This document shows, piece after piece, positions 1-52,707 of a stretch of DNA of 52,707 bases (the stretch's first letter is position 1; each line of letters starts with the position of its first letter). Position numbers and translations under genes: made by a program. This stretch comes from Nanoarchaeota archaeon. Its GTDB lineage: Archaea > EX4484-52 > LFW-46. The notes under the pieces are model-generated. The model was not told where the DNA came from and did no database searches. It worked only from the letters and a program-made list of their open reading frames with translations. The DNA lies in the NCBI GenBank assembly GCA_018897155.1, contig JAHILE010000025.1, positions 1 to 52,707 of the forward strand. The letters are read 5' to 3'.

Positions 1-1
1 A

Positions 2-250
2 CTTGATTTTTATTTGCAGTTGATAGATGAACAATTGAAGCAGCCGGATGACCGCCCAAGTATTGGAATTTTGTTAGTGCCGCATAAAGACAGGCTGGAA
101 GTAGAATATGCTCTAAGGACTGCATCAAAACCAATAGGGGTAGCAAAATATACTTTAAGCAAAAAATTGCCCAAAGAGCTGTATGGCAAATTGCCTTCAG
201 CCAAAGATTTTCAGAAAATATTGACATCTAAAAAGGATCGGTTGTTATGA
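2..250 (+). CDS. DUF1016 (YhcG-type) nuclease, C-terminal fragment
   Basis: The frame is open to the left edge, so only about the last 82 residues are visible. They contain the stretch LIDEQLKQPDDRPSIGILL followed by VEYALR and KPIGVAKYTL, which is the characteristic C-terminal PD-(D/E)xK-type nuclease end of the DUF1016/YhcG family. These proteins commonly sit inside type I restriction operons, and this one does too: its stop codon overlaps the hsdS start in an ATGA arrangement. The apparent TTG start at 14 is internal, because homologous sequence (LDFYLQ) precedes it. Role in the cassette is not established from sequence; nuclease function is family knowledge. Confidence 0.8.
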   Translation, partial: LDFYLQLIDEQLKQPDDRPSIGILLVPHKDRLEVEYALRTASKPIGVAKYTLSKKLPKELYGKLPSAKDFQKILTSKKDRLL

Positions 251-1473
251 AAACCGGTTGGGAAGTGAAGAGGTTGGGGGATGTTTGCGAAATTGAATTG
301 GGCAAAACTCCTTATCGAGGAAATAAATCGTTTTGGGATCAAGAAAAACAAACCACAAACGTTTGGCTGTCAATTGCAGATTTATTGAATGGTCAAGGTA
401 AAATTGTAGCCGATAGTAAAGAATATGTTTCTGATAAAGGTGCAAAATTATCAAAAATTGTTAAAAAAGGAACTTTACTGGTTAGTTTTAAATTAACTTT
501 AGGCAGATTGGCATTCGCTGGAAGAGATTTATTTACAAATGAAGCGATAGCTGCTCTAACAATTAAAAATGAAAAGACCCTTTCAAATCAATATTTATAT
601 TACTTCTTGACTTTTTTTGATTGGGATGCTGCAACGAAAGGAGACATTAAAGTAAAAGGTAAAACACTTAATAAAGCAAAGCTGAAACAAATTGAAATTA
701 TTCTCCCCACTCCCCCAGAACAACTCCGTATCGTCGCTATTTTAGATGAGTCTTTTAAAAGCATTACAAAAGCAAAAGAAAACGCTGAGAAGAATTTAAA
801 AAATACAAAAGAGATTTTTGAAAGCTATTTGCAAAGTGTTTTTGAAAATAAAGGCGAAGGATGGGAAGAGAAGAAGCTTAAAGAAATTTGTGAGATTAAA
901 CCACCTAAAAGTGAAGCACGAAATAAATTAAAAGAAACTGATGTTGTTTCTTTTGTGCCCATGGAAGATTTGGGAATAAATCAGAAAATTTTAATTCCCG
1001 AAAAAGAAAGGACATTAAAAGAAGTAGAAGGAAGTTATACTTATTTTGCTAATGATGATGTTCTTTTAGCAAAAATTACCCCTTGTTTCGAAAATGGAAA
1101 ATTAAGTATTGCTAAAAATTTAAAAAATAGCATAGGTTTTGGTTCTAGCGAATATATCGTTTTTAGAACAAATAAAAATATATTCTCAGAATTTTTATAT
1201 TACTTTTTGTTACGTTCTCAATTTAGGGAAGAAGGTGCAAAAAGAATGACTGGGGCTGTGGGGCATAAAAGAGTTTCAAAGGAATTCATTGAGAATTCCA
1301 TGATTGCCTTGCCACCTCTAGTTGAACAACATTTAATAGTCGCTAAACTCAACGCCCTCTCCGCCGAAACCAAAAAACTCGAAGCAATTTACGCGCGGAA
1401 ATTGGCGGATTTGGAAGAATTGAAGAAATCCATCCTTACAAAAGCCTTTAAAGGAGAATTGGTCAATGAATAA
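247..1473 (+). CDS. hsdS: Type I restriction-modification specificity subunit HsdS
   Basis: A 408-residue DNA-recognition subunit that would direct a type I methylase/nuclease complex to a bipartite target. Two target-recognition domains are visible. Each starts with the usual W-E-x-K-x-L-x-(D/E)-(V/I)-C-E-I pattern (near residues 3 and 205) and each ends in a conserved spacer helix introduced by LPTPPEQLRIVAILDE (around 155) and LPPLVEQHLIVAKLN (around 360). The start ATG overlaps the upstream nuclease stop. No hsdM is present in this cassette inside the window, so it presumably lies to the left of the edge. The recognition sequence cannot be predicted from sequence alone. Confidence 0.93.
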   Translation: MKTGWEVKRLGDVCEIELGKTPYRGNKSFWDQEKQTTNVWLSIADLLNGQGKIVADSKEYVSDKGAKLSKIVKKGTLLVSFKLTLGRLAFAGRDLFTNEAIAALTIKNEKTLSNQYLYYFLTFFDWDAATKGDIKVKGKTLNKAKLKQIEIILPTPPEQLRIVAILDESFKSITKAKENAEKNLKNTKEIFESYLQSVFENKGEGWEEKKLKEICEIKPPKSEARNKLKETDVVSFVPMEDLGINQKILIPEKERTLKEVEGSYTYFANDDVLLAKITPCFENGKLSIAKNLKNSIGFGSSEYIVFRTNKNIFSEFLYYFLLRSQFREEGAKRMTGAVGHKRVSKEFIENSMIALPPLVEQHLIVAKLNALSAETKKLEAIYARKLADLEELKKSILTKAFKGELVNE

Positions 1474-1494
1474 TATGTTTGGGGCGTACGGCAT

Positions 1495-2928
1495 ATGCTG
1501 AAAAACAAGATTTTTGATATTATCAAAAAAGGCGAAGGGATTCGCATTGAATTCAAAGAGTGCAAAACCGAAATAAACAAAGGAGTCTATGAAACTGTTT
1601 GCGCGTTTTTAAACCGCAGCGGCGGAGAATTATTGCTCGGGGTTAATGACCGCGGCAAAATAACCGGAATTGAGAAGGATTATATCGAGCAGATAAAAAA
1701 GGATTTTGTGACTGCGATAAACAATCCTCAGAAAATAACGCCGTCAGTATATCTGTCTATAGAGCAAGCGGAGATAGATGGAAAATTACTGCTTTATATT
1801 TATGTGCCTGAAAGCTCACAAGTGCACCGATGCAACGGGAAAATATTTGATAGAAATCAGGACGGAGACTTTGATATTACAAACAACAACACGCTTGCCA
1901 CTTCTTTGTATCTGAATAAGCAAACGCTTTATACTGAAAATAAAGTGTATCCATATTGCAAAATTTCTGATTTGCGAAGCGATTTGATTGAACGGGCAAG
2001 AAAACTTGCGGTTAATCAAAACAGCAATCATCCGTGGCGAAATATGAGCAATATTGAGCTATTGAAAAGCGCGAAACTTTATTCAAAAGACTATCAAACC
2101 AACAAAGCCGGATTTACGCTTGCGGCAATTCTTTTATTCGGGAAAGACGAAACAATTCTTTCGGCATTGCCTCACCACAGAACGGATTTAATACTGAGGC
2201 GAGAAAATCTTGACCGGTATGATGATCGTGATGATGTGCGGACAAATCTCATAGAAAGCTACGAAAGAATACTTGCATTTGGACAAAAACATTTGCCCGA
2301 CCCGTTTTATCTTGAAGGAACCCAAAGAATCAGCATAAGGGATAAAATCATTCGTGAAATTGCTTCAAACATATTAATCCATAGAGAATATTCAAATCCG
2401 TTTCCCGCAAAAATAATAATCGAAAAGAATAGAATTTATACAGAAAATGGCAACAAGACACATGGGCAGGGAATAATAAACCCTGAAAATTTCTCTCCGT
2501 TTCCTAAAAATCCGGTTATTGCCGGCGTATTCAAAGAAATCGGCAATGCTGATGAACTAGGTTCTGGCGTGAGAAATCTTGTAAAATACACTAAATTATA
2601 CTCAAATAGCGCGCCTCAGCTATTTGAAGAAGATGTTTTTAAGATAGTTATTCCGTTGACCGACCAAGCTACCCAGCAGGCTACCCCGCAAGCTACCCAG
2701 CAGGCTACCGAGCAGGATGAACGAACAAAAGCAATTTTAGTTTTTTGCTTAGATCCTAAAACAAGAGAAGAAATTCAAACATCATTAAACATAAAGGATA
2801 GAGAATATTTCAGATCAGAAATATTAAAACCATTGATTGAAAAAGGATTATTATTCCTTACAATTCCAGATAAACCGAGCAGCCCAAACCAAAAATATTA
2901 CTCAAAAGTAACTGGAGGAAAAACATGA
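1495..2928 (+). CDS. AlbA_2 (Schlafen-like) domain protein with RecG-like C-terminal region
   Basis: A 477-residue protein of the family often annotated as a putative transcriptional regulator or ATP-dependent DNA helicase (COG2865-like). The N-terminal AlbA_2 domain shows RIEFKEC near residue 18 and FLNRSGGELLLGVNDRGKI around 38-57. The middle carries the histidine-kinase-like ATPase region with HREYSNPFPAKI and ELGSGVRNLVKYTK. A low-complexity linker of repeated Gln-Ala-Thr (around 395-412) leads to a winged-helix-like end. It sits between hsdS and hsdR and its stop overlaps the hsdR start (ATGA), so it is translationally coupled to the restriction subunit. AlbA_2 proteins are frequent passengers in type I loci; a regulatory role is inferred. 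Confidence 0.85.
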   Translation: MLKNKIFDIIKKGEGIRIEFKECKTEINKGVYETVCAFLNRSGGELLLGVNDRGKITGIEKDYIEQIKKDFVTAINNPQKITPSVYLSIEQAEIDGKLLLYIYVPESSQVHRCNGKIFDRNQDGDFDITNNNTLATSLYLNKQTLYTENKVYPYCKISDLRSDLIERARKLAVNQNSNHPWRNMSNIELLKSAKLYSKDYQTNKAGFTLAAILLFGKDETILSALPHHRTDLILRRENLDRYDDRDDVRTNLIESYERILAFGQKHLPDPFYLEGTQRISIRDKIIREIASNILIHREYSNPFPAKIIIEKNRIYTENGNKTHGQGIINPENFSPFPKNPVIAGVFKEIGNADELGSGVRNLVKYTKLYSNSAPQLFEEDVFKIVIPLTDQATQQATPQATQQATEQDERTKAILVFCLDPKTREEIQTSLNIKDREYFRSEILKPLIEKGLLFLTIPDKPSSPNQKYYSKVTGGKT

Positions 2929-5225
2929 ATGAAGATGAAACTAGAGCCGAACTCATTGATCCCAAGCTAAAAGAAAGCGGTTGGGGTGTAATTGAAGGCA
3001 CGAAAATCAATAGAAACTTCCCGATTACTTTAGGCAGAATTAAAACCGGTAATCTCAGAGCCAGCCCAATCAGAGCAGACTATATACTATCCTATAAAGG
3101 CCGTAAACTTGCAGTTATAGAAGCTAAAAGTGATGTTCAAGAACTTGGCGAAGGAGTTGCTCAAGCAAAAGAATATGCTTTGAAACTGCATTTGGAAACT
3201 ACTTTCGCAACCAACGGCAAAGAAATATATCAGATTTGTATGGAAACCGGAAAAGAAGGGATAATAAAAGAGTTTCCAACGCCTGACGAATTATGGAATA
3301 AAACATTCAATATCAAAAACAATTGGAAAGAAAAATTCAATGCAATTCCTAAGGGAGGAATTTACGAGCCCAGGTTCTACCAGGAAATTGCAACAAATAA
3401 CGCTTTAGATGCTATTGCCGAAGGAAAAAATCGATTACTTTTAACTCTTGCAACAGGTACTGGAAAAACTACTATTGCATTTCAAATTGCCTGGAAACTG
3501 TTCCATGCACGTTGGAATTTATTGCGGGATGGCGCAAGAAGGCCGCGGATTTTATTCCTTACTGACAGAAATATTCTGGCAAACCAGGCATTTAATGAAT
3601 TTTCTGCATTCCCTGAAGATGCTTTAATCAGAATTACGCCCAAGGATATAAGAAAGAAGGGTTCGGTTCCAAAAAATGGCAGTATTTTTTTCACAATATT
3701 TCAGACTTTTATGAGCGGCCCAAATGATACGCCTTACTTCGGACAGTACCCTAAAGACTATTTTGATTTAATAATTATTGATGAATGTCATAGAGGCGGA
3801 GCAAATGATGAAGGAAATTGGCGGGCAATAATGGAATACTTCTCCCCTGCGGTTCAATTAGGTTTAACTGCCACTCCAAAACGAAAAGAAAATGCGGACA
3901 CTTACAAATACTTCGGAAAACCGCTTTATGTTTATTCATTAAAAGAAGGAATTAATGACGGTTTCTTAACTCCGTTTAAAGTCAGGACAATTAAAACAAC
4001 CCTGGATGAGTATGTTTATACTTCCGATGACGAGGTTATTGAAGGCGAAGTAGAAGCTGGAAAAATTTATCAGGGGGCGGACTGGAATAGAATAATTGAG
4101 ATTAAAGAAAAAGAAGCACATAATGTAAAATTACTTTTAAAAGAGATTAATCAAAATGAAAAAGCCATTGTTTTTTGCGCAAGCCAGGACCATGCACTTG
4201 CAATTAGGGATTTAATTAATCAATATAAGAAAAGCAAAGAACCAAATTACTGTGTACGTGTTACTGCTAATGATGGAAGACTTGGCGACGAGTATTTGGC
4301 AGAATTTAGAGATAATGAAAAAACAATCCCGACAATTCTTACTACTTCGCAAAAGCTTTCAACCGGCGTTGATGCAAGAAATATTCGCAACATTGTTTTA
4401 ATGCGTCAGATTAAAGAAATAATTGAATTTAAACAAATTGTTGGACGCGGCACAAGATTATTTGATGGAAAAGAATTCTTTACAATATATGATTTTGTTG
4501 GTGCATGTCAACACTTTAGCGATCCGGAATGGGATGGCGAACCAATGGAGCCCGAACTATCAACTGGAAAAAACCTGCAAGTAATAAAAGAGGCGACAGC
4601 ACCTTACAATGAAGACTCAGAAGATCAGCCAAAAAAGAATATCTTAAAAATAAGATTGGGTGATGGTAAAGAAAGAGAAATTCAGCACATGGTTAAAACA
4701 TCATTCTGGAGTGCTAATGGAAAACCAATTTCATTAGAAGAATTTTTAAAAACGATATACGGGGAATTACCCAATTTTTTTAAAAATGAAGACGAACTTC
4801 GTAAAATATGGTCGAATCCCATAACGCGAAAAGCTTTACTTGATAAACTGGATGATGCAGGTTATGGAATGACTGAATTGAAAACATTACAACAATTAAT
4901 AAATGCGGAAAACAGCGACATATTTGATGTTTTAGAATATATTTCTTTTGCAATTAAACCAATTTCAAGGGAGGAAAGAGTTGCTAAAGCACAATCAAAC
5001 ATACTCAAGTCATTAGACAATAATCAAAGAGAATTTTTAGAATTTGTCTTGTCCAAATATATTGAAACTGGTATTGAAGAGCTTGATCAAGATAAACTAC
5101 CAGATCTCCTTAAAATTAAATATTTTGCGATAAATGATGCGACTGAATTGCTCGGCGGCGTTACTAAAATACGGGCGACATTCATTAATTTCCAAAAGCA
5201 TTTATTTGCTACGGCCTCAGATTAG
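2925..5225 (+). CDS. hsdR: Type I restriction enzyme, motor/nuclease subunit HsdR (EcoEI-like)
   Basis: A 766-residue restriction subunit that translocates DNA and cuts it after collision. The N-terminal PD-(D/E)xK nuclease has Asp52 and EAK at 66-68. The SF2 motor follows with Walker A ATGTGKT (about 176-182), the DECH box in LIIIDECHRGG (about 280-290), motif III LTATPK and motif VI QIVGRGTRLFDG. The C-terminal third matches the EcoEI R C-terminal region that contacts the methylase. It follows the AlbA_2 gene with a 4-nt overlap. Sequence is A/T-rich and poor in the GCGCG strings common in the core genes further right, consistent with acquired DNA. Confidence 0.94.
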   Translation: MNEDETRAELIDPKLKESGWGVIEGTKINRNFPITLGRIKTGNLRASPIRADYILSYKGRKLAVIEAKSDVQELGEGVAQAKEYALKLHLETTFATNGKEIYQICMETGKEGIIKEFPTPDELWNKTFNIKNNWKEKFNAIPKGGIYEPRFYQEIATNNALDAIAEGKNRLLLTLATGTGKTTIAFQIAWKLFHARWNLLRDGARRPRILFLTDRNILANQAFNEFSAFPEDALIRITPKDIRKKGSVPKNGSIFFTIFQTFMSGPNDTPYFGQYPKDYFDLIIIDECHRGGANDEGNWRAIMEYFSPAVQLGLTATPKRKENADTYKYFGKPLYVYSLKEGINDGFLTPFKVRTIKTTLDEYVYTSDDEVIEGEVEAGKIYQGADWNRIIEIKEKEAHNVKLLLKEINQNEKAIVFCASQDHALAIRDLINQYKKSKEPNYCVRVTANDGRLGDEYLAEFRDNEKTIPTILTTSQKLSTGVDARNIRNIVLMRQIKEIIEFKQIVGRGTRLFDGKEFFTIYDFVGACQHFSDPEWDGEPMEPELSTGKNLQVIKEATAPYNEDSEDQPKKNILKIRLGDGKEREIQHMVKTSFWSANGKPISLEEFLKTIYGELPNFFKNEDELRKIWSNPITRKALLDKLDDAGYGMTELKTLQQLINAENSDIFDVLEYISFAIKPISREERVAKAQSNILKSLDNNQREFLEFVLSKYIETGIEELDQDKLPDLLKIKYFAINDATELLGGVTKIRATFINFQKHLFATASD

Positions 5226-5385
5226 TAGTATTCCACCCCCACCAGGCATCGCGCCCGACAATTACCTGATTCAAGAGCTCAATATTCAATAATCCTCTAC
5301 ATCAACCTCAGTCGATACGGCGCATTCTAAATATGTGATGCATTTTTGAAGAATGATATTTTTCGCGCAGTTCCTTCACGGCCCA

Positions 5386-6708
5386 TTATTGAACGCTTGA
5401 AAACTTGAGTTTATCCTTTTGATTCCGCCATTCCGAATTCGGAATAAATTCCCCACCATTTAAAGGCTGACATCCGCTTGCGGAAATATCCATGCCTCCG
5501 ACCATGATGTTTTTTTGCTGAGATGCCGCGACATTACTCAAAGCCTGCATCATCTCCGCCATTTTCTGCTCCATTTTCTCAAAGCGGTTATCATTTTCGT
5601 TCTCGCGCACGGCCATCACTATTCCGTTTAAAATATTGCCACACGAACATATTGATTCGTGAGAAGCTACTGCTGCGCTGCACTTCGGGCAAGTTTTAAC
5701 AACAAATGTATTCTCCACCTTCTTTTGCTCAACATCAATTCCAGACATTGCAAACATTTCATTCTCAACATCCTCATCGACTAAGTGCGTGTATGTTGAT
5801 AATGCACGGGATTGCGGAGCGTGACCTACGGCCTTCCGTATTACGCCCTCAGGAACTTTCTTCAAAACATACTGTGTTAATCTAGAATGTCGAAAAAGAT
5901 ATGGCGTTATTGCCCTTCCAAGAACTCGTGTGCTCAATAGCTTTATTGTTTTTGAAAACGCTGGATGTGTAATAAATCTTGGTTCGCCCTTGGTCATATA
6001 ATAAAACAAAGGAGTATCCGGCATTTCTCTGAAAGCATGGGCGTTAATCCATTTCTCAAGCATAGGAGCTGAGACAATCGCAAAGACAACGCGTTTTCCA
6101 GTCTTGCCATCTACATTTATGCGGTATCCGTGCGTATTTTTTACAACATCTCGAAGCATTATGCCGCGTATCTCGCCAGGACGACATCCAGTTTCATATA
6201 ATACGCCGAATATGGTTGAATACATCAGACCATCCTTTAAGCCAGATGCTGCAGAAATAAGCTTATTCACATCATCATCCGTAAGCAAATCCTCGCGTCT
6301 TAAACTGCTTTGTGGCTTCTTCTGTCTTAGATGCTTTGTTCTTGGGCTTTGCTCACCATCATCTAAGCCATCAATAAAACGGAACATAACCTTAAAGGTC
6401 GTAGCAAAATCGTTTATGCTCGCCGGTTTATATCTTCCACATAGACGTATCTTTGTCATTACGGAATCGATGTCTGCTTTTGTGTAATCAATTAAATCCT
6501 TTTCACTGTTTTGCGTAATGGTTCGGGCGAACATGAGATATTTCTTCACTCTAAGAAGAGATAACTGCCGGCTGATGAGCCAATCCCTGAAAGAAAATAA
6601 TGTTTGCTTGTTTCTTGCGCTCATATCACTTCTTTCTATCAACGCGTTTGTCCGATTCATGTCTGCTGTCAAGTCGTATAATTTCTCTTTGACGTCATTA
6701 AATCCCAT
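5386..6708 (-). CDS. Tyrosine recombinase/integrase with C-terminal zinc ribbon
   Basis: A 440-residue XerC/phage-type site-specific recombinase. The N-terminal half is a SAM-like core-binding domain. The catalytic domain shows Arg in YETGCRPGEIRG (near residue 176), HxxR in LFRHSRLTQ (near 270), GH in VGHAPQSRA and the likely nucleophile Tyr in STYTHL (around 300). A four-cysteine zinc ribbon (CPKC ... CSCG, around 336-355) and an apparently disordered tail follow, which is common in archaeal integrases. The start codon lies 62 nt beyond the 3' end of tRNA-Leu and on the same strand, the usual arrangement for an element that integrates at a tRNA 3' end. The rest of the element would extend leftward. 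Confidence 0.93.
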   Translation of the reverse strand: MGFNDVKEKLYDLTADMNRTNALIERSDMSARNKQTLFSFRDWLISRQLSLLRVKKYLMFARTITQNSEKDLIDYTKADIDSVMTKIRLCGRYKPASINDFATTFKVMFRFIDGLDDGEQSPRTKHLRQKKPQSSLRREDLLTDDDVNKLISAASGLKDGLMYSTIFGVLYETGCRPGEIRGIMLRDVVKNTHGYRINVDGKTGKRVVFAIVSAPMLEKWINAHAFREMPDTPLFYYMTKGEPRFITHPAFSKTIKLLSTRVLGRAITPYLFRHSRLTQYVLKKVPEGVIRKAVGHAPQSRALSTYTHLVDEDVENEMFAMSGIDVEQKKVENTFVVKTCPKCSAAVASHESICSCGNILNGIVMAVRENENDNRFEKMEQKMAEMMQALSNVAASQQKNIMVGGMDISASGCQPLNGGEFIPNSEWRNQKDKLKFSSVQ

Positions 6709-6728
6709 ACGCTCACCGTTTTAGAACC

Positions 6729-6743
6729 CGCTTTATTAAAGCG
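6729..6743. terminator. Perfect 7-bp hairpin between tRNA-Leu and integrase
   Basis: The sequence reads as a 15-nt perfect inverted repeat with a 1-nt centre (arms CGCTTTA/TAAAGCG). It sits between the tRNA 3' end and the integrase start. It could be a transcript end or a recombination-site feature; nothing decides between these. Confidence 0.3.
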
Positions 6744-6784
6744 AGGTATGGGAATATGACTTTCTTTGTATGCAGGGGAGGGGA

Positions 6785-6944
6785 TATTCGCCGATTCCGG
6801 ATAGTTTGTGACCTCGACGATTTTGAGGAATCGAAAGATTCCTCAAAAGCTTGAAAATCGCAGATTTTCATGAAGTCGAGGTCGCTGGTTTTCTCTTTCT
6901 ACCCGGACTTGTCTTTCTCTTTTTCAAAAGAGAAAGAAACCGGA
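6785..6944 (-). other. 160-nt BHB intron in the T loop of tRNA-Leu
   Basis: On the minus strand the junctions form a textbook BHB. The outer helix is GGGGG/CCCCU (the T stem itself). The 4-bp central helix is UUCG/CGAA. A 3-nt bulge AUU lies on the 5' side and UAU on the 3' side, and the inner helix is CCGGUUU/GAAUCGG with G-U pairs. Cutting after the second bulge nucleotide joins UUCGAU to U and restores the 7-nt loop UUCGAUU. The interior holds two strong hairpins: 12 bp at 6912-6937 and a nested palindrome at 6810-6883 that belongs to the repeat family seen elsewhere in the window. Confidence 0.87.
6810..6883 (-). repeat. Nested hairpin repeat inside the tRNA intron
   Basis: Nine-bp outer arms GACCTCGAC/GTCGAGGTC enclose two inner hairpins, GAGGAATC/GATTCCTC and GAAAATC/GATTTTC. 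Read on the minus strand, the first inner hairpin has the flanks GCTTTT before and AAAATCG after, the same flanks as the intergenic modules at 37.1, 51.4 and 52.6 kb. The second is nearly identical to the hairpin at 51489-51510. Confidence 0.75.
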
Positions 6945-6992
6945 ATCGAACCCCCGAAGGGACTAACCCACAGAAGCCTCAGTCCTGCCTCT

Positions 6993-7030
6993 TTTGTCGC
7001 TGGCGGCGATAAAACTTCCGCGCGCCGACT
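6993..7030 (-). other. 38-nt BHB intron in the D loop of tRNA-Leu
   Basis: The minus-strand junction folds as central helix GGUC/GACA (three of four pairs), 3-nt bulges UAA and AAA, and inner helix GUCGGCG/CGCCAGC wait-free except for one C-A mismatch. Cutting after the second bulge nucleotide joins GGUCUA to AGAGG, which gives the D loop AAGCGGUCUAA and the D stem CUC/GAG. The intron thus lies just before A21, an uncommon position. The outer helix is weak, so this is a relaxed BHB, and a shift of one nucleotide in the exact cut sites gives the same product. Confidence 0.78.
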
Positions 7031-7105
7031 TAGACCGCTTGAGTACCCCTGCACAAAATATATGATGCGTTAGTTATTGGCAAAGGAAGATTTAAATACG
7101 AATTG

Positions 7106-8434
7106 TCAAACAGATTTTTTAAATTCAATAAGGCTTTTCTGCGGTTTTTTTTGATTATTCTTTGATTTATTTTCAGCACCATCAACCTCATTATTGATTT
7201 CATCCTCATTAAACACGCGCCCTACGCCATCAATTATTGGAACTCCGTAAACGCCGTCATATCCGGGCTTTACCTGAATCGCGCCGACGCGGTTTTTCAT
7301 TATGATGTCCGCGATTTTCGGCTCAACAACCTTTTCGAGCTCCTCGCGCGGCGCATCCATCAGCACATTGAACTCGTTGCCGAACTTTCGAATCAATACA
7401 TCAAACACAGCCCATACCTTTTTCGAAGAAACCGCGCCCCCGCCAAGCGCGTTTGCAATAACTTCAGAAAGCGGCAGCATTGTATAAAACGGAATCGCGT
7501 TTTTTGGTGTATAACCTTCGAGCCTGTCTGCAAGCTCCTCGACCCTGTTCAAAACGCCGATAACAAGCGGTTTCCCGCAAACAGGGCAAAGACCGTTGTG
7601 TTTTTTTGTTTCTTTCGGCTCCATAGAGATGTTGCAGAGCCTGTGCCCGTCAACATGATATTTGCCATAAGCGGGATTAACTTCAACGGTTCCCAAGAAT
7701 TCTTTTGGATTCTTTTGCCGGAGTGCGCCGATAAGATTCTTGTATGTCGGTTCTTTGAAATCAAATATATTGCACTCCCTTCCAATCCGCCACGGCCAGA
7801 AAGAATGCGAATCAGAATTTGAGATAAGAGTAAATCGGTCAAGCTGGGAAAGCCTCCAGTTCATCGCGGGGTCGCTGGAAAGCCCGGTCTCAAGCGCGTA
7901 AATGTGTTTTGCCTGGTCCTTGAAACAGTCCTCGATACTGTTGAAACCGGACATTGAACCGAAAACTGAGAACCATGGAGTCCAGATATGCGCCGGAATT
8001 ATCTCGATATCGTCAGATATCTTTTTCAAATCTTCTACCATATCGCAGCAGGGATACCTGCCGATAATCGGCCTGCCGTCAGAGCGCAAATTGCCTTTTT
8101 TTGCAAGGTGCGCGTTTATCTGACCGACAATTTCAAACGACGGCGCAAGAATAATGTTATGGACTCTTCTGCCTTTTCCGTCCTGCGTATAGATGCTTGA
8201 AACCTCCGTCTGGAAAACATAGCTCATGCCGTTTGCAGATTTTGGGATTCCTGTCCCGTCTTCGTGAAGATATTGCTTCAGTTCTGCAATCCAATCAGGA
8301 TGCGTAAAGTCAGCTGTGCCAAGAAGATTCAGGCCTTTGATGCGCGCGTATTTATCCAAATTCGGAATAGTGAGGTCTTTTGAAGTTGCTCGGCTGTATT
8401 TTGAATGAAGGTGCAGGTCTGCAAAGAATTTCAT
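7106..8434 (-). CDS. endoQ: Endonuclease Q (EndoQ), PHP-family DNA repair nuclease
   Basis: A 442-residue match to archaeal EndoQ, which nicks DNA 5' to deaminated bases (uracil, hypoxanthine, xanthine). The PHP metal site is visible as DLHLHSKYS at residues 6-14, HIWTPWF near 151 and SNSDSHSFWPWRIG near 205. A four-ligand zinc element with CPVCGKPL lies near 285, and a helical DNA-binding part follows. The C-terminus is a charged, Lys/Asn-rich tail, possibly a partner (PCNA-type) peptide, since QKSLIEFKK resembles a PIP box. A/T box 8455-8465 is centred 26 nt before the ATG, suggesting a leaderless mRNA. Confidence 0.92.
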   Translation of the reverse strand: MKFFADLHLHSKYSRATSKDLTIPNLDKYARIKGLNLLGTADFTHPDWIAELKQYLHEDGTGIPKSANGMSYVFQTEVSSIYTQDGKGRRVHNIILAPSFEIVGQINAHLAKKGNLRSDGRPIIGRYPCCDMVEDLKKISDDIEIIPAHIWTPWFSVFGSMSGFNSIEDCFKDQAKHIYALETGLSSDPAMNWRLSQLDRFTLISNSDSHSFWPWRIGRECNIFDFKEPTYKNLIGALRQKNPKEFLGTVEVNPAYGKYHVDGHRLCNISMEPKETKKHNGLCPVCGKPLVIGVLNRVEELADRLEGYTPKNAIPFYTMLPLSEVIANALGGGAVSSKKVWAVFDVLIRKFGNEFNVLMDAPREELEKVVEPKIADIIMKNRVGAIQVKPGYDGVYGVPIIDGVGRVFNEDEINNEVDGAENKSKNNQKKPQKSLIEFKKSV

Positions 8435-8454
8435 AGAGTTTGTTGTTTGTTTAG

Positions 8455-8465
8455 TTTTATATATT
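8455..8465 (-). promoter_or_regulatory. TATA box for endoQ
   Basis: On the minus strand this reads AATATATAAAA, centred about 26 nt before the endoQ ATG. That spacing places the transcription start at the start codon. It lies immediately before the end of the upstream lipoprotein gene. Confidence 0.6.
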
Positions 8466-10767
8466 ATTTGGCGCAGATAATGGATGCTTCCTGTGCTGAA
8501 AGCGTTCCAAGTTTAACTGAACATGCGCACGGCGCATCCGCTGTGCAACCATTTCCAGCCACATTAAACTGGGTAATTGTCAGAAGACTTGTTCCCGAGC
8601 AAGCGTAACCGTTCTCGAACAGGGTGGCGCATAAGCCTCTTTCTTTTCCGTTATTTGTGCAAAAGGCATTGCATTCACCGGATGCAGTTCCGGAATATGC
8701 CGAAAGCGGCTTTTCTTGTTTTCTTAAGCATTTGCAGATTGTATCGCGCGAGTATGCTCCGAAAACATATCTGGAATCGCATTGTGAATATTTAAGGAAA
8801 TTTTCCAGCTTGTCGTCCAATGGAAGTGCAGAAATTATTTGCGCCACTTTCCAGTCCTTTACATTTATTGCGGAAATGCCTTTGATTTTACTGCTCGGGT
8901 TATTCTGCGCTATTGTGCTGATTGAAACGTCATCTACGGCGGTAATCGTCAGACCGGTTATCGATTTTTCTTTTAATGCGCTCGGTGTTATTTGTGCGCC
9001 ATTAACGCTAATTGTATTAAGGTATTTAAGCCGAATATTTCCAATGTTTGCCTTTTCAGTACCGCTGCATGGCCTGGAACTGATAGATACAGAATCGCCA
9101 TTATCCAATCTTCCGATAACCTGCCCGATTACAAATTCATTGCAGAAATAATCCACAATGCCGAATGTAGGCTTATTTGTCGTGTCTGCAGCATATGCTT
9201 GTTTATATGTTGTAATGCCGCTTTTAATTTCTTCACCGTCAGGTATAGTATCGCCGTCAGTGTCCCTTTTTACAGGATCCAAAACATTAGTCGGATCTAT
9301 TGCCGGAAGCTCTTCCCAGTAATCTGGAAGCCCATCGCCATCCGTATCGCGCCGAAGCATTGCCGGAGTGTATTGATTGCTGAATTCTTCAGAATCTATT
9401 TGGAACAGCTTTAAGTTAGCAAGCCCTTCAGCCCGCATTGTGCCGCTTTCAGATTCCACATCAAGAGGATCTACTTCAGAGGTAAAGTCTCCAACCTTTG
9501 CATCGTGAAGCTTTAGGCTGTCTATTGTTGCCTTTGAATATGCATCGGTGCCTATAGCACTTGTAAAATCGGCGACGCTTATTTTGGGATTAGTTACAAC
9601 ATATTCTGCAAAATTCAATTCGTTAGTTTTGCCCACCGCGCCAACCTGCTCAAAACCAAGGTAATAATTCAACTGCGGATATGCCGCAGGATACGAAACA
9701 TCTAATGTCTCTGATTTTGAACGGCACCAACCCAGGCCGTTTCCCTGCGTACTATCCCATTTAATGATTTTTTGCCCGTTCGCATTGCATATTTTGGTGC
9801 ACACATCACTAAGCGTTATTGCGCCTCCGCCGCCAATCATCCCACCCGAAGCATCTTCACTTGTTCCTGTCACGCTTATAGATGCCTTTTTGTCAGAATA
9901 ATAACTATATTCAAATTCCATTGTAAAGTCACTTGTAGTTATCGGATTATTGCCGAGTGCTGGCGGAGTGCATGTTATATAAGTTTCTTTTGTCTGGCCT
10001 TTTTTTAAATAAATGTCATCGCCATTCAAACTACAGGTTCCATCTCCAAGATCTCCAAGAGTTATTTTATTTAAATTATTTAAAGCAGTACCTGCCTCAT
10101 CATCAACAACTGTTGCAAAAATTTCACAATCATTTGCGGTCACTACGCCGTCGCCGACATTTGTAATCCTGACTTTTATCCTGACATCGGTTTCGAACAT
10201 CAATGGCTGTTTTGAGAGAAACTCGATTTTAAGAGGGCCTTGTGTTTGCTGTACTGCTATTGTGCGTTCTTTCGGAGGATTCTGCAGCCACGCATTTTCA
10301 GAAAACACTTCAAGGCGCCCCCAAACCTTTGTTTTGTATGGATAGCAGACTCTAGCCTGCGCAATATAAGAAAATATCTCACCTTTCGGAAGGTTTGTCG
10401 GAGCCCTAAACACCCATTCAAAATTCCGGCTCTCACCAGAATACGTTTTTACGCCGCGCACCTGCGGCGCCATCAGACCGAATGTTTCTGTCTTGGATGT
10501 TATGTCAGAATATTCGGTAGTCAATTCCCAGTCATTGGGTAAATTAAATATATACACTATGCCAGTGCCCTCCTCAACAGCATAATCCCCCCGGTTTTCA
10601 ATTGAAAGCGAAAGCTTTGTCAGCTGATTGCTTCTTAAATTAGTCGGAGAGAATGAAAACGAGTTGATAACAACTCCCGGACCCCCTCCGCCTGATGAGC
10701 TGCCAAAAGGATTAACACATCCGGAAATTAAAATAACCATAACAAGAATCAAGAAATATGCGCGCAT
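8464..10767 (-). CDS. Large surface lipoprotein with calcium-binding repeats
   Basis: A 767-residue exported protein of unknown role. Residues 1-17 form a hydrophobic signal ending in the lipobox ISGC, so Cys17 is probably lipid-anchored. A Gly/Ser linker follows, then Ig-like beta domains (conserved pattern of NLRSNQLTKLSLSIENRGD, and a second related block around 190). Two thrombospondin type-3-like calcium loops, DTDGDGLPDYWE and DTDGDTIPDGEE, occur near 470-505. The C-terminal part has many cysteines (CKCL, CNAFC, CACS), suggesting disulfides outside the membrane. An A/T box lies 26 nt before the ATG. A structural or adhesive envelope role is inferred only. Confidence 0.75.
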   Translation of the reverse strand: MRAYFLILVMVILISGCVNPFGSSSGGGGPGVVINSFSFSPTNLRSNQLTKLSLSIENRGDYAVEEGTGIVYIFNLPNDWELTTEYSDITSKTETFGLMAPQVRGVKTYSGESRNFEWVFRAPTNLPKGEIFSYIAQARVCYPYKTKVWGRLEVFSENAWLQNPPKERTIAVQQTQGPLKIEFLSKQPLMFETDVRIKVRITNVGDGVVTANDCEIFATVVDDEAGTALNNLNKITLGDLGDGTCSLNGDDIYLKKGQTKETYITCTPPALGNNPITTSDFTMEFEYSYYSDKKASISVTGTSEDASGGMIGGGGAITLSDVCTKICNANGQKIIKWDSTQGNGLGWCRSKSETLDVSYPAAYPQLNYYLGFEQVGAVGKTNELNFAEYVVTNPKISVADFTSAIGTDAYSKATIDSLKLHDAKVGDFTSEVDPLDVESESGTMRAEGLANLKLFQIDSEEFSNQYTPAMLRRDTDGDGLPDYWEELPAIDPTNVLDPVKRDTDGDTIPDGEEIKSGITTYKQAYAADTTNKPTFGIVDYFCNEFVIGQVIGRLDNGDSVSISSRPCSGTEKANIGNIRLKYLNTISVNGAQITPSALKEKSITGLTITAVDDVSISTIAQNNPSSKIKGISAINVKDWKVAQIISALPLDDKLENFLKYSQCDSRYVFGAYSRDTICKCLRKQEKPLSAYSGTASGECNAFCTNNGKERGLCATLFENGYACSGTSLLTITQFNVAGNGCTADAPCACSVKLGTLSAQEASIICAK

Positions 10768-10789
10768 GTATTTATTTTATTCCCGAGTG

Positions 10790-10797
10790 TTTATATG
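10790..10797 (-). promoter_or_regulatory. TATA box for the surface lipoprotein gene
   Basis: The minus strand reads CATATAAAC about 26 nt before the lipoprotein ATG, so the transcript is probably leaderless. It separates this gene from taw1, which is transcribed in the same direction just upstream. Confidence 0.5.
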
Positions 10798-10812
10798 TTT
10801 GTTAGCAGATTT

Positions 10813-11745
10813 CTATTTTTTAGTAAGAAGTATCACTCTGCTGCGCGCGTCTTCGTCTTTATACAAATATCCTAAATGAGCATTCAATTCCTCTGCGAAT
10901 TTTTGCACTTCGGCAAACAGCGGCATTGCCTCAATCGGAAGGCGCATTCTTGAAAATCCTATCCACATATATGCCTTTATCTCGACAAAATCAGCATCTG
11001 CGCGCATTATCAATTCCGCGTATTCTTTCGCATGCGAATCGTTCCTTCCTTTGACAAGCGTCAAGCGCACTGCTTTTTTGCAGGAAAATGACGGCATTAA
11101 AGTAATTGTCTCTTCAAACCGCTCCCAGAAATCTGCAAACTGCGGAATGTCGACTTTTTTATAAATCTCTTTTGTCGGCGCGTCAAGGGAAAGATAAAGC
11201 TGCGACGGCTCTTCAATATTCTTGAGATATTCTGGAAACTGTCCGTTTGTCACAAGAAACGTGCTCATATCGCGCTTTTTGAATTCCTCGATTAAAGCAG
11301 AGATTTTCGGATATGCCGTAGGCTCGCCGGTCAATGAAATTGCTGCATTTTTCGGTTCTTGCGCCTCTTTCCATTTTTTCATATTCGTGCCTTCAAATCC
11401 TTTGAAACCTGAAAGAAGAACGCGCTGCACCTCGATTGATTTTTCTATTATTTCTTTTGGCTCATCCACCTCAAAACCGTCCATTGAATTTGCAGAAGTT
11501 TTGTCGGTTGCGCGCCAGCAATAGACGCAGCGGTTGGGACAAAAATACGCCGCAGGCGTCATCTGAAGGCATGTGTGGCTTCTTATGCCGTGCAGTTTTC
11601 CGTAGAACTTCTCTTTATAGCAGACGCTCTCGTTGCGCAGGGATTTTTTGGTCCATTCGCAGATTTTTACAGCAGAATGATTTCCTACAAGCCCGTAATT
11701 CTGGCGGCGGAAAAGAATCTTGATATTTTCTGGAAGTTGAGGCAT
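10813..11745 (-). CDS. taw1: tRNA 4-demethylwyosine synthase Taw1 (radical SAM)
   Basis: A 310-residue TYW1/Taw1-type radical SAM enzyme that makes the tricyclic base imG-14 from m1G37 of tRNA-Phe using pyruvate. The SAM-cluster motif CPNRCVYC lies near residues 69-76, and the second-cluster region CLQMTPAAYFCPNRC is typical of the family. Also present are SLTGEPTAYP and the LYLSLDAP strand. Length fits archaeal Taw1, which lacks the flavodoxin domain of eukaryotic TYW1. An A/T box (AATTTAAGC) at 11768-11777 is centred 27 nt before the ATG, consistent with a leaderless mRNA. Confidence 0.93.
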   Translation of the reverse strand: MPQLPENIKILFRRQNYGLVGNHSAVKICEWTKKSLRNESVCYKEKFYGKLHGIRSHTCLQMTPAAYFCPNRCVYCWRATDKTSANSMDGFEVDEPKEIIEKSIEVQRVLLSGFKGFEGTNMKKWKEAQEPKNAAISLTGEPTAYPKISALIEEFKKRDMSTFLVTNGQFPEYLKNIEEPSQLYLSLDAPTKEIYKKVDIPQFADFWERFEETITLMPSFSCKKAVRLTLVKGRNDSHAKEYAELIMRADADFVEIKAYMWIGFSRMRLPIEAMPLFAEVQKFAEELNAHLGYLYKDEDARSRVILLTKK

Positions 11746-11948
11746 GAAATTGTTATACGAGAGGAATGCTTAAATTTATTAGGTATGTTCGAGTTTTTAG
11801 AATATTTCCATGATGGCCATAAAATGAAACAACCCGGTTCCAATGTAAATATACTCATAGAATTACGTTTTTTGTATAAGTGACCTGTTTTGATAGTGCT
11901 AAAACGCGCGTTTAACGCGGAAATTTTATAGTGATCATTCGTAATGTG

Positions 11949-11960
11949 ATATTTATATAT
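11949..11960 (+). promoter_or_regulatory. Probable TATA box for the second restriction operon
   Basis: ATATTTATATAT lies about 50 nt before the hsdR ATG, leaving a leader of roughly 25 nt. The rest of the 259-nt gap between taw1 and hsdR contains only the taw1 promoter and no supported gene. Confidence 0.5.
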
Positions 11961-12004
11961 CTGTGGCGTTATATGGGTTCCTGTGAGGGAAAAACAGATG
12001 AAAA

Positions 12005-14572
12005 ATGGGTTTGGTGAGCAAAATGAGACCTAAAGAAGCTAAAGCTCGAATCAAAATCAATAAATTACTTGAAGATTCGGGTTGGCGATTTTTTGACACT
12101 CAAAGCAAACCTGCGAATGTTGTTTTAGAGCAAAATGTCAAAATAACGCGAGAGCATTTTGATGAATTGGGAGATGATTTTGAAAAAACTAAAAATGGAT
12201 ATACAGATTTTTCTTTGCTTGATGAATTTGGTTTTCCTATCGGAGTTCTTGAAGCAAAATCAGAAGATAAACATCCCTTATCGGGAAAAGAACAGGCAAG
12301 AACATATGCAAAAAGTTTGAATGTAAGATATGTTATTCTTTCAAATGGCAATATTCATTTTTTTTGGGATTTGGAAACAGGCAATCCTCAAATCATCACC
12401 AAATTCCCCACTTCTGAATCTTTAGGAACGAGAAAAAAATACGCGCCAAATAAGACTGCATTAGTAAAAGAAAATGTTGATTTTGATTATATTGCCATAA
12501 CTCAAAAACCGGATTATGCGACAGATCCGGACTATACTGATGAAAAGAAGAGAAGTTCATTTATTGACAAAACAGGATTGCGATTTTTTAGGCCATATCA
12601 GTTAAAAGCAATTTACAGCATTCAAAAATCAATATCTGAAGGCAAAGACCGGTTCTTATTCGAAATGGCAACCGGAACCGGAAAAACCCTTATTGCCGCA
12701 GGAGTTATTAAATTATTTTTAAGAACAAAAAACGTGAAAAGAGTTTTATTCTTAGTTGATAGGCTGGAACTAGAAGATCAGGCGCATAAAAATTTCAAAA
12801 AATATCTGCAAAATGATTTTAAGTCAGTAATTTTTAAAGAAAATAGGGATGATTGGAAAAAAGCGGATATTGTTGTTTCTACAATTCAAACGTTTATACG
12901 TTACAATAAATATAAGGATATTTTTTCACCGATTGACTTTGATTTAGTTATCTCTGATGAAGCCCATCGTTCAATTGGCGGAAATAGCCGAGCAGTATTT
13001 GAATTCTTTTTAGGCTATAAGTTAGGGCTTACTGCAACGCCTAAAGACTATTTGAAACATGTAAATACTGATAAACTTCTTCAAAATGATCCAAGAAAAC
13101 TAGAAAGACGAGAGCTTCTTGATACCTATAAGACTTTCGGCTGTGAAAATAGCGAGCCAACATACAGATATTCTTTAATTGACGGAGTTAATGAGGGATT
13201 TTTGATTAATCCCGTAGTTGCAGACGGCAGAACCGATATCACAACAGAGTTATTGTCCGAGCAAGGATATGCAGTTTTAATTGAAAATGAAAACGGAGAT
13301 AAGGAAGAGCAGACTTTTTTCCGCAACCAATTTGAAAAGAAGTTTTTCTCTGAAAAAACAAACTATGCCTTATGCAAGGCGTTTATTGAACATGCTTTGA
13401 AAGATCCAATATCCGGAGAAATAGGCAAATCAATTATTTTTTGTGTGAGCCAAACTCATGCCGCAAATATTGCAAATGCCCTTAATGAACTCGCCATGAA
13501 GATGTTTCCGGATAAATATAATTCTGATTTTGCCATGCAAGTCAGCTCGGATGTTGAAGCTGCCCAGCAAATGACGATTAATTTTGTAAATAATAATCTT
13601 GGCGGCAAAACAAAATTCTTGGAAGGATATGACTCCAGTAAAGTCAGAGTGTGCGTAACTGTTGGAATGATGACAACCGGATATGATTGTCAAGATATAC
13701 TTAATCTGGGATTGTTTAGGCCTATTTTTTCACCTACTGATTTTATTCAAATTAAAGGACGTGGCACCAGAAAATATACGTTCACATATAAAATTAAAGA
13801 TGAATTTGAAGGCTGGATTGAGAAAAAAATCGAAAAAGACAAATTCAAACTATTTGATTTCTTTGGAAATTGCGAGTATTTTGAAAAAGATTTCCCATAT
13901 GATGAAAAGCTAAAACTTCCAGCAATAATAAAAACCTATGTTGATGATGGCGGGAAAAAACCGCCATTTGTTTCTGAACGCTATGAAAACTACAATCATG
14001 ATACCGTTAAGAAATATGATGAGACCGCAATTGGAAAAAACGGCATGCGTATTGATAGAGAATTATTTGAATCGTTCGCAGATAAAGTGAGAGAAGATAA
14101 GTTTATTAACAAAAAATTCAGAGAAGGAAGGCTAGAAGAAGCAGAAGAATATGTTAGAAAAGAATTGTTCAATAAGCCTGAAGAGTATATCAACCTTGAC
14201 AAATTAAGAAGAGCTGTAAAGCTTGACCGACGGTTGACTTTAAGGGAAGTTCTTGAGCAAATATTCGGGAATTTAAAACGATTTAAGCTAAAAGATGAGA
14301 TTTTAGAAGAAGAGATTTCTAAGTTTATTGAATTGCATGGAACGGACAGGGAGAATCTGCAAGAGTGCATTCATGCAATAAGGCTATTTATGAAAGAGTA
14401 TATTGCCAATGCCGCATTTAGAAAGATTATTGATGAGCGTAATTTTACAGAACTTGAAACAAATCCGGTTTTCTCTATGAAAGACTTAGAAGATTTGAAT
14501 GGCTGGAGAGATACGCTGATTAATTATGTAAAAGATTACGTAAACTTGAATGTCTTTATGGAGGCTGCTTAA
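12005..14572 (+). CDS. hsdR: Type I restriction enzyme motor/nuclease subunit HsdR (second system)
   Basis: An 855-residue HsdR unrelated in detail to the one at 2925. The nuclease domain has Asp68 and EAK at 83-85. The motor has Walker A MATGTGKTLIAAG near 222, the DEAH box in ISDEAHRSIGG near 318, LTATPKD and the motif VI segment QIKGRGTRKYT near 586. The C-terminal EcoEI-R-like domain follows. Two starts are possible, 12005 or the Met at 12023; the first is kept. It opens a same-strand cluster with rhuM and the hsdM-hsdS fusion. A GGAGG near its 3' end serves the next gene. Confidence 0.93.
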   Translation: MGLVSKMRPKEAKARIKINKLLEDSGWRFFDTQSKPANVVLEQNVKITREHFDELGDDFEKTKNGYTDFSLLDEFGFPIGVLEAKSEDKHPLSGKEQARTYAKSLNVRYVILSNGNIHFFWDLETGNPQIITKFPTSESLGTRKKYAPNKTALVKENVDFDYIAITQKPDYATDPDYTDEKKRSSFIDKTGLRFFRPYQLKAIYSIQKSISEGKDRFLFEMATGTGKTLIAAGVIKLFLRTKNVKRVLFLVDRLELEDQAHKNFKKYLQNDFKSVIFKENRDDWKKADIVVSTIQTFIRYNKYKDIFSPIDFDLVISDEAHRSIGGNSRAVFEFFLGYKLGLTATPKDYLKHVNTDKLLQNDPRKLERRELLDTYKTFGCENSEPTYRYSLIDGVNEGFLINPVVADGRTDITTELLSEQGYAVLIENENGDKEEQTFFRNQFEKKFFSEKTNYALCKAFIEHALKDPISGEIGKSIIFCVSQTHAANIANALNELAMKMFPDKYNSDFAMQVSSDVEAAQQMTINFVNNNLGGKTKFLEGYDSSKVRVCVTVGMMTTGYDCQDILNLGLFRPIFSPTDFIQIKGRGTRKYTFTYKIKDEFEGWIEKKIEKDKFKLFDFFGNCEYFEKDFPYDEKLKLPAIIKTYVDDGGKKPPFVSERYENYNHDTVKKYDETAIGKNGMRIDRELFESFADKVREDKFINKKFREGRLEEAEEYVRKELFNKPEEYINLDKLRRAVKLDRRLTLREVLEQIFGNLKRFKLKDEILEEEISKFIELHGTDRENLQECIHAIRLFMKEYIANAAFRKIIDERNFTELETNPVFSMKDLEDLNGWRDTLINYVKDYVNLNVFMEAA

Positions 14573-14573
14573 A

Positions 14574-15593
14574 ATGCCAAACGAGTTAATGCCAAAAGAT
14601 GAAGCCATGGATTTTTTAATTTATAGCTCTCCGGATGGAAATGTCAAAGTAGAAGCTTTTTTGCATAAAGAGAATATTTGGCTTACGCAAGATAAGATGG
14701 CGGATTTATTTGGAGTTCAAAGACCTGCAATTACAAAACATCTGATAAATATTTTTGAAAGCGGTGAATTAGATGAAAATTCAGTTAGTTCCATTTTGGA
14801 ACATACTGCTTCTGATGGTAAAAAGTATAAAACTAAGTATTATAATCTTGACGCAATTATTTCTGTGGGGTATAGGGTGAACTCCGGACAAGCCACTCAA
14901 TTCAGGATTTGGGCAACAAAAATTCTGAAAGAGTACGTCATTAAAGGATTTGCCATGGATGATGAACGGCTTAAAAATGGCAAATATTTTGGAAAAGACT
15001 ATTTCGACGAGCTTTTAGAAAGAATTCGTTCAATCAGGGCAAGCGAGAGAAGGATTTACCAGAAAATCACAGATATTTTTGCGGAATGCAGTATTGATTA
15101 TGACCCGCAATCCGAAATCACTAAAGAGTTCTATGCAGCAGTTCAAAACAAATTTCATTATGCAATAACCGGACAGACTGCTGCTGAAATTATCTATGAA
15201 AAAGCAGATGCCAAAAAGAACAATATGGGATTATCCACATGGAAACATGCGCCAAAGGGAAGAATTTTAAAATCAGACACTATAATTGCCAAGAATTATC
15301 TTCTTGAAAAAGAAATCAAGCAGCTTGAAAGAACTATTTCAAGCTTTTTTGATCATGTTGAAAGAATAATTGAAAATAGGACAGTTTTGAAAATGCACAA
15401 TTTATCAGAAAGCGTCAATAAATTTTTAGAGTTTAATGAGTTCCGAGTTTTAGACGGAAAAGGAAGAATTTCTTTCAAGCAGGCTGAAGAAAAAGCGTTC
15501 AAAGAATATGAATTATTTGATAAAACGCAAAAGATTGAGTCTGATTTTGATAAATTTAGCAAAAAATTGTTGGAGAAGAAGGAAAATGCTTGA
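14574..15593 (+). CDS. RhuM-family protein
   Basis: A 339-residue member of the RhuM (virulence RhuM/Fic-associated) family. The N-terminal half has LWTQ-type sequence IWLTQDKMADLFGVQRPAI, a helix-turn-helix signature, then KYYNLDAIISVGYRVNS and FRIWATKILKEYVIKGFAMDDERL, all diagnostic of the family. The rest is helical. The start at 14574 is chosen over the upstream in-frame 14550 because GGAGG at 14560-14564 sits at proper distance and the upstream gene ends at 14572. RhuM genes are frequent companions of type I systems; DNA binding is inferred and the molecular role is unknown. Confidence 0.88.
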   Translation: MPNELMPKDEAMDFLIYSSPDGNVKVEAFLHKENIWLTQDKMADLFGVQRPAITKHLINIFESGELDENSVSSILEHTASDGKKYKTKYYNLDAIISVGYRVNSGQATQFRIWATKILKEYVIKGFAMDDERLKNGKYFGKDYFDELLERIRSIRASERRIYQKITDIFAECSIDYDPQSEITKEFYAAVQNKFHYAITGQTAAEIIYEKADAKKNNMGLSTWKHAPKGRILKSDTIIAKNYLLEKEIKQLERTISSFFDHVERIIENRTVLKMHNLSESVNKFLEFNEFRVLDGKGRISFKQAEEKAFKEYELFDKTQKIESDFDKFSKKLLEKKENA

Positions 15594-18054
15594 TTCAGAG
15601 ACTAAAAGAAGAATAGATACAGCAAGAGATATTCTTGTGGGAAAAATTCCGGACCCTAAATCGCAGATTGAACAGATAACTGTTGCATTAATCTACAAGT
15701 TCATGGATGATATGGATAAAAAATCCGAGGAATTGGGCGGGAAATCTAAATTTTTTACAGGAGCTTATGCCAAATATGCATGGAATAAGATTTTAGACCG
15801 ATCTGTAAGCGGTTTTGAATTAGTGGCGCTTTATGGCGAATCAATCCAAAGCATGAATCAAAATCCGAATTTGCCGCAATTATTCAGGGATATTTTCAAA
15901 AATGCTTATCTGCCATATAGAGATCCCGAGACTTTAAGGGCATTTTTACGAATAATTGATGATTTTACATATGATCATTCTGAAAGATTAGGGGATGCTT
16001 TTGAGTACCTGCTTTCAGTTATGGGCTCTCAGGGAGACGCAGGGCAATTCAGAACGCCCCGTCATATTATTGATTTTATTGTCAAAGTAGTTGATCCTTC
16101 TAAAAAGGATACAATCCTAGACCCTGCATGCGGAACTGCGGGTTTTCTGATTTCAGCATATAAACATATTTTAGAAAAAAATATGAAAGATGGCAAGCTT
16201 GAATTAACTCCTGATGAAAGAAAGAAATTAGTTGAAAATATTGTCGGCTACGATATCTCTCCTGATATGGTCAGGCTATCGCTGGTAAATCTTTATTTGC
16301 ACGGATTCAAAAATCCGCATATCTATGAGTATGATGCTTTAACTTCTGATGAAAAATGGAATGAAACGTTTGATGTTGCACTAGCTAATCCGCCGTTTAT
16401 GACGCCAAAAGGCGGAATCAGGCCGCATAAAAGATTTTCTGTTGATTCAAACAGAGCCGAGGTTTTATTTGTTGATTATATGGCAGAGCATTTGACAAAT
16501 GATGGGAAAGCAGGAATTGTTGTTCCGGAAGGAATCATATTCCAATCAGGCTCGACATATAAACAGCTTCGCAAGATGCTGGTTGATAACGCGTTATATG
16601 CTGTTGTTTCGCTCCCTGCAGGAGTTTTTAACCCGTATTCCGGAGTCAAGACTTCTGTTTTGTTTTTAGACAAACGGATTGTCAAAAAAAGCAAAGATAT
16701 TTTATTTGTGAAGGCTGAAAGCGATGGGTTCGGATTAGGCGCGCAAAGACGCGAGATAAAAAATAACGACCTGACAGAAGCTTTAGAAATACTGCAAAAA
16801 TACCAAAAAGCAATATTGGAAGGCGTTGAGCCTGAGATTCAGAGCAAAATCGCTCACATAGTTTCTAAAAAAGTTATCGGAAAAACAGGAGAGTATAATT
16901 TATCAGGGGATAGATACAAGGAAACAGTTGTTTATGATGGGAAATGGGATTTGGTGGAGTTGGGGGACGTTGCAGAAACATCTTCAGGTGGAACTCCTTT
17001 AAAGAGTAAAACGGAATATTATGAAAATGGAATTATTCCTTGGGTAAAAAGTGGTGAAGTTGCACAAGGATTAATTTACAAAGCAGAGGAAAATATAACT
17101 GAATTAGGCTTAAAGAATTCATCAGCAAAAATATTTCCAATAAATACAGTTCTAGTTGCGATGTATGGTGCAACAGTAGGTCAAGTTGGCATATTAAAAT
17201 TTGAAGCCGCAACAAATCAGGCAATTTGTGGTATATTACCTAATAATAAATTTATTCCTGAATTTTTGTTTTCGATATTAAAGTCAAGAAAAGCATATTT
17301 AATTAGCTTAAGTGGTGGTGGGGCACAACCAAATATTTCGCAAAAGATAATTAGAGAATTAAACATACCTCTTCCGCCTCTTGAAGTCCAAGAAAGAATT
17401 GTTGAAGAACTTGAAAGCTACCAGAATATTATTGACGGCGCAAAGAAAGTCGTTGAGAGCTACAAGCCGAGCTTTAAGATTGAAAAAGAGTGGGAAATAA
17501 AAAGTTTAGATGAAGTTTGCATAAAAATAAATGACGGGACTCATTTAACACCTAAATATATGGATTCAGGAGTACCCTTTTGGAGAGTTACTGATCTAAC
17601 AAACTCTAACGATTCAAAAAAATTCATCTGTAAAGAAGAACATCAAGAATTAATAAAACGATGTAAACCTGAAAAAGGAGACATATTATATTCAAAAAAT
17701 GGAACGATTGGTGTGGCTAAATTGATAGATTGGAATTGGGAGTTTAGTATTTTTGTTAGTTTGGCCCTGCTTAAACCTAAACGAGATATTCTTAACTCAA
17801 ACTATTTGGAAATATTTTTGAATTCTCCAAATGCGTTTAAACAAGCAACCGCCCATTCAAAATCAGGAACAGTAACTAATCTTCATTTAATAGAAATAAA
17901 ACAAATGATAATCCCTCTACCTCCTCTCGAAATCCAAAAGCAAATCGTCGCGCGCATCGAAGAAGAACAGAAGCTGGTTGATGCAAACAAGAAACTGATT
18001 GAACTTTTTGAGAAGAAAATCAAGGATAAAATTGCTGAAGTTTGGGGCGGATGA
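15586..18054 (+). CDS. hsdM: Fused type I methyltransferase-specificity subunit (HsdM-HsdS)
   Basis: An 822-residue single chain that combines DNA adenine N6-methyltransferase and target recognition. The N-terminal helical HsdM domain is followed by methylase motif I LDPACGTAGFL near residue 180 and motif IV ANPPFMT near 267. HsdS sequence starts near 455 with WDLVELGDVAETSSGG (first recognition domain, spacer LPPLEVQERIVEEL) and continues near 635 with a second domain ending LPPLEIQKQIVARI. Normally HsdM and HsdS are separate proteins and assemble 2:1. The start at 15586 follows GGAGAAGAAGG and overlaps the rhuM end by 8 nt. Confidence 0.93.
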   Translation: MLDSETKRRIDTARDILVGKIPDPKSQIEQITVALIYKFMDDMDKKSEELGGKSKFFTGAYAKYAWNKILDRSVSGFELVALYGESIQSMNQNPNLPQLFRDIFKNAYLPYRDPETLRAFLRIIDDFTYDHSERLGDAFEYLLSVMGSQGDAGQFRTPRHIIDFIVKVVDPSKKDTILDPACGTAGFLISAYKHILEKNMKDGKLELTPDERKKLVENIVGYDISPDMVRLSLVNLYLHGFKNPHIYEYDALTSDEKWNETFDVALANPPFMTPKGGIRPHKRFSVDSNRAEVLFVDYMAEHLTNDGKAGIVVPEGIIFQSGSTYKQLRKMLVDNALYAVVSLPAGVFNPYSGVKTSVLFLDKRIVKKSKDILFVKAESDGFGLGAQRREIKNNDLTEALEILQKYQKAILEGVEPEIQSKIAHIVSKKVIGKTGEYNLSGDRYKETVVYDGKWDLVELGDVAETSSGGTPLKSKTEYYENGIIPWVKSGEVAQGLIYKAEENITELGLKNSSAKIFPINTVLVAMYGATVGQVGILKFEAATNQAICGILPNNKFIPEFLFSILKSRKAYLISLSGGGAQPNISQKIIRELNIPLPPLEVQERIVEELESYQNIIDGAKKVVESYKPSFKIEKEWEIKSLDEVCIKINDGTHLTPKYMDSGVPFWRVTDLTNSNDSKKFICKEEHQELIKRCKPEKGDILYSKNGTIGVAKLIDWNWEFSIFVSLALLKPKRDILNSNYLEIFLNSPNAFKQATAHSKSGTVTNLHLIEIKQMIIPLPPLEIQKQIVARIEEEQKLVDANKKLIELFEKKIKDKIAEVWGG

Positions 18055-18119
18055 ATAACAAAACGTGCTGGAACTGCGCGCGTGAAATATATCACCCATA
18101 AAATTATTTGGTGTAACTG

Positions 18120-18527
18120 ATGGATAAAGAAAATGCAATAAGACTATTCCAAGACCAGAACGTCAGAGTCGTGTGGGATGGCGAGTTAGAGAAGTGGTAT
18201 TTTTCTATAGTTGATGTTGCCGGAATTCTCTCGGAAAGCGTCGACCCTCAGGCATACTGGAGAAAATTAAAGGAACGCTTAAAGGCCGAAGGAAATGATA
18301 CCGTGACAAATTGTCACGCTTTGAGAATGCAGGCATCTGATGGCAAGATGAGGCTAACCGATGTTGCAGATACAGAACAGCTATTAAGGCGTATTCAATC
18401 AATTCCTTCCAAGAACGCAGAGCCGTTCAAATTATGGCTTGCGAAATTCGGAAATGAGCGCATTGATGAAACACACGACCCGGAGCTTGCAATCGACCGG
18501 GCTATGCAAACTTATCTAAAAAGATAA
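18120..18527 (+). CDS. BRO-N domain protein, short
   Basis: A 135-residue protein with the BRO/DinD-type N-terminal domain: WYFSIVDVAGILSES, YWRKLKERL, LTDVADTEQLLRRIQSIPS and PFKLWLAKFGNERIDE. The family's usual continuation after the conserved AIDRAMQTYLKR stretch is missing, since the frame stops right there. It is therefore probably truncated, or a minimal BRO-N form. DNA-binding regulatory or phage-response roles are known for relatives. It lies between the hsdM-hsdS gene and a leftover HsdS-like tail (next entry). Confidence 0.82.
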   Translation: MDKENAIRLFQDQNVRVVWDGELEKWYFSIVDVAGILSESVDPQAYWRKLKERLKAEGNDTVTNCHALRMQASDGKMRLTDVADTEQLLRRIQSIPSKNAEPFKLWLAKFGNERIDETHDPELAIDRAMQTYLKR

Positions 18528-18540
18528 AAATTCGATTAGG

Positions 18541-18579
18541 AATGAAGTCAAAGATAAAATTGCCGATGTTTGGGTGTGA
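18541..18579 (+). pseudogene. Leftover C-terminal tail of an HsdS/HsdM-like gene
   Basis: Directly after the BRO gene, one frame reads NEVKDKIADVWV and stops. The fused HsdM-HsdS ends KIKDKIAEVWGG at 18018-18054. The two tails align without gaps at protein level and well at DNA level. The piece has no start codon or upstream frame. It looks like a remnant of a duplicated specificity gene whose body was lost or replaced by the BRO gene. Confidence 0.65.
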
Positions 18580-20529
18580 ATGAAAATGGAAAAAGAAAAT
18601 AAGGCTCAATTAGTGCTTGATAATCATGACAAAACAAGAAAACACATGAAAGAAGAGCTCTCGTCCCTTGACATCAAAATCATTGTTTCTGAAATGCAGA
18701 GCCTGGGCCTTATCGGCGCGCGAATGGAAAAGTTCTACCAGAAAGAGCGCGAAATACATATACTTCTTCACATTCCGCAGCAGGGCACGCATACGCTTGT
18801 GCTTGGCTCGGGAAAGATATTTTTGACAAAGAAAAGATTTGAATACGGGCAGGTTCCGCCTACTTTTGCAATGACTCTGCGCAAATACCTTGGAGGAAAA
18901 AAAATAGCGGCAATAAGCCAGCATGAATTCGACAGAGTTATTGTCATTGAAACTGACGCGCACAAAATCATCGCCGAGCTATTCAGGAACGGAAATATTG
19001 TGCTGACAGATCCTGAATATAAAATATGGTCAATGCTTGAGCGGCAGGAATGGAAAGACCGCGCGATAAAGATGCGCGAAACATACAAGTTCCCAGCGCG
19101 CGGAAATACTCATGGAATCTGCGGATTCCAAGCTTTTAGGGACCCCGAGCCCCAAAATGATGAAATATTCTCCAAGTTAAAAGAGTCTGACAGGCAGGTT
19201 GTCGTGTTCCTTGCATCTGTTATGTCATTTGGCGGAGAGTATGCGGAAGAGATACTTTTCCGCGCAAATATTGACAAGACAAAGAGCTGCAAAACGCTTT
19301 CTGAAAAAGAGATTTCGGCGATATCGCGCGAAATAAAAAAGATACTCGAAGAAAAACCGGCGCCTTATGTTGTTCTTGATGCGGAAAAAGCAGAGGATTT
19401 TGCGCCGTTTGAAATGGCTCGCCATAAAGGCAAAGCAAGAAAAGAAACAAGTACTTTCAACGAAGCGGTTGCCGATTATTTTTCATGCGACGATGCCAGA
19501 AACGCGCCAAAAATCGCGGCAGCTGTTGCAGCTGATAAAGGCACAGCCGCAAAGTTCAATATACGCCTCCAGCAGCAGATGTCTGCAATCGCGCGCATTG
19601 AAAGCGAGTCCAAGCACGCGAAAAAGACTGGAGACTTGATTTATGCAAATTTTGAACTATTCCAGCAAGCAGTTGCAGAAAAGGAAAGGCACAAGATAAA
19701 CCGCAAGGAAAAAACAATAACGATAGCAATTGAAGGCGAAAAAGTAGTTGTCTTCTACGAACAGCCTCTATCAAAAAGCGCGGAGAAATACTACGGCCGG
19801 GCGAAAAAACTGAAGGAAAAAGTCGCGCGCCTTAAGCTTGAAATCGAGCGGACAAAAAAAGAAATGTCTTTGCACAAAAAAGATACAGTACAGAAAAAAA
19901 GCGCGCCCGAGCCAAAAAAAATAGAGTGGTACCACAAATACCGCTGGTTCTTCACATCCGGCGGATTTCTGTGCGTTTCAGGAAAGGACGCAGACACAAA
20001 CGAGGAATTGATAAAAAAACGTGTTGAAAAGACCGACATCGTGATTCACGCGGACATCACCGGCTCGCCGTTCGGATTGCTAAAAACGCGCGGAAAACCG
20101 GCTGACGAAAAATCGATAAAAGAAGCGCTTGAGTTTGTCGCATCCTATTCAAGAGCGTGGCAGGCGGGAGTCGGGATTGTTGATGCCTATTGGGTACTTC
20201 CCGAACAGGTGACCAAAAAAACGCCTGCAGGAGAATATATCGGAAAAGGCTCGTTCATGGTCTATGGCAAAAAGAATTCCTTCAAAACAGAGCTTCGGCT
20301 TGCGATTGGTGTGAAAAACGGCGAGGCTGTTGCAGGCGCGATTTCTTCAGTCCCTGAGCCTTTTGCAGTAATAAAACCAGGGCGCTCGGAGGCAAAAAAG
20401 CTTGCCGAGGAAGTTAAAGCATATCTTATCACGCACAGCACAAAAGAGCTTAAATCAAGAGCAGAGAAGATATCACTTGACGAAATCGCGCGGCACATTC
20501 CATTCGGAAAGGGTGAACTGGCTATATAA
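18580..20529 (+). CDS. rqcH: Rqc2 homologue RqcH (NFACT/FbpA family), ribosome rescue
   Basis: A 649-residue archaeal NEMF/RqcH protein that binds stalled 50S subunits carrying nascent chains. The NFACT-N domain spans about 30-190 with ARMEKFYQ, and LFRNGNIVL and IWSMLERQEW are recognisable. A helical middle and coiled coil (about 360-450, rich in Lys/Glu) follow. The NFACT-R domain near 460-575 shows KYRWFFTSGGFLCVSGKDAD, DIVIHADITGSPFG and SYSRAWQAG. The start overlaps the stop of the upstream remnant; Met at 18586 is an alternative. High GCGCG usage marks the return to core sequence. Confidence 0.93.
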   Translation: MKMEKENKAQLVLDNHDKTRKHMKEELSSLDIKIIVSEMQSLGLIGARMEKFYQKEREIHILLHIPQQGTHTLVLGSGKIFLTKKRFEYGQVPPTFAMTLRKYLGGKKIAAISQHEFDRVIVIETDAHKIIAELFRNGNIVLTDPEYKIWSMLERQEWKDRAIKMRETYKFPARGNTHGICGFQAFRDPEPQNDEIFSKLKESDRQVVVFLASVMSFGGEYAEEILFRANIDKTKSCKTLSEKEISAISREIKKILEEKPAPYVVLDAEKAEDFAPFEMARHKGKARKETSTFNEAVADYFSCDDARNAPKIAAAVAADKGTAAKFNIRLQQQMSAIARIESESKHAKKTGDLIYANFELFQQAVAEKERHKINRKEKTITIAIEGEKVVVFYEQPLSKSAEKYYGRAKKLKEKVARLKLEIERTKKEMSLHKKDTVQKKSAPEPKKIEWYHKYRWFFTSGGFLCVSGKDADTNEELIKKRVEKTDIVIHADITGSPFGLLKTRGKPADEKSIKEALEFVASYSRAWQAGVGIVDAYWVLPEQVTKKTPAGEYIGKGSFMVYGKKNSFKTELRLAIGVKNGEAVAGAISSVPEPFAVIKPGRSEAKKLAEEVKAYLITHSTKELKSRAEKISLDEIARHIPFGKGELAI

Positions 20530-20553
20530 AGGTTTTTTGCGCTATATATAAAC
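20518..20553 (+). promoter_or_regulatory. Two TATA boxes upstream of tbp
   Basis: CTATATAAAG overlaps the rqcH stop codon, and a stronger CTATATATAAAC lies at 20542-20553. The second is only about 16 nt before the annotated tbp ATG, too close for a normal start, so the first is more likely used for this ORF start. The second could be a site where TBP limits its own expression (inference). Confidence 0.4.
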
Positions 20554-20562
20554 AGATATTTT

Positions 20563-21165
20563 ATGGTCACTTCTAAAAAAACAGGGAAAGTTGCGCAAAC
20601 TAAAGAAAAAATAGCTCCTAAAACATCCCATAACATAAAAATACAAAATGTTGTTATTTCTGTAGATACCGGCACGCGCATGCTTCTTGACGTTCTTGCA
20701 AGGCACCTTGAAAACGCAGAATATGAGCCGGAATCATTCCCGGGGCTTGTGTACCGCATAAAGGAACCGAAAGCATCGACACTCATATTCACAACAGGAA
20801 AAATCATATGCTCTGGCGCTAAATCATTTGACGAAGCAAAACTCGCCATAACAAAACTGATAAAGAAATTCAGAGAAATCGGCCTGAAAGTGCCAAGCGA
20901 GCCGAAAACAGAAATTGTGAACATTGTCGCTTCTGCAGAGCTTGGGGCGCGCCTTGACCTGAACAAGATTGTTTTCGAGCTTGGAGAGTGCGAATATGAG
21001 CCCGAACAGTTCCCGGGGCTTGTGTACCGCCTAGATTCGCCAAAGGTAGTGTTTTTGATATTTAATTCCGGAAAGCTTGTTTGTACTGGGGCGCGTTCTG
21101 AAAAAGCAGTCGAGCTTGCGGTTGATAATTTGCGAAAGAAACTGAAAGATATCAAGGCGATGTAA
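20563..21165 (+). CDS. tbp: TATA-box-binding protein TBP
   Basis: A 200-residue basal transcription factor. A basic N-terminal extension of about 27 residues precedes two tandem repeats of the saddle fold. The repeats are recognisable by paired blocks: NAEYEPESFPGLVYRIKEP and ECEYEPEQFPGLVYRLDSP, then LIFTTGKIICSGAKS and LIFNSGKLVCTGARS. All family residues at the DNA-bending strands seem present. It follows rqcH by 33 nt on the same strand, with its own TATA candidates. Confidence 0.97.
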   Translation: MVTSKKTGKVAQTKEKIAPKTSHNIKIQNVVISVDTGTRMLLDVLARHLENAEYEPESFPGLVYRIKEPKASTLIFTTGKIICSGAKSFDEAKLAITKLIKKFREIGLKVPSEPKTEIVNIVASAELGARLDLNKIVFELGECEYEPEQFPGLVYRLDSPKVVFLIFNSGKLVCTGARSEKAVELAVDNLRKKLKDIKAM

Positions 21166-21215
21166 AGCGAATTCAGCTGTTTCTTATATGTAATGCTTAT
21201 GAAGTTCTCCACATA

Positions 21216-21240
21216 GGGAAATAATAATACATTATTTCCC
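21216..21240. promoter_or_regulatory. Perfect palindrome before the dead ATPase gene
   Basis: GGGAAATAAT and ATTATTTCCC flank the 5-nt centre AATAC. A third half-site ATTATTTCCC follows at 21263-21272, next to the A/T box TTTATATATTA at 21257-21266. The arrangement looks like an operator overlapping a promoter. It precedes only a gene remnant here, so it may be a relic. Confidence 0.55.
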
Positions 21241-21278
21241 TCCAGGAAGGAAACATTTATATATTATTTCCCCCTATA

Positions 21279-21613
21279 GCGGATTTCATAATCAAAGACG
21301 GCAAAGAAATAAAGCAGATTCTGCAGACATGCTACGACGTATCCGACCATTCCACAAAGGAAAGAGAAATAAAAAGTCTGCTTAAAGCATCCAAAGACCT
21401 GAAATGCAATAATTTAACAATAATTACTGAAGTTTTGCGTTTTTTGGGCAGTTGAGCTCAAATATCAATTCACAAAAACTGAAATTTGAGTGTGAATTTT
21501 AAAAAACGCAAAACTTGAAAATAATTACATTAGATTATAAAGCAGAAGAAAAAATTGCCGGAAAGAAAATAGCCTACGTCCCCTTATTGAAATGGCTGTT
21601 AAATGAAGTATAA
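21279..21613 (+). pseudogene. Remnant of an archaeal AAA-type (DUF4143-like) ATPase, C-terminal end
   Basis: Two in-phase pieces survive. The first (21279-21427) reads ADFIIKDGKEIKQILQTCYD and continues to the typical KCNNLTIIT. The second (21529-21613) reads LDYKAEEKIAGKKIAYVPL and ends LLKWLLNEV before a stop. Together they form the C-terminal segment of the archaeal ATPase family. The pieces join exactly in frame once the 92-bp insertion and one copy of its 9-bp target duplication are removed. The N-terminal ATPase domain is absent, deleted between the promoter region and this tail. Confidence 0.78.
21428..21519. mobile_element. 92-bp MITE-like insertion with 9-bp target duplication
   Basis: Terminal inverted repeats of 16 bp (21430-21445 and 21501-21516, AAGTTTTGCGTTTTTT) bound a short A/T-rich core that has its own inner repeats. 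The element is flanked by direct repeats AATAATTAC at 21419-21427 and 21520-21528, the target-site duplication. It encodes nothing. Removing it plus one repeat restores the reading frame of the ATPase remnant, which proves insertion into a previously continuous sequence. Confidence 0.8.
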
Positions 21614-21638
21614 ATAGTATCGCAGCCAAAAGTATTTT

Positions 21639-22766
21639 ATGCGCAGAAAGGGAACTGAAGGAATGGCGATAGAAGCCATAACAGGTATGGGCTATCACCT
21701 CATTTTTCTTTTAGTTGGGCTTCTTTTGATCTATGTAATTGCCAGCGGATATGGCACAGAACTTGTGGGAAAAGCGCGGGCTGCGATAAGCGGGATGGGA
21801 CCTTGCGAACAACTAAGTAGTGTTGAATACAAGGAGTTTATGAAAGCCATTAACGATGTATATAAAGGCTGTGCAGATGAAGACAAATGTGGATTATCAT
21901 ATTGCAAAGAAATGACTATGAATATCCCGGAATGCTATAATGTAGACCGAGCATCTCTTGACTCTTTTGGAATATCCTACGTTTCAGACATACCGTTTTG
22001 TGTTTGGACTTCTGATAAATTTAATTTATATTGTGGAGAGTCTGACGGAGACTACAAAAATAATGGCAACGTGGATATTATCTACTATGGACAAACCGGA
22101 GTTGATTTCTGTAAATTAGGCGGCGCTTTTGGATGCTTTAGCCCCGTAGGCGAATATTTTTCGGTCGATACAGACTCTAAAGTAAAAATAGTTGCAGAAA
22201 AAAATGGACTGTTAGGGGGGGCAGACATAAAATTAGACGTCATTGGTGGTGGGGATTACAGCCCCTGCACGCCTGCTCCTAAAAAAGCAGAATGCTACGA
22301 CGATACCGATTGTGTGGTAAACAGTCATGGATATTGTAAAAATAATGTGTGTGTGTATAGGAAGTATTGCTCATATCTTTGCGAAACGAAATATTCTTCA
22401 TGTCCGACTACAGGTCCTGATGGCGAAAAATGCAGAATGGTAAAAGCAGATTGCACTTTAGGGGGGGGCTGTACAGCAACAACCGGCTCTTTGACACGCA
22501 CATGTCCGGATGGAACAAAAACGATAATAAGTAAACTAGATATAAAATTCAGTGCAAAAGCAGTGTGGATAACAACAGATCCTGGGCTTTCTCTTTCATC
22601 TCTTGATTTCATATATGGCGAACGGTATTATCGAAGAGTAAGCCTTCCGTGGGATCGTTTAGAAGAACAATTCTATCCAGAGACCAATGATGAAATTAGA
22701 ATATCTTTTGAGGTTAAAGATATTAGTAACGACAACAAAATCACGGCATATTTTGGATGTTATTGA
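21639..22766 (+). CDS. Membrane-anchored extracytoplasmic protein, cysteine-rich, unknown
   Basis: I do not recognise the 375-residue protein. An N-terminal membrane segment spans about 19-38 (YHLIFLLVGLLLIYVIASGY) after a short basic start. The rest is probably outside the membrane and carries about 22 cysteines, many in pairs (CDYC-like clusters such as CVVNSHGYCKNNVC and CSYLCETKYSSC), so it is likely disulfide-bonded. Nothing catalytic is evident. It is convergent with the next gene (11-nt gap), another extracytoplasmic protein. An A/T-rich stretch before it (around 21600-21620) could be its promoter. Confidence 0.65.
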   Translation: MRRKGTEGMAIEAITGMGYHLIFLLVGLLLIYVIASGYGTELVGKARAAISGMGPCEQLSSVEYKEFMKAINDVYKGCADEDKCGLSYCKEMTMNIPECYNVDRASLDSFGISYVSDIPFCVWTSDKFNLYCGESDGDYKNNGNVDIIYYGQTGVDFCKLGGAFGCFSPVGEYFSVDTDSKVKIVAEKNGLLGGADIKLDVIGGGDYSPCTPAPKKAECYDDTDCVVNSHGYCKNNVCVYRKYCSYLCETKYSSCPTTGPDGEKCRMVKADCTLGGGCTATTGSLTRTCPDGTKTIISKLDIKFSAKAVWITTDPGLSLSSLDFIYGERYYRRVSLPWDRLEEQFYPETNDEIRISFEVKDISNDNKITAYFGCY

Positions 22767-22777
22767 AACTTTGGAAC

Positions 22778-23773
22778 TCATTCAAAGCCTAACAATTTTT
22801 TAAGCGGTATCAAATGATCTCCGTCTGTAATATACGGGCTTGGAGCCATAGACAATTCCTCGCGCAAACCGTCGATTTTTAGGTGGACTTTATTTCCAGA
22901 AACATGCATCGTGGCTTGGTAAGAATTAAATTTCTCATCATCAGTTAATTCCTTTTCCACTCTTCCGTCAATTGTGTGTTTCAATCGAGTTCTGACTTTG
23001 AGCACACCGTTTGTCGCGACAGCCAGCTCCTTATTGTCTTTTGCCACCCTGTTTTTTGAATTATATCCTATATCGAGATAAAATAATCCGCTCCTGCCGA
23101 TATTTAGCTCTTTTGTCACATGCCCGGGAGCCATAATAATTTCTAAATAAAAATCATCTTCATCAAATCCAACACCTACAGAACTAACGACGCCATCCCA
23201 TCGATCGTCCGGGGTTCCCGTATACGAAAAAACATTTTTATACACAACATCCAAATTAAACGGTTCATTTACGTCAATTGAACCTGCATTTGAGGCAATA
23301 TTTGAAACAGTATCTGTATTTTTCATAATCGGATTATCAAGTGCTTTAATTGTAGTGGTTGGCTGTACGGTGTGCGTCGGCGCCGGTGTATCGCTGTCAC
23401 AGTAATTTATTTGCGATGTTGCGGCATCAGAACTTACGCAGCCTGAAAGCGCGGCTGTGGCTATCAAAGCTGCAACAGTGTAAATTCCAAGTTTTATAGC
23501 ATCTTCAAGTCCTGCTTTAGCAGCAGAATCTCCAAGAAAATTATTAAGCGGCCCGAACTGTATCTTATAAGCATCCGTAATTTTTCTCGCAATTTCCGCC
23601 GCATTCGGCGGTTTCCCTCTCTTCAAAGAAAGTGCGTCAATAACTGGCTGAATATTAAAGTCACGAAGATAGTTATTAGAATTCCATTCCGACGTCTGAT
23701 TTAACTGTTCCTTATAAATCGCCTGAACGTCAAAAAAGCTCACATAAATCACAACCATATAGTAACGTATCAC
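22778..23773 (-). CDS. Extracytoplasmic protein with late lipobox-like segment, unknown
   Basis: A 331-residue protein I cannot assign. About 90 polar residues precede a hydrophobic stretch that ends in a lipobox-like ALSGC, at roughly residues 93-112 (IYTVAALIATAALSGC). A Thr/Pro linker and a beta-rich domain follow. Lipoprotein signals are normally N-terminal, so this may be a single membrane anchor with a cytoplasmic N-domain, but no in-frame start codon exists near the segment. The GTG at 23773 or the ATG at 23758 could start it. An A/T box occurs at 23812-23823. Confidence 0.6.
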   Translation of the reverse strand: MIRYYMVVIYVSFFDVQAIYKEQLNQTSEWNSNNYLRDFNIQPVIDALSLKRGKPPNAAEIARKITDAYKIQFGPLNNFLGDSAAKAGLEDAIKLGIYTVAALIATAALSGCVSSDAATSQINYCDSDTPAPTHTVQPTTTIKALDNPIMKNTDTVSNIASNAGSIDVNEPFNLDVVYKNVFSYTGTPDDRWDGVVSSVGVGFDEDDFYLEIIMAPGHVTKELNIGRSGLFYLDIGYNSKNRVAKDNKELAVATNGVLKVRTRLKHTIDGRVEKELTDDEKFNSYQATMHVSGNKVHLKIDGLREELSMAPSPYITDGDHLIPLKKLLGFE

Positions 23774-23937
23774 GCCTTACGAGTTATGACAATACGAAAT
23801 ATTAGCTATAAAGATATATAAATCTTTGTGCGCCTGTTGCCGACACAAAATGAACTGTATAATACCTCAGAACTAAAGAAAACTACTTGTGCAGTTTATC
23901 AAATATCAAAAGAGTAAAACACAGCCTTGAAGGTCTA

Positions 23938-24714
23938 TTAAACCGTGCCGTTATTTGAGCCTTTTATACCGAGCGCTTTTTCCGCCTGCCTGAACTCTTT
24001 TTCCTCATTTATCGGAATCCAGCTTTCGTAGGGTATTGTGAAGCTGTATAGAACTCTTCGCCTCACAAGCTCGGGCACTACAACATCTTCAAAATCAATC
24101 GGCTTTTTTGACATATCGACAAACTTGTCAATAATCTCATAGACATGTGGCTCAAGAACATAAATCGCAACATTTGCCGGCATCATAACAGGGGGCTTTT
24201 CCTCAAAACTTATGACGAATCCTTCATCATCTGTATTGACAACGCCGTAGCGGTATATTGTTTTATTCACCCGCACAACAGTTGAAAGGCATCCTTTCTC
24301 CTTTCCAACCATATGGCGCCTGAGGAGCTGTTTTGGAAAGTCTTTATTTAGAATCAAATCATCCGGATAGGTTATTATGCATGCCTTTTTTCGATCTATC
24401 ACTCCAATATCAAGCCCTTGTTTTATTGCGCCAGCTTTCCCGAGCTTTTCTTTCTCAAGAGAATATTTTACAGTTATTCCAAATTTTGAGCCATCGCCAA
24501 CATAATCTTTGAGCTGGTCGCCGCCATGTCCTAGGAGCAAAACAAAATCCTTAAAGCCGTTTTTTGAAAAAAGCTCGATGCAGTAATCAATTATAGGCTT
24601 GTCGCCGAGCTTAAGAAGAGCTTTTGGAATGGCATCATGAGTCCTGTGCCTTAGGCGCTCGCCCATTCCGCCGGCAATCAAAACAACCTGTATAGTTGAC
24701 GCATCAGAATTCAT
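23938..24714 (-). CDS. Sugar-phosphate nucleotidyltransferase (NTP_transferase family)
   Basis: A 258-residue nucleotidyltransferase that joins an NTP to a sugar 1-phosphate. The signature VVLIAGGMGERLRHRTHDAI then PKALLKLGDKPIIDY (residues 10-43) supplies the nucleotide loop and catalytic lysine. Metal-binding Asp is in ITYPDDLI near 115, and SFEEKP lies near 176. It lacks the left-handed beta-helix of GlmU, so it is a pyrophosphorylase only; the sugar (glucose or mannose type) cannot be told. Near glmS, it may feed envelope glycan precursors. It lies downstream of the regulator gene on the same strand. Confidence 0.87.
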   Translation of the reverse strand: MNSDASTIQVVLIAGGMGERLRHRTHDAIPKALLKLGDKPIIDYCIELFSKNGFKDFVLLLGHGGDQLKDYVGDGSKFGITVKYSLEKEKLGKAGAIKQGLDIGVIDRKKACIITYPDDLILNKDFPKQLLRRHMVGKEKGCLSTVVRVNKTIYRYGVVNTDDEGFVISFEEKPPVMMPANVAIYVLEPHVYEIIDKFVDMSKKPIDFEDVVVPELVRRRVLYSFTIPYESWIPINEEKEFRQAEKALGIKGSNNGTV

Positions 24715-24751
24715 AGTATTTTATGGGCGCAAAGATATATAAAAATATGAT

Positions 24752-25696
24752 TTATTCCAGCACTCTCACGCTGTCAACTTTTCCGTCACCGTCAAGATCA
24801 AGCCCTTGCACAACGCAACCCCAGTTATCTTCTCCGGAATATTTCTCAAATATAGCCTCAAAATGCCTTGTCAGGCCAAGAACTGCCGCCTTTGTTCCTG
24901 CAAACCTGATTCCTGCAATTACCATTATACTTTTTTCGCGCTCAAACGGGCTTGCGATTTTTGCGATTATTCCGCAGGTGTCTTCAATATAACTTTTGCC
25001 GGTCTTTTCTGAAATTATTTTCCTGAACGGAAAGTTCTCGGTATCAAAGCGCACAGGAAGGTATTTGTTCACTTCAGCAGTTATCACATTTGTAAGGACA
25101 CCACCGACAAGAATCATGTTCTGGTTATACTTGTTTTCCGCCCGCACATCAACATCAAGCTTTGTTACAAACTCGCTCGGAATTGAGGAATACTGCCCGA
25201 GAAGAAGCGCGAGATCTATCCCATAATGCCCGTCGCGCGACCTTACCTGATGCAGGCCATGAGGATCCGGCGCGCCGACAACAACATATGAGTTTAAAGC
25301 CCCGGCATTTATAAACGGGTAAAGGAACTGCTTAAGCTTCGGATTTTCTTTCCTAAATGGAATCTCAGCAAGCGATTCTTCACCGTATGGAAGCTCGATT
25401 GCAAACGCGCTTTCTGTAGGCGCGTAATATTTTGCAAGAGCTCCTCCGCGCTCAGACTTGCTCTTCACTTCCACAATCTTTTCGCGCTCCATTCTGCGGA
25501 TGTGATAGTAAACCAGCTGCTCGTGAATTCTAAGGCGTTTTGCAAGCTCTGCGGGATACGACGGCCGTTCGGCAAGGCCAAAAAGAATCTTTCGGGCCGT
25601 AGCGTTAGCTATACTCTTTATACCTTCGGCGCCGGTTATGATTCGCGCGCTTTTGATATAATACTTATCATTTTTTTCTGTTACAAGGAATACCAT
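24752..25696 (-). CDS. ArsR-like transcription regulator with C-terminal S-layer-like domain
   Basis: A 314-residue protein. Residues about 33-85 form a winged helix (KILFGLAERPSYPAELAKRL, then HEQLVYYHIRRMEREKIVEV), the DNA-binding half. The C-terminal half resembles a domain found in archaeal S-layer proteins and their relatives: MILVGGVLTNVITAEVNKYL and IMVIAGIRFAGTKAAVLGL. The very C-terminus has a dockerin-like Ca loop, LDLDGDGKVDSV. It is divergent from glmS across a 196-nt A/T-rich region with inverted repeats, so it probably regulates itself and possibly glmS (inference). The function of the C-terminal domain is not known. Confidence 0.75.
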   Translation of the reverse strand: MVFLVTEKNDKYYIKSARIITGAEGIKSIANATARKILFGLAERPSYPAELAKRLRIHEQLVYYHIRRMEREKIVEVKSKSERGGALAKYYAPTESAFAIELPYGEESLAEIPFRKENPKLKQFLYPFINAGALNSYVVVGAPDPHGLHQVRSRDGHYGIDLALLLGQYSSIPSEFVTKLDVDVRAENKYNQNMILVGGVLTNVITAEVNKYLPVRFDTENFPFRKIISEKTGKSYIEDTCGIIAKIASPFEREKSIMVIAGIRFAGTKAAVLGLTRHFEAIFEKYSGEDNWGCVVQGLDLDGDGKVDSVRVLE

Positions 25697-25852
25697 ACTA
25701 AAACCAATATTATAATAGTATAAGTAAATTTATATATTTTTTGCGCAAGTTTATTGGAATTTCACATGTTTTTAAACCAAATTGTAAAAAATATATAATA
25801 ATACTAAAAAAAAATTATTAGAAAGATATATATTATAAAGAAGGTTATCGTG
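25695..25852. promoter_or_regulatory. Divergent promoter region, regulator/glmS
   Basis: ATACTA at 25695-25700 and TAGTAT at 25716-25721 form an inverted repeat that overlaps the minus-strand A/T box and the regulator's start codon. Another ATACTA copy lies near 25801. For glmS the TATA box is GATATATATTATAAAG around 25830-25845, about 50 nt before the ATG, with a GGAG ribosome site at 25881-25884. Confidence 0.5.
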
Positions 25853-25892
25853 CTAAGCAATTGATAAATAATTCTTTAACTGGAGTTTTGAT

Positions 25893-27653
25893 ATGTGCGG
25901 AATAATCGGATATTCGGGAAAAGAAAATGCAAAGGGAAGAATATTCGAGTGCCTTAAAAAGCTTGACTACCGCGGATATGATTCCTGGGGCATTGCAGTT
26001 GCATATAAGAGCGAAATTATTGTCGCAAAAAAGGCAGGACGACTGCCTGAAAAAAACAGCGAAATCAACCTCCCAAATGCGAATATGGGTGTAGGGCATA
26101 CAAGATGGGCTACGCATGGCGGAGTTACTGAAAAAAACGCGCACCCGCACCTGTCAAACAACGGAAAAATCGCTGTCGTGCATAACGGAATTATCGAGAA
26201 TTTCGAAAAACAAAAAGAATTTCTTAAAAGCAAAGGATTCATTTTTAATTCTGAAACAGACACTGAAACAATACCCAACACAATCGAATATCATATGGGG
26301 CGCGGTTATGACTTCATAGAAGCCGCAAAACGATCGCTTAGGCATCTTGAAGGGCAGTATGCTGTGATTGCCATGGATGGTGAGGGCAAAATGGTCGCAG
26401 TAAGAAAAGAAGCGCCACTTGTTGCAGGTATTGGTAAAGACGAATATTTTTTTGCATCAGATGTAACTGCTTTTCTTGAGCACACAAAAGACGCAATATT
26501 TCTTGAGGAAAATGAAATGGCGATAATCGAGGGAAGCTTTCAGATATTCAACATGCAGAAGAATGTTTTTGTAGAACGGAATATATCTAAAATCGAATGG
26601 GATGCCGAGCAGGCAAAAAAAGGAGATTTCGATCACTTCTTCCTGAAAGAAATAATGGAGCAGGCGAACGTAATAGAGCGGATATCGAAAATAGATCCGA
26701 AACTAATAAAAGAAATTGCTGACGAAATAAAAAAGGCAAACGGAGTATATATTGTTGCCTGCGGAACTGCATCATATGCATGCCTTCACGGCCTCTACAC
26801 ATTCTCAAAAATTGCAAAAAAGCACATAAATTTCTGCGTTGCCTCCGAGTTCCAGCATTTCAAGCATTTTCTTACGGATAAGAGCCTTATAATAGCAGTT
26901 TCCCAAAGCGGAGAGACTGCAGACACGCTTTGTGCCATAAGGGCTGCAAAATCAATGGGTGCAAAAGTCGTATCAATAACAAATTCTATGGGATCTTCTC
27001 TTATGCGGGAATCACACAAATCGATACTGCAAAAAGCAGGCCCTGAAATCGCAGTAAACTCAACAAAAGCATACACTTCGCAGCTCGCTCTTCTTGGCCT
27101 GATAGCATACGAGCTTGCAGGAAATCTGGATGAAGGCATCGCTAAGCTTAACGAGCTTTCAAAAGACATATTTTACCTTACATCTGAGAACGCGCGAAAA
27201 TTCGTAAAAACACTTGCAGAAAAACTGAAAGACCATGAGCACATATATCTTGTCGGTCGAGGCATGCAGTATCCTACAGCTCTTGAAGCTGCACACAAAA
27301 TAAAGGAAGTTTCTTACATACATGCAGAGGCATTTGCCGCAGGTGAGCTGAAGCACGGACCTAACGCACTGATAACAAAAGGAACACCGTATGTGATTTT
27401 TACTGCAGATGAAAACGAAAAGGAAATAATATCGAGCGCGATGGAGGTAAAGGCGCGCGGAGCATATGTGATAGGCGTCGGCCCGAAAAACAACGACGTC
27501 TTTGATTATTTCATAAAGGTCCGCGAAGCAGGCGACTTCAATTCAATAGTCCAGATAATTCCTATGCAAATTTTGTCGTATCAGTTGGCGCTGTTACGCG
27601 GGTGCGACCCGGACAAGCCAAGGAATCTGGCGAAAAGTGTGACTGTAAAATAA
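25893..27653 (+). CDS. glmS: Glutamine-fructose-6-phosphate aminotransferase GlmS
   Basis: A 586-residue enzyme making glucosamine 6-phosphate from fructose 6-phosphate and glutamine. Cys2 after the initiator Met (CGIIGYSGK) is the glutaminase nucleophile, with HTRWATHGG near 73. Two SIS isomerase domains follow: VACGTASYA near 289, AVSQSGETADT near 335 and the C-terminal DKPRNLAKSVTV that closes the active site. Length is slightly below bacterial GlmS (about 609). A short SD-bearing leader of about 20-25 nt precedes it. No glmS ribozyme is evident upstream. Confidence 0.97.
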   Translation: MCGIIGYSGKENAKGRIFECLKKLDYRGYDSWGIAVAYKSEIIVAKKAGRLPEKNSEINLPNANMGVGHTRWATHGGVTEKNAHPHLSNNGKIAVVHNGIIENFEKQKEFLKSKGFIFNSETDTETIPNTIEYHMGRGYDFIEAAKRSLRHLEGQYAVIAMDGEGKMVAVRKEAPLVAGIGKDEYFFASDVTAFLEHTKDAIFLEENEMAIIEGSFQIFNMQKNVFVERNISKIEWDAEQAKKGDFDHFFLKEIMEQANVIERISKIDPKLIKEIADEIKKANGVYIVACGTASYACLHGLYTFSKIAKKHINFCVASEFQHFKHFLTDKSLIIAVSQSGETADTLCAIRAAKSMGAKVVSITNSMGSSLMRESHKSILQKAGPEIAVNSTKAYTSQLALLGLIAYELAGNLDEGIAKLNELSKDIFYLTSENARKFVKTLAEKLKDHEHIYLVGRGMQYPTALEAAHKIKEVSYIHAEAFAAGELKHGPNALITKGTPYVIFTADENEKEIISSAMEVKARGAYVIGVGPKNNDVFDYFIKVREAGDFNSIVQIIPMQILSYQLALLRGCDPDKPRNLAKSVTVK

Positions 27654-27670
27654 AAATGGAGGGTGAATCT

Positions 27671-27919
27671 ATGGCACAAACATATAGGGAAATTGCAGGA
27701 ATACTACCGAGTGATGCGGTCCTTAATGGCCCCAACAAAATATATGCAATAACGCCGAAGAAATTAAAAGGACTATCCAACGACGCAAAGAATATGTTAA
27801 CCTCTTTTGGAATGGTTCCAAAAGACGAAATAAAAAAAATCGATGACGATAATAACCACACATCTCCTGTAAATATTACAATCACGCCATCATATATACG
27901 CGAACATTATGGAGAGTAA
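27671..27919 (+). CDS. Small conserved-looking protein, unknown
   Basis: An 82-residue acidic-to-neutral protein with no recognised domain and no membrane segment. The start at 27671 is chosen because GGAGGGTG at 27658-27665 is well placed; upstream in-frame codons overlap glmS. It lies 17 nt after glmS and its 3' end overlaps the region just before pgk, so the three genes are likely co-transcribed. Mixed helix/strand composition is all that can be said. Confidence 0.55.
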   Translation: MAQTYREIAGILPSDAVLNGPNKIYAITPKKLKGLSNDAKNMLTSFGMVPKDEIKKIDDDNNHTSPVNITITPSYIREHYGE

Positions 27920-27923
27920 TTTT

Positions 27924-29246
27924 ATGAAACTCAAAAAACCTAATCTAAAAGGGAAAAACGTATTCCACAAAGTGGACATGAATTCGTCATTTGACAAAAA
28001 TACGGGGCAGTTCAAGGACATCTCAAAAATCCGCGAGGCTGCGCTGTCGATAAAATACGCGCTTGACTGCGGCGCAAGAACAGTCATTGTCGCTTCGCAT
28101 CAGGGAGACCGCGACAAAGCAGAAAGCCTAAAAAACCATGTTGAGGTCCTGCAATTGCACCTTCCGCAGGAAAGAATCACTTTCGCAGGAAAGCGGTGCG
28201 GAGACGATATTGCAGAAATGGTAAAAAATGCGCGAGATGGTGAAATCATAGTTCTTGAAAACACGCGGCTTGAAGACGAAGAATGGGCCGCGCCGCATCC
28301 CACACAGACAAAAATGTATTCAATGCTGAAAAAAATCCCGGACCTCAATGCAATAAAGGATGATCCTGCATCGCATAGAAAAGAGCTCTGCTCATTCACT
28401 ATCTTAGAGCATTTGAGCAGCGAAGGAGTGCCGGTTTATGGCGGTCCGCTGCTTCACAATGACGTAAAAATGGCGGCAAAGGCGTGCGCAATGCTTGAGA
28501 AAAAAGGTGGAATTCTTCTTATCGGAGGCAGGAAGCTGGCAGACCAGCTTGAGCTAATTCCGCAGATTCTTGAAAAGTTCCCGAAAACAGACGCTCTGCT
28601 TGGTGGCCTTCTTTCAGTGCATATGGAAAAAGCGCTGGGAAAAAATCTTGGCCCGAACAACGAGCTTTTGCGCGACAAAGACAACCTGAAAAGCGATGAA
28701 ACTGAAATGCTAAAAAAGGCTGTTGAGATAATGAATAAATTCAAAGGACGCATAGTATTGCCGCAAGATTATTTTATCAAAACTGACGACACATTACTGA
28801 ATGTGCCTGTCAACGAAATACATAATGGAAAGGTCATTGACATCGGCATAAAGACAATCATAGACTACAAGCGAAGGATAGAGGCGCGCAGAAAAACAAG
28901 CGTCATGATAAACGGAGCGATGGGGCATTACGAATCCGCAAAATTCATGACAGGCCCGGGATTTGTCGGCGGCGCAGAAGTCTATTCCGCTGCATTCGAC
29001 ATAGAGAACAAACACTTTGTAATGTGCTTTGGCGGAGATTCTACTGCAATTGTGAACAAGCTCGGATTTGTCCCGAACATGCACAGCTCATCAGGAAAGG
29101 CATTTTTCAAGCGCATTGTCTACGGCCCGCATTTTGACTGCAAGTTTATTTTCCAGAATAATGGATGCAATGGAAATAATAAAAACGGCGTGAATGGAAA
29201 TAAAGGCGTCGACGCAAATAAGAAAATACAAAAAACAACTGATTGA
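27924..29246 (+). CDS. pgk: Phosphoglycerate kinase
   Basis: A 440-residue archaeal PGK converting 1,3-bisphosphoglycerate and ADP to 3-phosphoglycerate and ATP. Substrate-site blocks visible are HKVDMNSSFD (in place of the bacterial DxNVP), VIVASHQGDR, VLENTRLEDEE, VYGGPLLHNDVK and GGRKLADQ. The nucleotide site near the C-terminus reads HFVMCFGGDSTAIVNKLG. The start at 27924 follows GGAGAG; the ATG at 27909 overlaps the upstream stop. The last 30 residues are an unusual Asn/Gly/Lys-rich low-complexity tail beyond the enzyme fold. Confidence 0.95.
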   Translation: MKLKKPNLKGKNVFHKVDMNSSFDKNTGQFKDISKIREAALSIKYALDCGARTVIVASHQGDRDKAESLKNHVEVLQLHLPQERITFAGKRCGDDIAEMVKNARDGEIIVLENTRLEDEEWAAPHPTQTKMYSMLKKIPDLNAIKDDPASHRKELCSFTILEHLSSEGVPVYGGPLLHNDVKMAAKACAMLEKKGGILLIGGRKLADQLELIPQILEKFPKTDALLGGLLSVHMEKALGKNLGPNNELLRDKDNLKSDETEMLKKAVEIMNKFKGRIVLPQDYFIKTDDTLLNVPVNEIHNGKVIDIGIKTIIDYKRRIEARRKTSVMINGAMGHYESAKFMTGPGFVGGAEVYSAAFDIENKHFVMCFGGDSTAIVNKLGFVPNMHSSSGKAFFKRIVYGPHFDCKFIFQNNGCNGNNKNGVNGNKGVDANKKIQKTTD

Positions 29247-29270
29247 GATATAAATAAGGCGCACTAATAT

Positions 29271-29280
29271 AATATAAATA
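29271..29280 (+). promoter_or_regulatory. TATA box for mntA-hepT
   Basis: AATATAAATA is centred about 22 nt before the mntA ATG, so the transcript would be leaderless or nearly so. Confidence 0.45.
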
Positions 29281-29296
29281 CCATTATGGTGATTCA

Positions 29297-29584
29297 ATGG
29301 ACAAAAAAATCCAGGATATCAAAGCTCAATTAGTACCGATCCTAAAACAAAACAACGTCTTAAAAGCCGGAATTTTTGGCTCTTTTGCGCGCGGAGAGCA
29401 AAAAAAGTCAAGCGATATTGACATATTGATTAAATTCAAGGAAGGTAAAAGCCTGCTTGACCTTGCAAGACTTGAGCTTATGCTCGAAAAAAAACTCGGA
29501 AGAAAAGTCGACTTAATAACTTACGACTCCCTTCACCCTTTGATAAAAGACAAAATTCTAAAGGAGGAGATTCAAGTCATATGA
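29297..29584 (+). CDS. mntA: MntA antitoxin (minimal nucleotidyltransferase)
   Basis: A 95-residue MNT-domain protein. The nucleotidyltransferase signature GSFARGEQKKSSDIDILIKF occupies residues 27-46, with both Asp metal ligands present. In MntA/HepT modules the antitoxin inactivates its HEPN partner by AMPylating it, so an intact active site matters. The stop overlaps the hepT start by 4 nt (ATGA). An A/T box sits just upstream, so the pair has its own promoter. Confidence 0.92.
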   Translation: MDKKIQDIKAQLVPILKQNNVLKAGIFGSFARGEQKKSSDIDILIKFKEGKSLLDLARLELMLEKKLGRKVDLITYDSLHPLIKDKILKEEIQVI

Positions 29585-29952
29585 ATAAAGAGCCTCTTGT
29601 TTTCGTTAAGCATATTCAGGAAAGCATGGAAAAAATCGAAAAATCTGCAAAAGAGCTTTCAAGAGAAGATTTTCTTAATTCCGAGGAAACTCAGGATGCG
29701 ACCATAAGGCGACTTGAAATTATCGGCGAAGCTGCAAAAAACTTACCGGAAGAATTTCGAAAAAAACATCCAGAAATTCCGTGGAGTGAAATAATAAGGA
29801 CGCGCGACAAGCTCATTCACGGATATTTTGGAGTGGATATTAACCTCACTTACGATATTGTAAAAAATGATTTGCCCGCATTAAAAGAAAAAGTAAAGCA
29901 AATTCTTGAAAAGGACAGTATTGGCAAAAATGACTTAAAGCCGTCAAAATGA
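29581..29952 (+). CDS. hepT: HepT toxin (HEPN domain, DUF86)
   Basis: A 123-residue HEPN RNase of the DUF86 type, partner of the preceding MntA. The R-x4-H RNase motif is RDKLIHGYF near residues 77-85, with the conserved Tyr of the family just after it. RRLEIIGEAAKNLP upstream is equally typical. Gene order and overlap match the standard toxin-antitoxin module. The C-terminus has a short Lys/Asp tail. Confidence 0.93.
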   Translation: MNKEPLVFVKHIQESMEKIEKSAKELSREDFLNSEETQDATIRRLEIIGEAAKNLPEEFRKKHPEIPWSEIIRTRDKLIHGYFGVDINLTYDIVKNDLPALKEKVKQILEKDSIGKNDLKPSK

Positions 29953-29961
29953 GGTGCTAAC

Positions 29962-30450
29962 GTGAAACTAGTGTTTATTCAAACCGGCGGAACAATAGAT
30001 AAAGATTATCCAAAAACAACAAAAGGATATGTTTTTGAAATCTCAGAGCCCGCAATAAAAAGAATAGTGCAACGAGTTGCGCCCAACTTTGATTTTGAAA
30101 TTGTTTCGGTCTTAAAAAAAGATAGTTTAGACATTACTGAAGCGGATAGGATTAAAATATCTAAAACATGCCAAGAGGTAATGGCCGATAAAATAATCAT
30201 CACTCATGGAACCGATACGATGATAGAAACCGCAAAGGCGTTGAGCAATATAAAAAATAAAGTCATAATTTTGACAGGTGCCGCAAGACCTGAAAAATTT
30301 TCTGATTCTGACGCATCGTTTAATTTAGGCGTGGCTATCGGAGCAGCAAACGTTCTTAAAAAAGGTATCTATATCGCTATGAATGGTAGAATTTATCCTT
30401 GGAATAATGTCAAACGAAAGTTAGAAACAGGACAATTTATTGATTATTAA
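29962..30450 (+). CDS. Short asparaginase-like protein
   Basis: A 162-residue protein covering only the N-terminal domain of L-asparaginase. It has both threonine-containing motifs, FIQTGGTIDKDY (residues 5-16) and IITHGTDTMIETA (near 74-86), plus ILTGAARPEKFSDSDASFNLG. Such half-length forms are common and are not truncations by themselves. A start GTG at 29962 follows GAGGTG, 9 nt after hepT. Whether it hydrolyses asparagine is unknown, because the full enzyme uses residues from a second domain or subunit. Confidence 0.85.
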   Translation: MKLVFIQTGGTIDKDYPKTTKGYVFEISEPAIKRIVQRVAPNFDFEIVSVLKKDSLDITEADRIKISKTCQEVMADKIIITHGTDTMIETAKALSNIKNKVIILTGAARPEKFSDSDASFNLGVAIGAANVLKKGIYIAMNGRIYPWNNVKRKLETGQFIDY

Positions 30451-30460
30451 TGTGATTCCT

Positions 30461-31483
30461 ATGATACGAGTAGGCATAAACGGCTTTGGAACAATCGGAA
30501 AAAGAGTGGCAGACGCTGTTGCGCTGCAGGATGACATGAAAGTTGTCGGTGTTGTCAAGACGCGCCCGACATTCGAGGCGAAACTCGCGCAAAGAAAGAA
30601 TTATCCGCTTTTTACAAATGTCAAGGAAAATATTCCTGCATTTGAGTCCGCAGGATTAAAAGTCGAAGGAACGCTTGAAAATCTTCTGGATAATTGCGAC
30701 GTGATTGTTGACTGCACTCCTGGAAAAGTCGGCGCGATAAACAAGGAAAAACTCTATGCGCCGCGCAAAATCAAGGCAATATTTCAGGGCGGAGAGAAGT
30801 CGAATATCGCGGAAATGTCATTTAATGCATCAACTAATTACTCCGCATGCATAGGCAAGAATTTCCTGCGCGTGGTTTCCTGCAACACAACAGGACTCTG
30901 CAGGACGCTCGGCGCAATTGACAGAACATTCGGTCTGCAAAAAGTCCGCGCAACAATGATACGCAGAGGCGCAGATTCTGGAGATTCGAAAACAGGCCCG
31001 ATTAACGCAATAGTTCCCAACCCCCCGACAATCCCGAGCCATCACGGCGCTGATGTCAATACAATCTTGCCGAAACTGGACATTGTAACCGGAGCATTTA
31101 TTGTACCGACAACATTGATGCATGTACATATGGTAAATGCAATACTGAAAAAAAATACAACTCGCGAGGAAGCAATCGCAGTGCTTGAAAATGCTTCAAG
31201 AGTTATCCTTGTAAACGCGTCAGACGGAATTGAATCAACCGCACAGGTGATGGAATACGCGCGAGACCTTGGAAGGCCGCGCGGCGACCTGTTTGAAATC
31301 GCAGTCTGGCGCGAAAGCATCAATGTCATAAACGGCAACGAATTGTTCTACATACAGGCAGTGCACCAGGAATGCAATGTTGTGCCCGAGAATGTCGATG
31401 CGATACGCGCGATTATGGGCATTGAATCAGACGCGCACAAAAGCATGGAAAAGACGAATAAGAGCTTAATGATTTTGAAATAG
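30461..31483 (+). CDS. gap: Glyceraldehyde-3-phosphate dehydrogenase, archaeal type
   Basis: A 340-residue archaeal (class II) GAPDH. The cofactor site is VGINGFGTIGKRVADAV at the N-terminus. The catalytic Cys is in VVSCNTTGLCR near residue 140, and the downstream block RRGADSGDSKTGPINAIVPN is specific to the archaeal family. The Met at 30461 is taken as start because it aligns with the family N-terminus; the frame is open earlier. It overlaps the asparaginase-like gene's neighbourhood and, with pgk, PorAB and the aldolase at 50533, supplies part of the central sugar pathway. Confidence 0.96.
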   Translation: MIRVGINGFGTIGKRVADAVALQDDMKVVGVVKTRPTFEAKLAQRKNYPLFTNVKENIPAFESAGLKVEGTLENLLDNCDVIVDCTPGKVGAINKEKLYAPRKIKAIFQGGEKSNIAEMSFNASTNYSACIGKNFLRVVSCNTTGLCRTLGAIDRTFGLQKVRATMIRRGADSGDSKTGPINAIVPNPPTIPSHHGADVNTILPKLDIVTGAFIVPTTLMHVHMVNAILKKNTTREEAIAVLENASRVILVNASDGIESTAQVMEYARDLGRPRGDLFEIAVWRESINVINGNELFYIQAVHQECNVVPENVDAIRAIMGIESDAHKSMEKTNKSLMILK

Positions 31484-31498
31484 GATTTCAAAGAGTTC

Positions 31499-31518
31499 TT
31501 ACGTAATATATTACGTAA
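31499..31518. promoter_or_regulatory. 20-bp perfect palindrome upstream of porA
   Basis: TTACGTAATATATTACGTAA reads identically on both strands. Further TACG/CGTA-containing pieces occur to about 31566 (TACGTATCGTA, TTACGAA, TTACGAAA). It lies in the 200-nt gap between gap and porA, about 165 nt before the porA start, and may be an operator or part of the gap transcript end. Confidence 0.45.
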
Positions 31519-31683
31519 TAATCAATAATACTACGTATCGTATTACGAACATACTAATTACGAAATGACATCATATATTTGCAGAAATACGCCAAATTTA
31601 GAGACCGATCAAAGACACATATTTTTCCAAATACATCTTACACCAAGCATAAAAAGATTTTAATCAAATAAAAATACATCATT

Positions 31684-32862
31684 ATGGCAAAAGAAGTATT
31701 AGAAGGAAGTAAAGCTGTTGCAGAAATAGTTCGGCTATGTGCGCCAGAAGTGATTGCAGCATATCCAATCACACCGCAAATTCAATAAGTCTCTATTAGG
31801 CTTATCGAAGCAGAAACGCATATTGTTGAGGACCTTGCAAAAATGAAAGCCAATGGCACACTCAATGCAGAATATATCGAATCGGAATCGGAATTCTCCG
31901 CGCTGTCTTCAATTATCGGAGCATCGGCTGCAGGCGTGCGCGTCTACACGGCAACAAGTTCCCAAGGGCTTGCACTCATGCATGAAGTTCTTTTTGCATC
32001 CGCAGGACTGCGCCTACCGCTTGTGATGACTGTCACAAATAGAGCCCTTTCTGCTCCGCTCAGCATCTGGAACGACCACCAGGATTCTATTTCCGAGCGC
32101 GACTCAGGCTGGATTCAAATTTATGTTGAAACAAATCAAGAAGCAGTAGACACTCACATACAGGCTTTTAGGATTGCAGAAAATTCCGAAGTACTTCTTC
32201 CAATAATGGTGTGCATGGACGGATTTTTCTTGACGCACACTGTTGAGCCGATAGATGTTCCTGAAAAAAAAGATGTTGAAAAATACATTCCGAAATATGT
32301 TCCTAAATACGCTACGCTCGATTCCAAAAATCCGAAATCAATCGGCGCATTTGTCTATCCGCAGTTTTATATCAATGCAAAGTATGACAATGATGTTGCG
32401 CTAAAGAACTCTGCCAATGAAATAAAAAAAGCAAACAAGGACTTTGAAAAAGCATTCGGAAGAAGATATGGCAACGGGCTTATTGAGGAATACAAAAACG
32501 ACAGAAAAATCACAATTATTGCAATGGGCTCTGTATGCGGAGCGATACGCGATTGCATTGATATAAGAAAAGATACGGGACTTTTGCGCGTGCGCACTTT
32601 TAGGCCTTTCCCGCGCGAAGACATCTTAGAAAATCTTTCAGACAAAGACACTGTGCTTGTGCTTGACAAAGCAGTTTCGCTTGGCAATGCAGGCGCGCTG
32701 TTCACCGAAGTCAGAGACGCGCTTTATTCGGCTAAGAAACGACCGAAGGTTGTCGGATTTATTGCAGGGCTTGGCGGAAAGGATATCCGGGTTAATGACA
32801 TAAACAGCATGATTGACCGCGCGAAAAAGATGAACGACGGCGATATAGAGTGGGTGGAATGA
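31684..32862 (+). CDS. porA: Pyruvate:ferredoxin oxidoreductase alpha subunit, interrupted by a BHB intron
   Basis: Predicted exons are 31684-31779 and 31816-32862, giving 380 residues, a normal PorA length. The start reads MAKEVLEGSKAVAEIVRL, then AAYPITPQ. The unspliced frame hits UAA at 31786-31788. After removal of 36 nt the sequence continues THIVEDLAKM, the expected family sequence. Later blocks SESEFSALSSIIGASAAGVR, TSSQGLALMHEVL, SAPLSIWNDHQDS and the transketolase C-domain (LRVRTFRPFPRED) are intact, with no other stop. The enzyme oxidises pyruvate to acetyl-CoA and reduces ferredoxin. Gamma and delta genes are not in the window. Confidence 0.9.
31780..31815 (+). other. 36-nt BHB intron in the porA coding sequence
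   Basis: The junctions fold as CCGC (31774-31777) paired with GCAG (31810-31813), with one C-A mismatch. A 3-nt bulge AAA follows each arm (31778-31780 and 31814-31816). The inner helix is TTCAATAAG/CTTATCGAA, eight of nine pairs, closed by an 11-nt loop. Cutting after the second nucleotide of each bulge joins CCGCAA to ACGC, coding Pro-Gln-Thr-His, exactly the family sequence. The outer helix is not evident, so it is a relaxed BHB. The intron is a multiple of three but carries a UAA. Confidence 0.83.
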
Positions 32863-32877
32863 AGATTATTTTTAACT

Positions 32878-33198
32878 GTGGCAATTATTGCATTAATATT
32901 TGCTGCGGGCTGCGTTCAGGAGATGCAACCGCGGACAAGCGACAGGAATCTGGCATACATGGATTGTAAAGATGCGTGCGAATATGATGCCAAAATTGTG
33001 CGCGAACAAAATTTATCAGATGGCCCGTGCCTGCTCAATCCCGCAAAAAGTGCAACAGACTGGGTCTGCGACATCGCACATAATCCACGCCTGCCGATTG
33101 ATGATTTGCCAGAGAATCAGTGCAGCGCGTATCGCGAAGGAAAAGCAAAGCATTTTGTTGAACTGGATAAAAATTGCGAATTAATAAGAGCGGTTTGA
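32878..33198 (+). CDS. Small lipoprotein-like protein, cysteine-rich (paralogue 1)
   Basis: A 106-residue protein with a hydrophobic start ending in a lipobox-like FAAGC, then a domain with paired cysteines: MDCKDAC, GPCLL, WVCDIAHNPR, LPENQC and NCELIRAV. It is a close paralogue of the next gene. The only start in frame is GTG at 32878. An ATG overlapping the porA stop (32859) would give translational coupling, but it is one nucleotide out of phase; deleting one A near 32862-32863 would yield a better signal peptide starting MRLFLTVAI. Function is unknown. Confidence 0.6.
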   Translation: MAIIALIFAAGCVQEMQPRTSDRNLAYMDCKDACEYDAKIVREQNLSDGPCLLNPAKSATDWVCDIAHNPRLPIDDLPENQCSAYREGKAKHFVELDKNCELIRAV

Positions 33199-33247
33199 AA
33201 GCAAGAAAGTAATCAATTGATGTCATGATTGTTTCGGATGATTAAAA

Positions 33248-33571
33248 ATGAATAGGAATTTCAGTCTCGCGATTGTGACGCTGCTCGTGATAGCATCTTT
33301 GCTGAGCTATATTTATTTTTGGAATGTGGATGCTAGAAGAGCAGAAATCGGCGCATTATGCACAGATCTTTGCTTGAATAAAAGCAGATTTCTTTTAACA
33401 GGCCCGTGTCTTTCAGAAGAAATCGTGCCAGGCTGGACCTGTGATGTCGCGCACAATCCGAGGCAGGAAATAGATAATTTGCCCGAAAATCAGTGCGCAG
33501 CATTCAGAAACAGAAGTGTGCGCCATTTTGTGGAAGTGGATGAGAATTGCAAATTAATACGGGCGGTTTAA
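33248..33571 (+). CDS. Small membrane-anchored cysteine-rich protein (paralogue 2)
   Basis: A 107-residue protein. A membrane segment at residues 7-25 (LAIVTLLVIASLLSYIYFW) replaces the lipobox of its neighbour. The rest matches paralogue 1 nearly position by position: CTDLC, TGPCLSEE, WTCDVAHNPRQEIDNLPENQ-C-A-A-F-R, HFVEVDENC and the identical end LIRAV. Six conserved cysteines suggest three disulfides outside the cell membrane. It lies between porA and porB, a place where no such gene is expected, and its function is unknown. Confidence 0.72.
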   Translation: MNRNFSLAIVTLLVIASLLSYIYFWNVDARRAEIGALCTDLCLNKSRFLLTGPCLSEEIVPGWTCDVAHNPRQEIDNLPENQCAAFRNRSVRHFVEVDENCKLIRAV

Positions 33572-33603
33572 ATAATTATGAAGTTTATTAAAAAGTGATA
33601 TTC

Positions 33604-34497
33604 ATGCCAAGTACAGATTTAATAACCCCGGGACATCGGACATGCGCGGGCTGCGGACCGGCGATTACAATACGCGAAGTGCTGCGCGCAACAGGCCCTG
33701 ACGTTATTATCTGCGAAGCCACGGGATGTATGGAAGTAACTACAACACCATATCCTGAAAGTTCCTGGAAAATCCCTTGGATTCATGTGACTTTTGAGAA
33801 TGCGGCATCAGTTGCTTCTGGAGTAAAAGCGGCTTTGCGAACACAGGGCAACAACCACACGCAAGTCATTGCACTGGGTGGTGATGGCGGAATGGTTGAT
33901 ATAGGATTTGGCGCGGTTTCAGGCGCGCTTGAAAGAAATGAAGACATACTTATTATAACCTATGACAATGAGGCCTATGCAAATACAGGTGTGCAACGTT
34001 CCGGTGCAACGCCGTATGGCGCATCTACAACAACATCTCCTGCAGGAACGGATTCAATCGGCAAGCCCGAATGGAAGAAAAACCTGCCTATGATTGCTGC
34101 AGCTCACGGATGCAAATATGTTGCCACAGCATCACCAGCATATCCTGCAGATCTTGCAAACAAAGTCAAAAAGGCGCTGTCAATAAAGGGTGTCAAATAT
34201 ATGCACATTCTTTCGCCATGCCCAATTGGATGGCGCACAGAGTCTTCGCAGACAATACAAATTGCAAAATTAGCAGTAACAAGCGGTATGTGGGTTCTTT
34301 ACGAAATTGAAAACGGGCTCTTTAAGAGAACATTTACGCAAAAAACAATGCCTGTAAAAGAATATCTCGCGCCGCAGGGCAGGTTCAATCACTTAAAAGA
34401 CGCAGACATCGCAAAGATACAGGAGCATGTTAACAGCGCATGGAATGCACTTGAGAATTTGGAAAAGAGCGGCGTGAATTTGATTAAGATTCTTTAG
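33604..34497 (+). CDS. porB: Pyruvate:ferredoxin oxidoreductase beta subunit
   Basis: A 297-residue TPP-binding subunit. The proximal 4Fe-4S cysteines appear in TCAGCG (near residue 14) and CEATGCME (near 42), with a further Cys in LSPCPIGW. The TPP motif is GGDGGMVDIGFGAVSGALER followed by YDNEAYANTG, the GDG-to-N spacing of the family. Domain and length fit PorB. The start at 33604 is preferred over the GTG at 33595. Separated from porA by two small paralogues; otherwise the same transcription direction suggests one transcript. Confidence 0.95.
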   Translation: MPSTDLITPGHRTCAGCGPAITIREVLRATGPDVIICEATGCMEVTTTPYPESSWKIPWIHVTFENAASVASGVKAALRTQGNNHTQVIALGGDGGMVDIGFGAVSGALERNEDILIITYDNEAYANTGVQRSGATPYGASTTTSPAGTDSIGKPEWKKNLPMIAAAHGCKYVATASPAYPADLANKVKKALSIKGVKYMHILSPCPIGWRTESSQTIQIAKLAVTSGMWVLYEIENGLFKRTFTQKTMPVKEYLAPQGRFNHLKDADIAKIQEHVNSAWNALENLEKSGVNLIKIL

Positions 34498-34523
34498 AAG
34501 AGTGATAATCAGCAAAAACAGTT

Positions 34524-34988
34524 TTATTTAAGATCAAAATATCTATTCAGATAAAATTTGTACATTGCTCCGGTTTGTGAAGGAATCTCCTCTCTAGAAT
34601 TTATTATTCTCATTGAAGAAAAACGCAGTTCTTCAAGGCTTATTTTTTGATCTGATGAAACGCTTATAGAATATCCTGTCGATAAATCTTGTCGATTATG
34701 TTTTGTTGTGAATTTACCGACATACTGCCCTAAAAAGTTCCTTTCTGATGGATTGATTAGCAATCCCACTTCCCGATCTGCAATTCGGATAAGCGTATCG
34801 TCTATATTTTCTCCCTTGAGCATTCTTCGTCCGGGTAAAGCCCATACGTTTTGATATGGGGCGACTTTTCTTTTCACAATAACTACGCCTTCATCTCCAT
34901 ATTCAATAACAAGATCAAATGTAGGAATAACAGCCCATTCCAATATTTCGTCAGAAATTTCTTTTGGTATGGCTTTTATATCCACCAT
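34524..34988 (-). CDS. Nudix-family hydrolase, GDP-mannose hydrolase-like
   Basis: A 154-residue Nudix fold protein. The Nudix helix region reads WALPGRRMLKGENIDDTLIR followed by IADREVGL. The canonical G-x5-E-x7-REUxEExGU motif is degenerate here, with the RExxEE core altered, which resembles the GDP-mannose mannosyl hydrolase branch that has shifted metal ligands. Upstream is WAVIPTFDLVIEYGDEGVVIVKR, the substrate-binding strand. It is convergent with porB. The substrate cannot be told from sequence. Confidence 0.78.
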   Translation of the reverse strand: MVDIKAIPKEISDEILEWAVIPTFDLVIEYGDEGVVIVKRKVAPYQNVWALPGRRMLKGENIDDTLIRIADREVGLLINPSERNFLGQYVGKFTTKHNRQDLSTGYSISVSSDQKISLEELRFSSMRIINSREEIPSQTGAMYKFYLNRYFDLK

Positions 34989-34997
34989 AGTTTCAAC

Positions 34998-36677
34998 CTA
35001 TCCGCATTCCACAACTATCTGCAGTTTCTTGCCGATTGTTTTGCTTGACGCGATTGTGCAGTTATCACCAAACGCGCTTGTTTTATTAGCAGCATTATCC
35101 GTATCACTTTTGTCAGAAACTGCTGCTTTACCGCCTTCCACATTCTGTGCGCCCCAGCCAAAAAGCTTTACCTGCTCGCTTTTGGCGTCCACTACTGCAA
35201 CAGCCTTGAGCACCATGGCCTCCCTTACGCCGGAATAAACAGGCGCGACATAGAAATATCCGTCTTTTATTTTCTTGAAAAGCGGCTGAAGCGCATACCA
35301 GTCGCTGTAAAGGCTGATCTCGCCGCGCACGTCATCAAGCGCGCGTTCAGGACCGATAAGGCCGAGAGTTCGGGTGTCGTAAATCTTCGCAGTTCCATAA
35401 TCTTTTCCATCTGCTTGAATTTCAATATACTGCGTTATTGCTTTTCTCGTTCTGCCCTCGGGCTCAAGCTGGAGCAGTCCGTACGTCCTTCCAGTGTCCT
35501 TGTCATACTGGAAATACATGTTGCGCGCAAGCTCAAAGACATTCTCATGCTGTAAGTAGTAGTTTAAAAATCCCTTCCATGAGGCATATTTTGCCCAGAC
35601 TGCCGCGCGCTCCTCTGAATAGTCTTCATCAATTAATACTTGCCCTTCAAGAAGCCACTTCGGAGCATTTCCACTCCTAATCTCGGCTTCGGAATAAAAT
35701 GTTACGACACCATTATTGTTAAGCACTACAATTCCGACTTGCTCAGTGTAAAATTTGACTATGAATTTTGTCGGATAGCGCATTTTTACAGGCGCAAACC
35801 ACACAGGACTGCCTTCGGAATCATGCGTAAAAACTGTGTCCCCGTAAGTGAAAAATGGATACTTCATCCAGTACTTTGTCTTTACATCGCGTATTTTTCC
35901 TGTTGCAATCTGGTATGCAAGAGATACAAAATCTCTGCGCTCTTCGGAGAATTCGATGTTTTCATTAATCTTTTTTCGGTCAGACGGGTTCTGCGCATTT
36001 ACTATTATGTATGCCGGCGATGGCTCGCCATTATTTGCAAGGCGCGCAGGCTCATAAGCCATTACCCAATAAAGCGTATTATTTATAGAATAAATTCCAT
36101 CCCAATCACTTGACAGAGACCATCCGGTTTCAGTAACCATTGTCTTTGGAACCTGAAGCGCATATTCCTGCGAAACAAGCCGCATATTCTGAATATCCTC
36201 CCATTTTATGTCCAAAACGAGCGTTGACTTTGCATCCTCTACAATAACTGTGTCTGAACCGCGCATTTTATACCAGTCGACTTCAAGAGGCGGAGCAAAA
36301 ATCAATGTTGTTATTCCAAGAAAAATCAGTATTGCGATAGTTCCTGCAAATAGTTTTGGGTGCGCGAATTTCAGGCGTGTTGGAGGCGTTTCCTCATCCA
36401 TGAGATGAATACGTTTAATGCCCTTTCGAAGTCCGGTAATTTTTATCCCTTCCGCAATAAGGCGGAAGAAACCCGCAAATACGAGGCTTCCGATAGGGCT
36501 TGCAGTAACTAATATCGCGCCAACAAACCAAGATAGAATGATATTCTCTAAATGGCCGCGTTTAACGAGCCCTCTTAAAAGCCCAAAAACAGCAATAGAA
36601 CCAACAAGGAATGCCCATAGTGTATAAAACCCTAAAAAACCAAGGTTTGTGAATAATTCAAGCCACATAAAGCTCAT
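34998..36677 (-). CDS. Membrane protein with large external domain, unknown
   Basis: A 559-residue protein I do not recognise. Hydrophobic segments lie at about 8-34, 46-74 (two closely spaced) and 108-130 (LFAGTIAILIFLGITTLIF). After them a roughly 430-residue domain follows, rich in aromatic residues and beta strands (SLYSDWYALQPLFKKIKDGY, FFTYGDTVFTHDSEGSPVWF), probably outside the cell. Two cysteines close to the C-terminus (NCTIA, VECG) may pair. It is next to a Nudix gene on the same strand, 9 nt away. No catalytic motif was found. Confidence 0.65.
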   Translation of the reverse strand: MSFMWLELFTNLGFLGFYTLWAFLVGSIAVFGLLRGLVKRGHLENIILSWFVGAILVTASPIGSLVFAGFFRLIAEGIKITGLRKGIKRIHLMDEETPPTRLKFAHPKLFAGTIAILIFLGITTLIFAPPLEVDWYKMRGSDTVIVEDAKSTLVLDIKWEDIQNMRLVSQEYALQVPKTMVTETGWSLSSDWDGIYSINNTLYWVMAYEPARLANNGEPSPAYIIVNAQNPSDRKKINENIEFSEERRDFVSLAYQIATGKIRDVKTKYWMKYPFFTYGDTVFTHDSEGSPVWFAPVKMRYPTKFIVKFYTEQVGIVVLNNNGVVTFYSEAEIRSGNAPKWLLEGQVLIDEDYSEERAAVWAKYASWKGFLNYYLQHENVFELARNMYFQYDKDTGRTYGLLQLEPEGRTRKAITQYIEIQADGKDYGTAKIYDTRTLGLIGPERALDDVRGEISLYSDWYALQPLFKKIKDGYFYVAPVYSGVREAMVLKAVAVVDAKSEQVKLFGWGAQNVEGGKAAVSDKSDTDNAANKTSAFGDNCTIASSKTIGKKLQIVVECG

Positions 36678-36718
36678 TTGTTTTCTATATTTAAATAGCT
36701 CGTTGTGGCTTGTTTAGT

Positions 36719-37075
36719 TTAACTATATTCTCTCCACGTCTTCTGGCATGAAGTGCATCTATAGAATCGTGTTTCCGGCTCATCAGATGAACGCGTCTGC
36801 TGCGTCCACCATACAGCCTCGTTGTGCTTGCATTCGGGGCAATCTATTTTGGTAAGTGGCAATATTCTTGATTTTTTATCGCCAATAACCGGAATTACAT
36901 CACCTAAATCATGCAACATTTTCTCATGAATTACGCCTGAAGCTTTGGCTTTCGGATTTATGTTCTCTGCCTTTGCGCTTTTTCCGCATTTTTTGCAGAC
37001 TAATATCGTCTTTGCGCCGTCCTTTTGAGGCATCATCAATATTCCGCATTTGTCGCACAGTTTCATATAATCCAT
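36719..37075 (-). CDS. tfs: Transcription factor S (TFIIS/Rpb9-like)
   Basis: A 118-residue archaeal RNA-polymerase cleavage factor with two zinc ribbons. The N-terminal one has LCDKCGILMMP and LVCKKCGK. The C-terminal TFIIS-type ribbon has IDCPECKHNEAVWW and RCTSCQKTWREY. Acidic catalytic residues sit in the loop TRSSDEPETRF, so transcript-cleavage activity is probably intact. The Met at 37075 is used: the open frame runs further upstream but that part is made of hairpin repeat sequence. An A/T box (TTTATAAAATTTAA on the minus strand) precedes it. Confidence 0.93.
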   Translation of the reverse strand: MDYMKLCDKCGILMMPQKDGAKTILVCKKCGKSAKAENINPKAKASGVIHEKMLHDLGDVIPVIGDKKSRILPLTKIDCPECKHNEAVWWTQQTRSSDEPETRFYRCTSCQKTWREYS

Positions 37076-37129
37076 CTCTGAACCATTAAATTTTATAAAC
37101 ATATTTAAAATCCTAGAGCGTCCGTTCGC

Positions 37130-37271
37130 TTCATTCTCGGCTTTTTTAGGCTTTCCTAAAAGCCTAAAAAATCCTTTCGCTATCACTCTAGGCTTTTCTT
37201 GGATTAAAATCCAAGAAAATCCGTTCATTTGCTAATTCTCGGCTTTTTTGGGTTTCTCAGAAACCCAAAAA
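37130..37271. repeat. Three tandem variable-stem hairpin modules
   Basis: Between tfs and the signal peptidase gene three hairpins share flanks (C/T)-GGCTTTT before and AAAATC(C) after, with spacer text such as TTCGCT and TTCATTTGCT between. The stem tops differ: TTAGGCTTT/AAAGCCTAA, CTTGGATT/AATCCAAG and TTGGGTTTC/GAAACCCAA. The third overlaps the last codons of the signal peptidase gene. Conserved T4/A4 bases extend each stem. Confidence 0.75.
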
Positions 37272-37709
37272 ATCTTTAAGCAGAAGCCTTGGATAACCAA
37301 GAAAAGGAATGCGCAAAATCATTTTCCCGCGCACCCAATCGGCAGGAATATCCCATGGATCCGGACCTGTATTCGCATCCCCCCAAGTATTGATTGTTTC
37401 GTCACTATTGATCTTCCACACGCGATGTACTATGAGCTGCTGCCTGTTTGGCTGATAATACACAATAATCGTGCCATTTTCCCGACCGGCAGCCATTTCA
37501 CTCGTCTCTATTCCTTTGAGCACAAGAAGGTCACCGCGCGTGAGCGTCGGCACCATCGAATATGAAACTACAGTAACTATAGGATTTTTTGTATCCAATA
37601 CCGCGCCCAAAACAGTATAAGATGCCACTGCAAGCACAATTCCGAGGATAAGGTATTTTACGGTCTCAATAAACTCTTTTGCAGCAGGGCTTTGTAAAAA
37701 TTTTGCCAT
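37257..37709 (-). CDS. Signal peptidase I, archaeal Sec11 type
   Basis: A 150-residue membrane protease that removes Sec signal peptides. One N-terminal membrane segment (about residues 18-37) precedes the catalytic domain. Ser51 lies in VVSYSMVPTL, the general-base position is His95 in LIVHRVW (archaeal/ER enzymes use His instead of Lys), and an Asp follows in TWGDANTGPDPWD near 111. Its length matches archaeal enzymes. It would process the secreted and lipoprotein precursors seen in the window; lipoproteins may use another enzyme. Confidence 0.92.
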   Translation of the reverse strand: MAKFLQSPAAKEFIETVKYLILGIVLAVASYTVLGAVLDTKNPIVTVVSYSMVPTLTRGDLLVLKGIETSEMAAGRENGTIIVYYQPNRQQLIVHRVWKINSDETINTWGDANTGPDPWDIPADWVRGKMILRIPFLGYPRLLLKDFLGF

Positions 37710-37833
37710 GAACTCACAAAACTGTCTATTCTCAAATAATCTTTATATAACCGTAAAAAAAGCATCATAAAAAATAAGACAAACAACGAAAACAGAAATA
37801 AAGCATTTAATAGGCTGCAAACAAATTATATGA

Positions 37834-38748
37834 ATGATAAAAGTAGTATTTCTCGGCACATCTTCAGGAGTCCCTACAAGAGAGCGCAGCCTGCCAGCAA
37901 TTTTTTTGATGCATGAAAGCGAGCGCCTGCTTTTCGACTGCGGTGAAGGAACTCAACGCCAGCTGATGTCCGACAAGCTGAAATTCATGAAAATAAACAG
38001 AATTTTCATTACGCATTGGCATGCAGACCATTTTGCAGGGCTTCTCGGACTTGTGCAAACAATGTCTCTTGAAAACCGCGCAGAACCGCTTTATATCTAC
38101 GGCCCGCAAAGGACTGACGAATTTGTCGAACGGCTACTCGGAGTCGGTTATTTCTCAAAGTCATTCAAAGTGATTGCGAAAAATGTTGATGAGGGTGAAG
38201 AAATAATATGCGACGGCTTCAAAGTACTGCCATTTCGCGTAGAACATAGAGTTCCTGCACTAGGTTATGTTTTCAAAGAAAATAATAAAGTGCGCGCAGA
38301 TATGGAAAAGGCAGAGAAGTTTGGGCTAAAAACCGGGCCAAAAATCGGCGCGCTCAAAGCCGGAAAAAATGTAGTAATAAACGGAAAAACAGTAAAGCCG
38401 GAAGATGTTCTAATAACCGAACAAGGGAAAAAAATAGTATATACCGGCGATACAAAATACAATGAAAATATTGTCAAATTCTCAAAAGATGCGGATTTAT
38501 TGATAGCCGATTCGACTTTCGGCGAAGAATTTGTGGAACGCGCAGGAGATTTTCGCCACTCGACTGCAAATGATGCTGCAGAAGCTGCAAAAAAAGCCAA
38601 TGTAAATCAACTGGTTCTGACTCACATAAGCCGGAGATACCAGGATTCCGAAGGAAGCATCCCTGCAAAGAGCTTAGAGGACTCCGCACGCAAAATTTTT
38701 AAGAATACTATTCTTGCGCGCGATTTTCTGGAGATTGAAGTTAAATAA
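37834..38748 (+). CDS. rnz: Ribonuclease Z
   Basis: A 304-residue metallo-beta-lactamase-fold nuclease that cuts tRNA precursors after the discriminator base. The strand VVFLGTSSGVPT starts the fold. Metal ligands are in THWHADHFAGLLG near residues 59-70, in VEHRVPALGY near 133-142, and in VYTGDTKYN and LVLTHISRRY. Since the tRNA-Leu gene encodes no CCA, RNase Z and the CCA-adding enzyme (42821) are both needed for maturation. The C-terminus overlaps the next gene's end on the opposite strand by 8 nt. Confidence 0.95.
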   Translation: MIKVVFLGTSSGVPTRERSLPAIFLMHESERLLFDCGEGTQRQLMSDKLKFMKINRIFITHWHADHFAGLLGLVQTMSLENRAEPLYIYGPQRTDEFVERLLGVGYFSKSFKVIAKNVDEGEEIICDGFKVLPFRVEHRVPALGYVFKENNKVRADMEKAEKFGLKTGPKIGALKAGKNVVINGKTVKPEDVLITEQGKKIVYTGDTKYNENIVKFSKDADLLIADSTFGEEFVERAGDFRHSTANDAAEAAKKANVNQLVLTHISRRYQDSEGSIPAKSLEDSARKIFKNTILARDFLEIEVK

Positions 38749-39154
38749 ATTGACTGTTAATCCTGAAATGTTCCTTTATGGTGAAATAATCCTTGTGGGA
38801 AAACGTCACCTCAGGCTTTATGCCGGACAAATTCCGGACCTCTTTTATTCTTTTAATGGTTAAGCCACCCATCAGTATTCTTCTCACTTCGGTGGAATCA
38901 TCTATTTCCACAGGGATAAGATTGAATGGAAACGGTATTCTCTCCATCTGTTTTAATCTATCAAGCGAAACTGGGTAAGAGCGCGGGGCACCTTCACAAT
39001 TGGTATAATATGCAATGTTTTCTTCCAGCCCACCATAATACAGGATTTGTTTTTTGACATCCAAGAGCCCTATCTGCCGCGTCGCGTATCCGTCAAAAAA
39101 AGAAACATAACTATCGACGACAGGTTTATCACGATCAAAAATATCTGGAGTCAT
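38741..39154 (-). CDS. Unknown protein, 137 residues
   Basis: No family recognised. The protein is soluble with mixed charges, no cysteine cluster and no membrane segment. A GGLEENIAYYTN segment and the LKQMERIPFPFNLIPVEI stretch are distinctive but suggest nothing specific. It is convergent with rnz (8-nt overlap). It lies divergent from the OB-fold gene with about 85 nt between starts, which holds an A/T box for that gene. Confidence 0.5.
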   Translation of the reverse strand: MTPDIFDRDKPVVDSYVSFFDGYATRQIGLLDVKKQILYYGGLEENIAYYTNCEGAPRSYPVSLDRLKQMERIPFPFNLIPVEIDDSTEVRRILMGGLTIKRIKEVRNLSGIKPEVTFSHKDYFTIKEHFRINSQFI

Positions 39155-39210
39155 ATAAACTCATGCGTATATGAAATATATAAATTTATCGACAACTCCA
39201 TATACCAACA

Positions 39211-39220
39211 CATTTAAACC
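39211..39220 (+). promoter_or_regulatory. TATA box for the OB-fold/PCNA operon
   Basis: CATTTAAACC is centred about 24 nt before the ATG at 39240, so the mRNA is likely leaderless. Confidence 0.5.
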
Positions 39221-39239
39221 TTCGGCGCGCATTAGATAT

Positions 39240-39572
39240 ATGGCTTATCAGACCCAGAACATATGCGCAGTCGAGCGCAAAATCAAGGAAATTAATCCTG
39301 AAACAGATTCAAAAGTTCGTGTCATAGGCACGGTTCTAAGCAAAACGGAAAACGCATTCATGATTGACGATGGCGAAGGAACGATACAGATATTCGCAGA
39401 TTCAAAGGCAATGCAAAACGTGGTTGAGCGAAAAATCGTGCGCGTCATAGGGCATATTCTGCCCAATGCAAGCACGTTTGACATAAAGGCGGAAATAGTT
39501 CAGGACATGACCGGATTGAATCTTAAGACGCATGAAACTGTCCAAAAACTCTGGAACCGCGAAAATATGTAA
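39240..39572 (+). CDS. OB-fold nucleic-acid-binding protein (RPA-related)
   Basis: A 110-residue single OB-fold protein. The pattern VRVIGTVLSKTENAFMIDDG then TIQIFADSKAM and VRVIGHIL is that of an archaeal replication factor A-related small subunit (RPA32/RMI2-like). The Met at 39240 is favoured by the A/T box spacing; the frame opens earlier. It is 18 nt upstream of pcn and probably in the same transcript, which supports a role at replication forks (inference). Confidence 0.72.
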   Translation: MAYQTQNICAVERKIKEINPETDSKVRVIGTVLSKTENAFMIDDGEGTIQIFADSKAMQNVVERKIVRVIGHILPNASTFDIKAEIVQDMTGLNLKTHETVQKLWNRENM

Positions 39573-39590
39573 TGATTTAAGGTGGCTTTA

Positions 39591-40388
39591 ATGAGTGATG
39601 ATAAAAAGAGCGAAAAGAAAGATGTTTCTGAAAAATCGGCTTTAAAGGCTGTGCTGTCCGATGTAATGCTATTCCGTGATTCTTTAACAGCGATACACGA
39701 ACTCGTAAACGAGGCGATTTTCAAGGTAAAGGCCGACGGCATTTATCTTACTGCGACAGACCCGACAATGGTTGCGCTTATCGATTACAAGCTCCTATCA
39801 AGCGCGTTTGAAACCTATGAGCTCAAGGAAGCCGAGGACATCGGCTTAAATATTGAGAACCTGCTTGCGGTTCTAAAGCGCGCAAAAGCCGGTGAGAAAG
39901 TCACTCTTGATTTTGCAAAGGGCGCAAACAAGCTTCTTGTGACAATTGCAGGCGCTTCAACCAGAAAATTCACAATTCCTGTTCTTGATATAGAAAAAGG
40001 CGAAGTGCCTGAAATGAGCCTTGATTTCGCCGCAACAATCGAAGTAAAAACAAACGTCCTTGCCGATGGTATTGATGACGCATCCATTGTAACCGACACA
40101 GTAATTCTGGGCGCAAGCGCAAATGAATTCACAATGCGCGCAGAAGGCGATTTGAGCAAAGTCGAAATCGCCCTTGAAAAAGGCTCTGCTGATCTGATAG
40201 GCATTGAGGCAAAAACAACGGTGTCATCGAAATTCTCGCTCGAGTACCTCAAAAAAATCGTAAAGGGCGCGAAAATCGCAGACACTGCAAAAATACAGCT
40301 TGGAAGCGATTATCCGCTGAAAGTTACGTTCCGGGCAGTGGACAACCTGCAAATAACGTATGTGCTCGCGCCAAGGGTTGAGGATTAG
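39591..40388 (+). CDS. pcn: DNA polymerase sliding clamp PCNA
   Basis: A 265-residue archaeal PCNA that forms a ring round DNA. A charged N-terminal extension of about 15 residues precedes the first domain. Typical blocks are VNEAIFKVKADGIYLTATDP, LLSSAFETYEL, the interdomain connector VLDIEKGEVPEMSLDF and a C-terminal YPLKVTFRAVDNLQITYVLA ending APRVED. The start at 39591 has GGTGG at the right distance; the GTG at 39582 is the alternative. EndoQ and other PIP-box proteins would be clients. Confidence 0.96.
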   Translation: MSDDKKSEKKDVSEKSALKAVLSDVMLFRDSLTAIHELVNEAIFKVKADGIYLTATDPTMVALIDYKLLSSAFETYELKEAEDIGLNIENLLAVLKRAKAGEKVTLDFAKGANKLLVTIAGASTRKFTIPVLDIEKGEVPEMSLDFAATIEVKTNVLADGIDDASIVTDTVILGASANEFTMRAEGDLSKVEIALEKGSADLIGIEAKTTVSSKFSLEYLKKIVKGAKIADTAKIQLGSDYPLKVTFRAVDNLQITYVLAPRVED

Positions 40389-40465
40389 GTTTGTGAATCG
40401 CAAGTAATCCCAATATTTTACTTAAATGGCACGGCAATGGTATAAAAGTAAATATAACTCCGGCT

Positions 40466-41584
40466 ATGGGGGATTATCACACACAACGAGATGTGAATAA
40501 AATGTTAGATACTAAACCAGAAAGAGAAACAATAGCTAATTTTACCAAAGACGATATTGGGACAACTGAAGAGAATGTTAAACAAAAGTTTATGGTCCCA
40601 CTATTAGTGTTACTAGGACATAAAAGAGAGGATTTAGAATTTGAACATGCTACTCGTAGAGGGCGGATAGATATATTCATTAAAAAGAACGTTCCATCGG
40701 AGTGCAAAGTGATAATAGATACTAAAGCATATTATGAAGATTTAAATGAAACTAAATACATTGAGCAACTAAAAGCTTATGCACTTGATGAAAATTCTTT
40801 AGTTGCTATTTTAGCTAATGGTCTTGAAATGAGAATATATAGTTTACTTAGGGGTGTTGCTTTCGAGCAATCATTGTTATATTGTATAAAACGCGAGGAT
40901 ATTATTAAAGAGGACACTTGGCAAATATTACTAAATCTTCTCGAAATATCAAACTTAAAGAACCGAAAAGTTCCTGATTATATTAATGAAAGAGAACGTG
41001 CAATTAGAGAAACTCTGATGAAAGAAGAAGAAATGATACATGAATTTGATAGCAAAGTTGAAGGCATTCATAGCGATATCGAAAGTAACGAAGAGAAAAT
41101 AGAAACGTTACAAAAAGAAAAAAATAATTTAGAAAAAGAAATCAGTGAAAAAAGAAATGCTATTTGGGAAAAGTTATCACTGAAACGCTATTCTTTTAAG
41201 CAAAATATTGCCACATCTCCGTCAGAACCTCAAGAATCATCTAATCAATATTCTTCCGATCATAGAAAGATGGCTAAGAGGGTTCGTCTTTCAGATCTTG
41301 TATCGAATGGATTGATAAAGGATAGGCAAATCCTTCATTTATTCTATCGTCAGCCCATTTCATTAGAAAAAGCTCAGATTGTTGCCGATGAAAATAAATT
41401 AAAATATTTGGGTGATGGTAAAAACTACTCTACATCTGAATTAGCACGAACATTATTAAAAAAACATAAATGCATAACTCATAATTACAATGTTCAAGGC
41501 CCTCTATATTGGCAAACAGAAGATGGTCAGACAATCAACGAATTAAATGAAAAAATACGGCTGAATAGGGGTGATAGGGAATAA
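40466..41584 (+). CDS. Stand-alone HsdR-N nuclease with coiled coil and RAMA-like domain
   Basis: A 372-residue three-part protein. Residues about 30-150 match the type I HsdR N-terminal nuclease, with FEHATRRGRIDIFIKKN and IIDTKAYYED giving the D-to-D-x-K pattern. A coiled coil with heptad-like Glu/Lys (about 190-240) follows. The last 100 residues (VRLSDLVSNGLI, GDGKNYSTSELARTLLKK, LYWQTEDGQTINELN) resemble the RAMA domain, which is found with modification-dependent systems. No motor or methylase partner is adjacent. It is A/T-rich unlike neighbours. A TATA box (about 40439-40447) predicts a leaderless mRNA. Confidence 0.75.
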   Translation: MGDYHTQRDVNKMLDTKPERETIANFTKDDIGTTEENVKQKFMVPLLVLLGHKREDLEFEHATRRGRIDIFIKKNVPSECKVIIDTKAYYEDLNETKYIEQLKAYALDENSLVAILANGLEMRIYSLLRGVAFEQSLLYCIKREDIIKEDTWQILLNLLEISNLKNRKVPDYINERERAIRETLMKEEEMIHEFDSKVEGIHSDIESNEEKIETLQKEKNNLEKEISEKRNAIWEKLSLKRYSFKQNIATSPSEPQESSNQYSSDHRKMAKRVRLSDLVSNGLIKDRQILHLFYRQPISLEKAQIVADENKLKYLGDGKNYSTSELARTLLKKHKCITHNYNVQGPLYWQTEDGQTINELNEKIRLNRGDRE

Positions 41585-41700
41585 TTTGTTGTGCGTAGCA
41601 ACTCTATGGACACTCCGTATCCTTGTCTCGCTTTCGGCTCGGTCATATAACAGCGGACATACGGCTACGCTTCGCCCAAATAAGAAATGACCCTAGCAAA

Positions 41701-41961
41701 TCATCTTCGGAATATCTTATCGTGATGCTCCAAATCAAGAAATCGGATAATATTTCCGTCAATCCGGAACGTAAGAACAAATGACTTGGCTATATGAACC
41801 TCCCTTCTATTTTTCATGTCGTAGCGCAGCGGTTTATAATGCTCGGGACTGGCAAGAATTTCTTCGATTTTCTTCATGCAGATTTCGTATCGCTTCTTGT
41901 CCCTTTTGAATAATTTATTGAGTGTTTCCCTTAATTGGTGGTCGTACTCAATTTCATACAT
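41701..41961 (-). CDS. relE: RelE/ParE-family toxin
   Basis: An 86-residue toxin-type protein. YEIEYDHQLRETLNKLFKRDK is the usual N-terminal strand-helix, then PLRYDMKNRREVHIAKSF and VLTFRIDGNIIRFLDLEHHD complete the RelE fold. A basic and aromatic C-terminus (HHDKIFRR) is as in mRNA-cleaving relatives. It follows the antitoxin with an 18-nt gap on the same strand. The 116-nt gap to the nuclease gene at its 3' side contains nothing recognised. Confidence 0.88.
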   Translation of the reverse strand: MYEIEYDHQLRETLNKLFKRDKKRYEICMKKIEEILASPEHYKPLRYDMKNRREVHIAKSFVLTFRIDGNIIRFLDLEHHDKIFRR

Positions 41962-41979
41962 TATATCATCCCTTTAAAA

Positions 41980-42225
41980 TCAGAAGCTTTCGATATCTTT
42001 CCGCATTTCTTCGACGTTCTTAAATCGGTAAAATTTTCCTGTCTTTTCGATTTTCTCTAACTTCTTAAGATATTCGGGACGGACTTCGTGCACGTCATTG
42101 TCTATTACTTCTACTTCGGCTTCGAGCGCATTTACCCTTTTTTTAAGAAGCATAATATCGCTTTGCATCTGCCTCATTACTGCAAGCTCTGGACGCAAAC
42201 TTTTTCTAAGTATCTTTCCTTCCAT
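41980..42225 (-). CDS. relB: RelB-like antitoxin
   Basis: An 81-residue partner of the adjacent RelE. The N-terminal two-thirds is a coiled coil (MQSDIMLLKKRVNALEAEVE). The C-terminal part VRPEYLKKLEKIEKTGKFYR is the toxin-binding segment typical of archaeal RelB proteins. The start at 42225 is chosen because it opens with MEGKILRKSLRPE; the frame extends 24 codons upstream into unconvincing sequence. Antitoxin-then-toxin order is standard. Confidence 0.82.
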   Translation of the reverse strand: MEGKILRKSLRPELAVMRQMQSDIMLLKKRVNALEAEVEVIDNDVHEVRPEYLKKLEKIEKTGKFYRFKNVEEMRKDIESF

Positions 42226-42295
42226 ACAAATCACAAAATATACTTGGATTTCGGAATTTAAAAAGATGTTTTTTGACTCGTGACGAAAATAGCTC

Positions 42296-42360
42296 AATTG
42301 TCGAAGTTATTCAAAAATCCTTTTACTTCACTGTGCTCATTCTAAGGCTTTTGAACAGAG
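42296..42360. repeat. Degenerate copy of the hairpin module
   Basis: CAAAAATCC, a spacer ending CTCATTCTAA, then GGCTTTT and a GAAC/GTTC stem resemble the modules at 37.1 kb. The last part overlaps the 3' end of the Nudix gene at 42342. It is a weak match. Confidence 0.35.
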
Positions 42361-42767
42361 TTCATAAATTGTTCTGCCTTTTTTAAAATATTCTTCGCAT
42401 TGTCAAACGTCAGTTTCTTCAGCGCGTCTTCATACGGCAGCCATTCAAAACCGATATGCTCATCAGATATTGTGATGTCGCGCGCGCAAGTCTCTGCCAG
42501 AAAGAAGATGACTTCCTTGTGAACTGTCTGGCCCTCGCGCCGGAAGAAATATTCTATTTTCTCGCGAAAGCCAAAGACAAAATTCAGGTCAGTGATGCCG
42601 GTTTCCTCGCGCGCCTCGCGCACAACAGTGTCTTTGTCCTGCTCTCCTTTCTCGATTTTGCCCTTGACAAATTCCCAGTGGCCGGACTCATAATGCAAGA
42701 GAAGATAAAGCCTTTCTCCGCCATCCATCCTGAAAATCACTGCGCCTCTTGATGATTCTTGCGGAAT
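42342..42767 (-). CDS. Nudix hydrolase, diadenosine tetraphosphatase type
   Basis: About 141 residues with an intact Nudix box: GKIEKGEQDKDTVVREAREE then TGI, preceded by LLLHYESGHWEFVK, as in Ap4A-cleaving enzymes. The family's first strand (SSRGAVIF) lies upstream of the first GTG (42740), and no ATG exists in that frame. I therefore place the start at a probable AUU (42767), 6 nt after GGAGGTGG; this start is not certain. It follows cca by 54 nt on the same strand and may share its transcript. Confidence 0.85.
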   Translation of the reverse strand: MPQESSRGAVIFRMDGGERLYLLLHYESGHWEFVKGKIEKGEQDKDTVVREAREETGITDLNFVFGFREKIEYFFRREGQTVHKEVIFFLAETCARDITISDEHIGFEWLPYEDALKKLTFDNAKNILKKAEQFMNSVQKP

Positions 42768-42820
42768 ATTTAGCCACCTCCATTAACCATTTTCTTGTCT
42801 CACAGACCAAAAATAATAAA

Positions 42821-44233
42821 TCATCGCAACAAATCCTTCTGAAGGCCGCGCCAGAATTCGCGGCTTTTTATTTTGCCGGCTTTTTTGAATTCAAAAACTT
42901 TGAAACCTTTTGATACGGATTCTGCAATTGTGCTCGGAACGCCTGCATCGTGCAGCTTTTTCGCGCTGTTTTTCAAATGCTTCTGGAAAAAGCCAATCGC
43001 ATCGATATGCTCTCGCGCGGTTTCCGCGGTAAGGAATGTCCCTTCAAGCCATACTTTTTTGTATTTTGAAACAAATCGATCCTGATGCTCTGCCGGATTA
43101 AAAACAGAGGGTCCTCGCACCGAAAGATATTTAGGAAGATTTTTTGAGAGAAGCTCAACAGCAATTCCGCATTCAACATCTGCAAATTCCCAAACATCAA
43201 CAATGTCAAATCCTTCGGACGTCATTGTTTTTGCCATACCTGATGAGAACTTACGAAGCTGTGGATAAAGGATATCATCGATTGCCAGGGGTTTTTTGAA
43301 TATTACAATAACGAGATCAGTTCCTTTTTCTTTTTGGTGCAAAGCAAACTTTTTTGTATTTATTTTTTCTTCGGGCTTAAAAAAGTATGAAATGCTTGGG
43401 CTCTTAAGGAATTTTCTTGCTTTAAAAACGAATGCTGCAATCTTTTTGTGCGACAGCACTGCTGCAACATTGCGGTTTTTGTCTGTCGGGTCAAGAAATA
43501 TTAATGGCTGATTTTCGAATTTTTTCCTAAGACGCGCATATTCATGCTTCGAAAAATCATGCCGTTTCCCGGCGAGCTTTTCATCCTGCGTCTGAAAATG
43601 ATCATTAACGTCAAGCACTTCCTGATAATGCCAGTACTGGCTTGCCGCAAGAATATTTTCAAAAGAACCATATTTTATTGCCAGAAGCTCACAAAGATAA
43701 CCGGAAAAGCCACCAGTCTTTAAGTCCGAACCATAACATCCGTTTGCTTTTAGGAATTTCTTCAGTAAGCGTACGGCATCTGTATTTTTAAGATGCTCGT
43801 TAACAAAAGCCTTATGAAACGGCGTTCGGTCAACAGCAGACTGTAGGAGTTCCGCGCGCTCCACTTCATACGCAGGAACGATTTCAATGCGAAAGCTATT
43901 TATCACGCCCTTGGTATAAGGGTGTTCAGCATAGCTAATTTGATAATTCTTCGACTTGAATTTCTGAAAAACCGCTTTTCCGATTTCAAGGCCTTTTCTC
44001 TCGAGAGTTTCGCGCGCAACATTTTGGCCGAAGAATATAAATATGTCAAGGTCTTTATCACCTGCAAGAAACGTATCTTTTGCAAGAGAGCCCATCAAAT
44101 CGGCTTGTATAGAGAATTTTTCTCGAATAAATGATTGAATTTCGAGAAACATATAATTCGATTTTTTTCTCTCTGATTCTTTCGGATTTATTTTTTCAAG
44201 AACTAACTTGAGAATCTGTGATGAGTCACTCAT
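42821..44233 (-). CDS. cca: CCA-adding enzyme, archaeal class I
   Basis: A 470-residue tRNA nucleotidyltransferase that builds or repairs the 3' CCA. The nucleotidyltransferase site is GSLAKDTFLAGDKDLDIFIF near residues 43-62, with the DxD metal ligands. Later domains (KTGGFSGYLCELLAIKYGSF near 168-187, and the tail PSVFNPAEHQDRF) match archaeal class I enzymes in order and length. It is needed here because the tRNA-Leu gene has no CCA. Confidence 0.96.
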   Translation of the reverse strand: MSDSSQILKLVLEKINPKESERKKSNYMFLEIQSFIREKFSIQADLMGSLAKDTFLAGDKDLDIFIFFGQNVARETLERKGLEIGKAVFQKFKSKNYQISYAEHPYTKGVINSFRIEIVPAYEVERAELLQSAVDRTPFHKAFVNEHLKNTDAVRLLKKFLKANGCYGSDLKTGGFSGYLCELLAIKYGSFENILAASQYWHYQEVLDVNDHFQTQDEKLAGKRHDFSKHEYARLRKKFENQPLIFLDPTDKNRNVAAVLSHKKIAAFVFKARKFLKSPSISYFFKPEEKINTKKFALHQKEKGTDLVIVIFKKPLAIDDILYPQLRKFSSGMAKTMTSEGFDIVDVWEFADVECGIAVELLSKNLPKYLSVRGPSVFNPAEHQDRFVSKYKKVWLEGTFLTAETAREHIDAIGFFQKHLKNSAKKLHDAGVPSTIAESVSKGFKVFEFKKAGKIKSREFWRGLQKDLLR

Positions 44234-44472
44234 ATTATTTATTAGGATTCGAGATTATATATTCCTGCATATTATGACAAACGCGATAGAATCAATAACA
44301 CGAAGTGACTAGTATGGCAATCAGTACATTGCCACCTTAAAAAGTATAAGCTTAGAAATAAAAATAATCTCCGGCCAATAGATAATGCCGGAAATACCAT
44401 TTCAATACGCATATTGCATTATTATTAATTGCCTTTAATGGCGCCTTTTTATTCAATAATACTGCATTTCTC
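44234..44472. other. 239-nt A/T-rich intergenic gap
   Basis: No gene found. It holds a short hairpin GGCAAT/ATTGCC at 44314-44331 and an A/T stretch that may serve the cca promoter on the minus strand. The cca start codon is at the left edge and the trmB-like stop at the right. Confidence 0.4.
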
Positions 44473-45312
44473 TTATTTCTCAGGACTTTCTCGCTTGTTC
44501 ACTTTTTCCCAAATAAGGTCGAATGTCGGCTTTACAAAGTTTTGGGAAAAATGCTCAGAAGCAGACCAGAAAGCAACATCCTGTGTCGGATGTGTTTTTA
44601 TATCATCAGTAAGACCGATTATGCTTGCATTACCGTTGACCATAAACATTCTTGTTGTCGGAACGCTCGCGCGTGATGTATCTCTAATCACTATCTTGCT
44701 GCCAAGAGCCTTAAGAGCATCAACATCGGATTTGTTTGCCGCAGATATCGGAGCTGCAACTCTCATAGTAACTCCTTTATCCAAAGCAGCCTTAATCAAA
44801 TCAGCATGCTTGCCATTCAATTCTTTTAAGCCCACTTCTGATGTGAGTATGTCTATATTCGTATCTGCATTTTTAAGCATTGTACCGAGCTGTTGATGTA
44901 TTGAATGCCTTCCTTTGAGCGAACCGGACATATCTGCAGCATCCACAAGATTAACGCCGGAAGAATGAAGCTTTTGCAACTCATTTAATGCATCGCTTTC
45001 CTTGAATTCCTCAATACGCTCAATCGCGTCTGCAAGGTCTGCCTTCATCTTGTTCTTTGCGCGATCAAGAGATTCTGAAGGAGAAACCGCCACATACTGC
45101 AAAGGCTTTGCATTCTTAATTATAACAAAACCTTTTTCTGCAAGCGATTCAAGAACATCATATGAACGGGACCGTGGAACTACAGCCATTTCTGAAAGCT
45201 CGCCAGCAGTCGATGTGCCGCGTGCCAGCAGAGCAGCATATAGCTTTCTCTCATAAAGATTAAGGCCGATTGCCTTCAACTTATCCATTGTTTTTTGGCT
45301 TACTATTGTCAT
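44473..45312 (-). CDS. TrmB-family transcription regulator
   Basis: A 279-residue regulator with an N-terminal winged helix: AIGLNLYERKLYAALLARGT then AGELSEMAVVPRSRSYDVLE and SLAEKGFVII. A coiled linker and a PLD-like C-terminal domain with ligand-binding character follow (NIDILTSEV, MRVAAPISAANKSDVDALK, TRMFMVNGNASIIGL). TrmB proteins usually sense sugars; the ligand here is unknown. The Met at 45312 is chosen over the longer 45333 start. An A/T box (CTATATATAG) near 45359-45369 precedes it on the minus strand. Confidence 0.9.
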   Translation of the reverse strand: MTIVSQKTMDKLKAIGLNLYERKLYAALLARGTSTAGELSEMAVVPRSRSYDVLESLAEKGFVIIKNAKPLQYVAVSPSESLDRAKNKMKADLADAIERIEEFKESDALNELQKLHSSGVNLVDAADMSGSLKGRHSIHQQLGTMLKNADTNIDILTSEVGLKELNGKHADLIKAALDKGVTMRVAAPISAANKSDVDALKALGSKIVIRDTSRASVPTTRMFMVNGNASIIGLTDDIKTHPTQDVAFWSASEHFSQNFVKPTFDLIWEKVNKRESPEK

Positions 45313-45333
45313 TACATTCACCCAATATTTCAA

Positions 45334-45567
45334 AAATGATATATCTACTTAGGGTTTGTTCTATATATAGATTTGGTTTATTTAGATTTTTCTATTGATA
45401 ACGCCGTAAATTTCGGCATATGTCGAACAAAGACATTATTAACGCACTCTAACAAAATACTTACTTGATAGTTGTTAAAATATATAAAGCTTTGTTTTCA
45501 CTTAGAGGTCATACTAAATAGTAAAGAACTGCAAATATTTAAATAGTTTACAGAAGTTTAAAGACAA
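45334..45567. promoter_or_regulatory. Intergenic region with promoter for the TrmB-type gene
   Basis: The A/T box at about 45359-45369 is the clear element. The rest is A/T-rich, with no gene and no strong inverted repeat that I could find. Confidence 0.4.
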
Positions 45568-45792
45568 CTATTTACTGTATTTATGTGTGCGCCTTTCCAA
45601 ATCCGCGAGCTTGCGTGACAATTTCAAAGTCTCAGTACTTGAAAGAAGCTCAGGAAACCTGTTTGCTTTATCAAGAACAAATCGAAGCCTGTTGATTTCT
45701 TTTACATCAGAATCCCACTTCAACGAAACCTCTGTATCCATCACGCCTGTTTTTCCGGCAACCCTCTGTTTTATTTCCATAAATTGCATCAT
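45568..45792 (-). CDS. Small protein downstream of scpA, unknown
   Basis: A 74-residue charged protein, probably helical (LRFVLDKANRFPELLSSTET then LKLSRKLADLERRTHKYSK). Its ATG overlaps the scpA stop (ATGA), so it is translationally coupled. It sits where bacteria have scpB but has no detectable winged-helix similarity by eye. I cannot assign a function. Confidence 0.5.
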   Translation of the reverse strand: MMQFMEIKQRVAGKTGVMDTEVSLKWDSDVKEINRLRFVLDKANRFPELLSSTETLKLSRKLADLERRTHKYSK

Positions 45793-46583
45793 ATCCCCTT
45801 CTCACATGTTGTTTTTGAAATAAATATCTCGCCAAAAAGCGTTGGCTGATTGCATATTATCCGCTCCTGGTTTGAAAGATGAAGCAATGAGCTGAAATTT
45901 TTTATTTTCTCTTCCGGCGTTGCAACTTTCTTCGCCGCAAAAAGAGTTGAAAACGCGATAACACCATCTTTTGCTTTTTCAATATAGGATATAACTGATT
46001 CGTAAACTTCTTCAATCTTTTTGGTTATATCTTCGCCTTTCAACTCTATGTTAAATATATGCCTTGCTGCGCGCCTATTTTGAACCTTCATGGCCTTGCC
46101 AAGCGCGTTTATAAGTTCTTTTATAGTGACGCGCCTTCGCGGTTCCCTTTTTAGCGGAATGTCCATTGCAGGAAGAATGAGCTGCTCGCCCGAGGACATT
46201 TCATCCTCAACTTCCGCATCAACTTCTTCAAGGGATACGGGCTCTTCATCAATCTGCTTAAGCGTTTCTGATTTTAAGCGATAAATTATGGCTGCGGCAA
46301 GTATGATTCTTGAAGGCGCCCGAAGATCACGCTTCTGAAGCGTCTGTATGAATGATGTAAACCGCTCGCTTAATTTTATCAAATCAACATCCCACGGATT
46401 CATGTCTCTTGTAAGGGAAAACAGCACATTTTCCCAGTCATCAGTTGATATGTATGTAAGAATTTTCTCAGATTCTGATTTGAACGAAAACTTCTCTTCC
46501 TGAATCAACTCCGGAACATCGGAATCCTTAAAATCAATATCCTCAACACCCATAACAACCATCATTTTCGCAACAATGAACAT
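45789..46583 (-). CDS. scpA: Segregation and condensation protein A (ScpA), kleisin
   Basis: A 264-residue kleisin that links SMC heads. Recognisable are DMNPWDVDLIKLSERF near residue 57, the helix RDLRAPSRIILAAAIIYRL, an acidic linker and the C-terminal winged-helix part with IAFSTLFAA. The start at 46583 follows the wHTH gene stop by 4 nt; the longer frame overlaps that gene. The order wHTH-scpA-small protein suggests a chromosome-structure operon (inference from scpA). Confidence 0.86.
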   Translation of the reverse strand: MFIVAKMMVVMGVEDIDFKDSDVPELIQEEKFSFKSESEKILTYISTDDWENVLFSLTRDMNPWDVDLIKLSERFTSFIQTLQKRDLRAPSRIILAAAIIYRLKSETLKQIDEEPVSLEEVDAEVEDEMSSGEQLILPAMDIPLKREPRRRVTIKELINALGKAMKVQNRRAARHIFNIELKGEDITKKIEEVYESVISYIEKAKDGVIAFSTLFAAKKVATPEEKIKNFSSLLHLSNQERIICNQPTLFGEIFISKTTCEKGI

Positions 46584-46587
46584 CAAA

Positions 46588-46812
46588 TTATTCGCATATC
46601 CACCAGACAACTTTTTTTCTTCTTCCGACAGAACTTTCGCGCTTATTATTGAACACTCCTTGGCTTTTAAGCTTAAAACAATGCATATTTGCCGTTGACC
46701 ATGAAATCCCTGTTTTTTTTGCAATTTCGTATGTAGAAAGAGGCTTCTTAGAGCTAAAAAGCACGTGCCTTATTGCAGAATCAAGAGTATCACTAGTTTT
46801 ATCCCCCAGCAT
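46588..46812 (-). CDS. Small winged-helix DNA-binding protein
   Basis: A 74-residue wHTH. The recognition region reads PLSTYEIAKKTGISWSTANM then HCFKLKSQGVFNNKRES, and the tail has a basic patch (GRRKKVVWW). It is the first gene of the scpA operon. GGGGAG gives a good ribosome site, and an A/T box lies near 46850-46859, about 42 nt upstream. It may be a regulator of the operon or an SMC-associated wHTH; this is not decided by sequence. Confidence 0.72.
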   Translation of the reverse strand: MLGDKTSDTLDSAIRHVLFSSKKPLSTYEIAKKTGISWSTANMHCFKLKSQGVFNNKRESSVGRRKKVVWWICE

Positions 46813-46894
46813 AATTTATCTCCCCTTTGTAATGTTTTCAGTTGATGCGATTATATATTGCATGCAGGGATATTTAAAGATTTTATGACGCCAA

Positions 46895-46906
46895 CCTTTA
46901 TAAAAT
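46895..46906 (+). promoter_or_regulatory. TATA box for the DUF5679 gene
   Basis: CCTTTATAAAAT lies about 38 nt before the ATG at 46938, leaving a short leader with a TACGGTGA ribosome site. Confidence 0.5.
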
Positions 46907-46937
46907 CCCTTTTCAAAAGAGAGACTACGGTGAATGT

Positions 46938-47084
46938 ATGGTACAGGCCTATTGTGTAAAATGCAAAGCAAAAAAAGAGATGAAAGACGCTAAAAGTGTA
47001 ACGCTAAAGAATGGAAAACCCGCAACATCCGGTGTTTGCCCAACATGCGGCACAAAGATGTTTCGAATCGGTGCTGTAAAATAA
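46938..47084 (+). CDS. Small zinc-ribbon protein, DUF5679-like
   Basis: A 48-residue protein starting MVQAYCVKCKAKKEMKD and ending PTCGTKMFRIGAVK, with C-V-K-C and C-P-T-C as the two halves of one zinc ribbon. Such short ribbons are widespread in archaea and bacteria with unknown function. It is too short for most gene-finding cut-offs. It is divergent from the wHTH gene and followed by a strong hairpin. Confidence 0.85.
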   Translation: MVQAYCVKCKAKKEMKDAKSVTLKNGKPATSGVCPTCGTKMFRIGAVK

Positions 47085-47106
47085 ACGCTCCGCATAGTAA
47101 TTTTTT

Positions 47107-47134
47107 GAAGGGCGAAAGCCCTTCTTATTCTTAT
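47107..47134 (+). terminator. Stem-loop GAAGGGC-GAAA-GCCCTTC with T-rich tail
   Basis: A perfect 7-bp hairpin closed by a GAAA tetraloop, followed by TTATTCTTATTTTT. It lies 22 nt past the DUF5679 stop and 36 nt before the GGGP synthase start, in the place expected of a transcript end. Confidence 0.65.
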
Positions 47135-47169
47135 TTTTCATTATTTTGATTTTAATCTAGGTGTATCTC

Positions 47170-47958
47170 ATGTCATTAAAAATCGGAAAAATTGAAACAT
47201 ATATTCATGAAAAACTGAAGGAAAACGGTGCGCTCCACTTCACTCTCGTAGATCCTGAAGATATGATAGAAGATCCAGAACATCTTAAGGCAATTGTCAA
47301 AACTGCCGAAAAGGCCGGAACAGATGCATTTATGGTCGGCGGCTCACTCGGCATTGCGCATTCGGATTCTTTCAAGGTGATGAAGCTGATAAAAGAGAAT
47401 AGCAATCTGCCACTCATCATATTCCCAGGAAATGTAGACGGCGTTCTAAAATCGGCAGACGCGATATTTTTCATGAGCCTTCTCAATTCAAGAAACCCAT
47501 ATTGGATTTCCGGCGCACAGGCACTTGGAGCGCCGCTTATCAGAAGAATGGGCCTTGAAGCAATTCCGATGGCATACTTAATCGTAGAGCCAGGAGGAAG
47601 CGTTTCTTTCATAGGCGACGCAAAGCCGATTCCGCGGGACAAACCGGATATTGCAGCAGCATACGCCCTTGCAGGAGAATTTCTCGGCATGCGGGTAATT
47701 TACCTTGAAGCAGGCTCAGGCGCCCGTGTTGCAGTGCCTGACGAAATTATTGCAATGGTCAGAAAAGCAGCAACAGTGCCGATAGCTGTAGGCGGCGGAA
47801 TAAAGACTGCGGATGTTGCTGCGCAAAAAGTCGCGGCAGGAGCAAGCATAATCGTCACAGGCACGCTGATTGAAGAATCTAAAGACCTTGGCGAGAAGTT
47901 GGGCGCGCTGATTAAAGCGGTTAAGGAAGAGGGGAAGAAGAAGGTTGCTAAAGCTTGA
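47170..47958 (+). CDS. Geranylgeranylglyceryl-phosphate synthase
   Basis: A 262-residue TIM-barrel prenyltransferase joining glycerol-1-phosphate and geranylgeranyl-PP, the first step of archaeal ether lipids. Blocks HFTLVDPEDM, FMVGGSLGIAHSD, IIFPGNVDGV, YLEAGSGARV and VGGGIKTADV map to phosphate and substrate sites. The ATG at 47170 is preferred over the GTG at 47161. This gene confirms archaeal membrane chemistry. Confidence 0.95.
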   Translation: MSLKIGKIETYIHEKLKENGALHFTLVDPEDMIEDPEHLKAIVKTAEKAGTDAFMVGGSLGIAHSDSFKVMKLIKENSNLPLIIFPGNVDGVLKSADAIFFMSLLNSRNPYWISGAQALGAPLIRRMGLEAIPMAYLIVEPGGSVSFIGDAKPIPRDKPDIAAAYALAGEFLGMRVIYLEAGSGARVAVPDEIIAMVRKAATVPIAVGGGIKTADVAAQKVAAGASIIVTGTLIEESKDLGEKLGALIKAVKEEGKKKVAKA

Positions 47959-47996
47959 AATCGCAGTATTTAAATTTTGAAATACAAAAGAATGTT

Positions 47997-48281
47997 ATGG
48001 AATCACATGCACCATATAAAAGATTACTTGAAAATCCTATAGAACGACAAAATTTATTACTTCTTAATTTAAGCAAAATTCCAAAAGTAACAGAAGAGAA
48101 ATTATTTGCAATATACTGCTTAATCGAATCAGAATTTAACAAGGATGGAAAGACATTAGGCTATTCTTTTAACTATTCGTTTGGAAAATTGCGCTGCAAG
48201 GAACTCGAAAATGACCTTTTAACTCTCGCAATTCAAAGATATATAGACTATAATGACATTAGAGACGTTAAAGAAACATAA
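47997..48281 (+). CDS. Small protein, unknown
   Basis: A 94-residue protein with no recognised domain. It has mixed helices (PIERQNLLLLNLSKIP, EEKLFAIYCLIE) and a FNYSFGKLRCKELEND stretch. The start at 47997 follows 38 nt after the GGGP synthase stop; a TTG just after that stop could also start the frame. Composition is more A/T-rich than its neighbours. It is convergent with mtnP. Confidence 0.5.
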   Translation: MESHAPYKRLLENPIERQNLLLLNLSKIPKVTEEKLFAIYCLIESEFNKDGKTLGYSFNYSFGKLRCKELENDLLTLAIQRYIDYNDIRDVKET

Positions 48282-48306
48282 CACCAAATTCTATAATTTA
48301 ACCTTC

Positions 48307-49107
48307 TCAAATCAATGCGCCTTTCAATGCCGTTGCGCACGAGCATCCGCGCGTGTTCGGTATTTTCGCGATCGCTTCAACAAGCATCTTTTTGACTTTT
48401 GCCTCGTTCTGCTTCATTGTTGCCACGATTTCCTCGATGCTGACATTGTGATCCTTCCAGCAGTCGTAATCAGTGACCATTGCAATTGCGGCATAGCATA
48501 TCTCGGCTTCGCGCGCCAAAACGCACTCAGGCACAAGCGTCATATTTATCGTGTGGCAGCCCCATGACTTGAAAAGAAAGGATTCCGCGCGCGTTGAAAA
48601 CCGAGGGCCGTTGACGCAAACCATTGTGCCTTTTTCATGAATTGCAAATCCATGCGATTTTCCGGTTTCTATAAGCAGTTTTCTTAAATCAGGGCAGAAC
48701 GGGTCTGCAACAGAAATATGGCAAACCTTACCATTATCGTAAAATGTCGATTGCCTTCCATGAGTCCTGTCAATAAACTGGTCCACAACAACGAGGTCGC
48801 CCGGCTTGTAGCTCTCCTGCAAAGAACCGACAGCAGTAGGCGCAAGAATATGCTTTACTCCAAGGCTTTTGAGCGCTGAAATATTTGCGCGCGAATTCAC
48901 AAGATGCGGCGGTATTGCGTGCCCCGGGCCGTGCCTGTTCAGAAACGCGACTCTTTTTCCTGCAAGCGTGCCGATAACAATTTTTGAGCTCGGCTTGCCG
49001 TAAGGCGTATCAGGATAAACTTCTGTTGTGTCTTTCAGAAGCGCGGGGTCGTAAACTCCGGTGCCTCCAATAATGCCAATTTCTGCAATATCCGTATTTG
49101 TTTGCAT
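48307..49107 (-). CDS. mtnP: S-methyl-5'-thioadenosine/thioinosine phosphorylase
   Basis: A 266-residue purine-nucleoside-phosphorylase-fold enzyme of the MTAP/MTIP type. IGIIGGTGVYDP begins the fold. NRHGPGHAIPPHLVNSRANI, VCVNGPRFSTRAES, NMTLVPECVLAREAEICYA and MVTDYDCW are the family's substrate blocks. It cleaves methylthioadenosine (or the inosine form) to methylthioribose-1-phosphate. It is divergent from mtnA with only about 50 nt between starts, and that enzyme takes the product further. Confidence 0.94.
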   Translation of the reverse strand: MQTNTDIAEIGIIGGTGVYDPALLKDTTEVYPDTPYGKPSSKIVIGTLAGKRVAFLNRHGPGHAIPPHLVNSRANISALKSLGVKHILAPTAVGSLQESYKPGDLVVVDQFIDRTHGRQSTFYDNGKVCHISVADPFCPDLRKLLIETGKSHGFAIHEKGTMVCVNGPRFSTRAESFLFKSWGCHTINMTLVPECVLAREAEICYAAIAMVTDYDCWKDHNVSIEEIVATMKQNEAKVKKMLVEAIAKIPNTRGCSCATALKGALI

Positions 49108-49157
49108 ACAACTTGTTCGCGCGCAAACAATTTATGCTTTTAAAACAATAGGGGTTT

Positions 49158-50192
49158 ATGCAAGTTCAAGGCAAACATTACAGAACCGTCTGGATGGAAG
49201 GGAATTCTGTCAAAATGATAAACCAGCTTCTTCTGCCGCACAAATTTGAAATCGCGAGTTTAGCAACGCATAAGGATACTGCGCGCGCAATAAAAGACAT
49301 GACTGTACGCGGCGCAGGCGCTATCGGAGTTTCGGCAGGATTTGCAATGGCTCAGGCGTTTATTGAATCAAATGACGCAAAATATCTCGAAGAGGCAAAA
49401 AAGCATATTGAATCGACGCGCCCTACTGCACAGAATTTATTTTATGCAACAAATCGTGTTTTAAATGCGGCAAAAAATTCAAAAGAAGCAGCAATTCTTG
49501 AAGCGCAAAAAATCGCTGACGAGGATGCAGAAAACTGCAGGAAAATAGGAGAACTTGGAAGCGCATTAATCAAAGACGGCGCGAAAATCGAGACACACTG
49601 CAACGCCGGATGGCTTGCATTCTCTGACTGGGGAAGCGCATTATCTCCAATTTATTTTGCAAAAAGACAGGGCAAAAAAGTGTTTGTCTATGTCGATGAA
49701 ACAAGGCCGCGGCTACAGGGAATGCTTTTAACATCATGGGAACTTGAAAATGAAGGAATTGAGCATAAGATAATTCCGGACAATGCCGGAGCATTTTATA
49801 TGTCGCAGGGAATTGACATAATGCTTGTAGGCGCGGACAGGATTGCTGCAAACGGGGATACTGCAAACAAAATCGGAACTTTTGAAAAAGCGATTATGGC
49901 AAAAGAATTCGGCGTGCCGTTCTATATCGCTGCGCCGACAACAACAATTGATCTAAAATGCGCTTCAGGAAAAGACATTCCGATTGAGGAAAGAAGCGAA
50001 GATGAAGTTCTATATGTTTCAGGAATTGATGATGGCGGAAGTGTACGAAAAGTCAGAATCGCGCCCCAGAATTCGCGTGCCTTAAACCCTGCTTTTGATG
50101 TGACGCCTGCGAAATACATTACGGGAATAATAACTGAAAAGGGGATAGTAAAGCCAAACAATGATGAAATAAAGCAGTTATTTGAACATTAA
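49158..50192 (+). CDS. mtnA: Methylthioribose-1-phosphate isomerase (aIF2B-related)
   Basis: A 344-residue MtnA/eIF2B-alpha-family enzyme. TVRGAGAIGVSAGFAMAQA lies near residue 50. The probable catalytic Cys is in THCNAGWLAFSDWG near 150 and the Asp in VGADRIAANGDTANKIGT near 226. VDETRPRLQG lies between. These are features of MtnA rather than initiation factor subunits. Substrate is methylthioribose-1-phosphate, the product of the divergent mtnP gene; a ribose-1,5-bisphosphate isomerase role is less likely. Confidence 0.92.
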   Translation: MQVQGKHYRTVWMEGNSVKMINQLLLPHKFEIASLATHKDTARAIKDMTVRGAGAIGVSAGFAMAQAFIESNDAKYLEEAKKHIESTRPTAQNLFYATNRVLNAAKNSKEAAILEAQKIADEDAENCRKIGELGSALIKDGAKIETHCNAGWLAFSDWGSALSPIYFAKRQGKKVFVYVDETRPRLQGMLLTSWELENEGIEHKIIPDNAGAFYMSQGIDIMLVGADRIAANGDTANKIGTFEKAIMAKEFGVPFYIAAPTTTIDLKCASGKDIPIEERSEDEVLYVSGIDDGGSVRKVRIAPQNSRALNPAFDVTPAKYITGIITEKGIVKPNNDEIKQLFEH

Positions 50193-50291
50193 GTGTCTAT
50201 GAGTGGTGTCTTAAAACCCGATGCGCCTGAAAACACACCTACAACGTTGACATTGCACTAAGCTTATATTTTTCTGATTTCAAATAAAAAT

Positions 50292-50522
50292 ATGCCTATT
50301 GAAGGACACACAGACTATAAAAAACGGGAATATTGCAACAGCATAAAATGCCCTGTTCAGTTGATAATGAATAAGAAGACGGACAGCTTAAACGAGTATG
50401 AGGAATTAAGAACTATATGCAAAAACAACTGCATTCACACAACTTATGAGTTTCATCATTGGCTTATTGAAAACGGATATTTATTGGTCCGGCCGGATAA
50501 AAAACAAAGCGAGAGTAATTGA
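50292..50522 (+). CDS. Small cysteine-containing protein, unknown
   Basis: A 76-residue protein with four cysteines in two clusters, EYCNSIKCPVQ and ICKNNCIHTTYE, spaced as in a small zinc or iron-sulfur fold. The tail FHHWLIENGYLLVRPDK is distinctive. It ends 10 nt before the aldolase start, so it is probably co-transcribed. An A/T box (TTATATTT) at about 50267-50275 lies upstream. I do not recognise the family. Confidence 0.6.
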   Translation: MPIEGHTDYKKREYCNSIKCPVQLIMNKKTDSLNEYEELRTICKNNCIHTTYEFHHWLIENGYLLVRPDKKQSESN

Positions 50523-50532
50523 GGCGATTTTA

Positions 50533-51363
50533 ATGGATTGGGGAATGAAAAACAGGATTTCGAGAATAATAAAGCCAAAGACAGGCCGCTGCGTAATGCT
50601 TGCAGTTGACCACGGATATTTTCAGGGACCGACAACCGGCCTTCGAGACCTCGGAAAAACAGTCAATCCGCTTCTGCCATATGCAGACGCATTAATGATT
50701 ACGCGCGGCGCAATAAAGACCTGGATACCTGCAGAAGCAGACATACCGATAATTCTGCGCGTCTCAGGCGGCCAGAGCATACTAAAAGAACTGTCAAATG
50801 AAATAATAACAACATCAATTGAGGACGCAATACGAATCAACGCATCTGCAATAACCTGCTCTGCCTATGTAGGTGGAGAGTATGAAAAACAGACGTTAGA
50901 GAATCTTTCAAAAATTGTGGATGAAGGAAACAAATACGGCATACCTGTTCTTGCAGTGACTGCTGTCGGAAAGGATTTGGTGCGCGATGCAAGATATCTT
51001 GGCCTTGCTTCAAGGATTTGTGTAGAGCTTGGCGCGCATATGGTCAAGACATACTACACCGAAAATTTCAGTGAAGTAGTTGAAGCATGCGGCAGCGTCC
51101 CTGTTGTGATTGCTGGCGGAAAAAAACAGCCTGAAAAAGAGGCGCTTGAGATGGCGCATAGCGCAATATCTGCAGGGGCTACGGGCGTTGACATGGGACG
51201 AAATATCTTTCAGAGCGACTCTCCGATTGGTATGATAAAAGCAGTAAGGGCAGTAGTTCATGACAAAAAATCCGTGGATGAAGCATACGCAATCTATGAA
51301 AAAGAGAAGAAAAAAAACGGAGAGAAATCATCCAATGTTGATGCGCCGCATGAAAAAGTGTAA
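50533..51363 (+). CDS. Class I aldolase of the LsrF/FbaB (DhnA) family
   Basis: A 276-residue TIM-barrel enzyme, the sort that serves as archaeal fructose-bisphosphate aldolase. The start MDWGMKNRISRIIKPKTGR then VMLAVDHGYFQGPTTGL matches LsrF-type proteins most closely. The Schiff-base Lys is in HMVKTYY, and phosphate-binding segments VVIAGGKKQP and GVDMGRNIFQ are present. With gap, pgk and por in the same window, fructose-bisphosphate aldolase is the likeliest role; LsrF thiolase is the alternative. GAGG precedes the start, and the C-terminus is Lys-rich. Confidence 0.84.
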   Translation: MDWGMKNRISRIIKPKTGRCVMLAVDHGYFQGPTTGLRDLGKTVNPLLPYADALMITRGAIKTWIPAEADIPIILRVSGGQSILKELSNEIITTSIEDAIRINASAITCSAYVGGEYEKQTLENLSKIVDEGNKYGIPVLAVTAVGKDLVRDARYLGLASRICVELGAHMVKTYYTENFSEVVEACGSVPVVIAGGKKQPEKEALEMAHSAISAGATGVDMGRNIFQSDSPIGMIKAVRAVVHDKKSVDEAYAIYEKEKKKNGEKSSNVDAPHEKV

Positions 51364-51410
51364 ACTGCTGATGCGTATGAAAGTCATCTCGTTTCATGGC
51401 GCTTACCGCG

Positions 51411-51530
51411 CCAAGCTTTTGAGGACTCCAGTTCCTCAAAATCGCTGCGCTCATTTTGAGCCATTCGCAAACTTCATTAGGCTAAAAAGCTTGAAAATCT
51501 TTGATTTTCATGACTCGAAGCTTTTCATTT
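51411..51530. repeat. Variable-stem hairpin repeat cluster
   Basis: CCAAGCTTTT, stem GAGGA/TCCTC and AAAATCGCTGCGCTC are followed, after a spacer, by AAGCTT, stem GAAAATC/GATTTTC and ATGACTCGAAGCTTTT. The second hairpin (51489-51510) is almost identical to one inside the tRNA-Leu intron. It fills most of the 192-nt gap between the aldolase and dehydrogenase genes. Confidence 0.72.
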
Positions 51531-51555
51531 TGCATTCTTCAGGAGGTGAAGCAAA

Positions 51556-52539
51556 ATGAAAGTTGCAGTATATTACAAAAATAATGATGTGTGGATAGAA
51601 GAGCGGTCAAAGCCGGAAATATCCGACGGAGAAATTCTTGTTAAAATGAAAGCATCCGGAATCTGCGGAACTGATGTGATGGAATGGTACAGAATAAAGA
51701 AAGCTCCGCGCGTCCTTGGCCATGAACTGGCAGGCGTTATTGTTGAATCGAAATCGGATAAATACGCTATTGGTCAGCGCGTTTTTGTAAGCCATCATGT
51801 TCCTTGCAATGTATGCAAATACTGCAGAGCAGGAAATCATACTGCGTGCGAAACCCTGCATAATGGCAATTATGAGCCCGGAGGGTTCAGCGAATTTGTA
51901 AGAGTTCCGAAAATAAATGTTCTTTTTGGCACATATCTTTTGCCGGAAAATGTCTCTTATGAAGAGGCGACAATGATGGAGCCTATTGCATGTGTTTTGC
52001 GCGCCCAGAGAATAATGAATGTTGCTAAAGGGCAAATAGTTATAGTTATGGGTTCCGGAGTTTCGGGGCTTTTGAATATACTCATCGCTAAATTAAGAGG
52101 CGCAAAAGTTGTTGCGACAGACATCAACGAATACCGGCTTAAAAAAGCAAAAGATTGCGGCGCGGATAGTGTATTAAACGCAGGCGAAGAAATAACTGTC
52201 AAAGCAGAGCATATTATAATGTGCACCGGAGCAATGCCTGCATTTGAAAAAGCATTCAAATGCGCGGATAAAAAAGGGACTATTATGCTTTTTGCCATCC
52301 CAAAAGAGAATATTTCTATTCCAAATGCCGAGTTTTGGAGAAATGAACTAACCTTGATTTCAAGCTATGGTGCTGCGCCGCGCGATTTGGAAGAATCTTT
52401 GGAATTGATTAAATCCGGAAAGATAGATGCCAAAAGCTTGATAACTGACAGGTTTTCATTAGATGATGTTCAAAAGGGATTTGAAACGGCAACAGCGGCA
52501 AAAGAATCGCTAAAGGTTGTGATTATTCCAAATGCATGA
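51556..52539 (+). CDS. Zinc-dependent medium-chain alcohol dehydrogenase
   Basis: A 327-residue MDR enzyme. Catalytic zinc ligands include the Cys in SGICGTDVM (near residue 35) and the GHE in VLGHELAG (near 56). The structural zinc site has four cysteines, CNVCKYCRAGNHTAC (near 84-98). The Rossmann loop is VMGSGVSGLLNIL near 166, followed by the acidic end VVATDINEYR, which favours NAD. It resembles sorbitol/threonine dehydrogenases; substrate unknown. AGGAGGTG at 51541-51548 gives a strong ribosome site. Confidence 0.92.
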   Translation: MKVAVYYKNNDVWIEERSKPEISDGEILVKMKASGICGTDVMEWYRIKKAPRVLGHELAGVIVESKSDKYAIGQRVFVSHHVPCNVCKYCRAGNHTACETLHNGNYEPGGFSEFVRVPKINVLFGTYLLPENVSYEEATMMEPIACVLRAQRIMNVAKGQIVIVMGSGVSGLLNILIAKLRGAKVVATDINEYRLKKAKDCGADSVLNAGEEITVKAEHIIMCTGAMPAFEKAFKCADKKGTIMLFAIPKENISIPNAEFWRNELTLISSYGAAPRDLEESLELIKSGKIDAKSLITDRFSLDDVQKGFETATAAKESLKVVIIPNA

Positions 52540-52609
52540 TATTCTGACTGCGCCAAACTTTCGTACATAAAGAAATTGCCTAAAATTTGCGCATCCGTTC
52601 GCGAACTCT

Positions 52610-52707
52610 GTTCACTTGCGTTCTCAGCTTTTGAGGACTCCTTCAATTCCTCAAAATTCGTTCGCTCTCGGCTTTTTCAACCATTCACAAACGTTATCGG
52701 GTTGAAA
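52610..52707. repeat. Hairpin modules at the right edge
   Basis: CTCAGCTTTT, stem GAGGA/TCCTC and AAAATTCGTTCGCT are followed by CTCGGCTTTT, stem TCAACC/GGTTGA and AA, where the window ends. These follow the same rule as the modules at 37.1 kb and the spacer also has TTCGCT. No gene is seen after the dehydrogenase stop. Confidence 0.65.

Follow-up and report, generated by a model that had tools for sequence, protein, structure and literature searches.

The tRNA-Leu(GAG) gene described here is quite probably a single-copy working gene with two BHB-type introns, and the intron in its T loop belongs to an intron family that appears to be mobile. The gene lies in a Nanoarchaeota archaeon (assembly GCA_018897155.1), on contig JAHILE010000025.1; the window, which is the whole stretch of DNA analyzed, comprises 52,707 nucleotides. 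The initial annotation of this locus rightly recognized a tRNA-Leu(GAG) with two non-canonical introns; the spliced sequence is a full tRNA-Leu(GAG). It overlooked that several further copies of the T-loop intron exist and make up a family that is apparently mobile. Judged from sequence, this family could represent an undescribed class of mobile DNA element with a P0-P3 fold, a covarying triplex motif, the T loop as its recurrent insertion site, and splicing in either orientation; we hold this reading tentatively, at a little under even confidence. The features of the locus are collected in Table 1.

Table 1. Features of the tRNA-Leu(GAG) locus and its T-loop element, in window coordinates
Feature	Position	Strand	Remarks
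tRNA-Leu(GAG) gene, unspliced, 282 nt	6771..7052	-	Sequence reading, in-silico splicing, syntenic copy in LFW-46
Exon 1: acceptor 5' strand and 5' part of D-arm	7031..7052	-	Identical in LFW-46
D-loop intron, 37 nt (38 nt with the cut one base later)	6994..7030	-	Relaxed BHB, central helix GTC/GAC
Exon 2: anticodon arm (GAG), variable arm, T stem, start of T loop	6945..6993	-	
T-loop intron, position 59/60, 160 nt, intron family subtype A	6785..6944	-	
Exon 3: T60, T-stem 3' strand, acceptor 3' strand, A73	6771..6784	-	
Family element as bounded by covariance models	6791..6943	-	96.5 bits, E=4.9e-19 in window, model R2
P0 5' strand, the inner BHB helix	6939..6943	-	Partner 6791-6795
P1 hairpin	6912..6937	-	Pyrimidine strand ~6926-6939; purine strand R AAAAGAGAAAGA 6912-6923
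P2 5' strand TCCGGGTAG	6899..6907	-	Partner 6796-6804
Purine linker R2 AGAAAGAGAAAA	6889..6900	-	Exact mirror of P1 purine strand; candidate third strand, R.R:Y triplex
P3 hairpin GACCTCGAC/GTCGAGGTC	6810..6883	-	Loop enlarged by nested palindromic repeat, ~6819-6874
Tyrosine recombinase (PF00589)	5386..6708	-	Directly 3' of tRNA-Leu(GAG); LFW-46 counterpart 75% identical

The tRNA-Leu(GAG) gene and its introns

The junction of the T-loop intron is a canonical BHB, which comprises the T stem (GGGGG/CCCCT), a central helix (TTCG/CGAA), 3-nt bulges (ATT and TAT), and an inner helix (CCGGT/ATCGG). This layout places the cut at 59/60. The BHB of the D-loop intron is irregular: the GTC/GAC central helix is accompanied by a G.A mismatch, and the outer helix is non-contiguous. 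Both insertions had been described as BHBs with 3-nt bulges and canonical cuts, which is correct for the T intron, whereas the D intron has only a relaxed form. The ends of the D-loop intron are ambiguous by 1 nt. The mature tRNA would have 85 nt by the 2|1 cut rule, or the 84 nt originally given, by analogy with the genome's other tRNA-Leu.

Standard tRNA finders were expected to miss this gene, and they do. Neither ARAGORN nor a cmscan search against Rfam at the gathering score reports any tRNA in the window. ARAGORN also finds no tRNA in the unspliced gene or when the T intron alone is removed, and calls tRNA-Leu(gag) when both introns are removed. It already recognizes the Leu(GAG) body after removal of the D intron alone, so the joint removal called for by the initial annotation is required for complete arms but not for recognition. 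A second intact tRNA-Leu(GAG), which had been named in advance as a sign of a pseudogene if combined with a lack of spliced RNA from this locus, was looked for and is found neither in this genome (96% complete) nor in LFW-46, a species of the same genus.

The T-loop intron is long for an archaeal tRNA intron, as had been remarked: a 2014 review gives a range of 11-129 nt, with medians mostly of 12-25 nt (PMC4090602). No Rfam family, whether a group I intron or another known structured RNA, reaches its gathering score within it. Weak C/D-box, wcaG, and microRNA scores are at chance level and were rejected as its identity.

Many other tRNA genes of this genome have at least one very long intron in the D, anticodon, or variable regions. 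Some of these introns are well above 100 nt. Examples are at the Glu(CTC) locus and in the tRNA-Pro(CGG) gene, which measures 431 nt. The tally of tRNAs given here covers the loci reached by our searches and is not a complete inventory.

An empty site in a sister species

LFW-46 is placed in p__EX4484-52, a DPANN lineage that is sister to Nanohaloarchaeota (PMC8561730). Its contig CABMCT010000025.1 has a tRNA-Leu(GAG) in the syntenic place, and the order of a 442-aa ORF (81% identical), tRNA-Leu(GAG), and a tyrosine recombinase (75% identical) is common to both species. The T loop of the LFW-46 gene is intact, GGGGGTTCAAATCCCC, and has no intron; its D loop has a different insert, of 28 nt, at the same position. 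The exons are identical at 83 of 85 positions, and both differences lie in the T loop at the splice site. Comparison of the two loci shows that the T-loop intron was either gained or lost after the split from LFW-46.

The 442-aa gene adjoins the tRNA at window positions 7106-8434 (- strand); it has no Pfam match, and its relatives are found in archaea and many bacteria. Downstream of the recombinase, on the opposite strand (2925-5225, +), lies a gene for a helicase that resembles type I restriction R subunits (HSDR_N, ResIII, EcoEI_R_C). Tyrosine recombinase genes also occur directly 3' of Glu(TTC) (contig C32:7282-7776) and Asp(GTC) (C21:8906-9577), on the same strand as the tRNA. No duplicated attachment-site repeat was found within the window.

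A family of introns in T loops

Members of the intron family were found by BLAST, by a BHB scan, and by covariance models. A search of the genome with its own T intron returns copies beside or inside other tRNA matches. As the sequences show, its members occupy the T loop, at 59/60, in numerous tRNAs that are unrelated to one another; one more copy lies in an anticodon loop, and three lie outside any tRNA. This genome has eight T-loop copies, each in a different tRNA; those other than Leu(GAG) are in Ala(CGC), Asp(GTC), Pro(CGG), Pro(GGG), Thr(GGT), Ile(GAT), and Ser(GCT), the last being inverted. LFW-46 has ten, in Pro(GGG), Pro(CGG), Pro(TGG), Ala(CGC), Asp(GTC), Ser(GGA), Ser(GCT) (inverted), Leu(CAA), Leu(CAG), and an Arg, and also the anticodon-loop copy, in Ser(CGA). 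The Ser(GCT) copy is inverted in both species and belongs to different subtypes in the two, yet its BHB is still canonical. The three copies outside tRNAs are each located right after a stop codon, at junction TAATTCGG, on contigs C6 and C35 of this genome and contig C48 of LFW-46. The gene preceding the C35 copy resembles transcription factor B.

Full T-loop members measure 107-215 nt, or about 105-120 bp when nested insertions are left out. Shorter T-loop introns of 20-45 nt are found in this genome in Gln(CTG), Arg(CCT), Leu(CAA), a second Arg, and Glu(CTC), and a canonical BHB is present in at least 11 of its T loops. All nine further genes that were tested yield no tRNA with ARAGORN when unspliced and the expected isotype once spliced.

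The family is confined to one genus, being present in two of the 34 genomes of the order, which are also the 34 genomes of the phylum set. With the covariance model, this genome yields nine copies and LFW-46 fourteen hits (E <= 0.01), of which some of the weaker ones overlap one copy or are noise. In the other 32 genomes of the order the model gives no hit that holds up; the lone outside hit (genome G025, E 0.009) does not resemble the element. Two hits in the window, at 45826-45954 (within a coding ORF) and 39019-39105, were read and do not resemble it either, so hits near E 0.004 are taken as noise. Viral carriers were considered and rejected, because the six exact pattern matches in viral contigs are fewer than expected by chance for the size of the collection, and the covariance model finds none.

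Structure of the element

Four helices are common to the members: P0, which is the inner helix of the BHB; P1, a hairpin of a pyrimidine and a purine strand; P2; and P3. Because the MAFFT alignments A1-A3 misplaced the 3' half, an alignment of two sequences, together with the matches it gave, served as the basis of the covariance models. In an alignment of eight copies, 93.3% of cells are paired and 15 of 34 pairs have changed on both sides, figures that lean towards the structure because the alignment was fitted to the model. None of 500 shuffles reaches the real pairing or covariation, and pairing falls to about 50% when partners are slid by one column. Covariation in P1 and P3 also appears in an independent MAFFT/RNAalifold result.

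The palindromic repeat in the P3 loop of the Leu copy recurs at many places in the genome. The two strong hairpins noticed earlier in the interior of the intron are thus present, but they belong to the family element and to this nested genomic repeat. Nested palindromes have variable stems joined by AAGCTTTT and are found inside introns and at several contig ends; the same palindrome family is present at the end of this window (52626-52657).

An unpaired purine linker runs between P2 and P3 and is a mirror image of the purine strand of P1, as in the pair AAAAGAGAAAGA and AGAAAGAGAAAA of subtype A. The mirror is kept in four sequence versions: A, B (Pro GGG), C (the contig C6 copy), and D (Ile). 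Over 22 copies, the mean mirror score is 11.6 against a copy's own P1, 7.4 against the P1 of other subtypes, and 9.2 for the direct-repeat alternative. Shuffling the linkers of four subtype representatives gives a combined p of about 1e-6. The mirror is exact in most A copies, in D, in one B copy, and in one C copy, and has one to two mismatches in the remaining B and C copies, Ala(CGC), and Arg. Most B copies have a T within the purine strand, and in Ala(CGC) of this genome the mirror is weaker than the direct match. An ordinary alternative helix was rejected, because the mirror extends over 12-15 nt in the representatives of the four subtypes, compared with only 9-10 nt for a direct repeat or Watson-Crick pairing.

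Three strands are required for a purine-motif intrastrand triplex: one of pyrimidines, the purine strand complementary to it, and a further purine strand in mirror order (PMC4666352). The Y-R-R' mirror has this signature, from which we infer that such a triplex may form. Purine-motif triplexes made entirely of RNA are generally weak, so perhaps the triplex matters only in DNA, or not at all. If it does form, the covarying mirror motif would exemplify a triplex-forming sequence that selection has maintained in nature.

Splicing endonuclease

A search for PF01974 finds one protein in this genome and one in LFW-46. The protein of this genome, encoded on contig C48 (52943-53458, - strand), carries PF02778 and PF01974; it is a single alpha-type unit in one open frame, and among PDB structures it matches the M. 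jannaschii endonuclease (1a79) best. The initial annotation held that introns at these sites need a heterotetrameric or ARMAN-type endonuclease. This is not borne out, because the single alpha-type unit is the only PF01974/PF02778 protein found, and the PF01974 search finds no beta subunit or three-unit fusion (heterotetrameric or ARMAN-type epsilon2) in either genome. The few second PF01974 matches in other genomes of the order are below the cut-off. A very divergent beta subunit may have escaped this search.

The endonuclease has a short lysine-bearing loop, GKWIDEEKVTY, at the site of the crenarchaeal and ARMAN specificity loops (CSL/ASL-like), so broad specificity is possible. In its HSVRK motif, Ala replaces the conserved catalytic Lys (MJ K156, ARMAN-2 K282), as it also does in the other members of the order that were read; activity of the enzyme is therefore not certain. 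Alpha-type enzymes are expected to cut the canonical T-loop BHB, and the relaxed D-loop site would be harder to explain.

Turnover and possible mechanism of spread

Five T loops carry a family element in both species, and at all five the subtypes differ. Core identity at these shared sites is 56-67%, and the best copy elsewhere reaches 83-95%; by this comparison, the two copies at an orthologous site are not orthologs of each other. At Leu(GAG) and Ile(GAT) the T loop is filled only in this genome, and at Ser(GGA) and Pro(TGG) only in LFW-46. The different subtypes at shared sites, together with the sites filled in one species only, suggest that turnover is fast and that elements either move or get replaced. 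The inverted copy in Ser(GCT) and the copies outside tRNAs point to movement as DNA. No transposase or recombinase is tied to the element; the neighboring integrase is present with the empty T loop too.

The main rival to movement of the element itself as DNA is gene conversion, by which an old family of T-loop introns would have been inherited vertically and reshuffled through shared T-arm and intron ends, with nothing itself mobile. Sequences held in common in the T arm and P0 would supply the homology, and conversion could account for a large part of the subtype turnover seen at filled sites with no need for dedicated mobility. An inverted Ser(GCT) intron of different subtypes in the two species also fits conversion of a pre-existing intron. 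However, true insertion or precise loss is required by the clean presence or absence at Leu(GAG), Ile(GAT), Ser(GGA), and Pro(TGG), by the copies after stop codons, and by the anticodon-loop copy. Gene conversion by itself thus seems a credible but somewhat unlikely explanation.

Alternatively, an integrative element might have carried the intron in, the adjacent tyrosine recombinase having brought an intron-bearing attachment site, as was proposed for tRNA-Thr of Caldiarchaeum (PMC3293823). The integrase is intact and immediately follows the 3' end of the tRNA, both genes being on one strand, in a pNOB8-type layout that has similar counterparts at Asp and Glu(TTC). This origin is improbable, because the same integrase flanks the intron-less T loop of LFW-46, the attachment-site repeat is absent from the window, and most T-loop copies are without such a neighbor among the integrase hits. 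It is very improbable that the tRNA is a pseudogene inactivated by a repeat insertion, with an accidental BHB. Such a reading would suit an insert that is a multi-copy repeat with a further repeat nested in it, but the 96% complete genome has no other Leu(GAG), the exons are unchanged outside the T loop, and canonical BHBs recur in T loops across the genome. The nine other tested genes behave alike, so several tRNAs would be lost together.

The probable life cycle of the element is as follows. In the pre-tRNA, the T stem, the conserved T-loop TTCR, and YGAA at the 3' end of the intron would form the canonical BHB. The alpha-type splicing endonuclease would cut this BHB, and a ligase would join the exons. 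Because every tRNA T loop offers TTCR, the element could insert into any of them and would need no adaptation to be spliced, which would make the T loop a safe site for it. Copies would spread as DNA, by transposition or, between tRNA genes, by recombination or gene conversion, a step that is less certain. The Y-R-R' mirror might fold as a purine-motif triple helix, either in the RNA or in DNA that is single-stranded or supercoiled, and this triple helix may favor breakage and spread or else shield the intron.

Comparison with known systems

Transposition has been proposed to explain intron gain in archaeal tRNAs, with the moving unit and the mechanism unknown (PMC4090602). The filled and empty sites, swapping subtypes, inverted copy, and non-tRNA copies in two relatives make this question testable. 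LFW-46 was reported with 18 tRNA types (PMC8561730); because these intron-bearing genes escape standard finders, genomes of this genus seem poor in tRNAs.

Archaea are already known to have introns at position 59/60, tRNAs with more than one intron, and transposition of introns (PMC4090602, PMC4033280). Like the transposed tRNA introns of Thermoproteales, the family places similar introns in non-homologous tRNA genes and shows presence or absence at orthologous sites of close relatives, with species-specific gain; spread at the DNA level was inferred for Thermoproteales too (PMC4090602, PMC4033280). Unlike the archaeal introns reviewed, members measure 107-215 nt and have a covarying fold of four helices and a mirror purine motif. 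They also prefer position 59/60 of the T loop, are in some cases inverted or located outside tRNAs, and belong to a DPANN genus. The box C/D-nesting introns of archaeal tRNA-Trp (PMC4090602) are likewise long and structured, but they differ in position and structure, and no Rfam family reaches threshold in the T intron. The integrase-borne gain in Caldiarchaeum (PMC3293823) is similar in that an intron is present or absent at one tRNA locus with an integrase beside the tRNA. In contrast, the integrase here flanks the site both with and without the intron, and the family spans many tRNAs.

The mirror motif resembles the intrastrand triplex repeats of bacteria (Holder et al. 2015, PMC4666352), which are multi-copy, combine pyrimidine, purine, and mirrored purine strands, and are linked with instability. 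The bacterial repeats described in detail are G/C-rich and intergenic, whereas the motif described here is A-rich, archaeal, and located in predicted spliced tRNA introns, and its triplex is putative. As far as the literature searched shows, this combination, together with the length, common fold, T-loop preference, and DPANN setting of the family, is new.
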